A stretch of 64,000 nt of DNA from Sporichthya polymorpha DSM 43042. Lineage in GTDB: Bacteria; Actinomycetota; Actinomycetes; Sporichthyales; Sporichthyaceae. Of the stretch, positions 1-64,000 are shown piece after piece (position 1 is the stretch's first letter; every line of letters starts with the position of its first letter). Where the stretch lies: positions 2,266,907-2,330,906 of the forward strand of contig NZ_KB913029.1 of the NCBI RefSeq assembly GCF_000384115.1, given 5' to 3'. The notes below the pieces were generated by a model. That model ran no database searches and had not been told where the DNA came from. It saw only the letters and a program-made list of their open reading frames with translations. Position numbers and translations under genes: made by a program.

Positions 1-335
1 AGGCCACGGGCGCCAACATCGTCAAGGTTGCGCTCTCGGCTCCGCTGAAGCAGATCGCCGTGAACGCCGGCCTTGAGGGCGGCGTCGTGGCGGAGAAGGT
101 CAGCAACCTCGAGATCGGCCACGGCCTCAACGCCGCGACCGGCGAGTACGTCGACCTGATCGCCGCCGGGATCATCGACCCGGCCAAGGTCACCCGCTCC
201 GCGCTGCAGAACGCCGCGTCGATCGCCGGCCTCTTCCTCACCACCGAGGCCGTCATCGCCGACAAGCCGGAGAAGGAGAACGCCGCCGCGGCTGCCGCCG
301 GTGGCATGGGTGGCATGGGCGGCATGGACTTCTGA
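1..335 (+). CDS. groEL: 60 kDa chaperonin GroEL, C-terminal part
   Basis: Final 110 codons of a GroEL/Hsp60 chaperonin, the cytoplasmic ATP-driven double-ring folding cage; the frame enters from outside the window (first full codon at 3). The visible part covers the end of the equatorial domain (motif [18 protein letters not shown]) and finishes in the methionine-glycine tail [11 protein letters not shown] that projects into the cavity. That GGM tail is typical of the housekeeping copy; the second copy of many actinobacteria has a His-rich tail (family knowledge). An alanine stretch precedes the tail. A strong terminator follows 45 bp after the stop. Confidence 0.97.
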
Positions 336-379
336 GTCCAGCTCCTCGCGCCACCAGCACGACCAGCATTAACTCATCC

Positions 380-414
380 GAAGGCCCCGGCGGGAATCCC
401 CGCCGGGGCCTTCG
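380..414. terminator. Rho-independent-type terminator between groEL and the nitronate monooxygenase gene
   Basis: Near-perfect GC-rich inverted repeat: the left arm GAAGGCCCCGGCGGG pairs with CCCGCCGGGGCCTTC around a 5-nt AATCC-type centre. It sits between two convergent genes and can serve both; the T-run is weak, as is usual in high-GC actinobacteria. Confidence 0.8.
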
Positions 415-421
415 GCCGTTC

Positions 422-1405
422 TCAGCCCAGGAGGGCCCGGCCGCGGTCGCGCAGCAGCGCCTCGGCGTCGCCGGAGATCGAGCGCAGCACCTCGGCCGCG
501 GGCCGTACGGCGGTGACCGCGTGGGCGCCCTGGCCGTAGAGGACCGCGTCGGTCGCCGGGTCCGGCGGCTTCGCGAACGGGTTCTCGACCGGTGCACCTT
601 CGGGCCGCGGCACGGGCTGAAGCTCGGACTCCCGGCCGGTCCAGCGGTCGACGTGGGCGTTGCGCCGCACCCGCTCCCCGACGCCCTCGGGCCACGGCAG
701 CCCCGACGCGATGTCGTACACCCGCGTCCAGACCGTGTCGTCGCCGTCGCTGGCGACGATGAGCTGCTTGTGGATGTCGTGCACCTCGACGGCCTCGTCG
801 GTGGCGAGGAACGCCGTTCCGACCCACGCGCCGTCCGCGCCCGCGGCGAGGACGGCGGCGAGGCTGCGGCCGTCGGAGATGCCGCCCGCGGCGAGGACCG
901 GGAGATCGGGGTAGCGGTCGAGGACCGCGCCGAGCAGCGGGAGGAGCCCGCGGGTGCCGGTGTGGCCGCCGGCCTCCGTCCCCTGCGCGACGAGGATGTC
1001 GGCGCCGGCGTCGACGGCGATCTGAGCGTCCGTCAGGTTCTGGACCTGGCACATCACCGTGGCGCCGACATCCTTCGCCTGCGCGACGTAGGGCGCGGGG
1101 TCGCCGAAGGAGAACGCGACCACCTGCGGGCGGGCGGCGAGCGTCGCGTCGAGCAGCACCCCGAACATCGGGAGGAACGCGGTGATGAACCCCACCCCGA
1201 ACGGCCGGTCCGTCTTCCCGTGGATCCGGAGGATCTCCGCCTCGATCCACTCCGGCCCCCGCGCGGGATGGATCCCGCCGAATGACCCCAGCCCCCCGGC
1301 CGCCGACACCGCGGCGGCCAGCGATCCTCCGCTGTGCAGCGCCATCGGCGCCGACATGATCGGGTGGTCGAGCTCGAACATCTCGGTGAACCGGGTCTTC
1401 ACCAT
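422..1405 (-). CDS. Nitronate monooxygenase / FabK-like FMN enzyme
   Basis: 327-residue TIM-barrel flavoprotein of the nitronate monooxygenase (2-nitropropane dioxygenase) family, expected to oxidise alkyl nitronates with FMN and O2 in the cytoplasm. Seen: N-terminal barrel strand with PIMSAPMA, then GGLGSFGG, the central AQGTEAGGHTG loop that contacts the flavin, and the phosphate-binding segment LAAGGISDGRS followed by GADGAWVGTAF. The family also contains enoyl-ACP reductases of FabK type, so the substrate is not settled. Start chosen at ATG 1405 with GGAGAG upstream; the frame stays open a further 64 codons, but that part is low-complexity Arg-rich and overlaps the repeats at 1531-1606. 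Confidence 0.85.
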   Translation of the reverse strand: MVKTRFTEMFELDHPIMSAPMALHSGGSLAAAVSAAGGLGSFGGIHPARGPEWIEAEILRIHGKTDRPFGVGFITAFLPMFGVLLDATLAARPQVVAFSFGDPAPYVAQAKDVGATVMCQVQNLTDAQIAVDAGADILVAQGTEAGGHTGTRGLLPLLGAVLDRYPDLPVLAAGGISDGRSLAAVLAAGADGAWVGTAFLATDEAVEVHDIHKQLIVASDGDDTVWTRVYDIASGLPWPEGVGERVRRNAHVDRWTGRESELQPVPRPEGAPVENPFAKPPDPATDAVLYGQGAHAVTAVRPAAEVLRSISGDAEALLRDRGRALLG

Positions 1406-1530
1406 CTCGGACTCTCCGTCCTTCGTCGTATCTCGCGTCCTGCCTCCGTGAGTGCGCGTGATGCTCCAGCATGGACCTCTCCCAGGGCGCATGCGCGCGC
1501 TGTCGCGGTGCGGTCGTCGCGCGCGTCGGT

Positions 1531-1606
1531 GCTGATCTGCGCACGGGGTGCAGCTGAGCCCCGAAGAGGGGCGCGGGAGCGGGGCTGATCTGCGCACGGG
1601 GTGCAG
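1531..1606. repeat. Two copies of a 23-bp direct repeat
   Basis: The 23 bp beginning GCTGATCTGCGCACGGGGTG occur identically at 1531-1553 and 1584-1606, in the 250-bp gap upstream of the nitronate monooxygenase gene and downstream of the TetR gene. The element GTGCGCAGATCRGCCCC recurs in the inverted repeat at 33686-33741. Nothing else recognisable lies in 1406-1655. Confidence 0.75.
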
Positions 1607-1655
1607 GTGGGCCCGGGCGGCCGGGACGCGCGGCCGTCGATCGACGTTCCCGACG

Positions 1656-2315
1656 TCAGGGGCCGAGCGCCGGCGCCCGCCCGTCGTCCCCGACCGGGAA
1701 CAGCGTCGGCAGCGTGCGCATCAGCCGGCGGAAGTGGGGAGTGAAGCGGCCCTCGCCCCAGCGGACGTCGGGTTCGTTGGCGATGGCCATCGTGAGGACG
1801 CCGGAGATGAAGACGGAGATGACGAACACGGCGTCCTCGTCGTCGGCGGAGGGGCCGAGCTCGCCGCGGCGGACGGCCTCGGCCAGCGCGGCGCGTTGGA
1901 GCTCGACCATGTCGACGCTCGCCGCGAACGCCTCGGGGGAGGGCTCGAAGCCGGGGATCGGGCGCCAGAACAGCATCTGGGCGAGGGCGCGGTTCTCCAG
2001 GCACCAGCGACCGCTCGCCTCCAGCCCGGTGATCAGGGCCTCCAGGCCGGGCTCGGCGTCCGCCATCGCGGCCCGCAGCACCTCCAGGTGTTCGCGCATG
2101 CCGCGCTCGAAGAGGGCGTCGTAGACCGCCAGCAGCGACGGGAAGTACTTGTAGAGCGAGGGTGGCTGCACGCCCAGGCGGCGCGCGATCTCGGCGATGC
2201 TCAATCCGTTGACGCCCTCGACGGTCATCACGTCGACCGCGATGTCGAGGATCTCGGCGATCGTCTGCTGCCGGCGCAGCGCGCGACGGTCGGGGCGGAT
2301 CTGCGGTACGGACAC
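1656..2315 (-). CDS. TetR-family transcriptional regulator
   Basis: 219-residue cytoplasmic DNA-binding protein. The N-terminal helix-turn-helix lies at about residues 38-58 (SIAEIARRLGVQPPSLYKYF), the signature of TetR regulators; the remainder is the helical ligand-binding and dimerisation domain, with a C-terminal half like TetR_C_13-type domains. It is divergent from the SRPBCC gene at 2402, and the gap holds a 21-bp dyad inside a promoter. It most likely represses that gene and itself until a ligand binds. The ligand is unknown. Start GTG/ATG choice at 2315 fits the usual short basic lead (RPDRRALRRQQTI) before the HTH. Confidence 0.9.
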   Translation of the reverse strand: MSVPQIRPDRRALRRQQTIAEILDIAVDVMTVEGVNGLSIAEIARRLGVQPPSLYKYFPSLLAVYDALFERGMREHLEVLRAAMADAEPGLEALITGLEASGRWCLENRALAQMLFWRPIPGFEPSPEAFAASVDMVELQRAALAEAVRRGELGPSADDEDAVFVISVFISGVLTMAIANEPDVRWGEGRFTPHFRRLMRTLPTLFPVGDDGRAPALGP

Positions 2316-2341
2316 CCGCGTGAGACTAGCAAGAGCACCTG

Positions 2342-2370
2342 TTGACAGCTAGAGCTAATAGCCGTAGCTT
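2342..2370 (+). promoter_or_regulatory. Promoter with embedded TetR-type operator
   Basis: TTGACA at 2342-2347, 17-bp spacer, TAGCTT at 2365-2370, directed at the SRPBCC gene. The spacer and -10 hold a 21-bp dyad at 2348-2368 built as GCTA-ga-GCTA-a-TAGC-cg-TAGC (16 of 20 paired positions match). Position and symmetry fit a repressor operator for the divergent TetR gene. Confidence 0.75.
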
Positions 2371-2401
2371 CTCGCTATCACCACACGCAGGGAGGCCGGA
2401 G

Positions 2402-2902
2402 ATGGCACCGAGGAACCAGCGTTGGTGGCTCACGACGGACAGCGTCTCGACGGATATCGCCGCCTCGCCCGAGGAGCTCTACGCGATGGTCGCGGACCTG
2501 CCGCGGATGCCGGAGTGGAGCCCGGAGCAGGAACGGCTCGACTGGATCGAGGGGGCGACCGGTCCCGCCGTGGGCGCCCGTTTCCTCGGCCACAACATGA
2601 CCGGGCCCGGCAAGCGGATCAAGTGGAAGCGGCGCGGCACGGTGCGTACCGCCGACCCGGGCCGCGAGTTCTCCTTCGCCACCGAGGAGGGCGGCGTCGA
2701 GGGGACGATCTGGACGTACACCTTCGAGCCGGTGGCGGGCGGAACGCGCGTGACCGAGTCCTACGCCGTCGAGAAGATCCCGGTGTGGGCGCGGATCCTG
2801 GACGTCCCGCTCAACCGGCACAAGGAACTGATCGAGGGCATGACGTCCACGCTCGGCAAGCTCAAGACCGCCGCCGAGGCGAACCGATCCGTTCCCGAGT
2901 AG
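2402..2902 (+). CDS. SRPBCC-family (polyketide cyclase/dehydrase-like) protein
   Basis: 166-residue START/Bet v1-like helix-grip protein, expected to bind a small hydrophobic ligand in the cytoplasm. Seen: N-terminal strand TTDSVSTDIAASPEELYAMVADLPRMPEWSP-type opening (first strand then helix with the conserved W), and the late YTFEPVAGGTRVTESY strand pair, followed by a long C-terminal helix. Start ATG 2402 has GGGAGG 7 nt upstream; an in-frame ATG at 2342 falls in the promoter. Divergent from the TetR gene, so it is probably the regulated target. No catalytic residues can be assigned and the ligand is unknown. Confidence 0.8.
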   Translation: MAPRNQRWWLTTDSVSTDIAASPEELYAMVADLPRMPEWSPEQERLDWIEGATGPAVGARFLGHNMTGPGKRIKWKRRGTVRTADPGREFSFATEEGGVEGTIWTYTFEPVAGGTRVTESYAVEKIPVWARILDVPLNRHKELIEGMTSTLGKLKTAAEANRSVPE

Positions 2903-2941
2903 TCCGTCCCGCGTTCACGTCCGGCACGTACCGTCGCGGAC

Positions 2942-4429
2942 GTGGACACCGGATCCCTCGACCTCGTCGAGACCGACGACGGCAGCTGGCGCGACGCGGC
3001 GCGGCTGGACGTCGGTGAGCTGCTCGGCCCGCAGGGGCTGCCGACGACGCGACGGACCTTCCTGCTCGGCGGCGCGGGCATCGGGCTCGGGCTCGCGCTG
3101 ACCGGTGGGGTCTCGGCCCCGGCGGCGGCTGCGCCGGCCGCGCTCGGCGGCCTCGTCCCGGATCCGCGGAAGCGGCTGTCGCTGCCGCGCGGCTTCTCGT
3201 ACCGGATCGTCGCGGAGGCCGGGGTCACCGAGCTCTCCGGCGCGGCGGCGGGCGAGAAGACGCCCGGCTACCAGGACGGGTCGGCGAGCTTTCGGCGTCC
3301 GGGCGGCGGGCACGTCCTCGTGACGAACCACGAGGTCAACCAACGGCACACGCAGCACTTCGTCCCGGCGGTGCCCGGGTTCACCTACGACCCGGGGTGC
3401 CACGGCGGGACGACCGCCATTCACGTCGACGAGCGGGGGCGCCGGGTCGCGGAGTACGTCTCGCTCGCCGGCACCGACACCAACTGCGCCGGCGGGCCGA
3501 CCCCGTGGGGGACGTGGCTGACGTGCGAGGAGTCCGAGGGTCGCGCCGGTGAGGACGGGCGCACCAAGGACCACGGCTACGTCTTCGAGGTGGACCCGCG
3601 CCGGCTGGCGGCGAACCGGGACCCGCGGCCGGTCAAGGCGCTCGGTCGGTTCGCGCACGAGGCCTGCGCGGTCGACCCGGCGACCGGCCGGATCTACCTG
3701 ACCGAGGACGCGGACGACCCCTTCGGTCTCGTCTACCGGTTCACGCCGCCGCGGCGGTACCGCGGCCTCGGGTCCGGGGTGCTGGGCAAGCTCGGCGACG
3801 AGGCCGGCCGGCTCCAGGCGATGCGGGCGCTCGACCGGCGCGGCCGCGTCGTGCGGGACCTCGCGGTCGCGCGCCGGCCGGGGACCACGTACCGGCTCGA
3901 GTGGGTCGACGTGCCCGACCGGGACGCCGCCCGGGTCTCGACGCGCAAGCAGTTCCGGCACGCCGGCTCCCGCACGGGCGGAGCCGTGACCCGCAGTCAC
4001 AAGCTCGAAGGCGCCTGGTGGAGTCGCGGCGGCGCGTACCTCGTCGCGTCGTTCGCGAAGCCGGTCGAGGACGGCAGCGCCGCGGCGCACGAGGGCCAGG
4101 TGTGGTTCCTCGACCCGCGGCGGAACACGATCTCGCTCGTCCTCTGGTTCGCTCCGCGCAAGCGCATCGACGGCCCGGACAACATCACCGCCAACCCGTT
4201 CGGGGGCGTGATCCTGGCCGAGGACGGCGCGGGCGCGCAGCACCTGGTCGCCGCCGCCGCGGACGGGTCGCGGATGTTCCTCGCCCGCAACGAGGTCCGC
4301 TCCGGCGGCGAGTACTCCGAGTTCACCGGCCCGAACTTCAGCTCCGACCGGAAGTTCCTGTTCGCGAACGTGCAGACCCCCGGGACGGTGTTCGCGATCC
4401 GGGGCCCGTTCGGCGCGCTGAGCGGTTAG
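2942..4429 (+). CDS. PhoX-type alkaline phosphatase (DUF839), Tat-exported
   Basis: 495 residues. A twin-arginine signal (TTRRTFLLGGAG, RR at 37-38) and hydrophobic stretch ending in an Ala-rich cleavage region indicate export by the Tat pathway. The body has PhoX-family motifs: NCAGGPTPWGTWLTCEE, GRFAHEACAVDP followed by TEDADDPFGLVYRF, DNITANPFGGVILAEDG and GPNFSSDRKFLFANVQ. Known PhoX enzymes are Ca/Fe-dependent phosphomonoesterases that scavenge phosphate outside the cell; activity here is inferred. Start GTG 2942 follows TACCGT at 2929-2934 by 7 nt, suggesting a leaderless transcript. The N-terminal 35 residues before the Tat motif are longer than usual. Confidence 0.85.
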   Translation: MDTGSLDLVETDDGSWRDAARLDVGELLGPQGLPTTRRTFLLGGAGIGLGLALTGGVSAPAAAAPAALGGLVPDPRKRLSLPRGFSYRIVAEAGVTELSGAAAGEKTPGYQDGSASFRRPGGGHVLVTNHEVNQRHTQHFVPAVPGFTYDPGCHGGTTAIHVDERGRRVAEYVSLAGTDTNCAGGPTPWGTWLTCEESEGRAGEDGRTKDHGYVFEVDPRRLAANRDPRPVKALGRFAHEACAVDPATGRIYLTEDADDPFGLVYRFTPPRRYRGLGSGVLGKLGDEAGRLQAMRALDRRGRVVRDLAVARRPGTTYRLEWVDVPDRDAARVSTRKQFRHAGSRTGGAVTRSHKLEGAWWSRGGAYLVASFAKPVEDGSAAAHEGQVWFLDPRRNTISLVLWFAPRKRIDGPDNITANPFGGVILAEDGAGAQHLVAAAADGSRMFLARNEVRSGGEYSEFTGPNFSSDRKFLFANVQTPGTVFAIRGPFGALSG

Positions 4430-4465
4430 GCCGCTGAGCGGTCAGGTCGTCGGGTCGTCGGGTCG

Positions 4466-4825
4466 TCAGGTCGCCGGGAGGGTGCCGAGCGGCGCGATCG
4501 GCGTCCCGGACTGCTCGCAGACCCACTCCGGGTCGGGGCCGAGCTCGGGGCTGATCCGGAGCTCGTGGGGCTCCTCGTCGGGGGCGCAGCGCCGGCACAG
4601 CGGCCAGCGGCCGATGCCGGAGTCGAGCAGCGCGTCCTGGACGTCCTGCGCGACCTGTCCGGCGACGTAGGCGGTGCCCTCGGGCCACTCGTCGGCCCAC
4701 CAGCGGCGCTCGGCGAGCTTCTCCTCCAGGACCGACACCGAATCGGCCGTCGCCGCCCCCGTCGCCGTCAGGTCCGCCAACACCCGCGCCCGGGCGTCCA
4801 GGAGCGCCTCGTCCGTCGTCCGCAC
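4466..4825 (-). CDS. Hypothetical protein with CxxC near the C-terminus
   Basis: 119 residues, not recognised. Start GTG 4825 (VRTTDEALLD) is preceded by GGGGAG; the frame remains open upstream but becomes Arg/Pro-rich and crosses the repeat cassette. An N-terminal helical part (ARARVLADL, LEEKLAERRWWADEW) is followed by CRRC and a later single Cys in EWVCEQSG, so a metal site with three Cys is conceivable but unproven. Convergent with the PhoX gene (36 bp apart) and divergent from DUF4031. Confidence 0.6.
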   Translation of the reverse strand: MRTTDEALLDARARVLADLTATGAATADSVSVLEEKLAERRWWADEWPEGTAYVAGQVAQDVQDALLDSGIGRWPLCRRCAPDEEPHELRISPELGPDPEWVCEQSGTPIAPLGTLPAT

Positions 4826-4868
4826 GCCCCGATTCTCCCCGCCTCCCCGCCCCCGACCCCCCCGCACG

Positions 4869-4946
4869 CTGCTCATGCATGAGCGGGTGGTCGATGGAAT
4901 CGGGACAAATCGGACACGAATCGACACTCTGCTCATGCATGAGCGG
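4869..4946. repeat. Paired palindrome cassette between divergent genes
   Basis: The 18-bp element CTGCTCATGCATGAGCGG occurs at 4869-4886 and 4929-4946, exactly 60 bp apart; its core GCTCATGCATGAGC is a perfect 14-bp palindrome. Between the copies AATCG occurs three times (4898, 4908, 4919), about one helical turn apart. The cassette lies in the divergent gap between the hypothetical gene at 4466 and DUF4031 and may be an operator array. Confidence 0.7.
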
Positions 4947-5063
4947 AGTGCGCGGCCTCCCGAGGGGCGCCGCGGGCGGGGCTGCGGAGGTCTGGGTACG
5001 CCGTTGGTGTGGTGAGCGTCAAGTCCGCGGCACCGGGGGAGCGGGGTGCATAACCTGACTGAC

Positions 5064-5345
5064 GTGGCGATGCTGATCGATCCTCCGACCTGGGCGGGGC
5101 ACGGGCGACTGTGGTCGCACGTCGCCTCGGACACGTCGCTGGACGAGCTGCACGCGTTCGCCGCGGTCGCGGGGATCCCGGCCGAGGCGTTCGACCGGGA
5201 CCACTACGACGTCCCGGTCGAGTGGTACGACCGGATCGTCGCCGCCGGGGCCCGGCCGGTGTCGCCCCGGGACATCGTGCGCGCCCTGCGGGCCGTCGGT
5301 CTGCGCACCCCGAAGGTGCCGTCGTACCTGCGTCAGGCGTCCTGA
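5064..5345 (+). CDS. DUF4031 domain protein
   Basis: 93 residues covering a whole DUF4031 domain: MLIDPPTWAGHGRLWSH, then DTSLDELHAFA, then AFDRDHYDVPVEWYD and the closing RDIVRALRAVGLR. The family is common in actinobacteria; its function is unknown. Start GTG 5064 lies 7 nt after TAACCT (5051-5056), which fits a leaderless mRNA. An alternative GTG at 5046 has GGGGGAG upstream and would add six residues. The 3' end overlaps the convergent HD gene by 13 bp. Confidence 0.8.
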   Translation: MAMLIDPPTWAGHGRLWSHVASDTSLDELHAFAAVAGIPAEAFDRDHYDVPVEWYDRIVAAGARPVSPRDIVRALRAVGLRTPKVPSYLRQAS

Positions 5346-5962
5346 CGCCCTGTCAGCTCCGCTAGTTCGGCGGTGACGTTCGCTCGCGCGTCCGCTTCCC
5401 AGCGATCCCTTCCCGCTGGGGTGCGGAACAGCGCGGGCATCGCGAGCAGTGAGATCAGGATGCGGGCGCGGCCGGCGCGGAACTCGTCGTCGGGGACGTG
5501 CGCGTACTCGGCCCGCACCGCGTCGGTGTAGCGGCGGTAGTCCGCCGGGGACCCGGCGAGGACCGCGAGGTCCGCGTCGCAGAGGACCTCACCGTTCCGG
5601 TCGCCCGGCGCGGGGTCGTGACTGGTCGTCAGACGCACCAGGCGCCCGACCTCGGCGACCAGTCCGGCCGGCAGTCCGAGCGCGGACAGCTCGGCCTCCG
5701 CGAGCCGCGCGCTCTGCTCCTCGTCGTCGGGCGCGCCGGCGTAGACCGCGTCGTGGTACCAGGCCGCGAGCCGGACGGCCGTCGCGTCGTCGGCGTGCGC
5801 GGCGAGGGCGTCGACGCCGTCGAGCACCGCCGCGAGGTGGGCGAGGTCGTGGTAGCGCCGGTGCGGTTCGGCCCACCGGCCGAGCAGTTGCGCGCCGGTG
5901 ACGGCCGCGTCCGCCGCGCCGAACTCGCGCAGCAATGCGTCCCAGCGCTCGGCGAGCTCCAC
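5333..5962 (-). CDS. HD-superfamily metal-dependent phosphohydrolase (COG4339 type)
   Basis: 209 residues. Metal-site motifs of the HD superfamily are visible: RRYHDLAHLAAVL, then AAWYHDAVY and later LCDADLAVLAG. The family consists of small predicted phosphohydrolases of unknown substrate. GTG 5962 begins 4 bp after the stop of the XPB helicase gene, so the two are translationally coupled and form an operon. The frame remains open far upstream inside the helicase gene, which is a shadow frame. Confidence 0.8.
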   Translation of the reverse strand: MELAERWDALLREFGAADAAVTGAQLLGRWAEPHRRYHDLAHLAAVLDGVDALAAHADDATAVRLAAWYHDAVYAGAPDDEEQSARLAEAELSALGLPAGLVAEVGRLVRLTTSHDPAPGDRNGEVLCDADLAVLAGSPADYRRYTDAVRAEYAHVPDDEFRAGRARILISLLAMPALFRTPAGRDRWEADARANVTAELAELTGRQDA

Positions 5963-5966
5963 GGGA

Positions 5967-7631
5967 TCAGCCGGTGCCGGGGTCCTCGACCCCGCCGAGA
6001 ACGTCCTCGGCGTCGAGGATCCGGTACGCGTAGCCCTGCTCGGCGAGGAAGCGCTGGCGGTGGGCGGCGAACTCCTGGTCGACGGTGTCGCGGGAGACGA
6101 TCGCGTAGAACCGGGCGGTCCGGCCGTCGCTCTTGGGGCGCAGGACGCGGCCGAGACGCTGCGCCTCCTCCTGCCGGGAGCCGAACGTGCCGGACACCTG
6201 GATCGCGACCGCGGCCTCGGGCAGGTCGATGGAGAAGTTCGCGACCTTCGACACCACGAGGACGTGAATCTCCCCGGTGCGGAACAGGTCGAACAGGCGC
6301 TCGCGCTCCTTGACCGTCGTCTCGCCCTTGATGACCGGGGCATCGAGGCGCGCGCCGAGGTCGTCGAGCTGGTCGAGGTACTGGCCGATGACGAGGACCT
6401 GCTCGCCCGCGTGCTGCTGGACGAGCGCCTCGACCACCCGTGCCTTCGACCGCGCGGTGGAGGCGAGCTTGTAGCGCTCCTCCGCCTCGGCGGTCGCGGT
6501 GAGCAGCCGCTCGTGGTCGGTCAGCGTCACGCGGACCTCGACGCAGTCCGCCGGCGCGATGTAGCCCTGGGACTCGATGTCCTTCCACGGGGCGTCGTAC
6601 CGCTTCGGCCCGATCAGGGAGAACACGTCGCCCTCGCGGCCGTCCTCGCGGATCAGAGTGGCCGTCAGACCGAGGCGACGCCGGGCCTGCAGGTCCGCCG
6701 TCAGCCGGAAGATCGGCGCCGGCAGCAGGTGCACCTCGTCGTAGACGATCAGGCCCCAGTCGCGGGCGTCGAAGAGCTCGAGGTGCGCGTACACGCCCTT
6801 CCGCTTGGTCGTCAGGACCTGGTACGTCGCGATCGTGACGGGCCGGATCTCCTTGCGCTGTCCGGAGTACTCGCCGATCTCGTTCTCGGTCAGCGACGTG
6901 CGCTTGAGCAGCTCGGTACGCCACTGGTGCGCGGAGACCGTGTTGGTGACGAGGATCAGGGTCGTCGCCTTCGCCTCGGCCATCGCCGCCGCGCCGACGA
7001 GCGTCTTGCCCGCGCCGCAGGGGAGGACGACCACGCCGGAGCCCCCGTGCCAGAACCCGGTCACGGCCTCGCGCTGGTAGGGCCGCAGCGTCCAGTCGGA
7101 CTCGTCGAGGAAGATCGGGTGCGCCTCGCCGTCGACGTACCCGGCGAAGTCCTCCGCCGGCCAGCCGACCTTGAGCAGGACCTGCTTGAGGTGCCCGCGC
7201 TCGGACGGGTGCACGGCGACGGTGTCGGGGTCGATGCGCTCCCCGACCAGGGGGGCGACCTTCTTCGACCGCAGCACCTCTTCGAGCACCGGGCGGTCGG
7301 TGGTCGAGAGCACCAGGCCGTGGACCGGGTGCTTCTCCAGCCGCAGCCGGCCGTAGCGGGCCATCGTCTCCGCGACGTCGACCAGCAGCGAGTGCGGGAC
7401 GGCGTAGCGCGAGTACGTGAGCAGGGTGTCGACGACCTGCTCGGCGTCGTGCCCGGCCGCCCGGGCGTTCCACAGCCCCAGCGGCGTGAGCCGGTAGGTG
7501 TGGACGTGCTCGGGCGAGCGCTCCAGCTCGGCGAAGGGCGCGATCGCCCGCCGACAGGCCTCCGCCTGCTCGTGGTCGACCTCGAGCAGGAGGGTCTTGT
7601 CGGACTGCACGATCAGCGGGCCGTCGGTCAT
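5967..7631 (-). CDS. XPB/Rad25-type DNA repair helicase
   Basis: 554-residue superfamily 2 helicase of the bacterial XPB (ERCC3) group; it translocates 3'-5' on DNA and is linked to repair. Order: N-terminal XPB domain (1-180), then RecA-like domain 1 with Walker A LPCGAGKT (about 204-211), DEVH box in IVYDEVHLLPAP (298-301) and motif III GLTATLIRED (321-330); domain 2 ends with SKVANFSIDLPEAAVAIQ and motif VI RQEEAQRLGRVLRPK. Length equals mycobacterial XPB (about 549). Start ATG 7631 (MTDGPLIV); ATG 7640 is also possible. Followed by the HD gene at 4 bp. Confidence 0.95.
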   Translation of the reverse strand: MTDGPLIVQSDKTLLLEVDHEQAEACRRAIAPFAELERSPEHVHTYRLTPLGLWNARAAGHDAEQVVDTLLTYSRYAVPHSLLVDVAETMARYGRLRLEKHPVHGLVLSTTDRPVLEEVLRSKKVAPLVGERIDPDTVAVHPSERGHLKQVLLKVGWPAEDFAGYVDGEAHPIFLDESDWTLRPYQREAVTGFWHGGSGVVVLPCGAGKTLVGAAAMAEAKATTLILVTNTVSAHQWRTELLKRTSLTENEIGEYSGQRKEIRPVTIATYQVLTTKRKGVYAHLELFDARDWGLIVYDEVHLLPAPIFRLTADLQARRRLGLTATLIREDGREGDVFSLIGPKRYDAPWKDIESQGYIAPADCVEVRVTLTDHERLLTATAEAEERYKLASTARSKARVVEALVQQHAGEQVLVIGQYLDQLDDLGARLDAPVIKGETTVKERERLFDLFRTGEIHVLVVSKVANFSIDLPEAAVAIQVSGTFGSRQEEAQRLGRVLRPKSDGRTARFYAIVSRDTVDQEFAAHRQRFLAEQGYAYRILDAEDVLGGVEDPGTG

Positions 7632-7743
7632 CCGACCCATTCTGCTTGATCCCTGGGAATCGTGTCGGGGCGTGAACGTTCGGCCCCGCTCCGGCGTCTG
7701 TGCTGCGAACGCTCGAACTGCAGCGCGACCAGCAGGAGGAACG

Positions 7744-7920
7744 ATGTCCGCCACCGTCCGGTATGTCTACGACCGCCCGCTGCCGTTCGCCCGTCACCTG
7801 CGGATCGACTTCCTCAACGAGGACGGGGCCGTCACCTCCTCGATGGTCTCCACCTTCGAACCCGGCAAGGGCTGGGTCACCTCCACCACCCGCCTCCCCC
7901 TCGCGACCGGCGCCGCCTGA
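7744..7920 (+). CDS. Small protein of unknown function (58 aa)
   Basis: A 58-codon gene with one of the best ribosome binding sites in the window: AGGAGGA at 7734-7740, 3 nt before ATG 7744. The product (MSATVRYVYDRPLPFARHL at the start) looks like a compact beta-rich domain with alternating polar and hydrophobic residues and no signal peptide or membrane segment. Not recognised. Divergent from the XPB gene and 35 bp upstream of the epoxide hydrolase gene. Confidence 0.6.
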   Translation: MSATVRYVYDRPLPFARHLRIDFLNEDGAVTSSMVSTFEPGKGWVTSTTRLPLATGAA

Positions 7921-7955
7921 CCGGGACGGAATCGCGGGCCGGTAACGTCCCGCGG

Positions 7956-9077
7956 ATGATCGGCACCGAGTTCCGGGTCGAGATCGACCCGAAGGAGATC
8001 GACGACCTTCGCGAGCGTCTGCTCCGGACCCGCTGGGCGGCGCCGGAGCCCGTGGACGACTGGTCGCAGGGCGTCCCGCTCGACTACGCGAAGGACGTCG
8101 CGAGCTACTGGGTCCACGGTTACGACATGAACCGCGTCGCGGAGCGGATCAACGTCCACCCGCAGTTCCTGGTCGAGATCGACGGCGTCGAGATCCACGT
8201 CCTGCATGCCCGGTCGCCGCACGCGCAGGCCCGGCCGCTGGTGATCACCCACGGGTGGCCGGGGTCGGTCGTCGAGTTCCTCGACGTGATCCCGATGCTG
8301 ACCGACCCGCCGGACCCCGCGGACGCCTTCCATGTCGTGTGCCCGACGCTGCCCGGCTTCGGGTTCAGCGGCAAGCCGACGGAGACGGGATGGACCGTCC
8401 AGCGCATCGCGCGGGCGTGGGCGCAGGTGATGGCCGAGCTCGGCTACGACCGCTACTGGGCCCAGGGCGGGGACTGGGGCTCGTTCGTCACCGGTGACCT
8501 CGGCGCCGTCGACCCCGACCACGTCGCCGGCATCCACATGACCCTGCCGCGCGCTCCGAGCGTCCCGGACGCCGAGCTCAGCGACCTCGACCGGCAGTGG
8601 CTCGCCGACGCCGAGGAGTGGCGTGCCCGCGGCCAGGGGTACTCGGCGCAGCAGAGCACCCGGCCGCAGACGATCGGCTACGGGCTCGTCGACTCCCCGG
8701 CCGCGCAGCTGACCTGGATCCTCGACAAGTTCTGGGCCTGGACCGACAACCGCGGAGACTTGGAGTCGGTCATCTCGCGGGACGTCCTGCTCGACAACGT
8801 GATGCTGTACTGGCTCCCTGGCGCCGGCGTCTCCTCGGCCCGGATCTACTGGGAGAACTTCCCCCGCCACCTCGGCCACGACCCGGTCCGCGTCCCCATG
8901 GGGGCCTCGTTCTTCCCCCGCGAGGTCGTGAAGACCCCGCGCCCCTGGCTCGAGCGGCGCTTCTCCGACATCCGCTACTTCAATACCGACCTCGCCCGGG
9001 GCGGTCACTTCCCGTCCCTCGAGGTCCCCAAAGCCTTCGTCGCCGAGGTCCGCGCCTGCTTCCGCCTGATGCCCTGA
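7956..9077 (+). CDS. Epoxide hydrolase (alpha/beta hydrolase with EHN domain)
   Basis: 373 residues. N-terminal epoxide-hydrolase domain (about 4-112: RVEIDPKEIDDLRERLLRTRW) followed by the alpha/beta-hydrolase fold. Seen: oxyanion motif HGWPGS (99-104), LPGFGFSGKP, nucleophile aspartate in QGGDWGS (D173) and the late catalytic histidine in RGGHFPSLE. Family enzymes open epoxides to diols by an aspartyl ester; the natural substrate is unknown. ATG 7956 follows TAACGT (7943-7948) by 7 nt, so the mRNA is probably leaderless. Ends just before a palindromic terminator. Confidence 0.92.
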   Translation: MIGTEFRVEIDPKEIDDLRERLLRTRWAAPEPVDDWSQGVPLDYAKDVASYWVHGYDMNRVAERINVHPQFLVEIDGVEIHVLHARSPHAQARPLVITHGWPGSVVEFLDVIPMLTDPPDPADAFHVVCPTLPGFGFSGKPTETGWTVQRIARAWAQVMAELGYDRYWAQGGDWGSFVTGDLGAVDPDHVAGIHMTLPRAPSVPDAELSDLDRQWLADAEEWRARGQGYSAQQSTRPQTIGYGLVDSPAAQLTWILDKFWAWTDNRGDLESVISRDVLLDNVMLYWLPGAGVSSARIYWENFPRHLGHDPVRVPMGASFFPREVVKTPRPWLERRFSDIRYFNTDLARGGHFPSLEVPKAFVAEVRACFRLMP

Positions 9078-9092
9078 CCCCGACCTGTGGAG

Positions 9093-9142
9093 AAGAAAGG
9101 GTGACACCCCTTACTCCGCAGTAAGGGGTGTCACCCTTTCTT
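9093..9142. terminator. Palindromic terminator, family B copy 1
   Basis: Perfect 23-bp inverted repeat (arm AAGAAAGGGTGACACCCC then TTACT) around a 4-nt loop CCGC, 16 bp after the epoxide hydrolase stop. The same element stands at 51362-51405 and 57532-57583. Each arm contains its own sub-palindrome GGGTGaCACCC. Confidence 0.85.
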
Positions 9143-9175
9143 GACAGGGGCGGGGCTGGCCAACTACTCCCGCGT

Positions 9176-9275
9176 GGCGCGCCCATCCTTGGCCCGGGAT
9201 AGGCGCGGCGCGCAGGAGAAGTTGCGCTCGACGGCCGCGGGACAGGCGCGGCGCGCAGAAGAAGTGGCGCCCGGC
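9176..9275. repeat. GC-rich dyad repeats, family A (copies in inverse orientation)
   Basis: Two adjacent copies of an approximately 50-bp GC-rich element whose recognisable part is GGCGCGGCGCGCAGGAGAAG (9202 onward) and a variant ending GCAGAAGAAGTGGCGC. The reverse complement matches the elements at 17609-17748 and 26489-26548. It separates the epoxide hydrolase and XPB-associated genes. No coding potential. Confidence 0.65.
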
Positions 9276-9282
9276 GGGGGGC

Positions 9283-11682
9283 TTACGCGTCGGCGACGGC
9301 GGAGATGCGGGAGAGGGCGAAGGAGCGGACCCGGGCCTGGCGGTGGTCGAAGGCCTTGAGGACGCCGCCCTCGACGGCGATGGGGTCGACGATCCGGTCG
9401 GTGGCGGTGCCGTCGTCGCCGACGTAACCGAGCCAGAGCGAGGTCTGGGCGTCGGCGGCGGAACGGAGGCGGGTGATCAGGGCGCTGGTGGAGGTCGGCT
9501 TCTCGGTCAGCGTCGAGGGGCGCTCGGCCTCCTCGGCGGATCGGCGGGCGCCGACGGCGGCGGCGCGGTCCCCGGCCCGCAGGGCGCGGACGGCGGCCGC
9601 CCGCAGCTGGGGCGTGGGGGCGGCGCGGTCCGACAGCACCGGCTTCGGGGCCGTCCGCGGGCCGGTCCGCCGCGCGTCGGCACGCCGCAGCACGACCGCC
9701 CCCGTCGCGGACTCCGCCGCCGGGGCGTAGCCGAGCTCCCGCAGCGTCGAGAGCACGGTGTCGACGGCCACCGACGCGATCGCGACGGTCGGGGCGAGCT
9801 TGCGCAGCCCGAGCTTTGCCGCGCGCCGGTCGGAGACCAGCTCCGAGACGACGGTCTCGTCGTCGCAGCGCAGGTACGCGTCCGCGGTCCCGACGCGGAT
9901 CCGGCCGTGCCGGCGGGCGACGTCGTCGACGAGGTACGTCAGCGGCTGCGGGACCGGGGTCCGGGAGGCTCGCGCGAACAGCTCGTGCAGATCCGCCGCG
10001 CTGCGGCCCGCGTCGAGCGCGCGACGGATCGACGCGTCGGTGAAGCGGAAGACCGTCGCGCCACCGGTGGACTCGACGTCGGCCACGAGGGAGAGGTCCG
10101 CCGCGAGCGACCGCACCAGCGGCCCGGGTGCGATCGCGGTCAGGTCCGCCTGCAGCATCACGTGGTCCAGCGGCTGGGGGAGTTCGGCCGAGAGCCGGTT
10201 CGTGGCGTCCTCGGCCTCGCCCGCGATCAGGGCGCGCCCGAATGAGGTCAGCGCCCCGCGACCGGTGACGCCGAGCATCTCGGCCTCCGTCAGCGTCCAC
10301 CGCACCAGGTCGGGACGCAGGGCCCCGCCGCGCCGCGGCCGGAGCCACGCCAGCCGAGCCAGAATGTCGACGGCGCCGGTGGTCTGACCCGGCGTCAGGG
10401 ACGCGAGCTCCGAGAGGACGGCGAGCCGGATCTCCGGCGCGGTGCCCCGGTCCAGCTCGCGGCCGAGCGCCGCGACCGACTTGTCCTTCCCGTCCGGCCG
10501 CGACCCGACGAGCCCGACGACGCGGCTGCTGCCCAGCCAGGCCCCGGCGAGGGCGGCCCAGCGCCGGCCGGTGCCGAACGCACGCCACCGGTCGAACTCC
10601 GGCGTCGGCAGGAAGATCTCCGAGGTGCCGGAGCTCTCGGTCGCCACGAGACCCGCGACGAAGGCCGTCTCGACCAGCAGCGCCGCGGCGAAGGCATCGC
10701 CGTCCACGGCGGCCTGCACATGCTTGAGGTCTCGGACCCCGAGGCCACCGCCGCCGGTCCGCAGCGCCACGGGCGGGTCGAGCGCCCACTCGTCGAGCAG
10801 GTCCTCGACGCGGCGCACGAACGTCATGGCCGCCCCGGCGCCGCCACGGTCCGCCGCCTCCGCGCCGATCTGAGATGGCGTCAGCTCAGGCGGGTTCAGC
10901 TGCGGGTCGGGGTACAGCGCCCCGCCCCGGAATGCGACCGCCACCTCCGCCGGCAGCACGGCGCGCTCCGCGTCGAGGGCGATCAGGATCCCGCGCGCGA
11001 GCAGCCACTCGATCGGGCCGTTGGCGGTCGCGGCGGTGACGTCACGGTCCGCGCGCCCGATCGCTCCCACGCCGCCGCCGGCGTCGAGCTCGGCGAGCAG
11101 CTGCCGGGCGCCCGCCGGGGCCTGCTCCAACAACGACGCCAGCGTCGCCGGGTCCGACAGGTGCCGGGTCAGGGCGGCGAGGGCCGCGGGCGGGTCCGGC
11201 TCCCCGGGCAGCCCGAGGTCGGCGAGGGTCTGCGCCAGCCGCGACGGGCGGTACCCCGCGGCGGCCTGGGCCAGCGGCGGGCCGGTCCCGCCGGGGCCGG
11301 CGCCGAGGAGTTCCCGGACCGTCCGGACCACCCGCAGGCCGTCGTCCGGGCCCCACACCAGGGCGCGTTCGCGCAGGACGTCCAGGGCCGTCCGCACCGC
11401 GGCCGCCGGGGCGGGCACGAGTCGCTCGAGGGCGTCGAGCGTCCCCGGGTCGCTCTGGTGCGCGACGCCGTCGAGCACCTGCAGCGTGAAGCGGTCGAGG
11501 GCGTCGAGGGCCCGGGCGACCGAGGTTCGCGTCGTCGCACGGGCGACCAGGTTGGTCATGTCGGTGGGAACCGGGGCGACGAGGTCCGGGCGTGCGCCGA
11601 GCAGCGCGGCGAGCCCGTCGTCGTCCCGCGCGCGCAGCTCGTCGGCCAGCGTGCGCACGCCGGTGGAGTACCCCGCGCTCAT
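9283..11682 (-). CDS. Helicase-associated protein with XPB/Ssl2-like N-terminal domain
   Basis: 799 residues. Resembles the actinobacterial helicase-C3/XPB-Ssl2-like family (mycobacterial Rv0862c type), whose gene usually lies next to the XPB helicase; here the two are separated only by 7744-9077. Visible: N-terminal LADELRARDDDGLAALLGARPDL, a winged-helix-rich middle, QPLDHVMLQADLTAIAPGPL (the conserved core of the family), and a C-terminal WYL-like segment AVEGGVLKAFDHRQARVRSF. No ATPase motifs were seen. A role in repair with XPB is inferred from context. ATG 11682 lies 7 nt after TAACGT on the minus strand, a leaderless start. Confidence 0.8.
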   Translation of the reverse strand: MSAGYSTGVRTLADELRARDDDGLAALLGARPDLVAPVPTDMTNLVARATTRTSVARALDALDRFTLQVLDGVAHQSDPGTLDALERLVPAPAAAVRTALDVLRERALVWGPDDGLRVVRTVRELLGAGPGGTGPPLAQAAAGYRPSRLAQTLADLGLPGEPDPPAALAALTRHLSDPATLASLLEQAPAGARQLLAELDAGGGVGAIGRADRDVTAATANGPIEWLLARGILIALDAERAVLPAEVAVAFRGGALYPDPQLNPPELTPSQIGAEAADRGGAGAAMTFVRRVEDLLDEWALDPPVALRTGGGGLGVRDLKHVQAAVDGDAFAAALLVETAFVAGLVATESSGTSEIFLPTPEFDRWRAFGTGRRWAALAGAWLGSSRVVGLVGSRPDGKDKSVAALGRELDRGTAPEIRLAVLSELASLTPGQTTGAVDILARLAWLRPRRGGALRPDLVRWTLTEAEMLGVTGRGALTSFGRALIAGEAEDATNRLSAELPQPLDHVMLQADLTAIAPGPLVRSLAADLSLVADVESTGGATVFRFTDASIRRALDAGRSAADLHELFARASRTPVPQPLTYLVDDVARRHGRIRVGTADAYLRCDDETVVSELVSDRRAAKLGLRKLAPTVAIASVAVDTVLSTLRELGYAPAAESATGAVVLRRADARRTGPRTAPKPVLSDRAAPTPQLRAAAVRALRAGDRAAAVGARRSAEEAERPSTLTEKPTSTSALITRLRSAADAQTSLWLGYVGDDGTATDRIVDPIAVEGGVLKAFDHRQARVRSFALSRISAVADA

Positions 11683-11770
11683 CCGCTCCACGTTACGCCG
11701 CGCGGGTGGCGGGCGCGGAACGCGCGCGGTTCGCGGGGGGCAATGCGGTTTCCGTGCGGTCGGGAGGGCC

Positions 11771-12637
11771 ATGATCGTCGTCGTGGGCATGTTGCCGGGC
11801 GACGAACTCGTCGCGGACTACCTCGCCCGCGCCGGGCGCGTGGCGGCCGACGCGCTGGCGCCGGCCGACAGTGTCGTCGTCGTCGAGGAGATCGGCCGCC
11901 GGGTCCGCGCCCGCGTCGGCGCCCCGCCCCGGTGGGACCTGCGCGGCACCGAGACGCAACTGGCCGAGCTCGGGGACCCCGAGGACCTGGTCGAGACCGT
12001 CGCCGCCGAGCTGATCCCGGGTCACGCGAAGGCCCCGGAGCCCGAGCGCGAGCCGGAACCCGAGCCCGACACCGACTACCCCACGCTCGACCTCGGCGCG
12101 GTCCCGCCGGTCCCGCGGCTGCCGAACCAGGCGGACCGGTCGGCCCAGTCCGCGTACACCGGCCGGGCGACCCCGATGTTCCGCCCGATGTTCCGCGACG
12201 AGACCGACGAAACCAGCGAGCCCCCGCGGATCCGGCCGATCGCGGCCGACGAGTCCGTCGCCCGCGACACCCCGCTGTCGGGGATGGGCCGACTCGGATG
12301 GGAGCTCGCCGCCCTGGCCGTCCTCGCGATCGCGGTGTTCCCGTTCGCCTTCCTGGGCTGGCTGCTCGGCGCACTGCTCGTCATGCGGTCCCGGTACTGG
12401 GAGATCTCCGACAAGGTCCGCGTCCTCGCGGGGATGCCGGCCGCCGGACTCGGCTTCGCCGTGCTCTGGGCGTGGCTGCAGGCGACGCAGATCCAGGAGT
12501 CCGACAACTCCGGGACGCGCCTGTCCGAGGCCGGGCACTCCTTCGCCGACACCCTGGCGGTCCTGCCGCAGATCTGCGGCGTCCTCGGCGCGGTCTACCT
12601 CGGGTACGCCCTGGTGCGGGACCACCACACGGGCTGA
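11771..12637 (+). CDS. Hypothetical membrane protein with acidic N-terminal half
   Basis: 288 residues, not recognised. The first 175 residues are soluble and contain a charged linker (KAPEPEREPEPEPD) and a Pro-rich stretch; three hydrophobic segments follow (about 180-210, WELAALAVLAIAVFPFAF; 225-245; 265-285), so the C-terminal half is membrane-embedded. ATG 11771 is preceded by GGGAGG. Divergent from the helicase-associated gene and convergent with the sucrase/ferredoxin-like gene. Confidence 0.7.
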   Translation: MIVVVGMLPGDELVADYLARAGRVAADALAPADSVVVVEEIGRRVRARVGAPPRWDLRGTETQLAELGDPEDLVETVAAELIPGHAKAPEPEREPEPEPDTDYPTLDLGAVPPVPRLPNQADRSAQSAYTGRATPMFRPMFRDETDETSEPPRIRPIAADESVARDTPLSGMGRLGWELAALAVLAIAVFPFAFLGWLLGALLVMRSRYWEISDKVRVLAGMPAAGLGFAVLWAWLQATQIQESDNSGTRLSEAGHSFADTLAVLPQICGVLGAVYLGYALVRDHHTG

Positions 12638-12652
12638 GCGTGGGGCCGAGCG

Positions 12653-13552
12653 TCAGGCGGCGGCGCGGGACTCGATCGCGACGAGCACGTGGTGGTCCGG
12701 CCGCTCGACCTCGGCGGCGTCGCAGGACAGCGCCCGGGCGCACGCGGCCAGGCGGCGTTGAACGGTGACCGCCAGCATCCGCCCGGCGACGAGCAGGTCG
12801 ACGCGGGTGGTGTCCTCGTCGAGCTTGACCTCGCCCTGGTGCGCGACGGCGGCGACGTCGAGGACGCCGAACTCCGCGCGGGCGAACCACTCCGCGGACT
12901 GCGCGGCGCCGGGGAGCCCGGCCCGCCCGCGGTAGTGGGGCAGCACGACCTCGCCCCGCAGCGAGGCGAGGCCGACGGCCGGAGCGTTCTCCGCGTTCAG
13001 CGCCCCGTGGTAGGTCGCCTCCGGGAGCGTGACGGTCGTGGCGGCGAACCGGTGCCCGCCGAGGTGGGTGGTCTCCCAGATGGCGTCGCCGAGGTCGCGA
13101 GCCAGCGCGTCGGCGGCCGGCCGGCCGGAGTGGGCGCAGCAGGCGTCGTGCCGGCCGTGCGCGCAGATCAGCAGGATCCGCTCGCGCACCGGCGCCCCGA
13201 AGCCGCCGTGGATCCCGGCGGCGATCGCCTCGAGGTCGAGGTCGAGCAGGTCGCGCAAATCCCCGACCTCCGCCCCGCGCAGCCACGGCTGGGGGCCGCT
13301 GAAGCCCAGGTAGACCTGGTGCGGGCTGCGCCGGCGCCCGCGCGTGCGACGGATCAGCTGGGGCCGGACCGCGAGCTTGCGGGCGCGCGCCATGAACTCC
13401 GCGACGCCCGGCGCGAGGTCGGTGTCGTCCTCGTTGGCCGGCCACGGCCCGGGGTGTTCCATGACGAGCCAGCCCCTGGGTTTGGTCGGCGCCGAACCGT
13501 GCAGGGGCTCTTCGAGGGCGGCACGCAACACACCGCAGCGCAGATCGCTCAT
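12653..13552 (-). CDS. Sucrase/ferredoxin-like family protein
   Basis: 299 residues of the sucrase/ferredoxin-like (PF06999-type) family with a C-terminal thioredoxin-like ferredoxin fold. Seen: RGWLVMEHPGPW at the N-terminus, the cysteine cluster LICAHGRHDACCAHSGRP, and ETTHLGGHRFAAT with conserved histidines. These Cys and His residues could hold a 2Fe-2S cluster as in related thioredoxin-like ferredoxins (inference). The function of the family is not established. Start at 13552 has AGGGACG upstream. Confidence 0.8.
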   Translation of the reverse strand: MSDLRCGVLRAALEEPLHGSAPTKPRGWLVMEHPGPWPANEDDTDLAPGVAEFMARARKLAVRPQLIRRTRGRRRSPHQVYLGFSGPQPWLRGAEVGDLRDLLDLDLEAIAAGIHGGFGAPVRERILLICAHGRHDACCAHSGRPAADALARDLGDAIWETTHLGGHRFAATTVTLPEATYHGALNAENAPAVGLASLRGEVVLPHYRGRAGLPGAAQSAEWFARAEFGVLDVAAVAHQGEVKLDEDTTRVDLLVAGRMLAVTVQRRLAACARALSCDAAEVERPDHHVLVAIESRAAA

Positions 13553-13756
13553 GTCGTCCCTACCGAATGTGCCCAGCCGCCGGCGAGGCAGGCCACCGAT
13601 TCAGGCTAACGGCGGGCACGTTCGGCTTGGCGGCCGACCACGGAGAGTCGTGAGAAATGCCCGCCGGAACTCATGACGCATGAAGTTCGGCGCCCGGGTA
13701 GCCTCGGCGTTTTCCAGTTTCGGTCCAGCAGCTTTCGGTCCAGCAGCGAGGTCAGC

Positions 13757-14140
13757 GTGCCCACCGGCAAGGTCAAGTGGTTCGACAACGAGAAGGGCTT
13801 CGGCTTTCTCGCGCAGGACAGCGGCCCCGACGTCTTCGTGCACAAGGACGCCCTCCCGGCGGGGGTGGCGACGCTCAAGCCGGGGACGCGCGTCGAGTTC
13901 GGCATCGCCCAGGGGCGGCGGGGTGACCAGGCGCTGTCCGTGCGCCTCCTGGACCCGCTGCCGTCGGTGGCCAAGGCCATGCGCAAGGACCCCGACGAGA
14001 TCGCGATCCTCCTCGAGGACCTGATCAAGCTGCTCGACAGCGTCTCGAACTCCTACCGCCGCGGTCGGCGCCCGGCGCCCGCGGAGGCCAAGAAGGTCGC
14101 CGCGGTGCTCCGCGCCGTCGCTGACGACGTCGAGGCCTGA
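13757..14140 (+). CDS. Cold-shock domain protein with C-terminal extension
   Basis: 127 residues: a complete cold-shock domain (1-66) with RNA-binding motifs RNP1 (KGFGFL) and RNP2 (DVFVH), then a roughly 60-residue charged helical tail (KDPDEIAILLEDLIKLL). Classical CspA proteins are about 67 aa; the longer form matches the mycobacterial CspB (Rv0871) type. Expected to bind single-stranded RNA or DNA as a chaperone. Start GTG 13757 was chosen because the domain begins immediately (VPTGKVKWF); AGCGAGG lies upstream. Convergent with the MFS gene, 9 bp apart. Confidence 0.9.
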   Translation: MPTGKVKWFDNEKGFGFLAQDSGPDVFVHKDALPAGVATLKPGTRVEFGIAQGRRGDQALSVRLLDPLPSVAKAMRKDPDEIAILLEDLIKLLDSVSNSYRRGRRPAPAEAKKVAAVLRAVADDVEA

Positions 14141-14149
14141 GTCCCGAGC

Positions 14150-15715
14150 TCAGTAGCTGTCGTCGCCCCGGTACCGGGTCGGCGGGAAGTCGCGCGGCCG
14201 GGGCTCCGTCGGCGGGGTCGTCGGTGGGTTTGCGTCCGCGCGCGGCGGGGCGGGCGCGGGCGGGCCCTGCTTGCGGGCCTTCACCTGGTCGCGGCTGACC
14301 TTGCCGTGGCGGAGCATCTCCAGCGTCAGGCCGACGATGGCGATCCCCGCGACGGCGAACGCGAGCCCGCCGCGCAGCGGCAGCGCGATGCCGATCGCGC
14401 CGCCGATGACCCAGGCGAGCTGCAGGCGCGTCTCGCTGCGGGCGAAGGCGGAGCTCTGGACGGCCTCCTCGACGTCCCGCTGGATCATCGAGTCCAGCGA
14501 CAGCTTGCCGAGGGTCTGGGCGAAGCCGACGACGAAGCCGGCCGCGAGCACGATCGTGATGCCGTACCAGATCGCGGCGGCGAAGATCGCGGCCACGTCG
14601 GCGACGAGCAGCGCGACGATGACGATCTCCGGGCCGCGGGTCTTGATCGCGCTGCCGACGGCGGTCCCGGCCGCGCTGCCGACGCCGGCCGCGCCGATCA
14701 CCAGGCCGAGCTGGACGTTGCCGTTCATGTCGCCGATCGGATGTTCCCGGAGCAGGAACGCCAGGTACAGCGTCAGGAAGCCGGACAGCCCGCGGAACGC
14801 GGCGTTGGCGCGGACGCCCGTGTCGACCGCCGCCCCGACGTACCGGCCCTTGCCGAGTCCGGAGCGGGCCTCGAACGAGGCGGGGGAGTCGGCCGCGTCG
14901 GAGTCGATGCGCGCGGGCAGGCGCAGGGAGAGCACGACGCCGATCGCGAACAGGACGGTCGCGATCCGCAGCGTCCACTCCGGGCCGGCGACGCTCTGGA
15001 TCGGCGCGACCGCGGCGGTCGCGACCGTCGCGGCGGCCAGGCCGGCCATGTTCGTCCAGGAGTTCGCACGGACGAGCGGGATGCCCGGGGGCAGCAGCCG
15101 GGGCACGCCGGCGGCCTTGATCAGGACGTAGGCCTTCGACGCCATGAGACAGCCGAACGCGCCGGCGTAGATGAACAGGTCGGCGTCCTGGACGCCGCCG
15201 GCGATCGTCCACGCGAGGACCGCGCGGGTGAGGAACGTCGTCGCGAGGGCCCAGCGGCGCCCGGAGCGGAACTTGTCGAGCAGCGGGCCGATCAGCGGAG
15301 CCAGCAGCGCGAACGGCACCATCGTGATCAGCAGGAACAGGGCGACGCGCCCACGCGCCTGGTCGGCGTCGCTGGGGTTGAAGAACAGCGTCCCGGCCAG
15401 CGCGATCGTGACCAGGATGTCGCCGGCGGCGTTGAGGCCGCTCAGCTCGGTCAGTTTCGCCATCCCGGACTCGCCCGCACCCTGCGCGTTCGTCGCGCGC
15501 CGGACCGTGCGACGCGTGGCGCCTGCGGTCTTCGCGCTGGCCCGAGCGGTGCTGCGCGCCGCGAGCCGCCAGGCCGCGAACAGGCCCATCTCGTCGGTCG
15601 GCGGGGGCGGCCCCCCGTTCGGTCCGGTGTTCGAGGGGGTCGGCCCCGGGCCGGCCTCGGACCCGTACGGGGGCGGGGGTGCCCCGTACGGCGGGGGCGG
15701 GTCTCCGGGGCTCAC
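14150..15715 (-). CDS. MFS transporter with proline-rich cytoplasmic N-terminus
   Basis: 521 residues. A Pro/Gly/Tyr-rich lead (PPPPYGAPPPPYGSE) of about 90 residues precedes some 12 hydrophobic segments of a major-facilitator transporter; a further Pro-rich tail ends in GDDSY. Motif GPLLDKFRSGRRW resembles the MFS loop 2-3 signature. Substrate unknown. It corresponds in position to the mycobacterial MFS gene beside cspB (Rv0876c), from memory. Start GTG 15715 has AGGATAGGG upstream; the open frame extends further but enters the divergent DUF3027 gene. Confidence 0.8.
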   Translation of the reverse strand: MSPGDPPPPYGAPPPPYGSEAGPGPTPSNTGPNGGPPPPTDEMGLFAAWRLAARSTARASAKTAGATRRTVRRATNAQGAGESGMAKLTELSGLNAAGDILVTIALAGTLFFNPSDADQARGRVALFLLITMVPFALLAPLIGPLLDKFRSGRRWALATTFLTRAVLAWTIAGGVQDADLFIYAGAFGCLMASKAYVLIKAAGVPRLLPPGIPLVRANSWTNMAGLAAATVATAAVAPIQSVAGPEWTLRIATVLFAIGVVLSLRLPARIDSDAADSPASFEARSGLGKGRYVGAAVDTGVRANAAFRGLSGFLTLYLAFLLREHPIGDMNGNVQLGLVIGAAGVGSAAGTAVGSAIKTRGPEIVIVALLVADVAAIFAAAIWYGITIVLAAGFVVGFAQTLGKLSLDSMIQRDVEEAVQSSAFARSETRLQLAWVIGGAIGIALPLRGGLAFAVAGIAIVGLTLEMLRHGKVSRDQVKARKQGPPAPAPPRADANPPTTPPTEPRPRDFPPTRYRGDDSY

Positions 15716-15797
15716 GGCCCTATCCTGCCCCGGGCCGCAACTCCGACAACCGTGACACCGGACGCCCGCGCGGCGCGGCATGAGGTTGAATTCACGG

Positions 15798-16655
15798 GTG
15801 ACCGCCACGACCCGATCCCGCCGATCCACCGGACCCGACCCTGCGTGCGTCGAGGCGGTCGATCTCGCGCGGGCGGCGGCCGCCGAGGCGGCACCGGGGG
15901 AGATCGGTGACCACCTCGGCTTCGACAGCGAGGACGAGCGCCTCGTCACCCACCGTTTCGCGACCACCAACCCCGCCTACGTGGGGTGGCACTGGGCCGT
16001 CACGGTCGTCCGCGCGTCGCGCGCCAAGGAGGTGACGGTCTCCGAGGTCGTGCTGCTGCCCGGCGAGACGGCCGTCCTCGCGCCGCCGTGGGTGCCGTGG
16101 GCCGAGCGTTTCCAGCCCTCCGACCTCGGCCCGGGCGACATCCTTCCGCCGCCGGAGAACGACGATCGCCTCGTCCCCGGCTGGACCGGCGAGACCGACG
16201 CCCCCTACGACCCGGCCGACGGCGGCGCGTACGCCGACACGGTCGCGTCCGTCGCCGACGAGCTCGGCCTCGGCCGGGCGCGCGTGCTCTCGCCCGTCGG
16301 CCGCGCGGACACCGTCGACCGCTGGTACTCCGGCGACCGCGGCCCCGAGGCTCCCCTCGCCGCCGCCGCGCCAGCGCAGTGCGCGACCTGCGGCTTCCTG
16401 CTCCCGCTCGCGGGTTCGATCGCCCGCGTCTTCGGCGTCTGCGCCAACGAGCAGGCCCCCGACGACGGCCGCGTCGTCTCCTACGACCACGGCTGCGGCG
16501 CCCACTCCGAGATCGTCGCCACCGCGGCCTCCCTCGGCGAGCGGCCCCCGCCGGTCCTCGACCACGTCGAGTACGACCTGGTCGAGCGGGGCGGTCCGCA
16601 GGACGAGACGGACGAGGTCGTCGTCGAGGTCGTCACCGAGCCCGACCCGGAATAG
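15798..16655 (+). CDS. DUF3027 domain protein
   Basis: 285 residues matching the actinobacterial DUF3027 family: VEAVDLARAAAAEAAPGEIGDH, then GWHWAVTVVRA, VSEVVLLPGETAVLAPPWVPW, the cysteine pair CATCGFLLPL and a later HGCGAHSEI. The two cysteine groups could bind a metal ion. Function unknown. GTG 15798 lies 6-7 nt after TTGAAT and fits homologue length; ATG 15780 would add six residues. Divergent from the MFS gene and only 3 bp from the convergent DUF2530 gene. Confidence 0.85.
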   Translation: MTATTRSRRSTGPDPACVEAVDLARAAAAEAAPGEIGDHLGFDSEDERLVTHRFATTNPAYVGWHWAVTVVRASRAKEVTVSEVVLLPGETAVLAPPWVPWAERFQPSDLGPGDILPPPENDDRLVPGWTGETDAPYDPADGGAYADTVASVADELGLGRARVLSPVGRADTVDRWYSGDRGPEAPLAAAAPAQCATCGFLLPLAGSIARVFGVCANEQAPDDGRVVSYDHGCGAHSEIVATAASLGERPPPVLDHVEYDLVERGGPQDETDEVVVEVVTEPDPE

Positions 16656-16658
16656 CCG

Positions 16659-16946
16659 CTACGCGGTCGGGTCGGCCGCCCGGCGGCGCCGGCTCGCGCG
16701 GCGGGCCTCGACGCGGCGACGGGTGAGCCACCAGCCCCAGCAGCCGAGGCCGAACCCGGCGGCGGCGGTCCACAGGTACCACTCGTTGCCGTTGTCCTCG
16801 AGGCGGCCGTGGAAGACGAGCAGGACGGCCCAGGCGACGAACCAGGCCGCGGTCCCGAGGGCGACGACGAGCGACTCGTCGACCTCCAGCGGCTCGGGGT
16901 CCGGACGCCGAGCCGGCTTCGCGGCCCGTGCCCGTCTGCCTGCCAT
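16659..16946 (-). CDS. DUF2530 small membrane protein
   Basis: 95 residues with two hydrophobic segments (LVVALGTAAWFVAWAVLLVF and WTAAAGFGLGCWGWWL) flanked by Arg/Lys-rich ends, as in the actinobacterial DUF2530 family. Function unknown. ATG 16946 follows TAGGCT by 7 nt on the minus strand, indicating a leaderless transcript. Sits between DUF3027 and the pyrE-type gene. Confidence 0.8.
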   Translation of the reverse strand: MAGRRARAAKPARRPDPEPLEVDESLVVALGTAAWFVAWAVLLVFHGRLEDNGNEWYLWTAAAGFGLGCWGWWLTRRRVEARRASRRRRAADPTA

Positions 16947-17019
16947 GGCCGTCAGCCTAACCAGGGGCGCCGTGACACGATGAGGGCCGATCCGATCCCC
17001 ACGCCCCGGAGCCGACACC

Positions 17020-17589
17020 GTGTCTGACCTGCGCGAACGCACCATCGACATCGTCAAGACCTACGGCCTGGTGCATCGCGAGGAGCCGTTCCGCCTCGCC
17101 TCGGGTGAGCTGTCCCACGACTACATGAACGGCAAGAAGGCCCTCGCCTCCGGTGACCGGCTCAAGACCGCGTGCGAGGCGATCGTCGAGATGGTCGCCG
17201 AGCGGGGGGTGGAGTTCGACGCCGTCGGCGGGCTCACCCTCGGCGCCGACTGCTACGCGTACGGGATCGCGATGCTCACCGGCAAGGACTGGTTCGTCGT
17301 CCGTAAGCAGCAGAAGGACCACGGCGCCCAGAAGCGCGTCGAGGGCGCCGAGCTCGGCCCGGGTGTCCGCGTCCTGCTCGTCGACGACGTCGTCACCACC
17401 GCGGGCTCGATCCTCCAGTCCCTCGACGTCGTGACCGAGCTCGGCGCGGAGGTCGTCCTCGCCGTCACCCTCGTCGACCGCGGCGACGTCGGCCGGATCA
17501 AGTTCGCCGACCGTGGGATCCCCTACTCCCCGCTCCTCACCTACGCCGACCTCGGAATCAAGCCCGTCGGCGGCGCCGCCTCCGCCTGA
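17020..17589 (+). CDS. pyrE: Orotate phosphoribosyltransferase
   Basis: 189 residues, cytoplasmic type I phosphoribosyltransferase converting orotate and PRPP to OMP in pyrimidine synthesis. Seen: FRLASGELSHDYMNGKKA (orotate-site loop), GGLTLGADCYAYG, a catalytic-loop-like RKQQKDHGAQKR, and the PRPP loop VLLVDDVVTTAGSI. Length is normal. The other pyr genes are not nearby, so this is a stand-alone copy and a paralogous PRTase role is possible. Start GTG 17020. Followed by two family A repeats. Confidence 0.85.
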   Translation: MSDLRERTIDIVKTYGLVHREEPFRLASGELSHDYMNGKKALASGDRLKTACEAIVEMVAERGVEFDAVGGLTLGADCYAYGIAMLTGKDWFVVRKQQKDHGAQKRVEGAELGPGVRVLLVDDVVTTAGSILQSLDVVTELGAEVVLAVTLVDRGDVGRIKFADRGIPYSPLLTYADLGIKPVGGAASA

Positions 17590-17608
17590 GCCGGGGGCCG
17601 GCGGCGCG

Positions 17609-17748
17609 TCTTCTCCTGCGCGCCGCGCCTATCCCGATCCCGGGAAGGGCGCGCCGCGCCGGAGAAGTTGAGCTGGGTCCGCGTCATCTCCTGCGCGCCG
17701 CGGGTATCCCGACCCTGGGATGGGCGCGCCAGGCAGGAGAAGTTGAGC
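17609..17748. repeat. Two tandem GC-rich dyad repeats, family A
   Basis: Copy 1 (17609-17672) runs from CTTCTCCTGCGCGCCGCGCC to GGAGAAGTTGAGC; copy 2 (17684-17748) has TCTCCTGCGCGCCGCGGG and GGCAGGAGAAGTTGAGC. Both have imperfect dyad symmetry (CTTCTCC/GGAGAAG outer arms, TCCCGGGA-like centre). They fill most of the 204-bp gap between pyrE and the MarR gene. Confidence 0.7.
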
Positions 17749-17781
17749 CCCGCGGGTGGGAATGGCGCGAAAAGAATTTCG

Positions 17782-17805
17782 TTAGCCTAAGTAATGAGTT
17801 ACGAT
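17782..17805 (+). promoter_or_regulatory. Probable MarR operator and -10 region
   Basis: TTAGcCTAA (17782-17790) and GTAAtgagTTAC (17791-17802) are adjacent dyads; TACGAT (17800-17805) is a -10 box 6 nt before ATG 17812. Overlap of dyads and -10 in front of a MarR gene suggests autorepression. Confidence 0.55.
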
Positions 17806-17811
17806 CCTCGC

Positions 17812-18246
17812 ATGACGACGCTCTCCGCTGCCGACCTCGAACTGGCCCACGGCGTGCGGATGGCGGTCACGCGCCTCGCCCGCCGGTTGCGGAACCAGCG
17901 CTCCGACCTGTCCCTGACGCCGAGCCAGCTCTCGGCGCTCGCGGCGCTGGACAAGCACGGCCCGATCACGCCGGGGCAGCTCGCCGACCACGAGAAGGTC
18001 CAGCCCCCGTCGATGACGCGTGTGCTCGGGGTGCTGGAGGAGAAGGGTCTCGTGGTGAGCACTCCGCACCCGACCGACGGGCGGCAGAAGGTCGTCGAGG
18101 TGACCTCGGCCGCCCACGCGATGCTGGTCGCGGACCGGCGCGCGCGGGAGGAGTGGCTCGCGAGCCGGATGGCTGAGCTCAGCTCCGCCGAGGTCGCGGC
18201 CCTGCGGGCGGCGACTCCCGTCCTGGAGAAGCTGATCGCGCCGTGA
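17812..18246 (+). CDS. MarR-family transcriptional regulator
   Basis: 144 residues with a winged helix-turn-helix: LTPSQLSALAALDKHGPI, GQLADHEKVQPPSMTRVLGVLEEKGLV-type recognition helix (about 55-80), and the wing HPTDGRQKVVEVT. It overlaps the downstream MFS gene by 4 bp (GTGA), so it very likely controls that exporter and responds to its substrate. ATG 17812 was preferred because TACGAT lies 6 nt upstream; ATG 17794 would add six residues but overlaps the operator. Confidence 0.88.
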   Translation: MTTLSAADLELAHGVRMAVTRLARRLRNQRSDLSLTPSQLSALAALDKHGPITPGQLADHEKVQPPSMTRVLGVLEEKGLVVSTPHPTDGRQKVVEVTSAAHAMLVADRRAREEWLASRMAELSSAEVAALRAATPVLEKLIAP

Positions 18247-19520
18247 GCCCGACCTTCAAGAGCCTCTCCGTCCCCAACTACCGCCGGTACTTCACCGGGA
18301 TGGCCGTGTCCAACACGGGCTCCTGGATGCAGCGGGTGGCGCAGGACTGGCTGGTGCTGCAGCTCTCGAGCGGCAGCGCGGTGACGCTCGGCATCACGAC
18401 GGCGCTGCAGTTCGGGCCGATCGTCCTGCTGTCCTCGCTCGGCGGCGTCCTCGCCGACCGCTACGACAAGCGCCGGCTGCTGTTCGTCACGAACACGGTG
18501 ATGGGGCTGCTCGCGCTGATCCTCGGCGCGCTCGTGCTCACCGACCTCGCGGCGGTCTGGCACGTGTACGTCCTCGCCGCGGGGCTGGGCGTGGTCGCGG
18601 CGCTCGACACCCCGACCCGGCAGGCGTTCGTCGTCGAGATGGTCGGGCGCGAGGACCTTCCCAACGCCGTCGGCCTGAACTCCGCGTCGTTCAACGGGGG
18701 CCGGATCGTCGGCCCGGCGGTCGCCGGCCTCCTGATCGAGGCGTTCGACGGCGACACCGGCTGGGTCTTCCTGATCAACGCGCTGACCTATCTCGCCCCG
18801 GTGATCGCGCTGCACCGCATGCGGGTCGCCGAGCTGCAGCGCAGCGAACTCGCCCCCCGTGGCCGGGGCCAGTTGCGCGAGGGCATCCGCTACGTCCGCG
18901 GCCGGCCGGACCTGATGGCCGTCCTGTTCGTCGTCTTCTGCCTCGGCACGTTCGGCCTGAACTTCCAGATCACGAACGCTCTGATGGCCACGGCTGAGTT
19001 CGACAAGGGCGCGGGAGAGTTCGGTCTGCTCGGGTCCGCGATCGCCGTCGGATCGCTGACGGGCGCGCTGCTCGGCGCCCGGCGCTCGGAGGTCCGCGTC
19101 CGGCTCGTGATCGGGGGCGCGCTCGCCTTCGGACTGCTCGAGATCGTGTCGGGCGTGATGCCGAACTACGGGCTTTACGCGGCGTCACTTCCCGCCGTCG
19201 GCGTGGCGGCGCTGCTGACGACCACCGCCGCGAACTCGGTCATGCAGCTCTCGGTCGCGCCCGCGATGCGAGGCCGCGTGATGGCGCTGTACATCACGGT
19301 CCTGTTCGGCGGGACGCCCGTCGGTGCGCCCGTCGTCGGCTGGCTGGCCGAGGAGTACGGTCCACGCTGGTCGCTCGTCGTGGGTGGGCTCGTCACGGCC
19401 GCCTCCGCCGCGCTGGCGGGCTCGTACCTGGCCCGGCGCGCGCAGATCACCGTCCGCGCCAGCGTCTTCCCCCGTCCGCGTCTGAGCCTGGAGTACCCGG
19501 TGAGCGAGCCTGTGCCGTGA
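18243..19520 (+). CDS. MFS exporter (MFS_3/EntS-like)
   Basis: 425 residues with about 12 membrane segments; the opening NYRRYFTGMAVSNTGSWMQ and ADRYDKRRLLF (loop 2-3) are typical of the MFS_3 group that includes enterobactin exporter EntS and macrolide exporters. Located in the inner membrane; exports small molecules by proton antiport (family knowledge). Begins with GTG overlapping the MarR stop by 4 bp. Substrate unknown. Confidence 0.88.
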   Translation: MSPTFKSLSVPNYRRYFTGMAVSNTGSWMQRVAQDWLVLQLSSGSAVTLGITTALQFGPIVLLSSLGGVLADRYDKRRLLFVTNTVMGLLALILGALVLTDLAAVWHVYVLAAGLGVVAALDTPTRQAFVVEMVGREDLPNAVGLNSASFNGGRIVGPAVAGLLIEAFDGDTGWVFLINALTYLAPVIALHRMRVAELQRSELAPRGRGQLREGIRYVRGRPDLMAVLFVVFCLGTFGLNFQITNALMATAEFDKGAGEFGLLGSAIAVGSLTGALLGARRSEVRVRLVIGGALAFGLLEIVSGVMPNYGLYAASLPAVGVAALLTTTAANSVMQLSVAPAMRGRVMALYITVLFGGTPVGAPVVGWLAEEYGPRWSLVVGGLVTAASAALAGSYLARRAQITVRASVFPRPRLSLEYPVSEPVP

Positions 19521-19589
19521 GCGAGCGCAGGAGCTCACCGTGAGCACTGAACGCGGCTCCGCGAGGACGAAGTCCGTGGCGGAGACGCC

Positions 19590-20153
19590 GTGAGGCTGTT
19601 CGTCAGCGTGCAGCCGCCGGCGGAGGCCCTCGCGGCGCTGGACGCCGAGCTCGGCCGGGTGCGGGCGATCGCGCCCCACGGCCTGCGCTGGACCCGGCCC
19701 GAGCAGTGGCACCTGACGCTCGCGTTCCTCGGCGAGGTCGCCGACGACACGGTGCCCGCCCTGACCGCGGCCCTCGACGCCGTCATGTCCGACGCCCCGA
19801 TGACCCTCCGCCTCGCCGGCGGCGGCTGCTTCGGGACGAACGTGCTCTGGGTCGGGCTCGCGGGGGACGTCCACGCCCTGCGGACCCTCGCCGAGGCCGT
19901 GACCGCCGCCGCCCGCGGCGTCGCGGTCGAGCTCGACGACCGGCCCTACCGCCCGCACCTCACCCTCGCCCGGGCAGGGAAGGCCTCCGCCGACCTGCGC
20001 CACGCCGCCGGTGAACTGGCCCAGGTCGTCGGCCCGAGCTGGGACGTCGACGCCGTCCACCTCATGTCCAGCCGCCTCGGCCAGGGCCCCGGCGGCAGCG
20101 CCGCGCACGTCCCGATCGCCACCTGGCCGCGGCGCCGCCGCGGGCCTGCGTAG
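19590..20153 (+). CDS. thpR: RNA 2',3'-cyclic phosphodiesterase
   Basis: 187 residues of the 2H phosphoesterase superfamily, with both HxTx signatures: HLTLAF (H41, T43) and HLTLAR (H123, T125). Family enzymes hydrolyse RNA 2',3'-cyclic phosphates to 2'-phosphates and can ligate tRNA halves in vitro. Length and N-terminus (MRLFVSVQPP) match ThpR/LigT. GTG 19590 is 69 bp after the MFS stop; the gap contains two GTGAGCGAGC repeats. Confidence 0.92.
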   Translation: MRLFVSVQPPAEALAALDAELGRVRAIAPHGLRWTRPEQWHLTLAFLGEVADDTVPALTAALDAVMSDAPMTLRLAGGGCFGTNVLWVGLAGDVHALRTLAEAVTAAARGVAVELDDRPYRPHLTLARAGKASADLRHAAGELAQVVGPSWDVDAVHLMSSRLGQGPGGSAAHVPIATWPRRRRGPA

Positions 20154-20164
20154 CGTTGCCCGGC

Positions 20165-20266
20165 GTGGGTGGGCCTGGACGTGCGCGGACGCTGGTGACG
20201 GCGGTCCTCGTCGTGCTCGTCCTCTCGGTCGTCGCCTCGACCGTCGTCGACTACTTCTCCGGCTGA
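20165..20266 (+). CDS. Putative 33-residue single-span membrane protein
   Basis: A short frame starting GTG 20165 and ending TGA 20264-20266 encodes a basic lead (GGPGRAR), one 19-residue hydrophobic helix (LVTAVLVVLVLSVVASTVV) and a short polar tail (DYFSG). TAGCGT at 20151-20156 lies 8 nt before the start, the leaderless pattern used by many genes here, and a terminator follows 5 bp after the stop. Expression is inferred; function unknown. Confidence 0.5.
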   Translation: MGGPGRARTLVTAVLVVLVLSVVASTVVDYFSG

Positions 20267-20271
20267 GCCTG

Positions 20272-20294
20272 CACTGGAGATGTCATCTCCAGTG
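20272..20294. terminator. Palindromic terminator, family C copy 1
   Basis: CACTGGAGATG-t-CATCTCCAGTG, a perfect 11-bp inverted repeat around one base, between convergent genes. An extended copy of the same element lies at 54473-54503. Confidence 0.7.
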
Positions 20295-20298
20295 GGGG

Positions 20299-22926
20299 TC
20301 AGTCGGCGCGGCGGGTGAGGGGGACCCGGCCGACCGAGCCGAGCATCGCGACCAGGACCGCGAGGAGGGGGACCGCGGCGACGGTGAGCAGCAGGTCGCC
20401 CCAGGGGACGATCGTCTCGCTCGCCCCGGTGGCCGGTCGGGCGGCGTGGGCGAAGTAGAACCCGAACCCGAGGCCCAGGGCGACGCCGAGGACCGCGAGG
20501 ACCAGGGCCTGCGCCCCGGCGAGCCGGCGCCGGCGGCTCGGGGGAGCCCCGATCGCGGAGAGCGTCGCCAGGTCCGGCCGGCCCTCCGCCGCCGAGAGCG
20601 CGACGCACATCGCGACCCCGAGCAGCGCGATCAGCGCCGCCGCCGCGGTCAGGCCGACCCGGATCATCCGGGTGTAGTCCTTCTCCTCGTTCGAGCTGAT
20701 GACGGGAATGCCGAGCGCCTCGGCTGCGGCGATCGCGGCGCCCGCCTGCTCCCGCGACTCCGCGGGGTAGGACAGCAGCGTCATGCTCTGCTCGATCTCC
20801 CAGCCCTGCGACTCGGCGAAGGAGCGGGGCACAAAGGCCCCCGGTAGTTGGGTGTAGGCCTGGTCGCGGGGCAGGACGACGGCCGCGAGGCGAACGGTGC
20901 GCTCCTCGCCGTCGGCGTCGGTGCCCTGGATCGCGATCCGGCCGTCGGTCTCGACGAGGTCCCGGTCGAACACCACGGCCTTACCGTCGTCGAGCGCGTC
21001 CTTCGCGACGTCGGCGCCGGCGACCCGGCCGGAGGCGAGCGCCACGACGTCGGGGTTGCCGATGCCCACAATCGCCCAGGTGCCGCCCTCGGGGTTCACC
21101 ACCTGCAGCGGCGAGAAGTAGTTGTCCACCGCCGAGGCGTCCGGCGGGGAGGCCGCCAGCTCGATCGGGAGAACGGTCGCGCCCGGGATCACCTGCTGCA
21201 CGGCGGCGGTCGCCTGCGCGAGCTGAGCTCGATCGACGGCGCTCTGGTCGTCGAGCGCGATGACGCGGTCGGGGACAGCGTCGGCCTCAAAACGCTCCGT
21301 GCCCTCGCGGTCGGAGGCGATCAGGCACGAGATCGCGACCGCACCGCCGACGGCCACCGCGATTGCGGCGGTCGCCGGCCCGGTGCGGTGCCGGTGCCGC
21401 GCGGCGTCGCGGGTGGCGAGGCGCAGCGTGACGGGCAGCCGTCCGGCCAGCTTCGCCAGCGCCGCGAGCAGCGCGGGCGCGAGCAACAGCAGACCCGCGA
21501 CGACCACGAAGACGCCGACGAGGATCGCGATCGAACCGGTGGTGTCGTCCAGACGGCCCTCGGAACTGCCGGTGAACTCCGAGAGCCGGTCCGATGGCCC
21601 GTACTCGAACCACTGCGACGGACCGCTCGACATCAGCGAGGACGCGATCAGGCTCAGCGTCACGCCGCCGGCGATGAGAACCCCGCCGAACAGCGGCGCC
21701 CAGCGCGACCGCGCGGTCGGGACGGGGAAGCGCGCGGCCAGGGCGTCGACGATCCGGCGCCGGCCCGCGGTGATCGCGGGGAACATCGCGGCCGCGAGGC
21801 CCGACCCGACCCCGACCAGCGCGACGACGAGCAGTTCGGTCCAGCCGAAGTGGATGCCGATCATCACCTCGTTGTTGATGCGCTCGAGCAGCGGTCGCGC
21901 AGCGACCACGCCCCCGATGCCCGCGGCCACACCGGCGACCGCGCCGACGAGCCCGAGCAGCAGGCCCTGCGCGAGCACGACCCGGCGCAGGTCGCCGGGC
22001 GACCCGCCCTGGGCGGCGATCATCCCGAGGTCGCGGGTCTGGCGCCGCGCGCCGACGGCAAAGGCGGTCCCGGCCAGGAGCACCACCTCGAGCAGGCCCA
22101 GACCCGCGACCAGCGTCACCAGCGCGGCCGCCTTGAGGTCCTCGCCGCTCGCCCGGCTGAGGTCGCCGAGACCGATCTCGTACGACGAGGACTGGCTCCG
22201 CAGCTGGACGTACAGGTCGAGCTCGCGCAGGTCCCGCAGCTGCTCGATCGACGCGTTCTCGAACTGCTTCGGCAGGTCGATGTAGTACGCGCCGTCGACG
22301 TTGCCGGCGTCGGCGTTGAGGTCTCTCGCCAGGTCCGAGTTGCCGGGGACGACGACCAGGGCGCAACTCAGGCAGAACGGGTCCCGCGCGATGCCGGAGA
22401 CCTTCGCCGATGCCCCGTCGCGCAGTGAGATCGTCGCTCCGATGCCGTCGCCGGCCAGTCCGAGCTTGTCAGCGAGCTTGGGACTGATCGCCACCTCGCC
22501 CGTTTTGGGTGCGCGGCCGGACTTCAGGTGTGCGTTGGCCCGGGTCAGCGGGTCACCGAGGTGATTCGTGATCAGGTACGAGGCCTCCGCGAGGTGTCCC
22601 GGTGCGGCGAAAATCGCTTCGCCCTTGGTCTGCTCGAAGACCACTCGGCTGCCCGCAGGTAGGGCGCGTTCGACCTGATCCTGCGTCAGACCTGTTGTGG
22701 CAACGCCAGTGCTGTCTTGGGTGTAGTTCGGGTAGAGGACCGCGTCCGCCCCGCCGAAAGCCCGTTCCCGCTCCAGCGCCGGCGAGGTCTGGGTCCGGTA
22801 GAGGACGTCGACGCCGGTCGCGGCGGCGACCGGGGCGAGGATCAGGACGACGATGAGCAACGAGCGCCACTTGTGCCGCAGCGCGTCCCGGCGAGCGAGC
22901 CGGAGCGCGGCGCGCCAGGCGGTCAC
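20299..22926 (-). CDS. ABC exporter permease with two FtsX domains
   Basis: 875 residues. Signal-anchor helix at the N-terminus (HKWRSLLIVVLILAPVAAA), a large extracytoplasmic region, FtsX core helices around 280-400 (GLGLLEVVLLAGTAFAVGARRQTRDLGMIAAQGG), and a second FtsX set at the C-terminus (AEGRPDLATLSAIGAPPSRRR followed by two helices). This MacB/LolCE-like duplicated architecture is typical of actinobacterial FtsX permeases. GTG 22926 overlaps the ATPase stop by 4 bp. Substrate unknown; lipid or antimicrobial export are the usual roles. Confidence 0.9.
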   Translation of the reverse strand: MTAWRAALRLARRDALRHKWRSLLIVVLILAPVAAATGVDVLYRTQTSPALERERAFGGADAVLYPNYTQDSTGVATTGLTQDQVERALPAGSRVVFEQTKGEAIFAAPGHLAEASYLITNHLGDPLTRANAHLKSGRAPKTGEVAISPKLADKLGLAGDGIGATISLRDGASAKVSGIARDPFCLSCALVVVPGNSDLARDLNADAGNVDGAYYIDLPKQFENASIEQLRDLRELDLYVQLRSQSSSYEIGLGDLSRASGEDLKAAALVTLVAGLGLLEVVLLAGTAFAVGARRQTRDLGMIAAQGGSPGDLRRVVLAQGLLLGLVGAVAGVAAGIGGVVAARPLLERINNEVMIGIHFGWTELLVVALVGVGSGLAAAMFPAITAGRRRIVDALAARFPVPTARSRWAPLFGGVLIAGGVTLSLIASSLMSSGPSQWFEYGPSDRLSEFTGSSEGRLDDTTGSIAILVGVFVVVAGLLLLAPALLAALAKLAGRLPVTLRLATRDAARHRHRTGPATAAIAVAVGGAVAISCLIASDREGTERFEADAVPDRVIALDDQSAVDRAQLAQATAAVQQVIPGATVLPIELAASPPDASAVDNYFSPLQVVNPEGGTWAIVGIGNPDVVALASGRVAGADVAKDALDDGKAVVFDRDLVETDGRIAIQGTDADGEERTVRLAAVVLPRDQAYTQLPGAFVPRSFAESQGWEIEQSMTLLSYPAESREQAGAAIAAAEALGIPVISSNEEKDYTRMIRVGLTAAAALIALLGVAMCVALSAAEGRPDLATLSAIGAPPSRRRRLAGAQALVLAVLGVALGLGFGFYFAHAARPATGASETIVPWGDLLLTVAAVPLLAVLVAMLGSVGRVPLTRRAD

Positions 22927-23642
22927 GACGAGGTCCGCAGGGTGGAGCGCGAGCGCGGGACGCCGGTGCCGTCGCTGACCAGAGCGCCGTCGCGCAGGGT
23001 CACGATGCGGTCGGCCCAACCGGCCATCCGCGCGTCGTGGGTGACGACGATCCCGGCCGCGCCGGCGTCGCAGCGGGCGCGCAGCAGCTTGAGGATCGCC
23101 TCGCCGGTGACGGAGTCCAGCGCGCCGGTCGGCTCGTCCGCGAGCACGAGCCGACGCGGCCCGATCAGGGCGCGGGCGATCGCCACGCGCTGGCGCTGAC
23201 CGCCGGACATCTGGTCCGGGAACGAGTTCGCGTATCCGGTGAGGTCGACCTCGGCGAGCGCCGCGACCGCCTCGGCCAGCGCAGCCCTCGAACGGATCCC
23301 GTCCAGCTCGCGGGGCAGCGCGACGTTCTCGGCCGCGGTCAGCGCCGGGATCAGGTTCAGGTCCTGGAAGACGTACCCGATCGCGCGGCGGCGCAGGGCG
23401 GCCAGCGCGGCGGCGGGCTGCCCGCGCATCGTCGTCCCCTCGACGATGACGTCGCCGGACGTGGCGGCGTCGAGCCCGCCGGCGACGTTGAGCAGCGTCG
23501 ACTTGCCGGAGCCCGACGGCCCCATGACGGCGACGAGTTCGCCGGCCTCGACCGCGAGGTCGACCTCGCGCAGGGCGTGCACCGCGGTCGGGCCGCTGCC
23601 GTGCACGCGGCTCACGCCGCGAAGTTCGAGGACGGGTGTCAT
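22923..23642 (-). CDS. ABC transporter ATP-binding protein (MacB/LolD type)
   Basis: 239 residues: Walker A GPSGSGKST, Q-loop FQDLNLIPALTAAENV, signature MSGGQRQRVAIARAL, Walker B LVLADEPTGALDS and the H-loop VVTHDAR. Powers the FtsX permease encoded downstream. Its start overlaps the PadR stop by 4 bp, and its stop overlaps the permease start by 4 bp, so all three are one operon. Confidence 0.95.
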   Translation of the reverse strand: MTPVLELRGVSRVHGSGPTAVHALREVDLAVEAGELVAVMGPSGSGKSTLLNVAGGLDAATSGDVIVEGTTMRGQPAAALAALRRRAIGYVFQDLNLIPALTAAENVALPRELDGIRSRAALAEAVAALAEVDLTGYANSFPDQMSGGQRQRVAIARALIGPRRLVLADEPTGALDSVTGEAILKLLRARCDAGAAGIVVTHDARMAGWADRIVTLRDGALVSDGTGVPRSRSTLRTSS

Positions 23643-24175
23643 GTCACGCTCCGGGTCAGATCAGGGTTGGCGGGTCGGGTGAGCAGCACCTGCTCGCAGT
23701 GGTCGAGCCAGCGGATCTCGGCCTCGGCGGCGAAGATCGCGGCCTCGGCCACGAGTTCGGCCGCGAGGTCGCCACTCGCCTTGCGCCGGGTGGCGGCCCG
23801 GATCGCACGGTGGGCAGCGGTTCGCTGGGCGTCGATCACCGCGAGGGCGTCGACGGTCGGGGTCGCAACGGCCATCGCGACCTTGATGACGAGTTCGTCC
23901 CGGGGTCGGGCGTCGTGCTCGATGGGCTCGTCGAACCAGGCCGCGAGCTCGGCGCGCCCGGCCTCGGTGATCCGGTAGACGACCTTGCCGGACTCGTCGG
24001 CGGTGCCGGCGGGCTCGACGAGGCCGTCCCGGTCGAGTCGGTTCAGCGTCGTGTAGACCTGCCCGACGTTCAGCGGCCAGGTCGCTCCCGTCGCGGCCTC
24101 GAACTCGACCCGGAGCTGGTAGCCGTACTTCGGGCCACCCTCCAGGAGAGCGAGAAGGCCGTTCCGGATGCTCAT
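23639..24175 (-). CDS. PadR-family transcriptional regulator
   Basis: 178 residues. Winged helix domain: SIRNGLLALLEGGPKYGYQLRVEFE, then NVGQVYTTLNRLDRDGLVEP and the wing VVYRITEAGRAEL; a C-terminal helical dimerisation region follows. First gene of the operon PadR-ATPase-permease. It faces two tandem 11-bp palindromes immediately upstream and probably represses its own operon, with the exported compound as the inducer (inference from PadR-ABC systems). Confidence 0.92.
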   Translation of the reverse strand: MSIRNGLLALLEGGPKYGYQLRVEFEAATGATWPLNVGQVYTTLNRLDRDGLVEPAGTADESGKVVYRITEAGRAELAAWFDEPIEHDARPRDELVIKVAMAVATPTVDALAVIDAQRTAAHRAIRAATRRKASGDLAAELVAEAAIFAAEAEIRWLDHCEQVLLTRPANPDLTRSVT

Positions 24176-24177
24176 GG

Positions 24178-24201
24178 ATACTGAGTATGCATACTGAGTA
24201 T
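24178..24201. promoter_or_regulatory. Tandem PadR operator
   Basis: ATACTgAGTAT at 24178-24188 and again at 24191-24201, separated by GC: two perfect 11-bp palindromes 13 bp apart (centre to centre), starting 3 bp upstream of the PadR start codon and lying between divergent operons. On the minus strand CATACT within it can serve as the -10. Confidence 0.8.
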
Positions 24202-24241
24202 GCGTCCCGCCACCCGGATCGCCATCCAGGAGACTGAGCCC

Positions 24242-25417
24242 ATGCCCGAGCCGCTCGCCGACGCCCTCGCCGAGGTGCGTGCGCTGCTGCTGGACGCCGA
24301 CCTGCGCCGCGCCGTCGCGGCCGGCCGGCGCCACGGCGCGCCCCGCCCGCAGTGGCGCCGCGCGGAGCTCCGTCCGGTCGACCTCAAGGGCGGTCGCCGC
24401 CTCCAGCGGGTCTGCTATGACGAGCGAGCGGCGCACACGACGAACCTCGCCTACCCCACCGAGGCCGCCGACGGGGTCGACGCCCTCCTCGCCGAGCCCT
24501 ACGGCAACTGGCACGTCGAGGCCGCCGGCCGGACGGTGCAGCTGCGCGTCACCAAGAAGGGTCAGGCCCAGGTCCACCGAGCGAGCGCGGCCGCGGTGCC
24601 GGTGACGACCCCGGCCGCGAAGCACGACCGCGAGAAGCCCCGGCTGATCGATCCCGGCGACCCGCTGTTCGACGTCCTCGGCGCGGACGCGGCCAAGCGC
24701 CGGCAGGTCGACGCCTTCCTCCGGCTCCTCGAGCCGACCCTGGACGCCGTCGCCGGGCGCGACCCGCTCCACGTCGTCGACCTCGGGTGCGGCAACGCCT
24801 ACCTCTCGTTCGCGGCGCACCGGTTCCTGTCCGGCCGGGGCAAGGCGACGCTGACCGGCGTCGACCTGCGCGACGCGGCCCGGGCCCGGAACATCGCGAT
24901 CGCCGAGCGCCTCGGCGCGACGGGCGTCGAGTTCGTCGCGGGCACGATCGCCGACGCCGACGTCCCGCCCGGTGACGTCGTCCTCGCCCTCCATGCCTGC
25001 GACACGGCCACCGACGACGCGCTCGCGCGGGCCGTGCGGTGGGAGGCTCCGGTGGTGATCGCCGCCCCCTGCTGCCACCACGAGACCGCCGCGGCGATCC
25101 GCGCCGCCGGCCCGCCCGAGCCCTACGGGCTCGTCGGGAGGCACGGCATCCTCCGCGAGCGGATGGCGGACGTCCTCACCGACTCCCTCCGCGCCACGTT
25201 GCTACGCCTGCTGGGCTACCGCGTCGACGTCGTGGAGTTCGTGAGCAGTGAACACACAGCACGCAATCTGGCGATTCGCGCGGTGCGGACCGGAGCGCCC
25301 GCCGATGCTGGTCTCGTGGAGCAGTACCGGGCGCTGACGTCGGCATGGTCGCTACGACCGCAGCTGGCTGCCCTGCTCTCCTACGAACTGACGAACCGTC
25401 ACGGTGGTGAGTGGTGA
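24242..25417 (+). CDS. SAM-dependent methyltransferase (Methyltransf_32 type)
   Basis: 391 residues. Methyltransferase motif I VVDLGCGNAYLSFAAHRFL, motif II TGVDLRDAA, and the distinctive late motifs LALHACDTATDDALA and APCCHHETAA found in the Methyltransf_32 group (relatives of eukaryotic GSTCD/METTL25-like proteins). Substrate unknown; RNA or protein targets are plausible. ATG 24242 has AGGAG at 24228-24232; ATG 24200 would lie inside the PadR operator. Coupled to the next gene by a 4-bp GTGA overlap. Confidence 0.85.
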   Translation: MPEPLADALAEVRALLLDADLRRAVAAGRRHGAPRPQWRRAELRPVDLKGGRRLQRVCYDERAAHTTNLAYPTEAADGVDALLAEPYGNWHVEAAGRTVQLRVTKKGQAQVHRASAAAVPVTTPAAKHDREKPRLIDPGDPLFDVLGADAAKRRQVDAFLRLLEPTLDAVAGRDPLHVVDLGCGNAYLSFAAHRFLSGRGKATLTGVDLRDAARARNIAIAERLGATGVEFVAGTIADADVPPGDVVLALHACDTATDDALARAVRWEAPVVIAAPCCHHETAAAIRAAGPPEPYGLVGRHGILRERMADVLTDSLRATLLRLLGYRVDVVEFVSSEHTARNLAIRAVRTGAPADAGLVEQYRALTSAWSLRPQLAALLSYELTNRHGGEW

Positions 25418-26484
25418 GGCGCGCGCTCGTGGGCCTCGCGGCCCTGACGATGGTCGGCCTCGCCGCGGGCGTCGCCGACGCCGCCGACCAGGAGCGGATG
25501 TTCCAGTTCCAGGACGACCGGATCACCGAGTCCAGCGGGCTGGCCGCCAGCACCAAGCACGACGGGATCGTCTACACCCACAACGACTCCGACGCCGGCC
25601 CGGACCTCTTCGCCGTCGACGACTCGTCCGGCGAGACCGTCGCGGTGCTCACCCTGAACGGCGCCCCGGCCCGGGACTGGGAGGCGATGACCCGCTGCGA
25701 GAACGACGAGACGCTGTGGGTCGGCGACATCGGCGACAACATCGACGCCTGGAAGACCTACCGGCTCTACCGGGTTCCGGAGCCGGACACCCTGAGGACC
25801 GGCAACGTCGAGTTCACCCAGTACGACATCCGCTACGCCGACGGCCGGGCCCGCGACGCCGAGGCCCTGCTCTGCGACCCGCGCAACGGTCGGCTCTACA
25901 TCGTCTCCAAGGAGAACGAGTCTCAGGCCGCCGTCTACCGGGGGCCCGCGACGATGAAGGCGGGGGCGGTGAACACGTTCACGCGGATCGCCTCCGCCCC
26001 GGCCGGCGTCACCGACGGCGCGTTCTTCGCCGGCGGCCGCTTCGCCGTCCTCCGCGGCTACTTCGAGGCGCGCATCGTCAGCCCGAACGCGGACTGGAAG
26101 TCGGTCGTGAAGTTCACCCCGCCGATCCAGATGCAGGGGGAGTCGGTCGCCGAGTCCGCCGACGGCGAGGACCTGCTCTTCGGCAGCGAGGGAATCGGCT
26201 CGACGGTCTGGCGCGTCCCGATCCCCGAGGACGTGAAGAAGCTCCCCAACTCCTCGGTCTCCGCCCAGGACGCGAAGGACGCCGCGAAGGACGCCAAGGA
26301 CAAGGGCAAAAAGGCCGCCGACGACGCGAAGAAGGCCGGCCGGGACGCGGCGAAGGACACCTCCGACGACATCAAACGCGTCAACGACGAGGGCATCCCC
26401 GGCATCGACGGTCAGATGGTCGCCCTGTTCTCCGCCCTCGGCCTCGGGCTCCTCGTTCTCGTGTTGGCCACCCGTCGGGACTGA
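25414..26484 (+). CDS. Secreted, membrane-anchored beta-propeller-like protein
   Basis: 356 residues. Signal peptide (RRALVGLAALTMVGLAAGVADA), an extracytoplasmic domain with repeated strand motifs (ITESSGLAAS, DWEAMTRC, LWVGDIGDNI, DAEALLCDP, RLYIVSKE) resembling a propeller, a 35-residue Lys/Ala/Asp-rich helical stalk (AKDAAKDAKDKGKKAADD), and a C-terminal transmembrane helix ending in RRD. Not a named family to me. GTG 25414 overlaps the methyltransferase stop by 4 bp; GTG 25411 is equally possible. Followed by a family A repeat. Confidence 0.7.
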   Translation: MRRALVGLAALTMVGLAAGVADAADQERMFQFQDDRITESSGLAASTKHDGIVYTHNDSDAGPDLFAVDDSSGETVAVLTLNGAPARDWEAMTRCENDETLWVGDIGDNIDAWKTYRLYRVPEPDTLRTGNVEFTQYDIRYADGRARDAEALLCDPRNGRLYIVSKENESQAAVYRGPATMKAGAVNTFTRIASAPAGVTDGAFFAGGRFAVLRGYFEARIVSPNADWKSVVKFTPPIQMQGESVAESADGEDLLFGSEGIGSTVWRVPIPEDVKKLPNSSVSAQDAKDAAKDAKDKGKKAADDAKKAGRDAAKDTSDDIKRVNDEGIPGIDGQMVALFSALGLGLLVLVLATRRD

Positions 26485-26488
26485 CCCA

Positions 26489-26548
26489 ACTTCTCCTGCG
26501 CGCCGCGCCCATCCCCGGCCCGGGAAGGGCGCGCCGCGCCGCAGAAGA
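26489..26548. repeat. GC-rich dyad repeat, family A
   Basis: Single copy from CTTCTCCTGCGCGCCGCGCC to GGGCGCGCCGCGCCGCAGAAG in the 70-bp gap between convergent genes; matches the copies at 17609-17748 and, inverted, 9176-9275. May act as a bidirectional terminator. Confidence 0.7.
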
Positions 26549-26554
26549 TGCGGG

Positions 26555-27478
26555 TCACCAGCCGACCTGTTCGCACCCGGTGTGGTCGGCGGGCTCGACC
26601 TGGAGGGTGGCGTGCTCGAGCTTGTGGGTGACGGAGAGGAGCTCGCGGGCCTGGTCGAGGACCGCGTGGGTGTCGGCGTCGACGGCGACGACGAGGTGGG
26701 CGGTCGCGACCTCCATCTCGGAGGTCAGCGTCCAGACGTGGAGGTCGTGGACGTCGACGACGCCCGGGAGCGCAGCGAGATCGGCCTGCAGGGCGACGAG
26801 GTCGATGTGCGGGGGCGCGGCCTCGAGGAGCACCCGCAGCGCGGAGGCCCCGAGCCGGTAGGTCCGGGGGAGGATCCACAGGCCGAGGGCGATCGCGAGG
26901 GCGGGGTCGATCCAGTCCTCGCCGGTGATCGCGATGAGCAGCGCGGCGACGATGACCGCCGCCGAGCCGACCGCGTCGGCGAGGACCTCCAGGTACGCGC
27001 CGCGGAGATTGAGGCTCTCCTTCGCCCCCTCGCGCAGCAGCCAGAACCCGACGAGGTTGACGGCCAGGCCCGCGCACCCGACGGCGAGGACCGCGGCGGA
27101 GGAGATCTCGACCGGGTCCGACAGGCGGTCCAACCCCTCCCACAGGACGTAGGCCGAGACCCCGAACAGCAGGACGGCGTTCGCGAGGGCGGCCAGGACC
27201 TCGAGCCGGTAGAGCCCGAACGTGCGGCGGTTGCCGGTCTGGGCGCGGGTGGCGGCGGCGATCGCGGCGAGCGCCATGCCGAGCCCGGCGGTGTCGGTGA
27301 GCATGTGCCCGGCGTCGGAGAGCAGGGCGAGCGAGTCGGTCGCGAGCGCGACGACGACCTCGACGACGAGGAACGCGAGCGCCAGCGCGAACGCGATCGT
27401 CAGCCGGCCGCGGTGGCGCTCCCCGGCGCGGGCCGAGGCATGGCCGTGGCCGTGCCCATGGCCGTGGCCGTGTCCCAC
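26555..27478 (-). CDS. Cation diffusion facilitator, probable zinc exporter
   Basis: 307 residues, inner membrane. A His-rich N-terminus (GHGHGHGHGHGH) precedes six membrane segments; DSLALLSDAGHMLTD (helix 2) and ADAVGSAAV (helix 5) carry the metal-site Asp/His residues of the Zn/Co/Cd CDF family, and the cytoplasmic C-terminal domain contains VHDLHVWTLTS and VTHKLEHATLQVE. Closest in layout to CzcD/ZitB. GTG 27478 has GGAGGGG upstream and lies 38 bp after the MFS stop. Confidence 0.9.
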   Translation of the reverse strand: MGHGHGHGHGHGHASARAGERHRGRLTIAFALALAFLVVEVVVALATDSLALLSDAGHMLTDTAGLGMALAAIAAATRAQTGNRRTFGLYRLEVLAALANAVLLFGVSAYVLWEGLDRLSDPVEISSAAVLAVGCAGLAVNLVGFWLLREGAKESLNLRGAYLEVLADAVGSAAVIVAALLIAITGEDWIDPALAIALGLWILPRTYRLGASALRVLLEAAPPHIDLVALQADLAALPGVVDVHDLHVWTLTSEMEVATAHLVVAVDADTHAVLDQARELLSVTHKLEHATLQVEPADHTGCEQVGW

Positions 27479-27516
27479 GCGCGCCCCTCCGCCCGTCGTC
27501 CCGCCCCGACGGCGGC

Positions 27517-28665
27517 TCAGCGGTCGAGCGTAGCGACCCCCGCCGGGCGTCGGCCCGAGACGATGAGCGAGGTCACGGCCACGGCGAGCAGCAGCGGGAC
27601 CAGCGCGAAGGCCGCCTGGACGTTGAGGGCGTCCGACATCACGCCCATCAGCAGCGGCGAGAGCGCGGCCGCCCCGCCGACCCCGAGCGCGGCGCGGCCC
27701 GCGGCGAGGTCGGGGTGCCCGCCGCCGGCCTCGATGGCCCGGGTGACCGCCAGCGGGTAGTGCAGCGACATCCCCAGCCCCATGGCCGCGAGCCCGAGCA
27801 GACCCTGGACGGGGGTCTGGGACGTCCAGAACACCGCGAACCCGACCCCGGCCAGGGACAGCGCGCCGAGCAGCGCGCCCTCGGGCTTGCGGCGCGCGAT
27901 CTTCGCCCCCGCGACCCGGCCGACGAACATCCCGCCGAGCAGCACGCTGACCCCGGCCGCCGCGGCGCCCTCGGACATCCCGGCCGAGTCCCGCAGCAGG
28001 TCCGAGGACCAGACGGTCATCGAGGCCTCGACCCCGATCGTCATCGCCACGACCAGCCAGGCGCCCCAGTAGTTGCGCGGGAGCTTGCCCTTCGAACCCC
28101 GCGTCGAGGCGACGCCGTCGGGGATCGGCTCGCGGCCGAGCGTCAGGCCGAGCGCGACGACGAGAAGGATCAGCCCGAGCAGCACCGGCCGCCAGCCGAG
28201 GTCGAGCGCCGCGGACGCCGCGATCAACCCGGGTCCGACCAGTCCGAACGCCGCCGCGACCGCGTTGGCCTCGGTGATCGCCGCCGGCGCGTTCTCCTCG
28301 TGCCGCTCGCGCAGGATCACCGCCGAGCCGGTCACCAGGAGCGACCCGAACCCGCCGGCGACGAACGCGCCCGTCAGGGTCACGGCGAGCAGGTCGACCG
28401 AGCACAGGATCGCGACGCCGACCGCGATGCCGGCCATGGCCATCCGCGCCGTCCGGCCCCGGCCGAGGTGCCGGGCGAGCAGCGGGTACAGCAGCGAGGC
28501 GAGGATCGACCCCACCGAGATCATCGTCGCGTGCAGGCTCGCGACGGTGTTCGAGACGTCGAGCTCGTCCCGCAGCATCGGCACGACGGGCCCGAAGCCG
28601 AAGAGGAAGTACCCCCACAGCCCGAGCTGGCCGTAGACCAGCAGGGTGAGGCGGTCGCGCGGCAT
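27517..28665 (-). CDS. MFS transporter
   Basis: 382 residues with about 11-12 hydrophobic segments (GQLGLWGYFLFGFGPVVPML at the start; LARHLGRGRTARMAM as loop 2-3). Similar to small sugar/drug MFS proteins; substrate unknown. ATG 28665 has GGAGGGG upstream. Lies between serC and the CDF gene on the same strand; a perfect inverted repeat separates it from serC, so it probably has its own promoter. Confidence 0.8.
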   Translation of the reverse strand: MPRDRLTLLVYGQLGLWGYFLFGFGPVVPMLRDELDVSNTVASLHATMISVGSILASLLYPLLARHLGRGRTARMAMAGIAVGVAILCSVDLLAVTLTGAFVAGGFGSLLVTGSAVILRERHEENAPAAITEANAVAAAFGLVGPGLIAASAALDLGWRPVLLGLILLVVALGLTLGREPIPDGVASTRGSKGKLPRNYWGAWLVVAMTIGVEASMTVWSSDLLRDSAGMSEGAAAAGVSVLLGGMFVGRVAGAKIARRKPEGALLGALSLAGVGFAVFWTSQTPVQGLLGLAAMGLGMSLHYPLAVTRAIEAGGGHPDLAAGRAALGVGGAAALSPLLMGVMSDALNVQAAFALVPLLLAVAVTSLIVSGRRPAGVATLDR

Positions 28666-28686
28666 CGCCCCTCCGCGTCTCAACGC

Positions 28687-28736
28687 CGAACGTCCGAAGA
28701 AGTGGCTGCTATTGCGACCACTTCTTCGGACGTTCG
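28687..28736. terminator. Perfect 19-bp inverted repeat downstream of serC
   Basis: Arm CGAACGTCCGAAGAAGTGG (28687-28705), 12-nt loop, exact complementary arm 28718-28736, ending 6 bp from the serC stop. It is AT-richer than its surroundings. Likely terminator of serC; no other copy was seen in the window. Confidence 0.7.
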
Positions 28737-28742
28737 AGCTGG

Positions 28743-31101
<2,359 letters not shown>

Positions 31102-31291
31102 GGGGGCCGCCTTTCAGCAGGTCGGACGGGGGCCGTGACCTCCCATTCTGTACCCGTGGGCGACCCCGCCGGTCCGCCCGGGGCGTGGCCCACGCCTCAC
31201 CCGGACGGTCCAGCCGGGCTCGGCCGGCCGGCGATCCTTCCTGGTCCACGGGGCTCCCGGGCGGGTACGCGGCGTGCATAGGGTTGGCCGC

Positions 31292-31993
31292 ATGGCGATC
31301 ACGACGCAGACGGTGGAGTTCCCCAGCAACGGCGGCACGGCGGGTGGCTACCTGGCTCTTCCCGAGAGCGGCAGCGGCCCTGGAGTGGTCGTCGTCCAGG
31401 AGTGGTGGGGGCTCGACCCCTCGCTGAAGATCATGGTCGAGCGGCTCGCCGACGCGGGCTTCGTCGCCCTGGCGCCCGACCTGTACCACGGTGAGCTCGC
31501 GGCCCACGACGAGATGGACAAGGCCGGCCACCTCATGCAGTCCCTGCCGGCGGACCGCGCCGCGACGGACATGAGCGGGGCCGTCGACTTCCTCGCCGGC
31601 CACGACGCCGTCACCGGCGACGGTCTCGGCGTTCTGGGTTTCTGCATGGGCGGAATGCTCACGTTCCTGCTCGCCGCCGGCCGCGGCGACAAGATCAAGG
31701 CCGCGGTGCCGTTCTACGGCTTCCCGGGTCCGGACTCCGAGCCCGACTGGTCCGGCCTGACCGCCGTGGTCCGGGGTCACATGGCGGAGAACGACGACTT
31801 CTTCACCCCCGAGGGCGCGCAGGCCCTGGAGAAGAAGCTGCGCGACCTCGGCAAGGACGTCGAGCTGACCGTCCACCCGGGCTCGGGTCACGCGTTCATG
31901 AACCCGATGAACGCCCTCGGTACCAAGGACGACGAGCTCGCCGCCCGCTGCTGGGCCGAGGCCACCTCCTTCCTCCACACCCAGCTCGGCTGA
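31292..31993 (+). CDS. Dienelactone hydrolase family protein
   Basis: 233-residue alpha/beta hydrolase. Nucleophile cysteine in [10 protein letters not shown], an upstream [15 protein letters not shown] typical of dienelactone hydrolases (the E-W motif interacts with the nucleophile), an acid residue in [10 protein letters not shown], and His in [10 protein letters not shown]. The family cleaves dienelactone in aromatic degradation, but many members have other ester substrates. ATG 31292 follows TAGGGT (31279-31284) by 7 nt: leaderless. Confidence 0.9.
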
Positions 31994-32001
31994 CGACGCG
32001 G

Positions 32002-32637
32002 TTGCCTGACGAAGCGTCAGATCTCGCGGCCATGCGCCGCGAGTACATGGAGACCGGGCTCGAGCCGGCGGACCTGCCGGCCGACCCGGTCGCCGCGTTC
32101 CGGAAGTGGTTCGACGAGGTCGTCGACGCCGGCCTGGCCGAGCCCAACGCGATGGTGGTCTCGACGGCCGGCCCGTCCTCGCGGATGACGCTGCTCAAGA
32201 GCGTCGACTCCCGCGGGTTCGTGTTCTTCACGAACTACACCTCGCGCAAGGCTCGCGAGCTCGACGCGAACCCGCGGTGCTCGCTGCTGTTCCCGTGGCA
32301 CGGCCTGCGGCGGCAGGTGATCGTGAACGGCTCCGCAGCCCGCGTCCCCCGCGCGGAGACCGAGGCCTACTTCGCGACCCGCCCCCGCGGCTCCCAGATC
32401 GGCGCCTGGGCGAGTCGCCAGTCCACCGTCGTCGCGAACCGGGCCGAGCTCGACGACCGCTACGCCGAGCTCGAACGCCGCTGGCCCGGCGCCGTCCCTT
32501 GCCCCGACTTCTGGGGCGGGTATGTCGTCACCCCCCAAGCCGTCGAGTTCTGGCAGGGCCGCCCCTCCCGCCTCCACGACCGGCTCCGCTACACCCGCGC
32601 CGGGGACGGCTGGCTCGTCGAGCGCCTCGCGCCTTAG
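32002..32637 (+). CDS. pdxH: Pyridoxamine 5'-phosphate oxidase
   Basis: 211 residues. FMN enzyme making pyridoxal 5'-phosphate. Seen: [15 protein letters not shown] (PLP-side N-terminus), [53 protein letters not shown] and the C-terminal [24 protein letters not shown] signature. Start TTG 32002, 9 bp after the preceding stop; ATG 32032 is a shorter alternative. Supplies the cofactor for PLP enzymes such as SerC and GcvP. Confidence 0.95.
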
Positions 32638-32648
32638 CTGACGAGTCG

Positions 32649-32996
32649 TCAGAGTTCGAGGTGGAGCCGGAGCGCGTCGTCCACAGCGCGGAGCAGATCG
32701 GGTCCCAGCCGTGCTATCGCTGGGCCGACTCGCTCCACGGCCACCGCGCGCACCTGCTCTGCCTGCGCCTTGCTGTCGAGTCGAAGACCGGTCTCCGCCT
32801 TCGGTAGCAGGACCTGGAACGAATACAGCGTCTCGACGTTGCTCGTCACGGGCACGACGGTGACCACGCCGCGCCCGAGGCGCGCGGCCGTGGCGTTCGC
32901 GCGGTCGTTGCTCACGACTACTGCGGGCCGGACCTTGCTGGCCTCGCTGCCGCGTGTGGGAGTGAGGTCGACGAGGCGGATCTCACCGCGACGCAT
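32649..32996 (-). CDS. MazF/PemK-type endoribonuclease toxin
   Basis: 115 residues. MazF family: MRRGEIRLVDLTPTRGSE at the N-terminus (the basic strand and loop), KVRPAVVVSNDRAN, VVPVTSNV, and SKAQAEQVRAVAVER in the second half. Such toxins cleave mRNA at short motifs when the antitoxin is degraded. Start ATG 32996 overlaps the antitoxin stop by 14 bp. Sequence specificity is unknown. Confidence 0.92.
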   Translation of the reverse strand: MRRGEIRLVDLTPTRGSEASKVRPAVVVSNDRANATAARLGRGVVTVVPVTSNVETLYSFQVLLPKAETGLRLDSKAQAEQVRAVAVERVGPAIARLGPDLLRAVDDALRLHLEL

Positions 32997-33213
32997 CGGG
33001 CAGCCCGTCGCCGACAGCGGCCTGCCACACCTCGGCGTCGGAGCCGTCCTCCCACTCGGCCCAAGCAGCCTCGTACTCGTCGCCGAGCGACTCGTGCCGG
33101 AGCAGGTGGACGGCATGGGCCAGCGCAGCCGAACGAGACCCGAGCCCGGATGTACGGGCGTAGTTGTCGAGCAGTTCGACGTCCTCGTCCGGCAGGCTGA
33201 CGCTGATCTTCAT
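32983..33213 (-). CDS. Ribbon-helix-helix antitoxin of the MazEF-type pair
   Basis: 76 residues. N-terminal RHH DNA-binding domain (MKISVSLPDEDVELLDNYA, then GLGSRSAALAHAVHLLR) followed by an acidic toxin-binding tail (DEYEAAWAEWEDGSDAEVW), as in mycobacterial MazE-like antitoxins. ATG 33213 follows TAGGAT by 6 nt, a leaderless start. Expected to autorepress through the dyad at 33229-33239. Confidence 0.9.
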   Translation of the reverse strand: MKISVSLPDEDVELLDNYARTSGLGSRSAALAHAVHLLRHESLGDEYEAAWAEWEDGSDAEVWQAAVGDGLPDASR

Positions 33214-33245
33214 ACCCGTATCCTACCCGAGTAGTACTCCCGTTC
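33214..33245 (-). promoter_or_regulatory. Promoter/operator of the toxin-antitoxin operon
   Basis: On the minus strand the -10 TAGGAT is at 33225-33220. Just upstream lies the dyad GAGTA-g-TACTC (33229-33239), and CGGGTA occurs twice, 5 bp apart. This fits RHH antitoxin binding to short repeated half-sites. Confidence 0.55.
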
Positions 33246-33311
33246 GGGAGTTCAGCGAGCCCTGGGGTTTGATCGTGCGCGGGTCGCGGCGGTGGCGGGT
33301 CCGGGCTCCGG

Positions 33312-33520
33312 ACAGAAAAGAGCCCGCGGGCTGCCGGTCGAATGACCGGCTGCTCGGAGGGACGTAACCCCGAGCACCCACGGGCTCCGGTGACTGCAGT
33401 GGATTCGCCTGGCCGCAGACCTGCGGTCCGGTGAAGGCACCTAGTCAATGCGGCTAGCTTGCAGCCACCTCACGCGTCCGACAGCTACTCAAAGCGTGGA
33501 CCACCTCCCTTCCGTGTACT
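33312..33520 (-). ncRNA. Probable structured non-coding RNA upstream of the toxin-antitoxin operon
   Basis: No plausible gene lies in 33246-33771, yet the minus strand shows dense secondary structure. Its 3' end is a three-way junction: P1 33377-33387 with 33320-33330 (GAGCCCG/CGGGCTC plus GGG/CCC), P2 33344-33350 with 33333-33339 (GCCGGTC/GACCGGC), P3 33370-33376 with 33351-33357 (TGCTCGG/CCGAGCA), then CTTTTC, resembling a terminator. Upstream hairpins: CCGCAG/CTGCGG (33413-33426), GGTG/CACC (33430-33441), GGCT/AGCC (33452-33466). The 5' part carries a very strong Shine-Dalgarno-like GGGAGGTGG (about 33505-33513). The sequence feels familiar as a conserved actinobacterial intergenic element, but I cannot name it. 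It could be a small RNA or a leader. Confidence 0.5.
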
Positions 33521-33685
33521 GACGACGGTACGTCGCGGCCGGGAATCGTGTCGAGGGATTTCGGGCCGGGTCGCGAAGCTCTCAGGTTGGCTTTCAGGAA
33601 AGGGCGTCGGCGGCGACCCGGAGGTCGGCGGAGGGGACAGTCGGCTCGGGCTGGTCGGGTGTCGTGGTCGCGCTTCAACTCAACC

Positions 33686-33741
33686 GAGTGCGCAGATCGG
33701 CCCCGGTTGGGCCCGTCGAACCGGGGCTCAGCTGCGCACTC
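33686..33741. terminator. Two-stem inverted repeat downstream of udgX (family F)
   Basis: Left arms GAGTGCGCAG and CCCCGGTT pair exactly with AACCGGGG and CTGCGCACTC across a 10-nt loop and a symmetric 5-nt internal bulge. It ends 30 bp from the UdgX stop. The segment GTGCGCAGATCGGCCCC matches the direct repeats at 1531-1606. Confidence 0.65.
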
Positions 33742-33771
33742 GGCGCACTTCGGCCCGTCTACGTGGGCGCC

Positions 33772-34452
33772 CTATCCGAGGGCGTCGGCGGCGACGCGAA
33801 GGTCCGCGACGAGGGCGGCGAAGGCGGTCTCGCGGTCGTCGGAGCGGAGGACCGCGGAGGGGTGCACGGTCGCGAGCAGCTGCGCCGCGGGGGAGCCCTC
33901 GGGAACGTCCGCCGGCACCAGGCCGCGGGCGGCGCGGTCCGGCCACGGGAGGAGGACGCCGCGCTCCTTCGTCACCCGGAACGCGGGACCGGCCAGGGCC
34001 CGGCCGGCGATCGCCCCGAGGGCGACGATCAGCTCGGGCCGGACGCGCTCGAGCTCGGCCGCCAGCCACGGGCGGCAGGCGGTGATGTGGCCGGCGTCCG
34101 GGGACTGGTGCAGCCGGCGCTTGCCCCGCTCGGAAAACCGAAAATGCTTGACGGCGTTCGTCAGCCACACCGATTCCCGCGGCAGTCCGGCCTCCGCCAT
34201 TGCCGCATCGAGCAGCCGCCCGGCGGGGCCGACGAACGGTTCGCCCTCGACGTCCTCACGGTCGCCGGGCTGCTCGCCGACCATCAGGCAGCGGGCGCGG
34301 GGGTCGCCGGCACCGAAGACGACCTGGGTCGCGGGGGCGTACAGCTCGCAGCCCCGGCACTCCTCGGCCGCGGCGGCCAGGGCGCCCAGGTCCCCGTCGT
34401 CCGGGACCCAGGCCTCGGCGCCGGGACGGTCCGGCCGGGTCCGTGTCGCCAT
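33772..34452 (-). CDS. udgX: Uracil-DNA glycosylase superfamily protein UdgX
   Basis: 226 residues. Fe-S uracil-DNA glycosylase with the hallmarks of the UdgX group: motif A GEQPGD (59-64, instead of GEAPG), TNAVKHFRF, and the R-loop KRRLH (111-115) whose histidine (H115) in characterised UdgX forms a covalent bond with the uracil site; HPSAVLR (197-203) is motif B. Cys 32, 35 and 126 are cluster ligands; His 103 stands where UDG4 enzymes have the fourth Cys. The R-loop is KRRLH, not the more usual KRRIH. ATG 34452 chosen; the longer frame enters the repeats. Confidence 0.93.
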   Translation of the reverse strand: MATRTRPDRPGAEAWVPDDGDLGALAAAAEECRGCELYAPATQVVFGAGDPRARCLMVGEQPGDREDVEGEPFVGPAGRLLDAAMAEAGLPRESVWLTNAVKHFRFSERGKRRLHQSPDAGHITACRPWLAAELERVRPELIVALGAIAGRALAGPAFRVTKERGVLLPWPDRAARGLVPADVPEGSPAAQLLATVHPSAVLRSDDRETAFAALVADLRVAADALG

Positions 34453-34466
34453 GCCGATTCCCTGCC

Positions 34467-34592
34467 CGTCGACAAAGGGTGTCACCCCTTGTCGACGGGG
34501 TCGGGGTCGACGTGTCCGGAGAGGGTGTCACCCCTTGTCAACGTGTCCGGGGTCGACGTGTCCGGAGAGGGTGTCACCCCTTGTCAACGGGG
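34467..34592. repeat. Three tandem copies of a GGGTGTCACCCC palindrome
   Basis: AGGGTGTCACCCCTTGTC occurs three times (about 34477, 34522, 34568). The first is embedded in a near-perfect 34-bp dyad with CCCGTCGAC/GTCGACGGG ends. The other two share the lead CGTGTCCGGAGAGGGTG. The third spans the stop codon of the photolyase gene (34584-34586). Related to family B terminators. It occupies the whole gap between phr and udgX. Confidence 0.75.
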
Positions 34593-35957
34593 TCGGGGTG
34601 GGGAGATCTCCGCCAGCCGGGCCAGGGCCTCGGCGCGCTCGGCGGCGTGGTCGACGATCCGCTCCGGGTAGCCGTGGGCGTACCCGTCGAGGACCTCCCA
34701 CGGGGTGTGGGCGGCCTTGCCGTCGAGGTGCGCGAGCTCCGGGACGTAGCGCCGGACGTAGTCGCCGGTCGGGTCGAACTTCAGCCCCTGGGTCACCGGG
34801 TTGAACACCCGGAAGTACGGCGCGGCGTCGGTACCGCACCCCGCGACCCACTGCCACCCGTGCTGGTTCGACGCGAGGTCGCCGTCGCGGAGCCAGCGCA
34901 GGAAGTGCCGCGCGCCGTGCTGCCACTCGACGTGCAGGTCCTTCACGAGGAACGACGCGACGACCATCCGCACCCGGTTGTGCACCCACCCCTCGGCGCG
35001 GAGCTGGCGCATCCCTGCGTCGACGAACGGGAAGCCGGTGCGGCCGGAGCACCACGCCTCGAAGGCCTCGTCGGGCTCCGCGTACCGCATGCGGGCGTAC
35101 TCGGCCCGCAGGTACTCGCGGGCGCTCTCGGGACGGTGGAACAGGACGTCGGCGTAGAACTCCCGCCAGGCCAGCTCCTTGAGGTACGTCTCGTCGCCCT
35201 CGGGGTCGAGGTCGGCCAGCAGGGTCCGCGGGTGGATCTCGCCCCACTTCAGCGCGTGGGACAACTGCGAGGTCCCGTCGAGGTCCGGGCGGTTGCGGGC
35301 GTCGGCGTAGTCGGGCAGCGACCGGTCACGGAAGGCCCGCCACCGGCGCAGCGCCGCGTCCTCGCCCGCGGTCGGCAGCCGCAGCCCCTCCGGCACCGGC
35401 GCGGCCGGCAGCTCGGACGAGACCAGCGGGTACTCCCAGCGGACCGAGCGCGGCGAGCCCGCCGGCTCCCGCCACCCGTGCGCACACCAGGCCCGGAAGA
35501 ACGGGGAGAACACCTGGTACGGCTCGCCCGAGTCCTTGGTGACCCGGCCCGGGGCGACGGCGTAGGGCGAGCCGACGAACTCCAACCGGATGCCGTGGGC
35601 CTCGAGGGCCGCCGCGACCCGGGAGTCCCGCGCGCGTCCGTACGGGCCGAAGTCCGCCGCCGCGTACACGACCGGGGCGTCCGCCGCGCGGGCCACGGAG
35701 ACGACCTCCGCCACCGGGTCGCCCCGCCGGATCAGCAGGCCGTCGCCGCCGATGCGGTCACCCAGAGCGCCCAACGACGCCACGAGGTACGCACGGCGCA
35801 CCGCGCCCGACGGCTGCCAGAGCGCGGGATCGACCACGAACAGCGGAACGACCGCTGACGGCCGGTCACCGAAGCCGGCCTGCCCGGCCGCGGCCAGGAG
35901 CGCGGGGTTGTCCCGCAACCGAAGGTCGCGGCGGAACCACAGAACGTTCGCGCTCAT
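34584..35957 (-). CDS. phr: Deoxyribodipyrimidine photolyase
   Basis: 457 residues, class I CPD photolyase/cryptochrome family: antenna-binding N-domain (VLWFRRDLRLRDNPAL) and FAD domain with TSQLSHALKWGEIHPR, KELAWREFYADVL, GRTGFPFVDAGMRQLRAEGWVHNRVRM, WRD-like LRDGDLASNQHGWQWVAG and ASNQHGWQW adenine-site residues, and FNPVTQGLKFDP near the end. Repairs UV pyrimidine dimers using blue light. ATG 35957 lies 6 nt after TAGCCT: leaderless. Downstream repeats cover its stop codon; udgX follows on the same strand. Confidence 0.95.
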   Translation of the reverse strand: MSANVLWFRRDLRLRDNPALLAAAGQAGFGDRPSAVVPLFVVDPALWQPSGAVRRAYLVASLGALGDRIGGDGLLIRRGDPVAEVVSVARAADAPVVYAAADFGPYGRARDSRVAAALEAHGIRLEFVGSPYAVAPGRVTKDSGEPYQVFSPFFRAWCAHGWREPAGSPRSVRWEYPLVSSELPAAPVPEGLRLPTAGEDAALRRWRAFRDRSLPDYADARNRPDLDGTSQLSHALKWGEIHPRTLLADLDPEGDETYLKELAWREFYADVLFHRPESAREYLRAEYARMRYAEPDEAFEAWCSGRTGFPFVDAGMRQLRAEGWVHNRVRMVVASFLVKDLHVEWQHGARHFLRWLRDGDLASNQHGWQWVAGCGTDAAPYFRVFNPVTQGLKFDPTGDYVRRYVPELAHLDGKAAHTPWEVLDGYAHGYPERIVDHAAERAEALARLAEISPPRPR

Positions 35958-36012
35958 CGGCCGAGGCTATGCCGCGGCCGGACGCTGTCGGAAATTGGAA
36001 ACAAATCGGTAC

Positions 36013-36041
36013 TTCGACGGCGTCGGTGGAGGCTTTAGGTT
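36013..36041 (+). promoter_or_regulatory. Promoter of the peptide ABC importer operon
   Basis: TTCGAC (36013-36018), 17-bp spacer, TAGGTT (36036-36041), giving a leader of about 45 nt with GGAGG at 36084-36088, 5 nt before ATG 36094. Confidence 0.5.
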
Positions 36042-36093
36042 GGGCCGAGTCGCCGGGATCTGCCGTCCGGTGACACCGTCCCCGGAGGTCCGT

Positions 36094-37845
36094 ATGGCGT
36101 CTCGCCGTTACCGGTCCGCTTCGGCGTTGACCCTGGTCCTCGCGCTGGCCCTGTCCGCCTGCGGGGACGGCGGCGACGACTCGTCGGCGCAGACCACGAA
36201 CCCGGAGGAGAAGCCCGCGGCGGTCTCGTTCAGCGTGGACGACGACGCGGTCGGCCCGGCGCCGCCGGTCGAGGGCGCCACCCCGGGCGGCACGCTCCGG
36301 GTGCTCGACGACTCGGACATCTCCCACCTCGACCCGGCGCGGATCTACGTCAACACCGCGGGCATGGTCGCCGGCCTGATGATGCGCACGCTGACCGGCT
36401 ACCGGCAGGTCGGCGGCAAGGTCGAGCTCGTCGGCGACCTGGCGACCAACACCGGCGTTATGAAGGACAACGGCAAGACCTGGACCTACACGCTGCGCGA
36501 CGGCGTGACGTGGGAGGACGGGTCGCCGATCACGTCCGCCGACGTCAAGTACGGCATCGAGCGCACGTTCTTCTCCGGTTACGCCGAGGGCCCCACGTAC
36601 CTGCAGGAGTGGCTGGCCGGGCGTACCGACTTCCGCAAGGTCTACGCCGGCCCGTACGACGGGCAGTCCCTCAAGGCGATCTCCACGCCGGACGAGAAGA
36701 CCGTCGTCCTCAAGTTCCCGAAGGCGCAGGCCGACGTCCCGTTCGCGCTGACGATGGTCTCGACCGGCCCGGTGAAGAAGAGCAAGGACACCCGCGGCAA
36801 GTACGACCAGCGGCCGTTCGCCTCCGGGCCGTACAAGATCGGCTCGCGGCAGATCGACAAGTCGATGACGCTGGTCCGCAACGAGGCGTGGAAGCCGGAG
36901 TCGGACCCGATCCGCTACCAGTACCCCGACAGGTACGAGTTCCTCTGGGGCGACCAGCGCCTCGCGCAGTACCAGCGGATCATCGCGGGCAACGGCGGGG
37001 ACGCGGCGGCGGTCCCGTTGCTGCAGAACATCGCGACCGAACTGCTGGCGCAGGTGACCAGCACTCCCGAGCTGAGTCAGCGGATGATCGCGGGCTACAC
37101 GCCGTTCGTCTTCTACTTCGCGATCAACACCCTGCGGATTCCCGACGTCGAGGTGCGCAAGGCGCTGCTCCACGCGTTGCCGCGGCAGCAGCTGCGCCAG
37201 ATCGCCGGCGGTCCGATCGTCGGCGACTTCGCCAACACCATCTCCGGCCCGACCCTGGTCGGGCACGAGGACTCGAACGTCCACGGCGCGACGCCGGAGG
37301 GCGACCCCGCCAAGGCGAAGGCGATCCTGGAGGCAGCCGGCAAGGTCGGCCAGAAGATCGTCTACGCGTACCCGCAGACCGACGACCACGAGCGGGGTGC
37401 GGTCGTCCTCGAGCGTGCGCTCTCCGAGGCCGGGTTCGAGGTCGTCACCAAGCGGCTGTCCGCGAAGAACTACTACGACGAGATCGGCAAGCTCGACGCC
37501 AAGCTCGACCTCTTCCAGGGCGGGTGGGGCTGGGACTGGCCCGGCGGGTCGACGGTCTACCCGCCGCTGCTCCACAGCAGCCGGGCCGTCGAGCTGGGCA
37601 CGAACTTCGCCCACTTCCGGAATCAGGAGATCGACGCCGAGATCGATCGGATCTCCCAGCTCACTGACCCGATCGTCGCCGGCAAGGAGTGGGCGGAACT
37701 CGACCGCAAGGTGATGGCGCTCGTGCCGATGATCCCGTACCGGTACGACCGGGCGGCCCAGTTGGCCGGGCCTCGGGTCGGCAACGCGACGCTCGACGCG
37801 ATCTTCGGGATCGTGAACCTCAACGGACTCTTCGTGAAGCCCTGA
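36094..37845 (+). CDS. Peptide/nickel-type ABC substrate-binding lipoprotein 1
   Basis: 583 residues. Lipoprotein signal with lipobox LSAC (Cys 23), then an acidic/Ser linker, then the cluster C solute-binding fold of DppA/OppA proteins: GGTLRVLDDSDISHLDPARIY, TWTYTLRDGVTWEDGSPIT, DVKYGIERTF, FASGPYKIGS and late DLFQGGWGWDWPGGSTVYPPLL. Binds oligopeptides or similar ligands outside the membrane and delivers them to the permeases encoded next. Paralogue of the gene at 38850, with identical DNA stretches. First gene of the operon; DppC-like permease follows at 6 bp. Confidence 0.93.
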   Translation: MASRRYRSASALTLVLALALSACGDGGDDSSAQTTNPEEKPAAVSFSVDDDAVGPAPPVEGATPGGTLRVLDDSDISHLDPARIYVNTAGMVAGLMMRTLTGYRQVGGKVELVGDLATNTGVMKDNGKTWTYTLRDGVTWEDGSPITSADVKYGIERTFFSGYAEGPTYLQEWLAGRTDFRKVYAGPYDGQSLKAISTPDEKTVVLKFPKAQADVPFALTMVSTGPVKKSKDTRGKYDQRPFASGPYKIGSRQIDKSMTLVRNEAWKPESDPIRYQYPDRYEFLWGDQRLAQYQRIIAGNGGDAAAVPLLQNIATELLAQVTSTPELSQRMIAGYTPFVFYFAINTLRIPDVEVRKALLHALPRQQLRQIAGGPIVGDFANTISGPTLVGHEDSNVHGATPEGDPAKAKAILEAAGKVGQKIVYAYPQTDDHERGAVVLERALSEAGFEVVTKRLSAKNYYDEIGKLDAKLDLFQGGWGWDWPGGSTVYPPLLHSSRAVELGTNFAHFRNQEIDAEIDRISQLTDPIVAGKEWAELDRKVMALVPMIPYRYDRAAQLAGPRVGNATLDAIFGIVNLNGLFVKP

Positions 37846-37851
37846 TCTCCC

Positions 37852-38853
37852 GTGGCCTCGATCGTGATCCCTCCGCCCCCGGCGGACAGCGACGGGGCGG
37901 AGCTGCGGGCCCGGGACGTCGGACGCTCCCCGCGGCAGATCGCGTGGCAGCGGTTCCGGCGCGACCGCGTCGGGGTCGCCGCGGCCTGCGTGGTGCTGTT
38001 CTTTCTCGCGGTCGCCGCCCTGGCGCCGGTGATCTCCTGGCTCTACGGCAAGGACGCGGACACCACGTACGGACTCAACGAACCCGGCCTCCTCAACACC
38101 TTCGGCTTCCCGATCGGCGCCGGTGGCGGGATGAGCGGTGAGCACTGGCTCGGGCTCGAACCCAGCCTCGGCCGCGACGTGTTCATGCAGCTCGTCTACG
38201 GCGCGCGGACGTCGTTGTTCATCGCGTTCTCGGTCGCGCTGATCACCTCGACGATCGGCGTCGTCTTCGGCATCGTCACCGGCTACCTCGGCGGTCGGGT
38301 CGACGCGCTCGGCGTCTGGATCATTGACGTCGTGCTCGCCCTCCCCGGGCTGATGATGCTGATCGCGCTCAGCGTCGTCGTCGAGGACGTGTTCGTCGGC
38401 GACGAGGAGGAGGCGTCGACGGCGTTGCGCTTCGTCACCGTCATCGTCCTGTTCTCGCTGTTCGGGTGGGTGTTCCAGGCCCGCCTGATCCGGGGTCAGG
38501 TGCTCTCGCTGCGCGAGCGCGAGTTCGTCGACGCCGCCCGGATGTCGGGCGCGGGGACGTGGCGGATCGTCCGCAAGGAGCTGCTGCCGAACCTCTGGTC
38601 GCCGATCCTCGTGGTGTTCTCGATGGCGGTGCCCACGATCATCACCGCCGAGGCGGCGCTGGCCTACCTGAACATCGGGATCACCGAACCGATCCCGGAC
38701 TGGGGCCGCATGGTCAACCGCGGTGCCCAGGTGTACCTGGCCGACCCGGCCTACATGCTCATCCCCGGCGGCGCGCTGCTGGTGATGGTGCTGGCGTTCA
38801 ACCTGCTGGGCGACGCGGTCCGCGACGCCCTCGACCCCAAGGGGCTCCGATGA
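37852..38853 (+). CDS. Peptide ABC transporter permease (DppC-like)
   Basis: 333 residues with an N-terminal OppC domain (SPRQIAWQRFRRDRVGVAAACVVL) and six membrane helices; the EAA loop is visible as EFVDAARMSGAGTWRIVRKELLPNL. DVFMQLVYGARTSLFIAF is typical of DppC. Forms the membrane channel with the DppB-like protein at 40656. GTG 37852; the stop overlaps the second binding-protein ATG by 4 bp. Confidence 0.93.
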   Translation: MASIVIPPPPADSDGAELRARDVGRSPRQIAWQRFRRDRVGVAAACVVLFFLAVAALAPVISWLYGKDADTTYGLNEPGLLNTFGFPIGAGGGMSGEHWLGLEPSLGRDVFMQLVYGARTSLFIAFSVALITSTIGVVFGIVTGYLGGRVDALGVWIIDVVLALPGLMMLIALSVVVEDVFVGDEEEASTALRFVTVIVLFSLFGWVFQARLIRGQVLSLREREFVDAARMSGAGTWRIVRKELLPNLWSPILVVFSMAVPTIITAEAALAYLNIGITEPIPDWGRMVNRGAQVYLADPAYMLIPGGALLVMVLAFNLLGDAVRDALDPKGLR

Positions 38854-40610
38854 AACGACTGACGCGGTCCCGGATGCCCGTCCTCCTCGCCGCCGCGCTC
38901 CTGGTGACCGGCTGCGGGGGAGGCGGGAACGACGACGACTCGGCGGCCTCGGCCGGGCTGGACAACCTCGACGGCAAACCGCCGGTCTTCGCCTACGGGT
39001 TCGACGACTCCGCGGCGGGGCCGGCGCCGGCGCCCGAGGGCGCGGTCGCGGGCGGCACCGTGCGCGTCTACGACGTCATCGACTACCAGCACCTCGACCC
39101 GGCCCGGATCTACTCCAGCCACGAGGGCGTGGTCTCCCAGCTGATCACCCGCACGCTGACCGGCTACCGGCAGAACGGCGACAAGATCGACCTCGTCGGC
39201 GACCTGGCGACCAACACCGGTGTCACGAAGGACAAGGGCAAGACCTGGACCTACACGCTGCGCGACGGCGTGACGTGGGAGGACGGGACGCCGATCACGG
39301 CCGCCGACGTCAAGTACGGCCTCGAGCGCACGTTCGCCAAGGAGTACACCGAGGGCCCGACCTACCTGCAGTCCTGGTTCGCGGACAGCGAGAACTACCG
39401 CAAGCACTACGACGGCCCGTACGGCGGGAAGTCGCTGAAGAACGTCACGGCGCCGAACCCGAAGACGGTCGTGCTGAAGTTCAACCGCCCCCGGCCGGAC
39501 GTGCCCTTCGCACTCGCAATGCCGGCCGGAGCGCCGGTGAAGAAGGCCAAGGACACCCGGGGCAAGTACACGCTCGACCCCTTCGCCTCCGGGCCCTACA
39601 AGATCGAGTCGCACAAGGTCGACAAGTCGATGACGCTGGTCCGCAACGACGCGTGGAAGGCCGAGTCGGACCCGATCCGCACCGCGTTCCCGGACCGGTG
39701 GGAGTTCAGCTTCGGTGAGCTCCCGCTGCAGACCAATCAACGTCTGATCGCCGCCAACGGCGAGGACCAGGCGGCGATGACCGTCATCGACAACGTCTCG
39801 CCCGAGGTTCTGCAGCAGGTCGTCAGCACCCCGGACCTGCTGGCCCGCACGATCTCCGGCTACACCCCGTACGCCGCGACCGAGGTGATCAACACCAAGC
39901 GCATCACGGACCTGAAGGTGCGTCAGGCGCTGATGTACGCCTTCCCCCGCCAGCAGATCCGGCAGATCCTCGGCGGTCCGAGCCACGGTGACTTCTCGTC
40001 CACCATCGGCTCCCCGACCCTGGTCGGCTGGGAGCCCAACGACATGTGGAACGTCCCGCCGGAGGGCGACCCGGAGAAGGCGAAGCAGCTGCTCGCCGAG
40101 GCCGGCAAGCCCAACCAGCGGATCGTCTACGCCTACGGCAACCTCCCGCGCGGTGAGCAGATCGCGGTGGCGGTCGTCGCCGGGCTGGAGCGCGCCGGCT
40201 TCGAGGTCGTGAAGAAGCCGATCAACCCGAAGACGGCCTCGGACGAGCTCAGCGACCCGAACAACAAGTTCGACCTGTACAGCCTCGCCTGGGGCGCGGA
40301 CTGGCCGAGCGGGGCGACGGTCTACCCGGTGCTGTTCGACGGCCGGCGCATCGGTCGCGGCGGGTTCAACTGGTCCTTCCTGAACGACCCCGCCATCAAC
40401 TCCGAGATCGACGAGATCGAGCTGATCACCGACCCCGAGGAGGCGGGCAAGCGGTGGGCGGCCCTGGACCGCAAGATCATGGAGCTCGTGCCGGTGATCC
40501 CGGACATCTACGTCAAGAGCATGCAGCTCTACGGTCCGAAGATCGGCGGCGTCTTCCAGGACACGCTCCACGGGCGCGTCTCGCTCAACACGATCTTCGT
40601 CAAGCCCTGA
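38850..40610 (+). CDS. Peptide/nickel-type ABC substrate-binding lipoprotein 2
   Basis: 586 residues. Lipobox LVTGC (Cys 22) followed by a Gly/Asp linker and the same DppA fold as the protein at 36094: GGTVRVYDVIDYQHLDPARIY, TWTYTLRDGVTWEDGTPIT, FASGPYKIESHKVDKSMTLVRN, WGADWPSGATVYPVLF. The two proteins are clearly duplicates that have diverged in ligand-contact regions, so they may present different ligands to one permease. ATG 38850 overlaps the upstream stop (ATGA). Confidence 0.93.
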   Translation: MKRLTRSRMPVLLAAALLVTGCGGGGNDDDSAASAGLDNLDGKPPVFAYGFDDSAAGPAPAPEGAVAGGTVRVYDVIDYQHLDPARIYSSHEGVVSQLITRTLTGYRQNGDKIDLVGDLATNTGVTKDKGKTWTYTLRDGVTWEDGTPITAADVKYGLERTFAKEYTEGPTYLQSWFADSENYRKHYDGPYGGKSLKNVTAPNPKTVVLKFNRPRPDVPFALAMPAGAPVKKAKDTRGKYTLDPFASGPYKIESHKVDKSMTLVRNDAWKAESDPIRTAFPDRWEFSFGELPLQTNQRLIAANGEDQAAMTVIDNVSPEVLQQVVSTPDLLARTISGYTPYAATEVINTKRITDLKVRQALMYAFPRQQIRQILGGPSHGDFSSTIGSPTLVGWEPNDMWNVPPEGDPEKAKQLLAEAGKPNQRIVYAYGNLPRGEQIAVAVVAGLERAGFEVVKKPINPKTASDELSDPNNKFDLYSLAWGADWPSGATVYPVLFDGRRIGRGGFNWSFLNDPAINSEIDEIELITDPEEAGKRWAALDRKIMELVPVIPDIYVKSMQLYGPKIGGVFQDTLHGRVSLNTIFVKP

Positions 40611-40655
40611 CCTGACCTCCCGTCAGAGCGACAGTCCCGACGGAAGGTCGGCCCG

Positions 40656-41645
40656 GTGCTGCGATACGTGATCCGCCGCTTGATCGGCGCGGTGGTGATC
40701 CTGGCCGTGGTCAGCTTCACGACGTTCCTGCTGTTCTTCGCGATCCCGGGTGACCCGGCCCGGCTCTCGTGCGGCAAGACCTGCACGCCCGAGCGCCTGG
40801 CCGACATCCGGGCCGGCCTCGGCATCGACGACCCGGTGCTGGTGCAGTACGGGGCGTTCATGAAAGGGATCTTCGTCGGGCGGGACTTCACCCAGGCCGG
40901 TGAGCTCGTGCACTGCGACGTCCCCTGCTTCGGGTACTCCTTCAGCAACCAGCAGCCGGTGTGGGACACGGTCGTCGACCGTTATCCCGCGACGCTCTCG
41001 CTGGCGCTCGGAGCCGCGGTGCTGTTCCTCGCCGTGGGGGTCGGTCTCGGCGCGATCTCCGCCCTGCGGGCCGGGAGCCTGCTCGACCGGGCCGGCATCT
41101 CGTTCAGCCTGGTCGGCGCGTCGGTGCAGATCTTCTTCCTGGGCCCGCTGCTGTCGAACATCTTCGTCAACCAGCTCGGGTGGATGCCCCAGGCGCGGTA
41201 CGTCCCGTTGACCGACGACCCGATCGGCTGGTTCCAGGGCCTGCTGCTGCCGTGGATCGTGCTCGCCTTCGTCAGCATCGCGGTGTACGCGCGGCTGACG
41301 CGGGCGAGCGCGATCGAGGCGCTCGGCGAGGACTTCGTCCGGGCCGGCCGGGCCCGCGGTCTCCCGTCGCGCACGTTGCACCTCAAGCACACCGGCCGCG
41401 CGACGGTCACCCCCGTCCTCACCGTCTTCGGTCTCGACCTCGCCACCCTGCTCGGCGGCGCGATCATCACCGAGACGGTGTTCAACATCCAGGGCGTCGG
41501 GAAGCTCGCGCTGACCGCGATCAACTCCGACGACCTGCCGTTGATCATGGCGACGGTCCTGATCGCCGCGGCGTTCATCGTCATCGGCAACCTGATCGTG
41601 GACCTGCTGTACGCCGTCATCGACCCGCGGGTGCGGATCACATGA
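40656..41645 (+). CDS. Peptide ABC transporter permease (DppB-like)
   Basis: 329 residues, six membrane segments. N-terminus LRYVIRRLIGAVVILAVVSF and IPGDPARL are standard for DppB; the EAA loop reads LGEDFVRAGRARGLPSRTLHLKH. An insertion with three cysteines (SCGKTC and HCDVPC) lies in the first periplasmic loop, unusual for the family and possibly disulfide-bonded. GTG 40656; stop overlaps the next ATG by 4 bp. Confidence 0.93.
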   Translation: MLRYVIRRLIGAVVILAVVSFTTFLLFFAIPGDPARLSCGKTCTPERLADIRAGLGIDDPVLVQYGAFMKGIFVGRDFTQAGELVHCDVPCFGYSFSNQQPVWDTVVDRYPATLSLALGAAVLFLAVGVGLGAISALRAGSLLDRAGISFSLVGASVQIFFLGPLLSNIFVNQLGWMPQARYVPLTDDPIGWFQGLLLPWIVLAFVSIAVYARLTRASAIEALGEDFVRAGRARGLPSRTLHLKHTGRATVTPVLTVFGLDLATLLGGAIITETVFNIQGVGKLALTAINSDDLPLIMATVLIAAAFIVIGNLIVDLLYAVIDPRVRIT

Positions 41646-42711
41646 CCACCACCCCCGAGCCGCCCTTCCTCGAGGTTCGCGACCTCCACGTCAGCTTCGG
41701 GACCGACGACGGCGTGGTGCGCGCCGTCGACGGCCTGTCGTTCACGCTCGAGCGCGGACGCACGCTCGGCATCGTCGGTGAGTCGGGGTCCGGCAAGACG
41801 GTCACCGGGCTGGCGATCCTGGGGCTGCACGATCGGCGCCGGACCACGGTGACCGGCGAGATCCGGCTGCGTGGACAGGACCTCGTCGGGCTCGGTGAGC
41901 CGGCGCTGAACCGGCTGCGTGGCCCGGCGATGGCGATGGTGTTCCAGGACGCGCTGACCGCGCTCTCGCCCTACTACTCGGTGGGCCACCAGATCGCCGA
42001 GGGCTACCGCCTCCACAACCAGGTGACCAAGAAGCAGGCACGGCAGCGTGCGATCGATCTGCTCGGCCGCGTCGGCATCCCGCGGCCGGAGGAACGGGTC
42101 GACTCCTACCCGCACGAGTTCTCCGGGGGGATGCGTCAGCGCGCGATGATCGCGATGGCGCTCGCGTGCGACCCGGACCTGCTGATCGCCGACGAGCCGA
42201 CGACCGCGCTCGACGTCACCGTCCAGGCGCAGATCCTCGACCTCCTCGCCGACCTCCAGGCCGAGTTCTCCTCCGCGATCATCCTCATCACCCACGACCT
42301 CGGGGTGGTCTCGCAGGTGGCCGACGAGGTGCTGGTTCTGTACGCGGGGCGCGCGGCAGAGCGCGGCCCGACCCGCGCCGTGCTCACCCGCCCCGGCCAC
42401 CCGTACACCTGGGGACTGCTCTCCTCGGTCCCCCGCCTGACGGCGGCGGTGGACTCCGACCTGCTCGCGATCCGCGGCACCCCGCCGAGCCTGATCGACC
42501 TGCCGCCCGGCTGCGCGTTCCGGCCGCGGTGCGACTACTCGCCCCTGGTCCCGGACGACCGGTGCGCGACCGAGGTGCCGGCGCTCACCCCCGCGCTGGG
42601 CACCGTCGCCGCCTGCCACCTGCGCACCGGCGAGCGCGAACGGATCGTCGTCGAGCGCCTGCTGCCGTTGTGGCGCGGCGAGGCCGGTGCGAGCGACGTG
42701 GAGGGTGTCCG

Positions 42712-42715
<4 letters not shown>
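41642..42715 (+). CDS. Peptide ABC transporter ATP-binding protein (DppD-like)
   Basis: 357 residues: Walker [10 protein letters not shown]-loop [16 protein letters not shown], signature [16 protein letters not shown], Walker [15 protein letters not shown]-loop ITHDLG, and the C-terminal oligopeptide-ABC domain with cysteines ([12 protein letters not shown] in DDRCATE, and VAACH) that in relatives binds an Fe-S cluster. Coupled by 4-bp overlaps on both sides. Confidence 0.94.
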
Positions 42716-43716
<1,001 letters not shown>

Positions 43717-43720
43717 CGGC

Positions 43721-43726
43721 TAGAGT
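43721..43726 (+). promoter_or_regulatory. -10 box of the ideR-type gene
   Basis: TAGAGT directly after the dppF stop; transcription from about 43733 would give a 33-nt leader containing AGAAAGGATGG before ATG 43766. Confidence 0.4.
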
Positions 43727-43765
43727 GGCGGTTTGGGCAGGGCCCGCAGAAAGGATGGCTTCCCC

Positions 43766-44467
43766 ATGGGCGATCTGATCGACACCACCGAGATGTACCT
43801 CCGGACGATCTTCGAGCTGGAGGAAGAGGGTGTGGTGCCGCTGCGTGCCCGGATCGCGGAGCGGCTGAGCCAGAGCGGCCCGACGGTCAGCCAGACGGTC
43901 GCGCGCATGCAGCGCGACGGTCTCGTCACCGTGCAGGGTGACCGGCACCTGGAGCTGACCGAGCGCGGCCGCGAGTACGCGGTCCGCGTCATGCGGAAGC
44001 ACCGTCTCGCGGAGTGCCTGCTGGTCTCGGTCATCGGCATCGAGCCCGCCGAGGTGCACGCCGAGGCGTGCAAGTGGGAGCACGTCCTCTCGGAGTCGGT
44101 CGAGCGCAAGATCCTCGATCTGCTGAACCACCCGACCGAGTCGCCGTACGGCAACCCGATCCCGGGGTTGGACGAGCTCGGCGACAACCGCCCCGACGAC
44201 GACTTCCTCGAGGGCCTGCAGTCCCTCGACCGCGTGGCCACCGCCGACGGCGTCTCCGTCGTGGTGCGCCGCATCGCGGAGCCGGCGCAGGACGACCTCG
44301 CCGTGGTGCGCGGCATGTTCCGCGCCGGCGTCCGTCCGGGTGGGTCCGTCGTGGCGCGGACCGCGCCGGGCGGCGTGCTCGTCGGCCAGGCCGGGGAGAC
44401 GATCGAACTCGACCCACACATCGCCTCGCACGTGTTCGTGGAGGTCCTCGCGGGGGCTCCCGCCTGA
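43766..44467 (+). CDS. ideR: Iron-dependent regulator, DtxR/IdeR family
   Basis: 233 residues, full three-domain form. Winged HTH at 25-50 (RARIAERLSQSGPTVSQTVARM). Metal ligands fall exactly at the DtxR/IdeR numbers: Met10, His79, Glu83, His98, Cys102, Glu105 and His106 (HAEACKWEH). The C-terminal SH3-like domain is present (PGGSVVARTAPGGVLV). Fe-loaded IdeR represses siderophore genes and activates storage. None of its neighbours is an obvious iron gene. ATG 43766 was chosen for its ribosome binding site and homologue length. Confidence 0.95.
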   Translation: MGDLIDTTEMYLRTIFELEEEGVVPLRARIAERLSQSGPTVSQTVARMQRDGLVTVQGDRHLELTERGREYAVRVMRKHRLAECLLVSVIGIEPAEVHAEACKWEHVLSESVERKILDLLNHPTESPYGNPIPGLDELGDNRPDDDFLEGLQSLDRVATADGVSVVVRRIAEPAQDDLAVVRGMFRAGVRPGGSVVARTAPGGVLVGQAGETIELDPHIASHVFVEVLAGAPA

Positions 44468-44490
44468 GCGAGCGCGCTCGCGCCGACGTC

Positions 44491-45108
44491 GTGTCGGCGG
44501 TGGCCGGGATGGTCGCCGCCGGGCTCGTCGTGGGCACCGCGGGGAACGTCAGCGTGCGTGACGGCGACGTGGTCGCCGTCACCCCGAGTGGGCTCGACTA
44601 CGCCCGCCTGACCCCGGCCGACGTCGGGCTGCACGCCCTCGACGGCACGGCGCTCGACGCCCGGCACCGGCCGTCGTCGGAGCTGCCGCTGCACCTCGCG
44701 GTGTATGCGGCCACCGACGCCGGGGCGGTCGTGCACACCCACTCGCCGGCGGCGACCGCGTTGACGCTGCTGGTCGACGAGCTGCCGGCCGTCCACTACT
44801 ACGTCGCGATGTTCGGCGGTCCGGTCCGCGTCGCGCCGTACCACCCGTTCGGGTCGGACGAGCTCGCCGCGGCGACCGCCGCGGCCCTCGACGGGCGGCG
44901 TGGGGCGCTGCTCGCACATCACGGTGCGGTCACGATCGGGGCCGACGTCGCGCAGGCGCTCGAGCTCGCGATCGTCCTCGAATGGCTCGCTGACGTGTAT
45001 CTCCGCGCCGCCGCGGCCGGGACGCCGCGCGTCCTGCCGCCCGCCGCGCTGGCCCGGGCGGACGCCGCACTCGCGGCGTACCAAGCGGCGCGCCCGCGTC
45101 CCGAATAG
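44491..45108 (+). CDS. Class II aldolase/adducin family protein (fuculose-phosphate aldolase-like)
   Basis: About 205 residues. Zn site of class II aldolases: acid residue in SSELPLHLAVY, HTHSPAA and AHHGAVTIG; also GTAGNVSVRDGD and TPSGLDYARL, which bind substrate phosphate. Related enzymes cleave L-fuculose-1-phosphate or ribulose phosphates. The start is uncertain: GTG 44491 is the first standard codon, but homologues usually begin about nine residues earlier, where CTG 44464 overlaps the IdeR stop as CTGA. Coupled to ideR in either case. Confidence 0.85.
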   Translation: MSAVAGMVAAGLVVGTAGNVSVRDGDVVAVTPSGLDYARLTPADVGLHALDGTALDARHRPSSELPLHLAVYAATDAGAVVHTHSPAATALTLLVDELPAVHYYVAMFGGPVRVAPYHPFGSDELAAATAAALDGRRGALLAHHGAVTIGADVAQALELAIVLEWLADVYLRAAAAGTPRVLPPAALARADAALAAYQAARPRPE

Positions 45109-45118
45109 GCTTTTCCGC

Positions 45119-45718
45119 ATGTCGACGACGTCCCGCGCCCTGCGCGCCGCCGCCCTGTCCGCCGCTGCCGTGCTCGCCCTGACCGCCTGCGGGGGCGACG
45201 ACTCCGATCCGCTGGGTGGTCCGGCGAGCAGCCCCGCGGCCGGTGGCATCGGCGGCGTCGCGACGATCCCGGACGCGGCGACCAAGAACACCGACGCCGG
45301 GGCCGAGGCGTTCGCGAAGTACTACTTCGAGGAGGTCCTGAACAAGGCCTACTCGTCCGGCAACATCTCGACGCTGATCAAGTACACGCACCCGCAGTGC
45401 ATCATCTGCCGCGCCACGGTCGGCGACATCTCCACCGCCTGGGCCCGCGGGAAGAGCGACGGCGGGCAGGTCACGGTCAGCTCGGTCGACGCGTCCAAGG
45501 CCCAGAACGTCACCAACGTCGAGCTCAAACTCGCCAAGACCCGCTACGTCGAGCTCGACCGCGACGGCAAGAACGTCTTCTCCACGCCGGCGCAGAACAA
45601 CCTGAGCTTCCTGGTCCAGCTGCAGTGGAGCAACGCCGAGAAGAGCTGGGTCGTGCGGGAGATCGTTCCGCCGGCGCTGCGCAAGGGCGGCAGCGCGTCG
45701 CCGACCCCGACGCCGTAA
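45119..45718 (+). CDS. Lipoprotein, DUF6318-like
   Basis: 199 residues. Lipobox LTAC (Cys 24) places it on the outer face of the membrane. A Gly/Pro/Ser linker is followed by a domain with [17 protein letters not shown] and the paired cysteines CIIC, then Pro-rich end PTPTP. The domain resembles actinobacterial DUF6318 proteins (NTF2-like). Function unknown. ATG 45119 lies 7 nt after TAGGCT (45106-45111): leaderless. Confidence 0.75.
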
Positions 45719-45746
45719 GGGTTCCCGACCCCATAAGCTCTTCGGC

Positions 45747-48611
<2,865 letters not shown>

Positions 48612-48630
48612 TCCTTAGGCTGTCGGCGAC

Positions 48631-49131
48631 ATGAAGTTCTGGGCGACCCTCGCAGCACTCGGGCTCGTCGCCCTCGCCGGGTGCGGTGGGGAAGGTGGCC
48701 CCCGCGTCGCGGCCGCGCTGCCGCCGGAACTGCTCGAGGTCCTCACGACGCAGGTCGACTGCGCCGGCGCCCCGCTGGTCCAGGTCCGCCAGCACCGCTA
48801 CGACTTCACCACCGACGGGGTCGAGGACGCGCTGGTCGCGGTCCGCTGCGACTCCGGCGCCGGGGCCCCGCCGTCGGCGGTGTTCGCGGTCGCGGCCGGC
48901 CCGGACGGGCCGGAGGTGGTCGACGAGCTGCTCGACGCCGACGACGGCGAGGTCGTGAAGGACCTGTCGGCGGTCGGGCCGAACGCGGTGGTCACGACCT
49001 TCGGGTTCGGCCCCGACGCCCCGCGCTGCTGCCCTGACCTGGAGATTTCCCACACGTACCGCTGGGACGGCGCCGCGTTCGGCGAGCCGACGACCCGCTC
49101 GAGCCCGCTCCCCGAAGCTCCGGCGGAGTGA
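48631..49131 (+). CDS. Hypothetical lipoprotein
   Basis: 166 residues with a short lipoprotein signal and lipobox LAGC (Cys 18). The mature domain has five further cysteines, including CC in DAPRCCPDLEI, and strands such as VQVRQHRYDFTTDGVEDALVAVRC that resemble secreted hypothetical proteins with VCBS/FG-GAP-like calcium loops. Not recognised. TAGGCT (48616-48621) lies 9 nt upstream of ATG. Follows gcvP on the same strand. Confidence 0.75.
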   Translation: MKFWATLAALGLVALAGCGGEGGPRVAAALPPELLEVLTTQVDCAGAPLVQVRQHRYDFTTDGVEDALVAVRCDSGAGAPPSAVFAVAAGPDGPEVVDELLDADDGEVVKDLSAVGPNAVVTTFGFGPDAPRCCPDLEISHTYRWDGAAFGEPTTRSSPLPEAPAE

Positions 49132-49194
49132 GGTCCTAGGGTTCTCGCAGTGCCCGGCGTGGCCGGCAGAGGTGACCCGAGAAGGAGTTCGTGC

Positions 49195-49959
49195 ATGAGC
49201 AGGTTCGACGGCAAGGTCGCGATCGTGACCGGTGCGGCGCAGGGGATCGGTGCGGCCACGGCGACGCGCTTCGCGTTCGAGGGCGCGACCGTCGCGGTCG
49301 TCGACATCACCGCGGAGCGTGGCGCGGACACCGTCGCCGAGATCGAGAAGGGCGGCGGCAAGGCCGTCGCGTTCGGCATCGACGTCTCGAACTCCGCGTC
49401 GGTCACCGCGGGCGTCGAGGAGATCGTCGCCCAGCTCGGCGGCGTCGACATCCTCGTCAACAACGCGGGCGTCACCCGCGACAACATGCTGTTCAAGATG
49501 ACCGAGGAGGACTGGGACCTCGCGGTCGACGTCAGCCTCAAGGGCGCGTTCCTCATGGCGCAGGCCGCGCAGCGCCACATGGTGCCGAAGCAGTCCGGCA
49601 AGATCGTCTCGCTGTCGTCGATCTCGGCGCTCGGCAACCGCGGCCAGTCGAACTACTCCGCGGCCAAGGCCGGCATCCAGGGCCTGACCGCGACGATGGC
49701 CCTCGAGCTCGCCCGGTACAACATCAACGTCAACGCGGTCGCCCCCGGCTTCGTCGACACCGCGATGACCCGCGCGACCGCGGTCCGCATGGGCCTGGAC
49801 CCGGAGGAGTTCGTCGCCGCCGGTGCCGCCGCGACCCCGATCGGCCGCGTCGCCCAGCCCGGCGACATCGCCTCGGTCATCGCGTTCCTCGCCTCGGAGG
49901 ACGCCCGCCACATCGTCGGCCAGACGATCTACGTGCACGGCGGTAAGTGGGGCGTCTGA
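49195..49959 (+). CDS. 3-oxoacyl-ACP reductase-like SDR (FabG family)
   Basis: 254-residue classical short-chain dehydrogenase. Cofactor motif TGAAQGIGAA (12-21), NNAG in ILVNNAGVTRDN, catalytic Ser in SLSSISALGNRGQ, and YSAAK. RDNMLFKMTEEDW is typical of FabG. NADPH-dependent reduction of a 3-oxoacyl thioester is likely; the physiological substrate is open. ATG 49195 has GAAGGAG 7 nt upstream. Head of a three-gene run. Confidence 0.9.
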   Translation: MSRFDGKVAIVTGAAQGIGAATATRFAFEGATVAVVDITAERGADTVAEIEKGGGKAVAFGIDVSNSASVTAGVEEIVAQLGGVDILVNNAGVTRDNMLFKMTEEDWDLAVDVSLKGAFLMAQAAQRHMVPKQSGKIVSLSSISALGNRGQSNYSAAKAGIQGLTATMALELARYNINVNAVAPGFVDTAMTRATAVRMGLDPEEFVAAGAAATPIGRVAQPGDIASVIAFLASEDARHIVGQTIYVHGGKWGV

Positions 49960-49962
49960 GCC

Positions 49963-50604
49963 TTGGCCAAGGACATCGACTGGGACGCGCGGTACGCCGC
50001 GGATCCGGCGTTGTGGGGGGAACAGCCGAACCAGTTCGTCCGGGCCCGCGTCGCCGACGCGGAGCCCGGACGGGCGGTCGACCTCGCCTGCGGCAACGGC
50101 CGTAACGCGGTGTGGCTCGCGCGGCGGGGCTGGCACGTCGAGGCGATCGACATCTCGTCGGTCGCGATCGAGCAGGCGCACCAGCGGTCCGAGCGCGCCG
50201 GCGTGCACGTGGACTGGGAGGTCGGCGACGTCCTGGCCTGGTCGCCGGCCGAGCCGCTGGACCTCGTCCTGGTCGTGTACCTGCACATGGAGATGCCCGA
50301 GCTGACCGGCGTTCTCGCGCGGGCCGCGACGTGGCTGCGCCCGGGAGGGCGGCTGCTGTACGTCGGCCACTCGCGCACGAATCTGACGCGGGGTGTGGGC
50401 GGGCCCTCGAACCCCGACGTGCTTGCGGAGATCGCTGACCTCGCCGGCGCCGCCGCGGGTCTGCGGGTCCTCGCGCTGCAACACCTGTTGCGCGAGACCG
50501 AGGCCGGGACGGCGGTCGACATCCTGCTCGACGTCACGACCTGGGACACCGTCGAGGCCGCGGGGAATCCGGACCCCGGCCACCTCAAGCCGCCCGCGCC
50601 GTGA
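49963..50604 (+). CDS. Class I SAM-dependent methyltransferase
   Basis: 213 residues. Motif I AVDLACGNGRNAVWLARRG, post-I EAIDISSVAIEQA, and LVVYLHMEMPEL, then WLRPGGRLLYVGHSRTN. Resembles the TehB-like/Methyltransf_25 group; substrate unknown. TTG 49963 begins 3 bp after the upstream stop and the gene ends in a 4-bp overlap with the next SDR, so it is part of an operon. Confidence 0.85.
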   Translation: MAKDIDWDARYAADPALWGEQPNQFVRARVADAEPGRAVDLACGNGRNAVWLARRGWHVEAIDISSVAIEQAHQRSERAGVHVDWEVGDVLAWSPAEPLDLVLVVYLHMEMPELTGVLARAATWLRPGGRLLYVGHSRTNLTRGVGGPSNPDVLAEIADLAGAAAGLRVLALQHLLRETEAGTAVDILLDVTTWDTVEAAGNPDPGHLKPPAP

Positions 50605-51335
50605 GCGTCCTCGTCGTCACCGGCGGCGGGCGCGGCATCGGCGCCGCCACCGCCCGCGCGGCCGCGGCGGCCGGGTGGGACCTCTGCCTGGGGTACCGCG
50701 CCGATCGGGAGGCGGCCGAGTCGGTCGCCGCCGACTGTGCGGAGCTCGGGGTGCGGACCGCCGTCGTGCAGGCCGACGTCGCCATGGAGATGGACGTCAT
50801 CGACCTGTTCGTCCAGGCCGAAGAACTCGGCCCGGTGCGCGGACTCGTCAACAACGCGGGCATTGTGACGCCCCGTAAGACCGTGGCTGAGCTGGAGTCG
50901 GAGGACCTCGAGGAGGTCTTCGGCGTCAACGTCTTCGGGGCGTTCTTCTGCGCCCGCGAGGCCGTGCGGCTGATGCAGCGCGACGGCGAGGGCGGTGCGA
51001 TCGTCAACGTCTCCTCCCGTGCCGCGGTCCTCGGGTCCCCGGGGGAGTACGTCGACTACGCGGCGTCGAAGGCCGCCGTGGACGCGCTGACGACCGGGCT
51101 CGCGAAGGAGGTCGCCGGCGACGGGATTCGCGTCAACGCCGTCCGGCCGGGCCTGATCGAGACGGAGATCCACGCCTCCGTCGGCCGTCCGGAGCGGCTC
51201 GTCGAACTCGCCCCCACCGTCCCCCTCGGCCGCCCCGGCACCGCCGCCGAGGTCGCCGGCGCGATCGTCTGGCTCCTCTCCCCGGCCGCCTCCTACGTCA
51301 CCGGCGCGTTCCTCGACATCGGCGGCGGCCGCTGA
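50601..51335 (+). CDS. SDR-family oxidoreductase
   Basis: 244 residues. TGGGRGIGAAT (7-17), LVNNAGIV, Ser in NVSSRAAVLGSPGEY and the catalytic YAASK; C-terminus GAFLDIGGGR. Closest in style to YgfF/glucose-dehydrogenase-like SDRs. Substrate unknown. GTG 50601 overlaps the methyltransferase stop. Ends 24 bp before a family B terminator. Confidence 0.88.
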   Translation: MSVLVVTGGGRGIGAATARAAAAAGWDLCLGYRADREAAESVAADCAELGVRTAVVQADVAMEMDVIDLFVQAEELGPVRGLVNNAGIVTPRKTVAELESEDLEEVFGVNVFGAFFCAREAVRLMQRDGEGGAIVNVSSRAAVLGSPGEYVDYAASKAAVDALTTGLAKEVAGDGIRVNAVRPGLIETEIHASVGRPERLVELAPTVPLGRPGTAAEVAGAIVWLLSPAASYVTGAFLDIGGGR

Positions 51336-51361
51336 CCCCTCCCCCTCGGCCTGTGGAAAAG

Positions 51362-51408
51362 AAAGGGTGACACCCCTTACTCCGCAGTAAGGGGTGTCAC
51401 CCTTTTTT
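51362..51408. terminator. Palindromic terminator, family B copy 2
   Basis: 20-bp perfect arms AAAGGGTGACACCCCTTACT / complement, 4-nt loop CCGC, followed by six T. Located between convergent genes; matches 9093-9142 and 57532-57583. Confidence 0.88.
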
Positions 51409-51412
51409 CACA

Positions 51413-51865
51413 TCACGCCATGAGGGTGGCGGCGAGGGTGCCGCCGAGCTCCCAGCAGGCCTCGAGGTCGTCCTTGGTCGGGGAGCCGGAGACCTCGACG
51501 GTCGCGGCGGCCTTCGTCCAGCCGAGACCGTCGGCGATCGACTCGACGGCCCGGACCGCGCCCTCGGTCCCGAGGTTGCCGTGGACGTAGAGGCCGTACG
51601 GGCGGCCCTTCGTATCGTCGAGGACGGGGTAGTAGATCTGGTCGAAGAAGTGCTTCAGGGCTCCGGACATGTAGCCGATGTTCGCCGGGGTGCCGAGAAC
51701 GAGGCCGTCACACTCGAGGACGTCCGACGCCGTCGCGGCCAGCGCCGCCCGGCGGACGACCTCCACCCCGGTGATCTCCGGGTCCGTCGCGCCGCGGATG
51801 ACGGCGTCGAGCAGCTCCGACGTCGCCGGCGACGGGGTGTGGTGGACGATCAGCAACCGGGCCAT
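51413..51865 (-). CDS. Flavodoxin-family protein
   Basis: 150 residues with the flavodoxin-like fold: ARLLIVHHTPSPATSELLDAV (FMN phosphate loop), DGLVLGTPANIGYMSGALKHFFDQIY (ring-stacking loop) and GLYVHGNLG. Probably binds FMN and acts as an NAD(P)H reductase or electron carrier. Convergent with the SDR gene; its stop abuts the terminator. Partner unknown. Confidence 0.85.
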   Translation of the reverse strand: MARLLIVHHTPSPATSELLDAVIRGATDPEITGVEVVRRAALAATASDVLECDGLVLGTPANIGYMSGALKHFFDQIYYPVLDDTKGRPYGLYVHGNLGTEGAVRAVESIADGLGWTKAAATVEVSGSPTKDDLEACWELGGTLAATLMA

Positions 51866-51887
51866 GGGCCCTTTCCTACCGCAGGGC

Positions 51888-52325
51888 TCAGGAGAGCTGG
51901 CACGCCATCCGGATCTTCTTGCCGCTGCGGAGGGTGAAGGTCGTCCCGATGATCGTGATGTACGCCCGCGGGCCGGTGCGGAACGAGTGGGCAGGGGTAG
52001 CGCGGTCCATGCTGACCGCGCTGCCGATCTCGCCGCCGTTCGGGTTGGGTGGCGGCGGCTTGCTCTCGCGATAGATGCTCGTGAGAGTCGCCGTCACGCG
52101 AGGCTCACGGAAGTTGCGGGCGGCGTCGCGGTGGCTGACGCGGACGTTCAGGCCGGACCGGCCCTCGTCGCGCACCTTGATTCGAACCTTCACACCGTGC
52201 TTGGTCATTGCGCAGTTGGTGATGGTCGGGTGTTTGCGGGACGCCGCCTCGGCGGGCGAGGCGACGACGACGAGGGCGGGCGCCAGCAGGGCCGCGCCGG
52301 CGAGCAGAGCAATCGGGGTTCGCAT
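51888..52325 (-). CDS. Secreted hypothetical protein
   Basis: 145 residues. Clear Sec signal peptide (RTPIALLAGAALLAPALVVV, cleavage after AEA). The mature part is basic and beta-rich, with VKVRIKVRDEGRSGLNVRVSH resembling an Ig-like strand series and two cysteines, one in ITNCAM and one near the C-terminus (MACQLS), that could form a disulfide. Not recognised. Lies 22 bp upstream of the flavodoxin gene on the same strand. Confidence 0.7.
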   Translation of the reverse strand: MRTPIALLAGAALLAPALVVVASPAEAASRKHPTITNCAMTKHGVKVRIKVRDEGRSGLNVRVSHRDAARNFREPRVTATLTSIYRESKPPPPNPNGGEIGSAVSMDRATPAHSFRTGPRAYITIIGTTFTLRSGKKIRMACQLS

Positions 52326-52423
52326 GGGGTCCTCCGCCGTCAGGATGCGGCGGAGGATCCGTGCTTGAGACCGGCTTGGTGCAATGCCGACCGAGAGCGG
52401 GGCGATCGGGGCGTCAGAAACGG

Positions 52424-52921
52424 TCAGAGCAGGCGATCCCGCCCCTGTTCGAGCTCCAGCAGCGTCTGCTTGCGGGACAGGCCGCCGCCGTAGCCGACGA
52501 GCTTCCCCGACGACCCGATCACGCGGTGACACGGCACGACCACGGAGATGGGATTGCGCCCGTTCGCGAGCCCGACCGCGCGAGAGGCGGTGGGCTGGCC
52601 GATCCGTCGCGCGAGTTCGCCGTAGGAGATCGTCTCGCCGTACGGGATCTCGCACAGCGCGTCCCACACACGGCGCTGGAACGGAGTCCCCTCCGCGGCG
52701 AGCGGGAGGTCGAAAACCGTCCGCTCGCCGGCGAAGTACTCGCCGAGCTGCAGGTCGGCCTCCTTGAGGACGACGCTGCTGCCGTCGTCCGGCGGGCCGA
52801 AGCGCTCGGCGGGCGGGAGGTGTCTCGCGTCGTCCATGTAGATCCCGACGACGGTCTCGCCGTCGGCGACGACGGTCATCGGGCCGATGGGTGAGTCGAC
52901 GACGACGTGCGTGCGGGTCAT
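52424..52921 (-). CDS. ogt: Methylated-DNA-protein-cysteine methyltransferase
   Basis: 165 residues. Suicide repair of O6-alkylguanine: acceptor Cys131 in NPISVVVPCHRVIGSSGKL, with YGETISYGELA forming the DNA-binding helix-turn-helix region. Length is normal for Ogt. ATG 52921 overlaps the stop of the Ada-AlkA gene by 4 bp, so both form one alkylation-repair operon, probably induced by the upstream protein. Confidence 0.96.
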   Translation of the reverse strand: MTRTHVVVDSPIGPMTVVADGETVVGIYMDDARHLPPAERFGPPDDGSSVVLKEADLQLGEYFAGERTVFDLPLAAEGTPFQRRVWDALCEIPYGETISYGELARRIGQPTASRAVGLANGRNPISVVVPCHRVIGSSGKLVGYGGGLSRKQTLLELEQGRDRLL

Positions 52922-54417
52922 ACCGAATCCTCTCGCGGCAGGACGTTGACGGGGTGGGTGCCGGTCGCCCACAGGTGCTGGACGGCATAGGCGCGCCAGG
53001 GTCGCCAGGCGGCCGAGCGCAGGGCCAGCGCCCCGGGGGCCGCCGGCAGCCCGAGACCGGCGGCGGCCTGACGGACGCCGAGGTCGGTGGCGGGGAAGGC
53101 GTCCGGGTCGCCGAGGACGCGCATGGCGATCACCTCGACGGTCCAGGGTCCGACGCCGGGCAGAGCCGTGAGCTCGGCGCGGGCGGCGGCGTGGTCGGCG
53201 CCGAGGCCGAGGTCGAGCCGGCCGTCGGCGAGGGCGGAGACGAGCCCGGCCAGGGTGCGGCGCCGGGTCTCGGGCATGGCGAGGGTCGCCGGGTCGAGGT
53301 CGGCCAGGGCCTTCGTCGACGGGAACAGGTGGGTCAGGCCGCCGGCCGGGTCGTCGACCGGCTCGCCGAGCGCGGCGACCAGCCGGGCGGCGTGCGTGCG
53401 CGCCGCGGCCGTCGAGACCTGCTGGCCGAGCACCGCCCGGACGGCGAACTCCTCCCCGTCGGTCGTGCGCGGGACGCGGCGCCCGGGAGCGGCCGCGACC
53501 AGCGGCGCGAGCAGCGGGTCGGTGGACAGGGCGGCGTCGATCGCCACCGGGTCGGCGTCGAGGTCGAGCAGCCAGCGGCACCGGTTGATCGCGACCTGCA
53601 GGTCGCGCAGATCGGTCAGGCGCAGCCGGGCCGGGATGTGCCCGGTGACGGGAAGCTCGCCGTCCTGAGGGGGCGTCAGTTCTACGATGCCCGGGCCGTG
53701 GGGCAGGCGGAGCGTCCGCCGGTACGCGCCGCCGCGCCACTCCTCGACGCCGGGGACGCCGGTCGCGGCCAGGTGACCGAAGAGGTTGTCGGGGAACAAC
53801 GGTCCGCGGTACGGCAGGCGCAGGCTGAGCGCGCCGGGGGCGCCGACCGCGGGGCGTCCCTGCGCCCGCCGCCGCAACTCGGTCGGGGAGAGGGCGAAGA
53901 CCTCCGCGACGGTGGTGTTGAACGCGCGGATGCTCGCGAACCCCGCCGCCGCGGCGACGTCGGTCATCGGCAGGTCGGCGGTCTCGATCAGCAGCCGCGC
54001 GGTCTGGGCCCGCTGCGCGCGGGCGATCGCCAGCGGCCCCGCGCCGAGCTCGGTCAGCAGCTGCCGCTGTACCTGCCGGACGCTGTAGCCGAGTCGCGCC
54101 GCGAGCCCCGGCACGCCCTCGCGGTCGACGACGCCGTCCGCGATCAGGCGCATCGCGCGGGCCACCGCGTCGGTGCGGAAGTTCCACTCGGGGGAGCCGG
54201 GGCTCGCGTCGGGCCGGCACCGCTTGCAGGCGCGGTACCCGGCCGACTGTGCCGCCGCCGCGCTCGGGAAGAACTCCAGGTTCCGGGCCAGCGGGTTCGC
54301 CGGGCAGGAGGGCCGGCAGTAGATCCCCGTGGTCCGGACCGCGACGAAGAACCACCCGTCGAACCGCGGGTCCTTCGCCGCCACCGCCCGCAGGCAGGCG
54401 TCCCGATCGATGTCCAT
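52918..54417 (-). CDS. Ada-AlkA fusion: methyl-sensing regulator and 3-methyladenine glycosylase
   Basis: 499 residues in three parts. (1) Ada metal-binding domain, 1-75: Cys 34, 38, 64 and 67 (GIYCRPSC, CKRC); Cys34 corresponds to the methylphosphotriester acceptor. (2) AraC-type HTH, about 85-185 (LAARLGYSVRQVQRQL, AAAAGFASIRAFNTTVAEVF). (3) AlkA domain, about 195-490: AlkA N-fold then the helix-hairpin-helix GVD-type LPGVGPWTVEVIAMRVLGD with catalytic Asp445. It senses alkylation, activates the adaptive response, and excises alkylated bases. ATG 54417 lies 7 nt after CAGGCT. Operon with ogt. Confidence 0.95.
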   Translation of the reverse strand: MDIDRDACLRAVAAKDPRFDGWFFVAVRTTGIYCRPSCPANPLARNLEFFPSAAAAQSAGYRACKRCRPDASPGSPEWNFRTDAVARAMRLIADGVVDREGVPGLAARLGYSVRQVQRQLLTELGAGPLAIARAQRAQTARLLIETADLPMTDVAAAAGFASIRAFNTTVAEVFALSPTELRRRAQGRPAVGAPGALSLRLPYRGPLFPDNLFGHLAATGVPGVEEWRGGAYRRTLRLPHGPGIVELTPPQDGELPVTGHIPARLRLTDLRDLQVAINRCRWLLDLDADPVAIDAALSTDPLLAPLVAAAPGRRVPRTTDGEEFAVRAVLGQQVSTAAARTHAARLVAALGEPVDDPAGGLTHLFPSTKALADLDPATLAMPETRRRTLAGLVSALADGRLDLGLGADHAAARAELTALPGVGPWTVEVIAMRVLGDPDAFPATDLGVRQAAAGLGLPAAPGALALRSAAWRPWRAYAVQHLWATGTHPVNVLPREDSV

Positions 54418-54472
54418 GCCGTCCAGCCTGCGCCCCGCCGGCGGCGATTGCTAGCCGAAAAACGACATCAAC

Positions 54473-54503
54473 CCCCCACTGGAGATGACATCTCCAGTGG
54501 GGG
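54473..54503. terminator. Palindromic terminator, family C copy 2
   Basis: CCCCCACTGGAGATG-a-CATCTCCAGTGGGGG: perfect 15-bp arms around one base, 4 bp from the PhyH stop. Same core as 20272-20294. Confidence 0.75.
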
Positions 54504-54506
54504 CGG

Positions 54507-55172
54507 TCAGGAGGTCTGCGGGTTCAGGGTGGGGTGGAAGGACTCCCACTCGCGCAGCAGGTCGTCGGCGGGCTGGGGACCGCGACGGAGGTCCGCGCCG
54601 TACACGCTGGCGACGATCCGGCGGTGGTCGGCGTCGGAGAACGCGCCGTGGATCGTTCGCGGGTGGTGCAGGACGACGTCGCCGACGCCGCACTCGGCGA
54701 CCAGCCAGTCGGTCCCGGCGCCGGCACCGCGGTGGGAACCGCGCAGGTACCGGACGGCCCCGCCGTCGGCCTTGACGGCGTCGAGCGGCACCCAGAGCCG
54801 GACGACCTGCGAGCCCATCACCGGGACGTACGGCGCCTCGCGGTTGACGGTCATCAGCTCTGCCGACCCGGGGCGGCCGCCGACCATCTGGTCCACGTAG
54901 ACGGTCACGCAGCTGGCGCCCGGCAGCGCCTGGCGGGTCAGGCCGACGAGCGGGGCGTCGAGGGCCCAGGCGCGGAAGCCGGGCAGCTCGCGGGGCTCGT
55001 CGGAGGCGGCGACCTCGGTCATCACGCGGGCCACGGTGGCGGCCATCGTCGCGATCCACTCGTCGGTGAGGATGCCGCGCACGATCGTGACGCCGTCGCG
55101 CCGGAGGTCGTCGCGCTCGGCCTCGCTCAGCGCGCGGGTCAGACCGGCGACGGGCAGCACCGTGGAGGACAT
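54507..55172 (-). CDS. Phytanoyl-CoA dioxygenase-like protein with altered metal site
   Basis: 221 residues with the PhyH double-stranded beta-helix layout: DGVTIVRGILTDEW at the N-terminus, VRLWVPLDAVKADGGAVRYLRGSH (the family's PGSH block, here RGSH), GDVVLHHPRTIHGA (distal His175) and RRIVASV (2-oxoglutarate Arg). Where Fe-binding members have HxD, this protein reads N110-R-E112 (TVNREAPY), so iron binding and activity are doubtful. A 2-oxoglutarate oxygenase role is therefore only tentative. Start ATG 55172. Next gene upstream is the FMN dehydrogenase, 9 bp away on the same strand. Confidence 0.75.
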   Translation of the reverse strand: MSSTVLPVAGLTRALSEAERDDLRRDGVTIVRGILTDEWIATMAATVARVMTEVAASDEPRELPGFRAWALDAPLVGLTRQALPGASCVTVYVDQMVGGRPGSAELMTVNREAPYVPVMGSQVVRLWVPLDAVKADGGAVRYLRGSHRGAGAGTDWLVAECGVGDVVLHHPRTIHGAFSDADHRRIVASVYGADLRRGPQPADDLLREWESFHPTLNPQTS

Positions 55173-55181
55173 TCGCGGAGC

Positions 55182-56231
55182 CTAGGCGACGATGAGGTCG
55201 CGGGTCAGCTCCGCGACCGACCGGGCGCCGCACAGGGCCATCGAGTTCGCGAGCTCCACCTGCAGCTCTCGCAGCATCGCCTCGACCCCGGCCGCCCCGC
55301 CGGTCGCGAGGCTCCACACCATCGGCCGCCCGATCAGCACGGCCCGCGCGCCCATCGCCAGGGCCTTGAGGACGTCGGTCCCGGACCGCACGCCGCCGTC
55401 GACGTAGATCTCGGCATCGCGCCCGACGGCGGCGACGACGTCGGGCAACGCGTCGGCCCCGGCGATCGCGGTGTCGAGCTGCCGGCCGCCGTGGTTGGAG
55501 ACGACGACACCGTCGGCCCCGGCGTCCACCGCGGCGCGGGCGTCGTCGCCGCGCAGGATGCCCTTGACGAGCACCGGCAGCCCGGAAACCTCGTGCAGCC
55601 AGCCGATGTCACTGGGCGTCAGATTCGGGTCCATGTCCCGGCCGACCTGGGCCGCGAGCCCGGACTGCCCCGCGACCGACGGCATCTCGAGGCCGAAGTT
55701 CGCGACCGTCAGACCGGGGGCGAGCGTGAACGAGTTCCGCTCGTCGCGCCGCCGCCGCCCGACGACGGGGAGGTCGACGGTCAGGACCAGCGCGCTGTAC
55801 CCGGCCTCGGCGGCGCGCTGAACCATCGCCTCGGTCTGCGCGCGGTCCTTCTGGACGTACACCTGCATCCAGCGGGGCCCGGCGACCGCGGCGATGTCCT
55901 CGAGCTTCGTCGTCGCCACCGTGCTGGCGATGTACAGACTCCCCGCCGCCGCGGTGCCGCGGGCGGCGTCGCACTCCCCGCCGGGGTGGGCCATCGCCTG
56001 GTACCCGACCGGCGCGACGAGCACCGGCAGCGCCACCGGCGTCCCGAGCACGGTCGTCGACGTGTCGACCACCGAGACGTCGCGCAGCACCCGCGGCCGG
56101 AGCCGGATCCGGCGCCAGGCGGCGACGTTGTCGCGCAGGGTCGCCTCGTCGTCGGACCCGCCGGCGAAGTAGTCGAAGGCCATCGGTGCCAACGCCTCAC
56201 GCGCGGCGGCTTCCAGGGGCTCGAAGTCCAT
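55182..56231 (-). CDS. FMN-dependent alpha-hydroxy-acid dehydrogenase
   Basis: 349 residues of the lactate/glycolate oxidase family. Seen: MAFDYFAGGSDDEATLRDN, PVLVAPVGYQAMAHPGGE, MQVYVQKDR, Lys223 in VLVKGI, the catalytic-histidine signature SNHGGRQLD (245-253, H247), and VDGGVRSGTDVLKALAMGA. Oxidises 2-hydroxy acids to 2-oxo acids with FMN; oxidase and dehydrogenase variants cannot be told apart here. ATG 56231 chosen; the longer frame is a poor fit. Divergent from the PucR gene. Confidence 0.92.
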   Translation of the reverse strand: MDFEPLEAAAREALAPMAFDYFAGGSDDEATLRDNVAAWRRIRLRPRVLRDVSVVDTSTTVLGTPVALPVLVAPVGYQAMAHPGGECDAARGTAAAGSLYIASTVATTKLEDIAAVAGPRWMQVYVQKDRAQTEAMVQRAAEAGYSALVLTVDLPVVGRRRRDERNSFTLAPGLTVANFGLEMPSVAGQSGLAAQVGRDMDPNLTPSDIGWLHEVSGLPVLVKGILRGDDARAAVDAGADGVVVSNHGGRQLDTAIAGADALPDVVAAVGRDAEIYVDGGVRSGTDVLKALAMGARAVLIGRPMVWSLATGGAAGVEAMLRELQVELANSMALCGARSVAELTRDLIVA

Positions 56232-56296
56232 GTGCGGATTCTGGCGTCCCGGCTGCCGGGGCGCCACGGGCCCCGGCCGCGCCTACGATGTCGCGA

Positions 56297-57523
56297 ATGA
56301 CGGCCCCGGGCGCGGACGAACTCTCCACCGCGGCCATGCGTGCCATGGCGGCGCGGACGGACCCGGACGAACTCGCCGCCGCCGTCAGTCGCGACACCGC
56401 GACCCACGTCTGGCCCGAGCACGTCCGCGACCCGATCTTCCTGGACGCGTTGCGCAAGTCCGGCCGCGACAACGTCCGCGCGATCGTCGACGTCCTCGCC
56501 GGCCGCCTGCGGCTGGAGGACGTCAACCCCACCGGCGCGCTCGCTTTCGCGGACCTGACCGCCGAGCTCGGCATCCCGGTCAGCGAGCTGGAGCGCGGGT
56601 ACTGGGTCGGTGTCCGCGGCTTCTGGCGGGAGTGGTTCCGCCTCGCGCGCATCGAGGCCGCGAAGGGCGAGGGCACCCTCGAGGAGCTGGTCGGGCCGGC
56701 GACGATCGAGCTGCTCGACTACATCATTCACATCGTCGGGATTGTCGTCGCGCGCTACGACGCGGTGCGCGCGGAGATCCTCCGCAACCAGGAGGACCGC
56801 CGGCGCGCGCTCCTCGGCCAGATCCTCGCCCACGCGATCACGACGCCGACGAGCGAGCTGGAGAACCTGCTGGGCTACCGCCTCCGCGGGACGCACCTCG
56901 CGCTCGCGCTGGAGGTCGACGAGCGTGCCCAGGCCGAGCGGGTCGCGTCGACGCTGACCGAGACCTCCGGCGCCCTCGGCTCGCTGATGCTCCTGCACGC
57001 GCCGGGGACGTGGATGCTCTGGCTCGGCTACGCCGGCGCCGTCGGGCCGAAGGAGACCGCCGCCGTCGCGCGGGCCGCGGCCGCGACCGGAGCGACGATG
57101 GCGATCGGGGCCCCGGGCACCGGGCTGGACGGTCTGCGCCGGACCTACGAGCAGGCCCTCGACGCCGCGCGACTCCACCGCCGGATCGGGAAGCAGCCTC
57201 CGGTGCTGTGGTTCTCCGACGTCCGCCTCGAGCTGCTGATGCTCCACGACGAGGACGCCGCGCTGCAGTTCGTCGCCGACGAGCTCGGCGAGCTCGCCGG
57301 CGCCGACGAGCGTGCCGTCCGCACCTGCGAGACCCTGCTCGCCTGGCTGACCACGGGTTCCCAGTCCCGCGCCGCCACTCGCCTCGGCGTCCACGAGAAC
57401 ACCGTCCGGATCCGGATCCGCCACGCGGAGGAGGTCCTCGCCCAGGGTCTGTCCGAGCGCCGCGCCGAGGTCCTCGCCGCCCTCCGCCTCCGCCAGCTCC
57501 TCGGCCCGCCCAGCGCCCGCTGA
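56297..57523 (+). CDS. PucR-type transcriptional regulator
   Basis: 408 residues. N-terminal RsbR/sensor-like helical domain (20-150, DPELA... ELERGYWVGVRGFWREWFRL), a GGDEF-like PucR middle domain, and a C-terminal PucR HTH (TTGSQSRAATRLGVHENTVRIRIR, about 350-375). Such CdaR/PucR regulators typically sense metabolites and control adjacent catabolic genes; here the divergent FMN dehydrogenase-PhyH pair or the SDR pair are candidate targets. ATG 56297 follows TACGAT (56284-56289) by 7 nt: leaderless. Confidence 0.85.
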   Translation: MTAPGADELSTAAMRAMAARTDPDELAAAVSRDTATHVWPEHVRDPIFLDALRKSGRDNVRAIVDVLAGRLRLEDVNPTGALAFADLTAELGIPVSELERGYWVGVRGFWREWFRLARIEAAKGEGTLEELVGPATIELLDYIIHIVGIVVARYDAVRAEILRNQEDRRRALLGQILAHAITTPTSELENLLGYRLRGTHLALALEVDERAQAERVASTLTETSGALGSLMLLHAPGTWMLWLGYAGAVGPKETAAVARAAAATGATMAIGAPGTGLDGLRRTYEQALDAARLHRRIGKQPPVLWFSDVRLELLMLHDEDAALQFVADELGELAGADERAVRTCETLLAWLTTGSQSRAATRLGVHENTVRIRIRHAEEVLAQGLSERRAEVLAALRLRQLLGPPSAR

Positions 57524-57531
57524 CCTGTGGA

Positions 57532-57583
57532 AAAGAAAGGGTGACACCCCTTACTGCGGAGTAAGGGGTGTCACCCTTTCTTT
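57532..57583. terminator. Palindromic terminator, family B copy 3
   Basis: 24-bp arms (AAAGAAAGGGTGACACCCC then TTACT) with loop GCGG, the complement of the usual CCGC, so the loop is inverted relative to copies 1 and 2. Located between the convergent PucR and SDR genes. Confidence 0.88.
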
Positions 57584-57601
57584 CTTGGTCGGGGGCGCGC
57601 G

Positions 57602-58372
57602 TCAGACGAGTGAGGCGAGCCAGCCGTGGTCGACGACGAACGCGGAGCCGGTGGAGAACCGGGACCGCTCGCTGGCGAGGAAGACCGCCAGCGGGGTGAC
57701 GTCGGAGACCTGGCCCATGCGGCCCTGCTTCTGGCTGATGATCTGGTCGAACGGGACGCCGAGCGCCGCCTCGAACGTCGGCACCGCCTCCTGGACCAGG
57801 ACGGTGTCCAGGAACGTCGGGCACATCGCGTTGACGCGGACGTTGTGCGCGCGGAACTCGGTCGCCGCCGTCTTGCAGAGGTTGATGACGCCGGCCTTGG
57901 CGGCCGCGTAGTCACCGATGAGGGCGGAGCCCTTGAAGCCGGTGATCGAGGCCATGCCGATGATCGAGCCGCCGCCGGTGGCCGCCATCGCGAGCGCCGC
58001 CGAACGGATCGTCAGGAAGACGCCGTCGAGGTTGACCGACGTGACCTTCCGCCACTCCGCGAGGTTCATCTCGGCGAGGGCCATCGGGCGCCCGACTCCG
58101 GCGTTCGCGACCGCGATGTCGACGCGCCCGTGCTGCGCGACGGCACCGTCGAACAGCGCCTGGACGGATGCCTCGTCCGTCACGTCGCACTGGATCGCCG
58201 ACCCACGCGAGAGGCCCTTGGCCACGCGCTCCGCGCCCTCGCCGTCGATGTCGGAGACGACGACGATCGCGCCTTCTTTGTCGTAGGCCTCCGCGATGGC
58301 TGCTCCGATGCCGCGCGCGGCGCCGGTGATGACCGCGACCTTGTCCTGAAGTTCGCCCTGAGCAGTCGTCAC
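57602..58372 (-). CDS. SDR-family oxidoreductase
   Basis: 256 residues. TGAARGIGAAIA cofactor loop, VANAGVGRP, Ser in GMASITGFKGS and the catalytic YAAAK; C-terminus SAFVVDHGWLASLV. Similar in layout to the neighbouring SDR at 58369 (both have VRVNA/IRVNA-C-P-(T/S)F-(L/I)DT and a QK/KQQGRMG/QRLG block), so the pair arose by duplication. GTG 58372 overlaps the upstream SDR stop by 4 bp. Substrate unknown; cyclic or steroid-like alcohols are common for this group. Confidence 0.88.
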   Translation of the reverse strand: MTTAQGELQDKVAVITGAARGIGAAIAEAYDKEGAIVVVSDIDGEGAERVAKGLSRGSAIQCDVTDEASVQALFDGAVAQHGRVDIAVANAGVGRPMALAEMNLAEWRKVTSVNLDGVFLTIRSAALAMAATGGGSIIGMASITGFKGSALIGDYAAAKAGVINLCKTAATEFRAHNVRVNAMCPTFLDTVLVQEAVPTFEAALGVPFDQIISQKQGRMGQVSDVTPLAVFLASERSRFSTGSAFVVDHGWLASLV

Positions 58373-59130
58373 AGCAGGCTCCCGGTCAGTCCGCCGTCGA
58401 GGATGAAGTGCGCGCCGGTGATGAACCGCGCGTCGTCGGAGGCGAGGAACGCGGTGGTCTCCGCGACCTCCTCCGGCGTGCCGAGCCGCTGCTGCTTGAG
58501 GGCGACGACGTCGCTGAACGGCAGGCCGACGGCCGCGGTGAACGGGTCGACCAGGCGCGCCACCATCTGCGTGTCGATGAACGACGGGCAGACGGCGTTG
58601 ACGCGGATCCCGTGGTCGCGCAGCTCGATCGCGGCAGTCTCGGTCAGACGGAGCACCGCGCCCTTGGTCGCGCAGTAGCCGCCGAGCAGCGGGGCGCCGC
58701 CGAGGCCGGCCACCGAGGCCATGTTGACGATCGAGCCGCCGCCCGAGGCCAGCAGCGCCGGCACGGCGTGCTTGATGCCGAAGAACACGCCCTTGACGTT
58801 GACCGCCAGGAGCTTGTCGATGTCGGCCTCGGTGTGTTCGTGGAGCGGCTTGCCGATCTCGATACCGGCGTTGTTCACGACGATGTCGAGTCCGCCGAAC
58901 TCGGAGACGGTCGCGTCGACGGCCGCCTGGACGTCGTCGGCCTTGGTCACGTCGCAGGCCAGGGAGGCCGCGCCGGGAAGTGCCGCGGCGGCCTTGGCGG
59001 CCCCCTCGGCGTCGATGTCGGTGAGGAGCACGCGGGCACCCCGCTCGGCGAAGAGCACCGCAATCGCGTGCCCCAGGCCCTGCGCGGCGCCGGTGACGAG
59101 GGCCCTCTTGCCCTGCAGGTCAGCCAGCAT
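58369..59130 (-). CDS. SDR-family oxidoreductase (paralogue of neighbour)
   Basis: 253 residues. TGAAQGLGHAIA, VVNNAGIEIG, Ser in NMASVAGLGGAP and catalytic YCATK; C-terminal FILDGGLTGSLL. First gene of the two-SDR operon. ATG 59130 lies 7 nt after TAGGGT on the minus strand: leaderless. Divergent from the acyl-CoA ligase gene, which suggests a joint pathway for oxidising and activating a hydroxylated acid or alcohol (inference). Confidence 0.9.
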   Translation of the reverse strand: MLADLQGKRALVTGAAQGLGHAIAVLFAERGARVLLTDIDAEGAAKAAAALPGAASLACDVTKADDVQAAVDATVSEFGGLDIVVNNAGIEIGKPLHEHTEADIDKLLAVNVKGVFFGIKHAVPALLASGGGSIVNMASVAGLGGAPLLGGYCATKGAVLRLTETAAIELRDHGIRVNAVCPSFIDTQMVARLVDPFTAAVGLPFSDVVALKQQRLGTPEEVAETTAFLASDDARFITGAHFILDGGLTGSLL

Positions 59131-59280
59131 GGGCCCTACCCTAGAGCGACGTGGGTCACACGCAACATGTTGGAAACCAACACCGGGTCGGGCTCAGATC
59201 GTGCGAATTCGCCCTCGACCCCGCATGATCAGGCCCTTAGTGTCTCCCGCCACAGGTGGAATCCGGAGAGGACGCGGGCG

Positions 59281-60846
59281 ATGCACGACTACACGATCGG
59301 CACCCTTCTGGAGCGGGCCTGCCGCTCGTACGGGCCCCGCACCGCCGTCGTCGACGGGGACCGCCGGATCACCTACTCCGAGCTCATCTCCACCGTCCGC
59401 CGCCACGGGCGGGCCTTGCTCGCGACCGGCCTTCGTCCCGGGGACCGCGTCGCGCTGCTCATGCCCGACCGGCCGGAACTGCTCTACGCCTACTACGGCG
59501 CCCTGTGGGCCGGCCTCGCCGTCGTCCCCCTGAACGCCCGGCTGGGCGCCGAGGACCAGGAGTACATCCTCGCCGACTCCGGCGCGAAGGCGGTCGTCCA
59601 CGACCGCGCGTACGCGGAGCGGCTTTCCGGCATCCTGGGCCGGACCTCGATCGAGCATCGCCTGGGCGTCGACGAGGACGCGATCCTCGACGGCGGATCG
59701 CCCCTGGGTCTGCTCGCGGACAAGGAGTCCGACGCGGCGGGTGTCCCGGCCGTCGCGCCGGACGACTTGTTCGGCATCTACTACACCGGTGGCACGACCG
59801 GGCGCCCCAAGGGTGTGGCGCACACGCATCGCACGTTCATCTCCGCCCTCCTCTCCGAACTCCTCGAGCTCGGTCTCGGTGAGGCGGACGTGTTCGCGCA
59901 CTGCGCGCCGCTGACACACGCCAGTGGCGGGTTCGTGCTGCCGGTGTGGATGCGCGGTGGCACGAACGTCGTCCTCGGCGGCTTCGACCCGGACAAGCTG
60001 CTGGCGGCGATCGAGACCGAGAAGGTCACCGCAACTCTGCTCGTGCCGACGATGATCTACGTCCTGCTCGACCACCCTGCGACGAAGACGGCGGATCTGT
60101 CCTCGCTCAGGACGATCGTCTACGGCGCGGCCCCGATGGGCCTGGAGCGGCTGATCGAGGGCCTCGAGCGCTTCGGCCCGATCTTCGCCCAGCTCTACGG
60201 CCAGACCGAGGCCCCCAACCAGCTCACCGTCCTGACGAAGGACGACCACGCGGAGGCTCTGAGGACCCGTCAGTTCGAGCCGCTGAGCTCCTGTGGCCGG
60301 CCGGTCCTCATCGCGGACGTGCGGCTGCTCGACGACGACCTCAACGAGGTCCCGATGGGCGAGCCGGGCGAGATCTGCGCCCGTGGCCCGCACGTCATGA
60401 CGGGCTACTGGAACCGCCCGGAGGAGACCGCCTCGACGTTGCGCGACGGCTGGCTCTGCACCGGCGACATCGCGAAGGCCGACGAGCGCGGGTTCCTCTA
60501 CATCGTCGACCGCAAGAAGGACATGATCATCTCCGGCGGGTACAACGTGTACCCGAAGGAGGTCGAGGCGGCGCTGTTCGCCCACCCGGCTGTGCGTGAC
60601 GTCGCCGTCATCGGCGTCCCGGACGAGAAGTGGGGCGAGTCGGTGAAGGCCGTCGTCGTCGCCGACCCCGACACGCAGGTCACGGCCGAGGAGCTCATCG
60701 CCTGGGTCAAGGAGCGCAAGGGCTCGGTGAACTGCCCGAAGACCGTCGACTTCGTCGAGGCGATCCCGCTCACCGCCGTCGGCAAGCACGACAAGCCCGC
60801 GCTGCGCAAGCAGTACTGGGGTGGCAAGACCCGCGCGGTCAACTAG
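59281..60846 (+). CDS. AMP-dependent acyl-CoA synthetase/ligase
   Basis: 521 residues of the ANL superfamily. P-loop YYTGGTTGRPKGVAHTHR (about 167-184), YGAAPMGLE, YGQTEAPN, the hinge-side GWLCTGDIAKADERGFLYIVDR, KDMIISGGYNVYPKEVE, and the catalytic lysine in AVGKHDKPALRK. Activates a carboxylic acid to its CoA thioester with ATP; medium-chain or aromatic acids are likely. ATG 59281 has GGAGAGGA upstream. Divergent from the SDR pair. Confidence 0.93.
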   Translation: MHDYTIGTLLERACRSYGPRTAVVDGDRRITYSELISTVRRHGRALLATGLRPGDRVALLMPDRPELLYAYYGALWAGLAVVPLNARLGAEDQEYILADSGAKAVVHDRAYAERLSGILGRTSIEHRLGVDEDAILDGGSPLGLLADKESDAAGVPAVAPDDLFGIYYTGGTTGRPKGVAHTHRTFISALLSELLELGLGEADVFAHCAPLTHASGGFVLPVWMRGGTNVVLGGFDPDKLLAAIETEKVTATLLVPTMIYVLLDHPATKTADLSSLRTIVYGAAPMGLERLIEGLERFGPIFAQLYGQTEAPNQLTVLTKDDHAEALRTRQFEPLSSCGRPVLIADVRLLDDDLNEVPMGEPGEICARGPHVMTGYWNRPEETASTLRDGWLCTGDIAKADERGFLYIVDRKKDMIISGGYNVYPKEVEAALFAHPAVRDVAVIGVPDEKWGESVKAVVVADPDTQVTAEELIAWVKERKGSVNCPKTVDFVEAIPLTAVGKHDKPALRKQYWGGKTRAVN

Positions 60847-60852
60847 CCCTGC

Positions 60853-60869
60853 GGCGCCCGACGGGCGCC
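60853..60869. terminator. Short hairpin between convergent genes
   Basis: GGCGCCCG-a-CGGGCGCC, a perfect 8-bp inverted repeat 7 bp after the acyl-CoA ligase stop. No T-run; possible terminator. Confidence 0.4.
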
Positions 60870-60972
60870 TCGCGGCGTTGTCGTCCTCGCCGGTACTGCG
60901 TACACGGCTTCGTCCTCCGCCTTGCGGGGCATCCCGTCGGATCACCGCAGGGTCCGACTTCTTGACCAGGCG

Positions 60973-61842
60973 TCAGCCCAGTTCGGCGAGCCGCGGGATG
61001 ACGTCCTTGCCGAGCTTGTCCGCGAGCCGCGCGGGGTTGTCGCCGCGGGGGACGACGAAGATCACCTTCACCCCGACGGCGTGGAGCGCCTCGGCCTCGC
61101 GGAGGAACGCGTCGGTGTCGGTCTCCGGGTCGACGCGGGCGAGGGTCGTCGTGGTGATCGACGAGAAGTCCCGGCCCTCGTTCTCGCAGTGCTGCCGGAG
61201 AATGTCGAGCTTCGACTTGATCTCGTCCGGGCCGCCGAAGAGGTTGTTGGAGTCGGCGTAGCGGGCGACGAGCTTGAGCGTCTTCTTCTCGCCGCTGCCG
61301 GCGACCATGATCTCCGGCCGGGGCGAGGAGACCGGCGGGGGCGAGTTGAGCGTCTCCGCCAGGTGGTAGTGCTTGCCCTCGTACGGGCCGTTGTTGTCGC
61401 TCCACATCTGCAGGCAGATCTGCAGCGTCTCCTCCAGACGCTCGAAGCGCTCGGCGACCGGCGGGAACGGGACGCCGAGGCCCTCGTGCTCGCGGTCGAA
61501 CCAGGCGGCGCCGATGCCGAGCACCGCGCGGCCGCCGGAGAGGACGTCCAGCGTCGTGACCGTCTTGGCCAGCAGGCCGGGGTGACGGTACGTCACACCC
61601 GTGCAGAGCAGCTGCAGTTTGACCGTCGAGGTGTGCGCGGCGAGGAAGCCCAGCGCGGTGTAGCCCTCCAGCATCGGCTCCTCGGCGGGGCCGACCGGGG
61701 GGATCTGGAAGAAGTGGTCCATGAACGAGACGTGAGCGACGCCCGCGGCTTCGGCCGCCTGTCCCAGGTCGGCGATGGTCGGCGCGATTGCCGCCGGTCC
61801 GCCCGGCCAGGAGAAGCTCGCGTTGTGGATGCCTAGCTGCAC
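60973..61842 (-). CDS. LLM-class (F420-type) oxidoreductase
   Basis: 289-residue luciferase-like TIM barrel. VQLGIHNASFSWPGGP at the N-terminus, FMDHFFQIPPVG, AHTSTVKLQLLCTGVTYRHPGLLAK, LDVLSGGRAVLGIGAAWFDREHEGLG (cofactor-side motif), and GSGEKKTLKLVARYAD. Actinobacterial members often use coenzyme F420. Substrate unknown. Start GTG 61842 has TAGGAG 5 nt upstream; the extended frame runs into the sigma-factor promoter region. Confidence 0.88.
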   Translation of the reverse strand: MQLGIHNASFSWPGGPAAIAPTIADLGQAAEAAGVAHVSFMDHFFQIPPVGPAEEPMLEGYTALGFLAAHTSTVKLQLLCTGVTYRHPGLLAKTVTTLDVLSGGRAVLGIGAAWFDREHEGLGVPFPPVAERFERLEETLQICLQMWSDNNGPYEGKHYHLAETLNSPPPVSSPRPEIMVAGSGEKKTLKLVARYADSNNLFGGPDEIKSKLDILRQHCENEGRDFSSITTTTLARVDPETDTDAFLREAEALHAVGVKVIFVVPRGDNPARLADKLGKDVIPRLAELG

Positions 61843-61904
61843 ATTTGCTCCTAGTTCGCTGGATGCTCCGCTGAGTGCTTCCCCGGCCAAACCTCCGGTG
61901 TGGA

Positions 61905-61931
61905 GTGTCACATTCCCCCACAGCGGGGTTA
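61905..61931 (+). promoter_or_regulatory. Candidate SigF-type promoter of the sigma-factor gene
   Basis: GTGT at 61905-61908, 16-bp spacer, GGGGTTAT at 61925-61932 region; this resembles the SigB/SigF consensus GTTT-N15-17-GGGTAT and suggests autoregulation. Weak match, offered as a hypothesis. Confidence 0.35.
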
Positions 61932-61961
61932 TCTCCCCCCGGGCCAGAAATAACAACAGAC

Positions 61962-62768
61962 ATGACAGCGACGAAGAACCGGACGAAGATCCAGGTCAGC
62001 ACGCTGACAGCCGATGCCACCGACGCCGAGCTCTTCCGCGCTCTCGCCGTCGCGACTGTTGAGGACAACGCGCAGGAGAAGGAGCGGATCCAGGAGATCC
62101 TGGTCCGCCGTTACGACGGGCTGGTCCGCTGGCTCGCGAGCCGCTACGCCGGCCGCGCCGTGGAGACCGCCGAACTGTGCCAGGTGGGGTACGTGGGGCT
62201 GGTCCTCGCGATTCAGCGCTTCGACCCCGAACGCGGGACCGATTTCGCGAGCTTCGCCAAGCCCACCGTGCAGGGCGAGATCCGCCGGTACTTCCGGGAC
62301 AAGCGGCGGTGGATCCGGCTGCCCCGCCGGCTTCAGGAGACCAAGGCCGTCCTGCGCGACGCCACCGAGTCCCTCACGCACGAGCTCGGCCGGGCCCCGA
62401 CGGTCGACGAGCTCGCCGAGCGCCTCGCCGTCAGCCCGGAACTGGTGCTGGAGGCCCTGACCGCCGACGACGCCTTCGCGCCCACCTCCCTGGACGCGGC
62501 CGTGGGTTCCGACGGCGACGACACCTTCACGATCGCCGACACGCTCGGTGCGGAGGACAACTCGATCGACGTGATGGTCGACTGCGAGACCGTCCGCCCC
62601 CTGATCGCGGCGCTCCCGCCGCGGGAGCAGCGAATCCTGCACCTGCGCTTCTTCGCCGACAAGACCCAGGCGGAGATCGGCAAGGAACTCGGCATCTCGC
62701 AGATGCACGTCTCCCGGCTCCTCAGCCGGACCCTCGCCGGCCTCCGCCAGCAGATGCAGGCGGACTGA
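61962..62768 (+). CDS. RNA polymerase sigma factor, SigF/SigB type
   Basis: 268 residues with regions 2, 3 and 4 of the SigB/SigF/SigG group: region 2 LVRRYDGLVRWLASRYAGRA, ELCQVGYVGLVLAIQRFDPERGTDFASFAKPTVQGEIRRYFRDKRR; region 3 LTHELGRAPTVDELAERL; region 4 LPPREQRILHLRFFADKTQAEIGKELGISQMHVSRLL. Directs stress or stationary-phase genes in actinobacteria. No anti-sigma (RsbW) or anti-anti-sigma gene is adjacent, unusual for this class. ATG 61962. Confidence 0.93.
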   Translation: MTATKNRTKIQVSTLTADATDAELFRALAVATVEDNAQEKERIQEILVRRYDGLVRWLASRYAGRAVETAELCQVGYVGLVLAIQRFDPERGTDFASFAKPTVQGEIRRYFRDKRRWIRLPRRLQETKAVLRDATESLTHELGRAPTVDELAERLAVSPELVLEALTADDAFAPTSLDAAVGSDGDDTFTIADTLGAEDNSIDVMVDCETVRPLIAALPPREQRILHLRFFADKTQAEIGKELGISQMHVSRLLSRTLAGLRQQMQAD

Positions 62769-62788
62769 CGGGGCGTACGTAGCTCTCA

Positions 62789-62827
62789 CCGGGCCGGTCG
62801 CGCACACGCGCGGGCCGGCCCGGTTTT
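62789..62827 (+). terminator. Terminator of the sigma-factor gene
   Basis: CCGGGCCGG / CCGGCCCGG stem with an inner CGCG-caca-CGCG hairpin, followed by TTTTG; 20 bp after the stop. Confidence 0.75.
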
Positions 62828-62848
62828 GCGCGCGTCACAACAGGGAAC

Positions 62849-62884
62849 CAACTAGTTGCGCGACAGAAAACCTGTCGCTATGGT
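62849..62884 (+). promoter_or_regulatory. hsp20 promoter with two palindromic operators
   Basis: TTGCGC (62856-62861), 17-bp spacer, TATGGT (62879-62884). GCGACAG-N5-CTGTCGC (62860-62878) fills the spacer; CAACTAGTTG (62849-62858) overlaps the -35. The 7-N5-7 layout is the same as the RheA operator of Streptomyces hsp18, though the bases differ. Confidence 0.75.
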
Positions 62885-62964
62885 GACAGATATCAGGAGA
62901 CCGGGTTCCCGACCCGATCTCACTGCGGTGCATCGCCTGACGAGACAGAAAGGAAGCACGAGCG

Positions 62965-63411
62965 ATGCTGATGCGTACCGATCCCTTCCGTGAACTCGAC
63001 CGGATCGCGTCGGCCCTGACCGCCCCGGGCACGTGGAGCCGCCCGGCCGCGATGCCGATGGACGCCTACCGCGAGGGCGACGAGTTCGTCGCCTGCTTCG
63101 ACCTTCCGGGCGTCCAGCCGGACGGCATCGAGATCAACGTCGAGCGCAACGTGCTCACCGTCAAGGCCGAGCGTCGGCCGATCTGCGCGAACGCCGAGAT
63201 GCAGGTCTCCGAGCGTCCGCTCGGTGTCTTCTCGCGCCAGCTGTTCCTCGGCGACGCCCTCGACCTCGACCGCATCGCCGCGAGCTACGACGCCGGTGTG
63301 CTCACGTTGCGCATCCCCGTCGCGGAGAAGGCGAAGCCGCGCCGGATCGCCGTCGCCGCGGCGAGTGCGGTCGACTCCGCCGAGAACGGAGCCAAGCAGC
63401 TGCAGGCGTGA
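62965..63411 (+). CDS. Small heat-shock protein, Hsp20/alpha-crystallin family
   Basis: 148 residues. Short N-arm ([18 protein letters not shown]), alpha-crystallin domain about 32-125 ([39 protein letters not shown], then [42 protein letters not shown] with the L-x-I-type tail). ATP-independent holdase forming oligomers. ATG 62965 with GAAAGGAAG upstream; a roughly 70-nt leader from the promoter at 62856. The next frame starts 1 bp after its stop. Confidence 0.94.
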
Positions 63412-63412
63412 C

Positions 63413-64000
63413 ATGCCCACCTGCGGTGGCGTCCTCGATCTCCCCGAGCGTACGGACGCGTGGCTCGACGACTCCGACGTCGTGCGGGCGGAGTTCGACG
63501 CCCTGATTGCCGAGAACTTCGCCGCCGAGCCGCCGGGTACCAGCGGCGGCCCGCCCCGGGCGGCGGGGCGTCCCGGACCCGAGCGCTGCGCGCGGCGTCG
63601 GGACCGGATCGCGGAGCCGGTCGGTATCGCTCCCGCGGAGCGCAGAGCGGAGCGGGAGCGCGGCCCTCCGCCCGTGTACTGCCCGATTCGAGAACGTGAA
63701 AGGAGTCCGACCACTGGTTCAGGGCCCCGGCCGATCCGGCCGGGGCCCTGTCGCGCTCAGCGGCGGGGCTTTTCAGCGGCGGGACTTCGTCCGGGGCCGG
63801 GAGCCGAGTTCGTCCTCGAGCTCGGAGATCCGGGCCTCGGCGGCGCCGAGGTCGTCCTGGAGGCCGACGATCCGGGCCGCGGCGTCGAGGGAGAGACCTT
63901 CGTCGACGAGCGCGCGCATGCGCGTCGCGGTCTCGAGCTGGCGCCGGGAGTAGAGGCGGTGGTTGCCGTCGGTGCGGCTGGGCGAGAGGACCCCGGCCGC
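63413..64000 (+). CDS. Open frame downstream of hsp20; real 5' part, 3' end not found
   Basis: ATG 63413 is 1 bp after the hsp20 stop. The first 60 or so residues look like a genuine protein (MPTCGGVLDLPERTDAW, then LDDSDVVRAEFDALIAENF), a pattern I associate with small actinobacterial proteins encoded after hsp20, followed by a Pro/Arg-rich region ending in RERERSP near 63710. No stop codon occurs in this frame up to 64000 (196 codons), although it crosses a terminator and runs antisense to the MerR gene. The true end is probably near 63712, or a frameshift is present. Unrecognised family. Confidence 0.4.
   Translation, partial: MPTCGGVLDLPERTDAWLDDSDVVRAEFDALIAENFAAEPPGTSGGPPRAAGRPGPERCARRRDRIAEPVGIAPAERRAERERGPPPVYCPIRERERSPTTGSGPRPIRPGPCRAQRRGFSAAGLRPGPGAEFVLELGDPGLGGAEVVLEADDPGRGVEGETFVDERAHARRGLELAPGVEAVVAVGAAGREDPGR
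63720..63750. terminator. Terminator between hsp20 unit and MerR gene
   Basis: CAGGGCCCCGGCCG-atc-CGGCCGGGGCCCTG: perfect 14-bp arms and 3-nt loop, 23 bp from the MerR stop. Lies inside the open frame that starts at 63413. Confidence 0.85.
63773..64000 (-). CDS. MerR-family regulator, HspR-like (C-terminal part)
   Basis: 75 residues visible; the gene continues beyond 64000. MerR wing motif AGVLSPSRTDGNHRLYSRRQLETATRMRALVDEGLSLDAA is followed by a coiled-coil dimerisation helix (DDLGAAEARISELEDELG) and a basic end. HspR repressors control dnaK and clpB in actinobacteria; whether this one controls hsp20 cannot be told, and no HAIR-type inverted repeat was seen upstream of hsp20. The N-terminal HTH is outside the window. 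Confidence 0.85.
   Translation of the reverse strand, partial: AAGVLSPSRTDGNHRLYSRRQLETATRMRALVDEGLSLDAAARIVGLQDDLGAAEARISELEDELGSRPRTKSRR

Follow-up and report, generated by a model that had tools for sequence, protein, structure and literature searches.

The closest working analogue of the RNA described here is rreB, which together with rreR was reportedly presented by Hahn and colleagues in 2017 as a pair of alphaproteobacterial mini-mRNAs with a 17-nt extended Shine-Dalgarno (SD) sequence and a 14-18 codon open reading frame (ORF) opening with a weak start codon. To our knowledge, rreB has so far been described only in alphaproteobacteria. A small RNA that doubles as a mini-mRNA is also found in Sinorhizobium, where rnTrpL encodes a leader peptide of 14 aa (PMC7298713). 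It differs from the RNA considered here in arising from the attenuator upstream of trpE(G), in its leaderless start and in being tied to tryptophan, whereas the latter has no downstream operon and carries an extreme SD. In S. aureus, extended SD pairing is reported to go together with non-canonical starts and with small ORFs in leaders (PMC13009471), but these are start sites of ordinary genes and upstream ORFs and not one conserved stand-alone RNA. The Ms_IGR-5 family (RF02471), whose transcript has been reported in S. lividans, S. avermitilis and M. smegmatis, is classed in Rfam as "Gene; sRNA", noncoding and of unknown function, and has kept this orphan annotation in a large part of the class Actinomycetes, mycobacteria and Streptomyces among them.

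The locus under study lies in a 64-kb window of the Sporichthya polymorpha genome (the whole stretch of DNA analysed), in a gap of about 560 bp that had been noted as free of genes and indeed extends from the end of a uracil-DNA-glycosylase (UDG)-type gene at 33772 to an antitoxin start at 33213. The original prediction had described a structured minus-strand RNA, not assignable to a known family, that might be an independent small RNA or else a leader or attenuator beside the MazEF-type operon; the structured RNA and its independence were supported, whereas the missing family and the leader role were not. Searching Rfam with cmscan, as had been suggested with the prediction, returned RF02471 over its full length, at 68.9 bits (gathering score 45; E 3.6e-13). 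A genome search with the family model found a single copy in S. polymorpha. Within the class, the same model matched 41 of 60 relatives, nearly always once each, and 5/5 members of the family Sporichthyaceae, in line with the description of RF02471 as actinobacterial and present in one copy per genome. The window RNA thus shares with the family a full-length match above the gathering score, the single copy and a transcript of its own. The term "noncoding", which belongs to the Rfam text and not to the covariance model, seems not to apply to it, judging from the sequence evidence given below (Table 1).

Table 1. Features of the Ms_IGR-5 locus, in window positions.
Feature	Position	Strand	Basis or remark
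Promoter-like sequence, TCGACA - 18 nt - TACCGT	33525..33554	-	7 nt 5' of RNA start ACACGG
Ms_IGR-5 RNA (RF02471)	33313..33517	-	cmscan, full length, model positions 1-184 of 184
Extended SD, 17 contiguous bases against the mature 16S 3' end, GGAUCACCUCCUUUCU	33497..33513	-	Watson-Crick plus G-U pairing
12-codon ORF, TTG AGT AGC TGT CGG ACG CGT GAG GTG GCT GCA AGC TAG (MSSCRTREVAAS*)	33454..33492	-	start, frame and stop kept in homologues
In-ORF SD-like GAGGUG	33466..33471	-	15 nt before stop; 6 nt 5' of the P-site codon with the stop in the A site
Closing helix, 5' strand (GGUGGCUGCA), within ORF	33460..33469	-	covariation permutation test
Closing helix, 3' strand (UGCAGUCACC)	33389..33398	-	fold and covariation test
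Long terminator hairpin, then CUCUUUUCUG	33313..33387	-	sequence and fold

Folding of the minus strand between 33312 and 33520 gave a minimum free energy of -106.5 kcal/mol (z -3.9); dinucleotide shuffles averaged -87.4 (sd 4.9), and none of 200 folded as well, which agrees with the earlier impression of more pairing than expected from random GC-rich DNA. An equally good fold is obtained for the plus strand (z -4.3), so folding alone cannot assign the strand; the minus-strand assignment relies on the Rfam match, the promoter-like sequence and the SD. The multi-stem 3' part ending in a U-run was recovered, as was the SD-like motif originally seen (GGGAGGTGG, 33501-33509, minus strand). That the RNA is an independent small minus-strand transcript is likewise supported by its family, by its own promoter-like sequence and terminator, from which the ends of the ~205-nt transcript were deduced, and by the reported expression of homologues in Mycobacterium and Streptomyces. 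A first set of 120 homologues was gathered, 41 with the Rfam model and 79 with a DNA pattern in named genomes, and a second set of 96 that had not been used before brought the total to 216. A TANNNT box precedes the RNA 5' end by 4-11 nt (mostly 6-7) in 117 of the first 120. Many actinobacterial copies also keep an unpaired GAAUCC(AA) segment after the mini-ORF, ahead of the 3' strand of the closing helix, and many have GUCC in the loop of the terminator.

We consider it likely that the locus encodes a stand-alone, translated Ms_IGR-5 mini-mRNA of about 205 nt that engages the ribosome and resembles rreB, and in which translation itself would matter and not the peptide; Ms_IGR-5 would then probably not be noncoding. 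The likeness to rreB and rreR lies in the small stand-alone mRNA, the extended SD directed against the 16S 3' end, the short ORF and the weak start. At least about 16 nt of 16S complementarity ahead of a short ORF can be taken as the mark of an rreB-type RNA; with G-U pairs counted, the window RNA pairs over 17 bp. In 118 of 120 homologues the complement, carried by about the first 20 nt of the RNA, spans 15-23 uninterrupted bases and mostly extends to the last nucleotide of the mature 16S 3' end. This 3' end reads GGCTGGATCACCTCCTTTCT in the S. polymorpha genome as well as in seven genomes of the Zixibacteria and Sumerlaeota phyla. When SD strength was ranked against 41 genes of the 64-kb window, the SD:16S duplex of the RNA reached -33.3 kcal/mol, compared with -23.9 for the best gene and a median of -13.5. 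An exceptional complementarity that extends to the mature 16S terminus, together with weak start codons, could also befit a decoy that sequesters free small subunits through its 17-bp anti-SD duplex and so damps translation, the ORF serving only to clear the RNA. Such a decoy would need neither the fixed spacing between GAGGUG and the stop nor the covarying helix described below, and its copy number would have to count against thousands of ribosomes; we regard it as rather unlikely.

In the mini-mRNA favoured here, the 16S-pairing segment is followed after 1-7 nt (2-6 nt when counted from GGUCC in the first 120 homologues) by the start codon of the ORF. All 120 have an in-frame start (TTG 65, ATG 38, GTG 11, CTG 6), situated at a multiple of three from GAGGUG although the SD-to-start spacing shifts by single bases, and a stop exactly 15 nt after GAG (TAG 106, TGA 7, TAA 7). 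After shuffling of the spacers (2000 rounds), an open NTG start was present in a mean of 13.6 loci and a maximum of 26, against 114 observed, the other six having CTG. The same architecture was found in 95 of the 96 further homologues (TTG 46, ATG 33, GTG 3, CTG 3, ATT 8, ATC 2), the exception (L263) offering ACG as the sole candidate start. GAGGUG lies 15 nt from the stop in 210 of the 216 homologues and 14 nt in five; many homologues were gathered with patterns or a model containing GAGGTG, which accounts for part of its invariance, while frame, start and stop identity lie outside the pattern. The variable N-terminal codons are AU-rich (GC 32%, compared with 71% for the loci), as expected for efficient initiation. 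With its TTG start, 12 codons, terminator and promoter-like sequence, the last two setting the presumed transcript limits, the window RNA has the weak-start short ORF and the small stand-alone transcript of an rreB-type RNA. AUU or AUC is the only in-frame start available in some homologues (L301, L302, L207, L209, L212, L264, L268, L315, L316, L318). Both codons are classically discriminated by IF3 when used as starts, and these copies suggest a link of Ms_IGR-5 to initiation fidelity.

The present Rfam reading sees in Ms_IGR-5 a classical trans-acting noncoding sRNA whose ORF is incidental and whose SD-like and CACC segments are mRNA-pairing seeds. It is backed by the Rfam class, by the independent transcript with its terminator, and by the upkeep of the GAAUCC-like segment and of the GUCC loop in many homologues. 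The ORF itself argues against it: as start, frame and stop are kept in 215 of 216 homologues, with the stop identity varying and the length (10-17 codons) changing only by whole codons, the ORF hardly looks incidental, which renders this reading improbable. Ribosome footprints have been found on MS_IGR-5 homologues of M. abscessus and M. smegmatis, listed by the authors as noncoding RNAs (PMC4974804), and lend independent support to ribosome contact; since footprints fall on classical ncRNAs too (PMC4974804), they are by themselves no proof of translation. A search of freely readable literature, which left aside the first paper on the M. smegmatis sRNAs, found no published account of a translated Ms_IGR-5.

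If Ms_IGR-5 is translated, its product could in principle be a microprotein of 10-17 aa active in the cell, or an arrest peptide acting in the ribosome tunnel, and the conserved stop and the EV(A/T) that most lineages keep close to the C terminus would be consistent with this. Several lines of evidence speak against it and make it very improbable. The 120 loci encode 101 different peptides, and the GAG and GTG codons are invariant in 120/120, third positions included, which fits an SD-like RNA element rather than a requirement for Glu-Val. GAGGUG is even read in another frame in five homologues from different lineages, the stop still following 14 nt on, giving peptides that end in GGGSS, GGDCR, GGDCS or GGTRS. 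Codon 11 changes its amino acid (Ala, Val, Gly, Glu, Asp) along with its RNA partner (GCA/UGC, GCG/CGC, GUC/GAC, GGC/GCC, GAG/CUC), and in deep lineages EVA gives way to EVH, EVM, EVP, EVR or EVS by replacement of Ala10, the partner compensating in several of them (GGUGCACGG/CCGAUGCACC, GGUGAUGAGG/CUCUCAUCGCC). Selection thus appears to keep the act of translation and not the peptide.

The partner strand belongs to a closing helix in which the last ORF codons pair with NNCAGNCACC just ahead of the terminator. In an ungapped comparison of the first 120 homologues, the covariation score of matched strands was 1034.8, against 919.5 for permuted ones (sd 9.8, max 947.6). The signal was weaker (-1513 vs -1423, sd 21) when the strands of the 96 newer loci were permuted and scored by duplex energy, as many of these loci have a bulge. 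The Rfam consensus differs in having neither the ORF, which the entry does not mention, nor the CAGNCACC helix, and in pairing the SD with codons 10-11. This last helix has no supporting covariation in the 120 homologues, its SD side being almost invariant and its outer pairs failing in 10-22% of them. The RF02471 entry could therefore be revised, as it includes the unsupported SD:codon 10/11 helix and leaves the closing helix out.

As to the neighbouring genes, a UDG gene lies upstream of Ms_IGR-5 and, downstream on the same strand, a CopG-type antitoxin and a PemK/MazF toxin are followed by pdxH; the RNA 3' end is about 100 bp before the antitoxin start, the distance originally given for the operon. 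In two congeners (L032 and L033) a convergent pdxH comes directly after the RNA, without mazEF between them, and the pair found there in the window (32649-33213, minus strand) may represent a recent insertion or loss. An attenuator or operon leader should precede a conserved same-strand regulated gene, and in the 41 loci of the class no same-strand downstream gene is common to more than a few, the next gene being mostly convergent. The proposal that the RNA leads or attenuates the downstream operon (MazEF in the window), which would agree with the same-strand mazEF-type genes beginning about 100 bp away, is ruled out by this synteny as a family-wide role and, given also the strong terminator, appears extremely improbable. 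With congeners lacking mazEF and no recurrent downstream same-strand gene, Ms_IGR-5 is best viewed as a unit of its own.

For the translated mini-mRNA, the following course of events can be envisaged. The RNA would bind 30S subunits very tightly, and the over-stable SD, often combined with a weak start codon, would make initiation slow or regulated. The initiating ribosome would open the closing helix and, on arriving at the stop codon, might be held there through pairing of GAGGUG with the anti-SD, since at that point the motif would stand within the usual SD distance of the P-site codon. Ribosome loading and SD-anchored termination would in this way switch the RNA between two folds, so that ribosome occupancy could set its fold, stability or interactions, for example by hiding or freeing CAGNCACC. 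Like rreB, Ms_IGR-5 would serve to sense or buffer translation initiation by engaging ribosomes. Should this hold, the orphan RNA would be linked to rreB and become a direct test of long SD pairing, weak starts and SD-anchored termination in regulation.

Conservation is not confined to close relatives, homologues being found in several phyla. A model of the 5' part of Ms_IGR-5, built on sequence without structure, matched 115 of 297 genomes across Actinomycetota, 42 of 119 in the phylum holding a Zixibacteria MAG and 13 of 40 in the Sumerlaeota phylum. In the phylum to which a deltaproteobacterial MAG belongs it matched 2 of 158, and one of these loci (L229) has the full architecture. A DNA-pattern scan of the phylum of the deltaproteobacterial genome matched 20 of 247 genomes, only two of which look real by sequence. 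Of eight loci outside the class Actinomycetes submitted to cmscan, only the one from the Zixibacteria MAG (L086) passed the Rfam cut-off, with 55.9 bits, meaning that the present model would miss most such copies. The family extends beyond Actinomycetota to the phyla of the Zixibacteria and Sumerlaeota genomes and to a few deltaproteobacterial genomes, which places the architecture in distant phyla. Phage-borne copies were also considered, and the five pattern matches in viral contigs all lacked the flanking features and were attributed to chance. More tentatively, Ms_IGR-5 might belong, as a single branch, to an ancient class of ribosome-sensing mini-mRNAs spread over many phyla. Members of this class would combine an extreme SD complementary to 16S rRNA with a start codon that is canonical or near-cognate (NUG, AUU, AUC), a mini-ORF whose peptide is of no relevance and a second SD-like element anchoring the terminating ribosome. 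Through the folding of such an RNA, initiation and termination would signal how the small subunit fares (e.g. free 30S or IF3 stringency).

Some minor observations concern the genomes and the surroundings of the locus. One genome (G004) gave two RF02471 matches, of 101.7 and 67.5 bits (L010 and L035/L046), possibly owing to a contaminated assembly. Neither tRNA nor tmRNA was found in the 64-kb window, and the sole match to another Rfam family near Ms_IGR-5, a miRNA family, was rejected as a chance hit. It stems from a long, near-perfect inverted repeat at 33684-33743 (CCGAGTGCGCAGCTGAGCCCCGGTT ... AACCGGGGCCGATCTGCGCACTCGG), which lies just downstream of the UDG-type gene and is probably its terminator. 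In the upstream region of the same gene, GGGTGTCACCCCTTGTC units are repeated at 34475-34590.
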